Of a DNA stretch of 6,516 nucleotides, positions 1 to 6,516 are shown piece after piece; positions within the stretch are counted from its first letter, which is position 1, and every line of letters starts with the position of its first letter. The notes under the pieces are model-generated. The model was not told the origin of the DNA, made no database searches, and saw only the letters and a list, made by a program, of their open reading frames with translations. Location: the NCBI GenBank assembly GCA_024636105.1, contig JAGXHO010000191.1:1-6516 (forward strand). The letters run 5' to 3'. The DNA comes from Trueperaceae bacterium. Lineage in GTDB: Bacteria > Deinococcota > Deinococci > Deinococcales > Trueperaceae. Both the position numbers and the translations under genes were made by a program.

Positions 1-182
1 ACCCAACCCCGCCGCGCCTCGCGGGCGGCCACCACCGCTGCGGCGACGTCGGCGACGGAAGCGCTGGCGAATCGGCCGACGGGCGCGTCGAGGTCGGAGG
101 GGTTCTCCACCGACCGAACGTCCTCGCTGTCGATCCAGCGCCCTCCGATCAAGCTTCGGAACTCGCCATCCGATCCGTCCAC
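1..182 (-). CDS. Aldehyde dehydrogenase family protein, N-terminal fragment
   Basis: This is a partial gene reading leftwards; the window edge removes everything after about residue 60. The visible peptide runs through 'LIGGRWIDSEDVRSVENP', then 'SDLDAPVGRF', then 'DVAAAVVAAREARRGW'. That is the standard N-terminal pattern of the NAD(P)-dependent aldehyde dehydrogenase superfamily (IGGxW, xNP, VG, then the DVxxAVxAAxxAxxxW helix). The NPSDLDxxVG wording is reminiscent of alpha-ketoglutaric semialdehyde dehydrogenases, but the catalytic Cys/Glu and the cofactor region lie outside the window, so substrate cannot be assigned. The start is GTG at 182, chosen because GGAGG sits 6 nt upstream and the homology begins a few residues later. 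The gene is divergent from the GntR regulator, with a shared gap of 122 nt, so that regulator may control it. Confidence 0.85.
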   Translation of the reverse strand, partial: MDGSDGEFRSLIGGRWIDSEDVRSVENPSDLDAPVGRFASASVADVAAAVVAAREARRGW

Positions 183-230
183 GCCGCACCTCCGAGGTCG
201 GCAGCCCTCGGGCGGACGACCGTTCGCCGG

Positions 231-245
231 CATCATGTCATGATG
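231..245. promoter_or_regulatory. Perfect palindrome (7-1-7) in the aldehyde dehydrogenase/gntR divergent gap; putative operator
   Basis: CATCATG, one T, CATGATG: a 15-base perfect inverted repeat and the most AT-rich patch of this gap. It lies 60 nt before the GntR start codon and 49 nt before the divergent aldehyde dehydrogenase start. Size and position suit a dimeric repressor site, plausibly autoregulation by the GntR protein. I could not place a convincing -35/-10 pair around it on either strand, so the operator role is inferred from symmetry and location. It does not resemble the TTGTAC-type sites elsewhere in the window. Confidence 0.5.
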
Positions 246-304
246 GAGCAACACAAATCGGCACGACGGTCGTTCTGGCGTGCGACCGCCCACGAGGAGC
301 CGTC

Positions 305-1312
305 ATGGACGTACCGATCACCGTCCGCCCCGAGGCGACGACGCCGATCTACCTGCAGATCAAGTACCAGCTCGCTCACCTGATCACCAGCGGCCGACTG
401 CTGGAGGGCGAGCGCCTGCCGACCGTTCGGACGGTGGCGGAACGGCTCGACGTCAATCCAGGCACGGTCGCCCAGGCTTACCGCGAGCTGCAGCAGCAGG
501 GGCTTCTCGAGGCCGCGCCGGGGCGGGGCACGTTCGTTGCGCCCACCGCGCCCGTCGAGACCGATGCCGGTGAGCGCCGGAGGCTCCTCGAGGACGCCGT
601 GCGCGCCGCGCTGTACCGAGCCCGAGGGCTCGGCTTCGCCGACGACGAGGTCCGGCAGCACCTCGATCTCGCTCTCGCCTCCGACGACGCGCGCCCGGTG
701 CTGTTCGCGGCGCCGACGCTCGACATCGCCCGGAAGTACGCCACCTCCCTCGAACGACGCATCGGACCGGCGCTCGCCGTGCACCCGGTGACGTTCCACG
801 CGATCGAGGCGCAGCAGCCGCACGTCGCCGCGCTGCTGAGCACCGCGTACTACGTCGTCACCTTCACCGGCCTCGCCCGCTCCGTCGGCGAAGCGCTCGA
901 ACGCCTCGGTCGTCCCCACCGCGTGATCGGATGCGCCACCGAGGTGCAGCCGCACACGTATGCGGCGCTGCGCGCGCTCGATCCGGCCGCACGCTTGTGC
1001 CTCGCGACGCAGGAGCCGTACCTGCCGCCGACGCTGAACTTGCTCACGGAACACACGGGTCGCCCCGCCGAGGACGTCGAGGTCGTGCTCGACGACGATC
1101 GGGAGCGCGCGGCGGCCGCCTTCGCGCGGGCCGACCGGGTCGTGTACACCTTCGGGGCGCGCGACCTGGTGACCGCCCTCGGCGTCCCCGCGGAACGACG
1201 CCTGGAGGTTACGTTCGACCTCACGGCCGACGCCGTGGCCCGCGTCGCCAGGGTCGCGTTCGGATCCGAGGAGCGGGGCGACCAGCTTGACCCGCGCCGC
1301 GACGGCTCGTAG
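305..1312 (+). CDS. GntR-family transcriptional regulator with an unusual large C-terminal domain
   Basis: A 335-residue DNA-binding regulator. Residues about 13-78 form a GntR winged helix-turn-helix: 'PIYLQIKYQLAHLI', then 'GERLPTVRTVAERLDVNPGTV' with the recognition helix near 50-62, then the wing 'GLLEAAPGRGTFV'. A short helical piece follows (about 91-120, 'RARGLGFADDEV'), like that of YtrA/YhcF-type members. The remaining roughly 200 residues alternate beta strands and helices (for example 'PVLFAAP', 'YYVVTFTG', 'RLCLATQEP', 'VEVVLDD'). They fit none of the standard partners: UTRA gives about 240 aa in total, FCD about 230, and the MocR aminotransferase type about 450. The C-terminus may be a two-lobed periplasmic-binding-like sensor, by inference only. 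The ATG at 305 is backed by GAGGAG 5 nt upstream. Its stop codon overlaps the -10 of the next promoter. It is the only regulator in view and the best candidate for the TTGTAC operators. Confidence 0.9.
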   Translation: MDVPITVRPEATTPIYLQIKYQLAHLITSGRLLEGERLPTVRTVAERLDVNPGTVAQAYRELQQQGLLEAAPGRGTFVAPTAPVETDAGERRRLLEDAVRAALYRARGLGFADDEVRQHLDLALASDDARPVLFAAPTLDIARKYATSLERRIGPALAVHPVTFHAIEAQQPHVAALLSTAYYVVTFTGLARSVGEALERLGRPHRVIGCATEVQPHTYAALRALDPAARLCLATQEPYLPPTLNLLTEHTGRPAEDVEVVLDDDRERAAAAFARADRVVYTFGARDLVTALGVPAERRLEVTFDLTADAVARVARVAFGSEERGDQLDPRRDGS

Positions 1313-1315
1313 AGT
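1287..1315 (+). promoter_or_regulatory. Promoter A, for the dehydrogenase-dipeptidase-ispF operon
   Basis: A TTGACC -35 (1287-1292), 17-nt spacer and TAGAGT -10 (1310-1315), matching the sigma-70 type consensus at 5/6 and 4/6. The -35 lies inside the end of the GntR coding region, and the -10 starts on its TAG stop codon. Expected transcription start is near 1321-1323, giving a leader of about 90 nt. Confidence comes from the same layout recurring at two other promoters in this window, each followed after 5 nt by TTGTAC. Confidence 0.65.
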
Positions 1316-1320
1316 CTGTC

Positions 1321-1341
1321 TTGTACGGATAAGGCGGTACA
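1321..1341. promoter_or_regulatory. Operator A: TTGTAC-N10-GTACA inverted repeat
   Basis: TTGTAC (1321-1326) and GTACA (1337-1341) form an inverted repeat with a 10-nt spacer (GGATAAGGCG). It begins 5 nt after the promoter A -10, so it covers about +1 to +20 of the transcript, a classic repressor position. The outer arms and spacing equal those of operators B and C, but the central GTAC seen in those two is absent here. Confidence 0.65.
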
Positions 1342-1410
1342 TTCCCGAGGCACCCGCTTCGGAACGCCACCGAACCGCTCGCGCGGCCACGGCCGCCCAC
1401 GGAGGTCCGC

Positions 1411-2376
1411 TTGCCCCCGTCCGCGACCGTCCTGTTGGCCCATGCCGTGGGCGACGACCACCGCACCCGCTTGCGCGACGAGTTCGCCACCGTGCGCTTC
1501 GTCCGACTCGAGGACGGCGGCGGCGTGCCGACCGAGGGGCGCTCGGCGACGGGGCTTCTGCGCGTGGCGCTCAGCAAGCCGCAGCTGTCGCGTGCCCTCG
1601 CGGAGGCGACCGACGTTCGCTGGGTCCACACGAGCACCGCCGGGTTCGACTGGGCGCTCGTGCCCGAGATCGCAGCGCGCGGGATCGTCCTCACCCGATC
1701 GGCCGCGTCGTACGCGATCCCGATCGGCGAGTTCGTGCTGGCGCTGGTCGCGGCGCACGCCAAGCGCCTCGCGACGCTCGCCGAGGCGCAACACGCCCAC
1801 CGCTGGGCGAGCGTCGAACCGCTCGAGCTCGCGGACCTGACCGTCGGGGTGGTGGGGGCCGGCGGCATCGGTCGCGAGGTCGCGTGGCGTTGCCGGGCGC
1901 TCGGGATGCGCGTGGTGGCCACGCAGCGGACGCCTCGCGCTCAGCCGGAGTTCGACGAGGTGTGGCCGGCCAGCGAGCTTCGGACCCTGCTCGCCGCGTC
2001 CGACGTCGTCGTCGTGGCGTGCCCGCTGACGCCGGAGACGCGCGGCCTCATCGACGGCCCCGCGCTCGCCGCGATGCGCCCGGACGCCTACCTGATCAAC
2101 GTCGCCCGCGGGCCGATCCTCGACACCGGAGCCCTCCTCGAAGCGCTGCGCGCCGGCCGCTTGGCCGGGGTCGCGCTCGACGCCTTCGACGAGGAGCCGC
2201 TGGCCTCCGACCACCCGCTCTGGGACGCACCGGGCGTGACGGTGACGCCCCACACCTCCTTCAAGTCGGCGCGCAACCTCGACCGCGTGCTCGCGGAGTT
2301 CGAAGCGAACCTCCGCCGGTTCCTCGCCGGCGAGCCTCTCCATCACGCCCTCCGCGACCCCAACCTCGGCTACTGA
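1411..2376 (+). CDS. D-2-hydroxyacid dehydrogenase (NAD(P)-dependent)
   Basis: A 321-residue cytosolic oxidoreductase interconverting a 2-oxo acid and a D-2-hydroxy acid. The catalytic domain is split around a Rossmann domain that starts near residue 142. The dinucleotide loop GAGGIG is at 149-154. The catalytic triad is complete: Arg233 in 'VARGPILD', Glu262 in 'DEEP' and His281 in 'TPHTS'. After the second Rossmann strand, where an Asp would mark NAD use, the sequence is 'TQRTPR' with Arg173 and Arg176, which suggests NADP preference as in glyoxylate/hydroxypyruvate reductases. The start is TTG at 1411 with GGAGG 5 nt upstream; length is normal for the family. It is the first gene of an operon behind promoter/operator A and is followed 43 nt later by the M19 gene. 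The actual substrate (glyoxylate, hydroxypyruvate or another 2-oxo acid) is not decided by the sequence. Confidence 0.92.
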   Translation: MPPSATVLLAHAVGDDHRTRLRDEFATVRFVRLEDGGGVPTEGRSATGLLRVALSKPQLSRALAEATDVRWVHTSTAGFDWALVPEIAARGIVLTRSAASYAIPIGEFVLALVAAHAKRLATLAEAQHAHRWASVEPLELADLTVGVVGAGGIGREVAWRCRALGMRVVATQRTPRAQPEFDEVWPASELRTLLAASDVVVVACPLTPETRGLIDGPALAAMRPDAYLINVARGPILDTGALLEALRAGRLAGVALDAFDEEPLASDHPLWDAPGVTVTPHTSFKSARNLDRVLAEFEANLRRFLAGEPLHHALRDPNLGY

Positions 2377-2419
2377 CCCCCGACCGGGCGCCCCGCTGCG
2401 CCCCAAGAGAGGAACGACC

Positions 2420-3502
2420 GTGACCACGCCCCTGACCGGCTCCCCCCTCCCGCACGATCCCCTTCACGAGCGCCCCAACCGCGGCTTCCACCCGGTCCTG
2501 ACCGAACCGCAACCGCATGTATTCGTCGATGGCTGCATGCAGATCTGGCCGGATGCCGATCTCGCGAACGCGCACCTGCACGGCTGCGACGTGTACGCCG
2601 TCACGGCGTTGCGCCCGCACCACGGCGTCGCCGACGCGCTCAACGACCTCATGGGCTGGCACAAGGTCGTCCGCGAGCACCCGAACCTCACCCTCGCGCT
2701 GACGGTGGCGGGTGTGCTGGAGGCGAAGCGGGACGGGCGCGCCACGCTGCTGCTCGCCGCCCAGGACGGCGAGTTCCTCGGCGACGACCCGAGCCGTGTC
2801 GAGGCCTTCCAGCGCCTCGGCCTGCGGATGCTGATCCCGGCCTACAACCGCGACAACCTGTTGTGCGGCGGCGTGCTCGAGCACACGAACGCCGGTCTTT
2901 CGGGCCTCGGCCGCGAAGTGGTCGCCGAGTGCGATCGCATGGGCGTCGTCCTCGACGCTTCGCACGTCAGCAAGCGCGCGAGCCTCGAGATGATCGAAGC
3001 GTCCGCGAACCCGGTCGTGTTCAGCCACGCGAACCCCAAGGCGCTGGTCGACAACGCCCGCAACGTCGACGACGAGCAGATCAAGGCGATGGCGGCCGGT
3101 GGTGGCGTGATCGGCGTCGTGAACTGGCGGCCGCTGCTGTTCAAGGCCGGGATGACGGCGCGACCGACCGTCCAGGACTTCCTCGACCACATCGACTACC
3201 TCGCCGACCTGCTGGGAACGACCGCGAACATCGGCATCGGCACCGATTTCAGCCTCGGCTCGTACCCGCGCCACACCCACGACCAACACGGACCGCACTA
3301 CAAGACCGTGATGACCGAGATGAACAAGTACGTCACCCCCTACTGGCGCGCCCCCGAGCGCTTCGCCGAAGGCTTCACCTGGTACCCGGAGATCGTCGAC
3401 GTCGCGCGGCTCCTCCACGAGCGCGGGTACGCGGAGGAGGACGTGGCCGGGATCGTCGGCGCGAACTTCTTGCGGGTGTTCGAGCAAGTCTGGGGCGCCT
3501 GA
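2420..3502 (+). CDS. Peptidase M19 (membrane/renal dipeptidase) family protein, altered metal site
   Basis: A 360-residue TIM-barrel amidohydrolase relative. M19 features are clear: '[10 protein letters not shown]', '[10 protein letters not shown]' with His182, '[12 protein letters not shown]' with His203, '[21 protein letters not shown]' with Arg214, and 'IGIGTDF' with Asp276. However, the N-terminal metal pair HxD is replaced by 'DGCMQ' (Cys39/Gln41), and the bridging Glu of the usual 'EG' motif is Gln115 in 'AQDGEF'. One metal site may therefore be lost. From memory, a bacterial M19 subgroup with Gln in place of the bridging Glu exists, so this need not be a dead enzyme. No signal peptide or membrane segment is visible, so it should be cytosolic. 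The GTG start at 2420 has GAGGA 6 nt upstream. It sits between the dehydrogenase and ispF and fits processing of a dipeptide or other amide substrate; dipeptidase activity is inferred, not shown. Confidence 0.88.
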
Positions 3503-3540
3503 GCGTCCCCGGCCGCACGGCGCCGTGGGATGATGGGCGC

Positions 3541-4014
3541 GTGGACGACACGCGGATCGGGTACGGCGAGGACGCCCACCGGTTGGCCGCAGGACGACCG
3601 CTCGTGCTCGGCGGGGTGCGGATCCCGGAGGCGGAGCGAGGCGCGCTGGCGCACTCGGATGGCGACGCCCTACTGCACGCGATCGCCGATGCGCTCTTGG
3701 CGGCTTGGGCGCTCGGCGACATCGGCCACCACTTCCCGGACACCGACCCGGCGCACGCCGGCGTCGACTCCCGCGCCATCGTCGCGCGGATCCGGGAGGT
3801 CGTCGCTAGCCACGCGCCGAACGCCCGGCTCACGCAGGTCTCGGCCGTCGTCACGCTCGACCGCCCCAAACTCGGGCCCCATCGCGCGGCGTTGGTGGCG
3901 GCGGTCGCGGCGCTGCTCGACCTCGCACCCGACCGCGTCGGCCTGACCTTCAAGACCAGCGAAGGGCTCGCGCCGGACCACGTCCAGGCGCGAGCCGTCG
4001 CTCTCTGGCGGTGA
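3541..4014 (+). CDS. ispF: 2-C-methyl-D-erythritol 2,4-cyclodiphosphate synthase
   Basis: A 157-residue enzyme of the non-mevalonate isoprenoid pathway. It converts 4-diphosphocytidyl-2-C-methylerythritol 2-phosphate into the cyclodiphosphate with release of CMP, and normally works as a cytosolic trimer with active sites at subunit interfaces. Metal ligands are visible as Asp11 and His13 ('GYGEDAHRL') and His46 ('[12 protein letters not shown]'); 'AHSDGDA' (38-43) and '[12 protein letters not shown]' (59-70) are family signatures. The C-terminal '[15 protein letters not shown]' replaces the common TTTE-LGF-GR and matches my memory of Thermus/Deinococcus IspF, as does '[10 protein letters not shown]'. 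Length is normal. The start is GTG at 3541; the ribosome site is weak (GGGATGATGG just upstream), but homology begins within a few residues. It follows the M19 gene by 38 nt with no promoter I can see, so it is probably read from upstream. A neighbouring ispD is not present in the window. Confidence 0.95.
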
Positions 4015-4021
4015 GGGCCCC

Positions 4022-4056
4022 GTTCGGGCGGCGCGGTCGCGCCCCGCCGCCCGAAC
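4022..4056. terminator. GC-rich stem between convergent genes, putative bidirectional terminator
   Basis: GTTCGGGCGGCG (4022-4033) pairs perfectly with CGCCGCCCGAAC (4045-4056) across an 11-nt loop; a nested GGCGCG-GT-CGCGCC alternative (4030-4043) is also possible. It starts 7 nt after the ispF stop and ends 4 nt before the stop of the convergent TPR gene, so it can serve both strands. Neither side carries a clear U-tract, so efficiency as an intrinsic terminator is uncertain. Confidence 0.65.
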
Positions 4057-4060
4057 CGCC

Positions 4061-4882
4061 TCAGCCCAGACGTTCCAGATCGATCTCGGCCGCGATGAAC
4101 CCGAAGGCGTGCTTGAACCCGGTGTCGACGATGCGCCGGAGCAACGCCTTCGCCTCGTCGGTGCGCCCCGAGTAGAGGTACCAGTTCGCCACGCCGTAGC
4201 CGCGCGTTGCCAGCGCCAGTGGGCCGACCCCGCTAGCCTCGAGGACCGCCTCCGGGGCGACCTCGCCGCGGTACATCCGCACGCGCACGTCGTACGAGCC
4301 CTCGACGACGTGGAGCGCCTTCGGGATCGTGGCCAGCAGCTCGGCCGCCTCGGCGGCGCGGCCGGCGCGTTGGAGGCTCATGTAGAGCCAGTCCCAGGTG
4401 GCGACGCGCATGTCGTCGTCGACGCAGAACGGCAGCGTGGCGCGGTAGGCGTCCACCGCACGATCGAACTCGCCGCGCAGGTAGTAGCCGAGCGCCAGGT
4501 GGTAGCCGATGCACGACTTGAGCGTGCCCTTGTAGGTGTCGTGGTAGCGCTCGAGCGTCTCCGGCGTGATCGGCATCGGTGCCGGGAGCAGCCGGTCGAC
4601 GTGCCCGAGGATCAGGTTCGCGAGGTCGAGCTCGACCTCCTTCTGGTAGAACTCGAGCTCGTCGGGCATGGCCGCGGCAAGCTCTGCGGCACGCTCGAGG
4701 TCGGCCATCGCCTCGTCGAGGCGGCGCACGGTGATGTAGCGGTGGCCCCGGTGGCGGAGCAGGTAGACGTCGTCCGGATGGTGCCGGAGCCCCTCGGTCA
4801 TGACGTCGATCGCCTCGTCGGGCTTCCCGAGGTAGTTCTTCAGGCGTCCGAGGAGGACGTAGCGGTTGGCGGCAGGCACCAT
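4061..4882 (-). CDS. Tetratricopeptide repeat (TPR) protein
   Basis: A 273-residue, soluble, all-helical repeat protein with no signal peptide or membrane segment. TPR-like helix pairs are recognisable: residues about 5-38 ('LLGRLKNYLGKPDEAIDVMTEGLRH'), about 39-72 ('RHRGHRYITVRRLDEAMADL'), then later repeats around 'GYHLALGYYLRGEFDRAVDAY', 'LYMSLQRAGRAAEAAELL' and 'GVANWYLYSGRTDEAKALL'. A less regular linker containing 'PMPITPETLERYHDTY' separates the early and late repeats. Such arrays mediate protein-protein contacts; no catalytic motif is seen, so the partner and role are unknown. I chose ATG at 4882 because GGAAAGGA lies just upstream on the minus strand; a GTG at 4909 would add nine residues but falls inside a hairpin. 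It lies 121 nt downstream of the tautomerase-like gene on the same strand and is probably cotranscribed with it. Confidence 0.85.
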   Translation of the reverse strand: MVPAANRYVLLGRLKNYLGKPDEAIDVMTEGLRHHPDDVYLLRHRGHRYITVRRLDEAMADLERAAELAAAMPDELEFYQKEVELDLANLILGHVDRLLPAPMPITPETLERYHDTYKGTLKSCIGYHLALGYYLRGEFDRAVDAYRATLPFCVDDDMRVATWDWLYMSLQRAGRAAEAAELLATIPKALHVVEGSYDVRVRMYRGEVAPEAVLEASGVGPLALATRGYGVANWYLYSGRTDEAKALLRRIVDTGFKHAFGFIAAEIDLERLG

Positions 4883-4894
4883 GGCGGTCCTTTC

Positions 4895-4944
4895 CGATCG
4901 CGACGCCACCGCACCATCGGTGCCGTGGCGTCGGCGAGCGATCG
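4895..4944 (-). repeat. Strong hairpin just upstream of the TPR ribosome site
   Basis: CGACGCCAC (4901-4909) pairs with GTGGCGTCG (4925-4933). Inside, GCACC (4911-4915) pairs with GGTGC (4919-4923) around a 3-nt loop, with a single C-C opposition (4910/4924). CGATCG (4895-4900 and 4939-4944) can extend the base past a 5-nt bulge. In the minus-strand transcript the stem ends directly before GGAAAGGA and the TPR start codon, so it could act as an mRNA stability or translation-control element. There is no U-tract. Confidence 0.55.
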
Positions 4945-4948
4945 TGGC

Positions 4949-4982
4949 GGCGCCCCCGCCGAGTTCTCGCGGCCGGGGCGCC
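4949..4982 (-). terminator. Hairpin after the tautomerase-like gene, possible terminator or attenuator
   Basis: GGCGCCCC (4949-4956) pairs with GGGGCGCC (4975-4982), and GCCG (4958-4961) with CGGC (4970-4973), with one mismatch and an 8-nt loop. It begins 21 nt past the tautomerase stop codon in the minus-strand transcript. No U-tract follows, so it may be a partial terminator that sets the ratio of the two genes or a 3'-end stabiliser. Confidence 0.5.
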
Positions 4983-5003
4983 AGGAACGAGGGTCGGCGA
5001 GCT

Positions 5004-5213
5004 TCAGTGCGGGAGCGTGATCCCCTGCTCCTCCGCGCGCTTCGCGAAGGTCTTGCCGCCTTTGCCCCAGACGTCCATCCCGAGTTCGTACAGGATGACC
5101 TGAGTGCCTTCGGACTGGGCGCCGTTGGCGACCATCACTTCGGTGATGCCCTTGATGATGGCGTCGCGCTGCTCCTGGGAACGGCGACCGAGTTCGACGC
5201 GGACGATGGCCAT
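5004..5213 (-). CDS. 4-oxalocrotonate tautomerase-family protein lacking Pro1
   Basis: A 69-residue protein of the 4-oxalocrotonate tautomerase (4-OT) type, normally a small beta-alpha-beta subunit forming hexamers whose N-terminal proline is the catalytic base. Family traits are the amphipathic first strand 'IVRVEL', an Arg-Ser-x-Glu-Gln turn (Arg10 where 4-OT has Arg11), the helix 'AIIKGITEVMV', the strand 'TQVILYEL' and 'WGKGG' (Trp48 at the Phe50 position). Two differences stand out: the start reads Met-Ala-Ile-Val, so after Met removal residue 1 is Ala rather than Pro, and Gln37 occupies the Arg39 position. ATG at 5213 is firmly set by AGGAGG 7 nt upstream; upstream in-frame sequence is the promoter region. 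It heads a minus-strand unit with the TPR gene behind promoter/operator B. Fold assignment is confident; tautomerase activity is doubtful. Confidence 0.88.
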   Translation of the reverse strand: MAIVRVELGRRSQEQRDAIIKGITEVMVANGAQSEGTQVILYELGMDVWGKGGKTFAKRAEEQGITLPH

Positions 5214-5258
5214 GGACGTGCCTCCTGGATGTGGGGTCGGCGAGGATGCGCCGCCGCT

Positions 5259-5279
5259 CGTACGGGTACGTTGGTACAA
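5259..5279. promoter_or_regulatory. Operator B: TTGTAC-N10-GTACG at the tautomerase promoter
   Basis: Read on the minus strand, TTGTAC (5279-5274), a 10-nt spacer and GTACG (5263-5259), beginning 5 nt after the promoter B -10. One arm has G instead of the final A. A third GTAC (5267-5270) lies between the arms. On the plus strand it shares the 14-mer GGTACGTTGGTACA (5265-5278) with operator C, 130 bp away. Confidence 0.65.
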
Positions 5280-5284
5280 GCTCG

Positions 5285-5314
5285 ACGGTAGCGCCAGCGG
5301 CGCACCTCGGTCAA
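5285..5314 (-). promoter_or_regulatory. Promoter B, for the tautomerase-like/TPR unit
   Basis: On the minus strand, TTGACC -35 (5314-5309), 18-nt spacer and TACCGT -10 (5290-5285), matching consensus at 5/6 and 3/6. Weak alone, but the -35 word, near-equal spacing and the exact 5-nt distance from -10 to TTGTAC repeat those of promoters A and C. Predicted start is near 5278, about 65 nt before the start codon. Confidence 0.55.
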
Positions 5315-5353
5315 GTCCGTTGCTCATCAACAATCAACCCACGCAGCGGGCGC

Positions 5354-5382
5354 TTGACGACGCTTCGCGCGCGGCATAGCAT
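5354..5382 (+). promoter_or_regulatory. Promoter C, for the substrate-binding protein gene
   Basis: TTGACG -35 (5354-5359), 17-nt spacer and TAGCAT -10 (5377-5382), matching consensus at 5/6 and 4/6. The predicted start is near 5389, giving a leader of about 120 nt before the ATG at 5510. It is divergent from promoter B; the -35 boxes of the two promoters are 39 nt apart. Beyond these elements and a ribosome site I see nothing coding in the 296-nt gap between 5213 and 5510. Confidence 0.65.
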
Positions 5383-5387
5383 CCCCC

Positions 5388-5408
5388 TTGTACTGGTACG
5401 TTGGTACA
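5388..5408. promoter_or_regulatory. Operator C: TTGTAC-N10-GTACA inverted repeat
   Basis: TTGTAC (5388-5393) and GTACA (5404-5408) with a 10-nt spacer that contains an additional GTAC (5396-5399). It starts 5 nt after the promoter C -10, so it covers about +1 to +20. The 14-mer at 5395-5408 is identical to that at operator B. Confidence 0.7.
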
Positions 5409-5509
5409 GCAGCGTCGTGCGCGGCGCCCCGCAGAACTCCGGAGCACGTACCTTCTCGCGCGTCCCCGCCGGCTCCGGCCGCAACCGACGCACCCACGGA
5501 GGCCCACCG

Positions 5510-6516
5510 ATGCCCGACCGCACCCGCACCGCGCCATGGACCACGCTCCTGGCGGCCCTGACGCTCGCCGTGGCGTCGATCGCGCCAGCCGCGCTCGCCC
5601 AGGAGACGCCGCAATACGGCGGGGTCATCCGGGTCCCGCTCGCGACCCAACCGGGCAACTTCAACCCGCTGCTCCCGAGCGAGCTCGCGTCGACCATCGT
5701 CTACTGGACGATGTTCAGCCCGCTCACGGTCGTCAGCCCGCACACCAACCAGCTCGAACCGCTCCTCGCCGAGCGCTGGGAAGCGAACGCCGACGTCACC
5801 TCGTGGACCTTCCACCTGCGCCAGGACGTCCTTTGGCACGACGGCGAGCCCGTCACCGCCGACGACGTCAAGTTCACCTTCGACCGGATCATGGACCCGG
5901 CCGAGGGCTCGCAGGCGATCACCGGCTTCGCGCGCGTCACCGACGTGGTCGTCGTCGACGAGTACACCGTCCGCATCGACATGTCGGCGCCCGACGTCTT
6001 CTTCCCGGACCGCCTGGCGCTCGGCGGCTACGAGATCATCCCCGAGCACGTGCTCAGCGGCTACGCGCTGCTCGCCGACGCGGTCGACTTCAACACCCTC
6101 ACGCCGATCGGCAACGGCCCGTTCAAGATGCAGCAGGCCGTCCCCGGCCAGTACTTCGAACTGGTCGCGAACGAGGACTACTTCAAGGGTCGCCCGTACC
6201 TCGACGGCATCACCTTCCGGGTCGTCCCCGACGCCAACACGCGCGTGACCGAGCTCCTCGCCGGCCAGCTCGACTGGGTCGACGTGCTGCCCAGCCAGCT
6301 CCCGGCGGTCAACGCGAACCCGAACGTCCAGGTCAACACCTTCGACAGCCTCGGCTACCAGATCTTCGCCTGGAACCTCCTCGACGAGCGCTTCCAGGAC
6401 CTGCGCGTGCGCGAAGCGATGATGTACGCCATCGACCGACGCGCCGCCGCCGCCGCGGTGTCGCCCGGCCTCGGCTACGTCGACGACGTCTTCATCCCGC
6501 TCGGCATCACCTGGAT
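5510..6516 (+). CDS. ABC transporter substrate-binding protein, family 5 (peptide/nickel type), N-terminal part
   Basis: The first 335 residues of an exported solute-binding protein; the gene runs off the right edge and family members are usually 500-600 residues. A Sec signal peptide is clear: basic residues at 4 and 6, a hydrophobic core at about 13-25, and cleavage likely after Ala-Leu-Ala (residue 30). There is no lipobox Cys, so the protein should be free in the periplasm. Mature-chain family 5 signatures follow: 'YGGVIRVPL' (36-44), 'NFNPLL' (50-55), 'LEPLLAERWE' (82-91), 'WTFHLRQDVLWHDGEPVTADDVKFTFDRI' in pieces over 99-127, and 'GNGPF' further on. Such proteins deliver oligopeptides, dipeptides, nickel or glycosides to an ABC permease, whose genes probably lie beyond the window. 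ATG at 5510 has ACGGAGG ending 7 nt upstream. Control by promoter/operator C links it to the catabolic-looking genes on the left. Substrate is unknown. Confidence 0.93.
   Translation, partial: MPDRTRTAPWTTLLAALTLAVASIAPAALAQETPQYGGVIRVPLATQPGNFNPLLPSELASTIVYWTMFSPLTVVSPHTNQLEPLLAERWEANADVTSWTFHLRQDVLWHDGEPVTADDVKFTFDRIMDPAEGSQAITGFARVTDVVVVDEYTVRIDMSAPDVFFPDRLALGGYEIIPEHVLSGYALLADAVDFNTLTPIGNGPFKMQQAVPGQYFELVANEDYFKGRPYLDGITFRVVPDANTRVTELLAGQLDWVDVLPSQLPAVNANPNVQVNTFDSLGYQIFAWNLLDERFQDLRVREAMMYAIDRRAAAAAVSPGLGYVDDVFIPLGITW

What the first reader, a model, noticed from the sequence alone, without database searches (positions are those of the whole stretch)
1287..5408. Three transcription units share an identical promoter-operator layout: a small local regulon
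At 1287-1341 (+), 5314-5259 (-) and 5354-5408 (+) the order is TTGAC(C/G), 17/18/17 nt, TANNNT, exactly 5 nt, TTGTAC-N10-GTAC(A/G). The inverted repeat would cover the first 20 transcribed bases at each promoter. Exact preservation of the 5-nt offset on both strands is hard to get by chance and predicts one repressor coordinating the dehydrogenase-M19-ispF operon, the tautomerase-TPR pair and the binding-protein gene.
Basis: partly seen in the sequence, partly recalled or inferred. Interest (0 to 1): 0.75.

Follow-up and report, generated by a model that had tools for sequence, protein, structure and literature searches.

The report
GntR repressor's three-promoter transport regulon
Three neighbouring promoters in this bacterial DNA carry the same docking site right where transcription should start, and related bacteria keep that layout, so one GntR-type switch very probably controls a small set of uptake and breakdown genes; this is a well-supported but fairly ordinary kind of gene control.

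Summary
The window has exactly three TTGAC-N17/18-TANNNT promoters and three GTAC-N10-GTAC repeats, and they coincide one-to-one with the same 5-nt gap (none of 1000 shuffles holds one complete unit). Comparison supports the interpretation. The closest named relatives are Trueperaceae. Tautomerase and binding-protein genes stand back to back in 11 loci, window included. Of their 22 promoters, 20 carry promoter plus GTAC operator; the other two carry one-base variants. In 326,516 fetched bases the composite pattern hits 20 times, always at these systems' promoters. The tautomerase, searched independently, occurs in 8 of 39 genomes, the same eight that hold strong GntR relatives. Limits: the exact gap is not fixed in relatives, genome-wide pattern counts barely exceed or equal controls, ispF co-regulation is untested, and binding by this GntR is inferred. 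The regulator looks like a YtrA-type head plus an extra two-lobed domain without a Pfam match in the window protein. Likely mechanism: a GntR dimer covers about +1 to +20 and represses until a ligand releases it. New variant of a known kind.

The parts
305..1312 (+). GntR-family regulator, 335 aa: winged helix (16-78), two YtrA-like helices (85-124), then a two-lobed alpha/beta domain (about 130-320)
   Evidence: Pfam PF00392 E 1.9e-16; PDB profile match to small GntR proteins over residues 5-117 and 12-124; models with mean pLDDT 91.2 and 94.5
1287..1315 (+). promoter of the dehydrogenase operon, TTGACC-17-TAGAGT, overlapping the 3' end of the GntR gene
1321..1342 (+). operator 1, TTGTACGGATAAGGCGGTACAT (outer GTACs only)
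   Evidence: a site TTGTACTCGTACATCGGTACAT lies upstream of the dehydrogenase gene in G001 (L132)
1411..2376 (+). D-2-hydroxyacid dehydrogenase family gene
   Evidence: PF02826 E 1.1e-55
2420..3502 (+). M19 dipeptidase-family gene, canonical metal-binding motif absent
   Evidence: PF01244 E 1.1e-69; motif comparison
3541..4014 (+). ispF, 38 nt behind the M19 gene; membership of the regulon uncertain
   Evidence: TIGR00151 above cut-off
4061..4882 (-). TPR protein, downstream of the tautomerase
   Evidence: TPR models; a TPR homologue follows tautomerase and GntR in 8 of the 10 other divergon loci
5004..5213 (-). 4-oxalocrotonate-tautomerase family protein, Ala instead of Pro after Met
   Evidence: PF01361 E 1.7e-7
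5258..5279 (-). operator 2, TTGTACCAACGTACCCGTACGA, tautomerase promoter
   Evidence: matching position conserved
5285..5314 (-). promoter of tautomerase-TPR unit, TTGACC-18-TACCGT
5354..5382 (+). promoter of the binding-protein gene, TTGACG-17-TAGCAT
5388..5409 (+). operator 3, TTGTACTGGTACGTTGGTACAG
   Evidence: matching position conserved
5510..6516 (+). family 5 extracellular solute-binding protein (cut by the window end)
   Evidence: PF00496 E 2.3e-70

Best explanation
The three sites are operators of one GntR-family repressor, most likely the one encoded at 305-1312. Shown: the promoter-operator layout, its conservation in relatives and its restriction to this gene set in the DNA examined. 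Inferred: a dimer of the regulator binds the GTAC boxes over about +1 to +20 and blocks RNA polymerase, so that transporter, tautomerase-TPR and dehydrogenase-M19 genes are off together; a small molecule related to the imported substrate binds the two-lobed C-terminal domain, loosens DNA binding and switches the set on. ispF may be carried along by read-through or have its own promoter.
For: Three complete units against none in 1000 shuffles. Both sides of 8 of 8 tautomerase/binding-protein divergons match the composite pattern, 16 hits against 0 in 2000 shuffles. Two loci fetched after the pattern was fixed match on both sides (L204, L205), and the third (L203) has one-base variants on both sides. 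All 20 composite hits in 326,516 bp are at promoters of these systems. In G002, which has at least 12 binding-protein paralogues, the pattern hits upstream of just two binding-protein genes, both beside a GntR of this family. The 8 of 39 genomes with the tautomerase are the 8 with GntR relatives at E below 1e-60. 14 of 14 regulators in site-bearing genomes (13 site-bearing loci plus L131) have N-x-(G or S)-T in the recognition helix, while the 2 from clusters without the sites have N-H-H-T. GntR operators have conserved GT and AC, far from the centre in YtrA types (PMC4494728, passages). A YtrA-type repressor site covering the transcription start is known (PMC6746942, passages).
Against: No binding or transcription data. 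The window's own genome is not held. The neighbourhoods were fetched around GntR relatives, so GntR proximity there is partly by selection; only look from the other side. Genome-wide pattern totals equal or only modestly exceed the reversed controls: 16 against 13, 22 against 21, 27 against 12. The window regulator's clade is only 28-38% identical to the divergon regulators. The window GntR gene shows no GTAC operator in its own upstream region. L131, which holds the closest regulator (69%), has no composite hit, and the G001 dehydrogenase site has no TTGAC promoter; G001 seems to lack close tautomerase-divergon and binding-protein orthologues, so the prediction could not be tested there.
Confidence: 0.82

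Rival explanations
1. The sites are real operators, but another GntR paralogue elsewhere in the genome is their main reader; the GntR beside the dehydrogenase has its own targets.
For: Relatives carry several paralogues (up to 6 matches per genome). In the 10 other divergon loci the neighbouring GntR belongs to a different clade from the window's, and in the 8 with a TPR homologue in reach it lies between tautomerase and TPR, a slot that is empty in the window.
Against: In G001 the window-type regulator is the only strong relative (next best E 1.4e-33), and a triple-GTAC site is present there. In G002 a window-type GntR gene directly precedes a perfect TTGTAC-N10-GTACAA site.
Confidence: 0.12
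2. The inverted repeats act as RNA hairpins at the 5' ends of the transcripts, not as DNA operators.
For: The repeat would lie in the first 20 transcribed bases; outer arms are complementary in the window sites.
Against: At 17 of 27 compiled sites at least one of the four stem pairs is broken, and only 4 have a changed but still pairing pair; relatives keep the GTAC boxes near the -10 rather than the stem.
Confidence: 0.03
3. Chance: GTAC-rich sequence beside weak promoters.
For: Genome-wide totals of the loose patterns equal or barely exceed reversed controls.
Against: 0 of 1000 and 0 of 2000 shuffles, and conservation in 11 divergons.
Confidence: 0.02
4. The regulator is an activator or dual regulator at these sites.
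For: MocR-type GntR proteins can activate (recalled).
Against: The sites lie downstream of the -10 at 20 of 21 promoters examined, a repressor position.
Confidence: 0.06

Closest known systems
YtrA subfamily of GntR regulators (B. subtilis YtrA; Sulfolobus YtrASa)
   Same: Winged helix and two following helices match small GntR proteins over residues 5-124, including 6sbs YtrASa over 5-74; long operator with GT and AC far from the centre, extra half-sites, site over the transcription start, ABC-transporter targets (PMC4494728 and PMC6746942, passages).
   Different: About 200 further residues forming a two-lobed domain; divergently arranged, multi-unit regulon, whereas YtrA regulons are mostly single operons.
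AraR subfamily (GntR head with LacI-like sensor; sensor type recalled, passages call AraR chimeric)
NanR (GGTATA)3 operator
   Same: Three near-regular boxes read by a GntR protein.
   Different: Boxes are self-complementary GTACs with 6- and 8-bp steps; NanR known here only from the abstract in a listing (PMC8012715).

Membership tests
GntR family | PF00392 winged-helix domain | tested here: met
   E 1.9e-16, 59.9 bits against cut-off 27
GntR family | operator with inverted GT...AC | tested here: met
   GTAC-N10-GTAC at three promoters; binding itself not shown
YtrA subfamily | short C-terminal region of about 50 aa with two helices | tested here: not met
   the two helices are there (85-124) but about 200 further residues follow
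YtrA subfamily | GT and AC far from the operator centre | tested here: met
   GT-N14-AC (feature from PMC4494728 passages)
HutC, FadR, MocR subfamilies | UTRA, FCD or aminotransferase C-terminal domain | tested here: not met
   only GntR, Fe_dep_repress (26.4 bits, cut-off 26, same helices) and a sub-threshold Rrf2 match at E up to 0.001; window C-terminal domain alone: 0 families at E up to 0.1
AraR subfamily | LacI-like effector domain | tested here: inconclusive
4-oxalocrotonate tautomerase family | N-terminal catalytic proline (recalled) | tested here: not met
   Ala follows Met in 5 of 5 sequences printed, though PF01361 matches
M19 dipeptidase | HxD metal motif (recalled) | tested here: not met
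   CxQ in 12 of 12 aligned cluster proteins, though PF01244 matches

The most novel reading that the evidence does not exclude
A Deinococcota-wide regulatory module: a GntR subfamily with a YtrA-like DNA-binding and dimerisation part fused to a small two-lobed sensor reads a three-box GTAC operator placed at +1. In the window's lineage the original regulator gene between tautomerase and TPR has been lost and a second clade of the same family, beside the dehydrogenase gene, has taken over the old operators, with emphasis shifting from GTACYRGTAC to GTAC-N10-GTAC. The controlled genes, a tautomerase without its catalytic proline and an M19 protein without the usual metal motif, would then serve an undescribed catabolic route.
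Probability: 0.3. Interest if true: 0.55.

Novelty: new variant of a known kind. Interest (0 to 1): 0.4.

Why it matters
It gives an operator code and a target set for a GntR family that has neither in the papers found here, in a phylum whose local regulators are little studied. Paralogous regulators with and without the GTAC operator in the same genomes (G021, G023) would let specificity changes in the recognition helix be tested directly, and the regulon ties an importer to two enzyme-like proteins that lack the expected catalytic residues.

Tried and rejected
RNA hairpin reading: disfavoured. Chance: rejected. Exact 5-nt gap as a family rule: rejected; distances from the -10 to the first GTAC at 20 of 21 promoters are 7 nt in 9, 6 in 5, 4 in 4, 3 in 1 and 1 in 1, and the 21st (G001 dehydrogenase) has no TTGAC promoter (some of the 21 were chosen because a site had been seen). 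Autoregulation through GTAC in the window: none seen upstream of the GntR gene; in the relatives GntR is often behind the tautomerase promoter, and in L138 it has its own site.

Clade-specific operator shift: TT before the first GTAC in 5 of 5 window-clade against 2 of 22 other sites, outer GTAC pair 5 of 5 against 4 of 22; but the window-clade sites were found with TTGTAC or GTAC-N10-GTAC patterns, so these tests are biased and serve only as a lead.

Full report
What is there. The window encodes, in order, the end of an aldehyde-dehydrogenase-like gene on the minus strand (weak NCBIfam matches), a GntR regulator, a D-2-hydroxyacid dehydrogenase, an M19 dipeptidase-family protein, IspF, and on the minus strand a TPR protein and a 4-oxalocrotonate-tautomerase-like protein, then on the plus strand a family 5 solute-binding protein cut by the window end. 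The three promoter-operator units lie where the finding says. In the whole window there are three TTGAC.-17/18-TA...T promoters and three GTAC-N10-GTAC repeats, and they are the same three places; 1000 dinucleotide shuffles never produce a complete unit.

Source. No genome is held for the window. The regulator has 49 relatives at 42-94% identity over most of its length in the protein collection, plus one shorter relative (P0039) and more distant head-only matches. Two named records hold the closest full-length relatives: Trueperaceae MAGs PLM2.Bin25 (L001, 69%) and CSSed165cm_63 (L002, 58%). Trueperaceae belong to the Deinococcota. The window is therefore probably from that family.

Conservation. 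In L002 the regulator is followed by TTGACA-18-TAGATT and a perfect TTGTACCAACGTCCTCGTACAA, then a binding protein and two permease genes. Searching 39 genomes of the family found regulator relatives in 21 at E up to 1e-15. In seven of these genomes the neighbourhood shows the tautomerase and binding-protein genes back to back, as in the window: L135, L136, L139, L140, L141, L142, L143, with permeases and usually dehydrogenase and M19 genes in the cluster. With the window that makes eight divergons, and in all eight both promoters match TTGAC.-N16-19-.A...T-N0-12-GTAC(NNGTAC or N10-RTAC): 16 hits against 0 in each of 2000 shuffles. The pattern was set after these regions had been printed. It was then applied unchanged to three later loci from outside that family but in the same phylum set: L204 and L205 match on both sides, L203 on neither, though it has a one-base variant on each side: GTATCAGTAC-N4-GTAC and GTACTGATAC (by eye). 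So 20 of 22 divergon promoters match strictly.

Specificity. Over the window, L002 and L131-L150 (22 sequences, 326,516 bp, both strands) there are 20 strict hits: the 16 divergon promoters, the window dehydrogenase promoter, the L002 binding-protein promoter, and the regulator and binding-protein promoters of L138. Whole-genome totals are less telling. TGTAC-N10-GTACA gives 16 places in 11 of 39 genomes against 13 for the reversed control, and 4 of the 16 are at these systems: the only ones in G001, G002, G021 and G024. TTGAC-N26-34-GTACNNGTAC gives 22 against 21 control, with 13 of the 22 at the divergons (one of the 13 is a second reading of the same operator). TTGAC-N26-34-GTAC-N10-RTAC gives 27 against 12 control, 13 at regulon promoters, 5 in another GTAC-rich promoter group. 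The location, not the total, is the evidence.

Regulator link. The neighbourhoods were chosen because they hold regulator relatives, so proximity there proves little. The independent view is the tautomerase: it occurs in 8 of 39 genomes at E up to 1e-10, 12 places. These are the eight genomes with regulator relatives at E below 1e-60, and 11 of the 12 places share a contig with one; the exception is G001:C9, where the dehydrogenase-M19-tautomerase-M19 cluster has the site TTGTACTCGTACATCGGTACAT upstream. Clusters L133 and L134 carry similar genes and a family regulator but no GTAC site; their regulators read N-H-H-T where the 14 regulators of site-bearing genomes compared read N-x-(G or S)-T (13 from site-bearing loci and L131, whose genome has the site on another contig). 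This is two sequences of one clade, so a lead only.

Operator. The 27 compiled sites read G-T-A-C at the first box in 26, an inner GTAC at positions 9-12 in 19 (2 of 5 window-clade and 17 of 22 others), and an outer (G or A)TAC. An RNA hairpin is disfavoured because 17 of 27 break a stem pair.

Mechanism. With a -10 ending five bases before TTGTAC, transcription should start at or next to the first base of the operator (inference from sigma-70 promoters). A dimer there would block open-complex formation or escape. YtrASa is an established repressor whose site covers the start (PMC6746942, passages), and GntR operators carry GT and AC far from the centre in YtrA types and extra half-sites in many groups (PMC4494728, passages). 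The regulated set suggests import and breakdown of a peptide-like or hydroxy-acid compound; substrate unknown.

Novelty. Searches for GntR/YtrA operators, Truepera with GntR, the gene combination, and YtrA with GTACTA listed no paper on this regulon; only listings were seen, except passages of PMC4494728 and PMC6746942, and most subscription papers are not held. Overall: a sound prediction of a local regulon, of a new GntR variant.

Noticed in passing
window 5004-5213 and L135, L140, L203, L205: The tautomerase-like protein starts Met-Ala in 5 of 5 sequences printed, so the catalytic proline of the family (recalled) is missing although the protein is 83-94% conserved in the family's seven divergons.
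   Followed up: partly
window 2420-3502 and eleven homologues: The M19-family proteins have CxQ instead of HxD and Gln instead of the metal-binding Glu in 12 of 12 aligned (canonical residues recalled); the nearest solved structure is the amidohydrolase 2i5g.
   Followed up: partly
L174 (G001:C225), L184 (G032:C34), L176 and L189 (G015), G018:C296: A separate group of promoters holds four to seven GTACs; the L174 one precedes a DUF6326 gene. Its regulator is unknown.
   Followed up: partly
L180 (G023:C11) and L181 (G024:C18): A conserved TTGACAACG...GTATGTTTGTACAACAGCACGTGTAC promoter region in two genomes, apparently unrelated to this regulon.
   Followed up: no
window about 231-246: Palindrome CATCATGTCATGATG between the aldehyde-dehydrogenase-like gene and the GntR gene; partly explained by start codons on the minus strand.
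   Followed up: no
L133 about 9217-9228 and the matching region of L134: The paralogous clusters have TAGTCTACTA at the position of the -10, a candidate for a different GntR operator.
   Followed up: no
L131 12168-13124: A 3' piece of a dehydrogenase gene abuts a TPR gene lacking its start, on opposite strands; either a rearrangement or an assembly join.
   Followed up: no
window 4910-5003: In 8 of the 10 other divergon loci a GntR gene lies between tautomerase and TPR; in the window this slot is empty and the regulator sits beside the dehydrogenase.
   Followed up: partly
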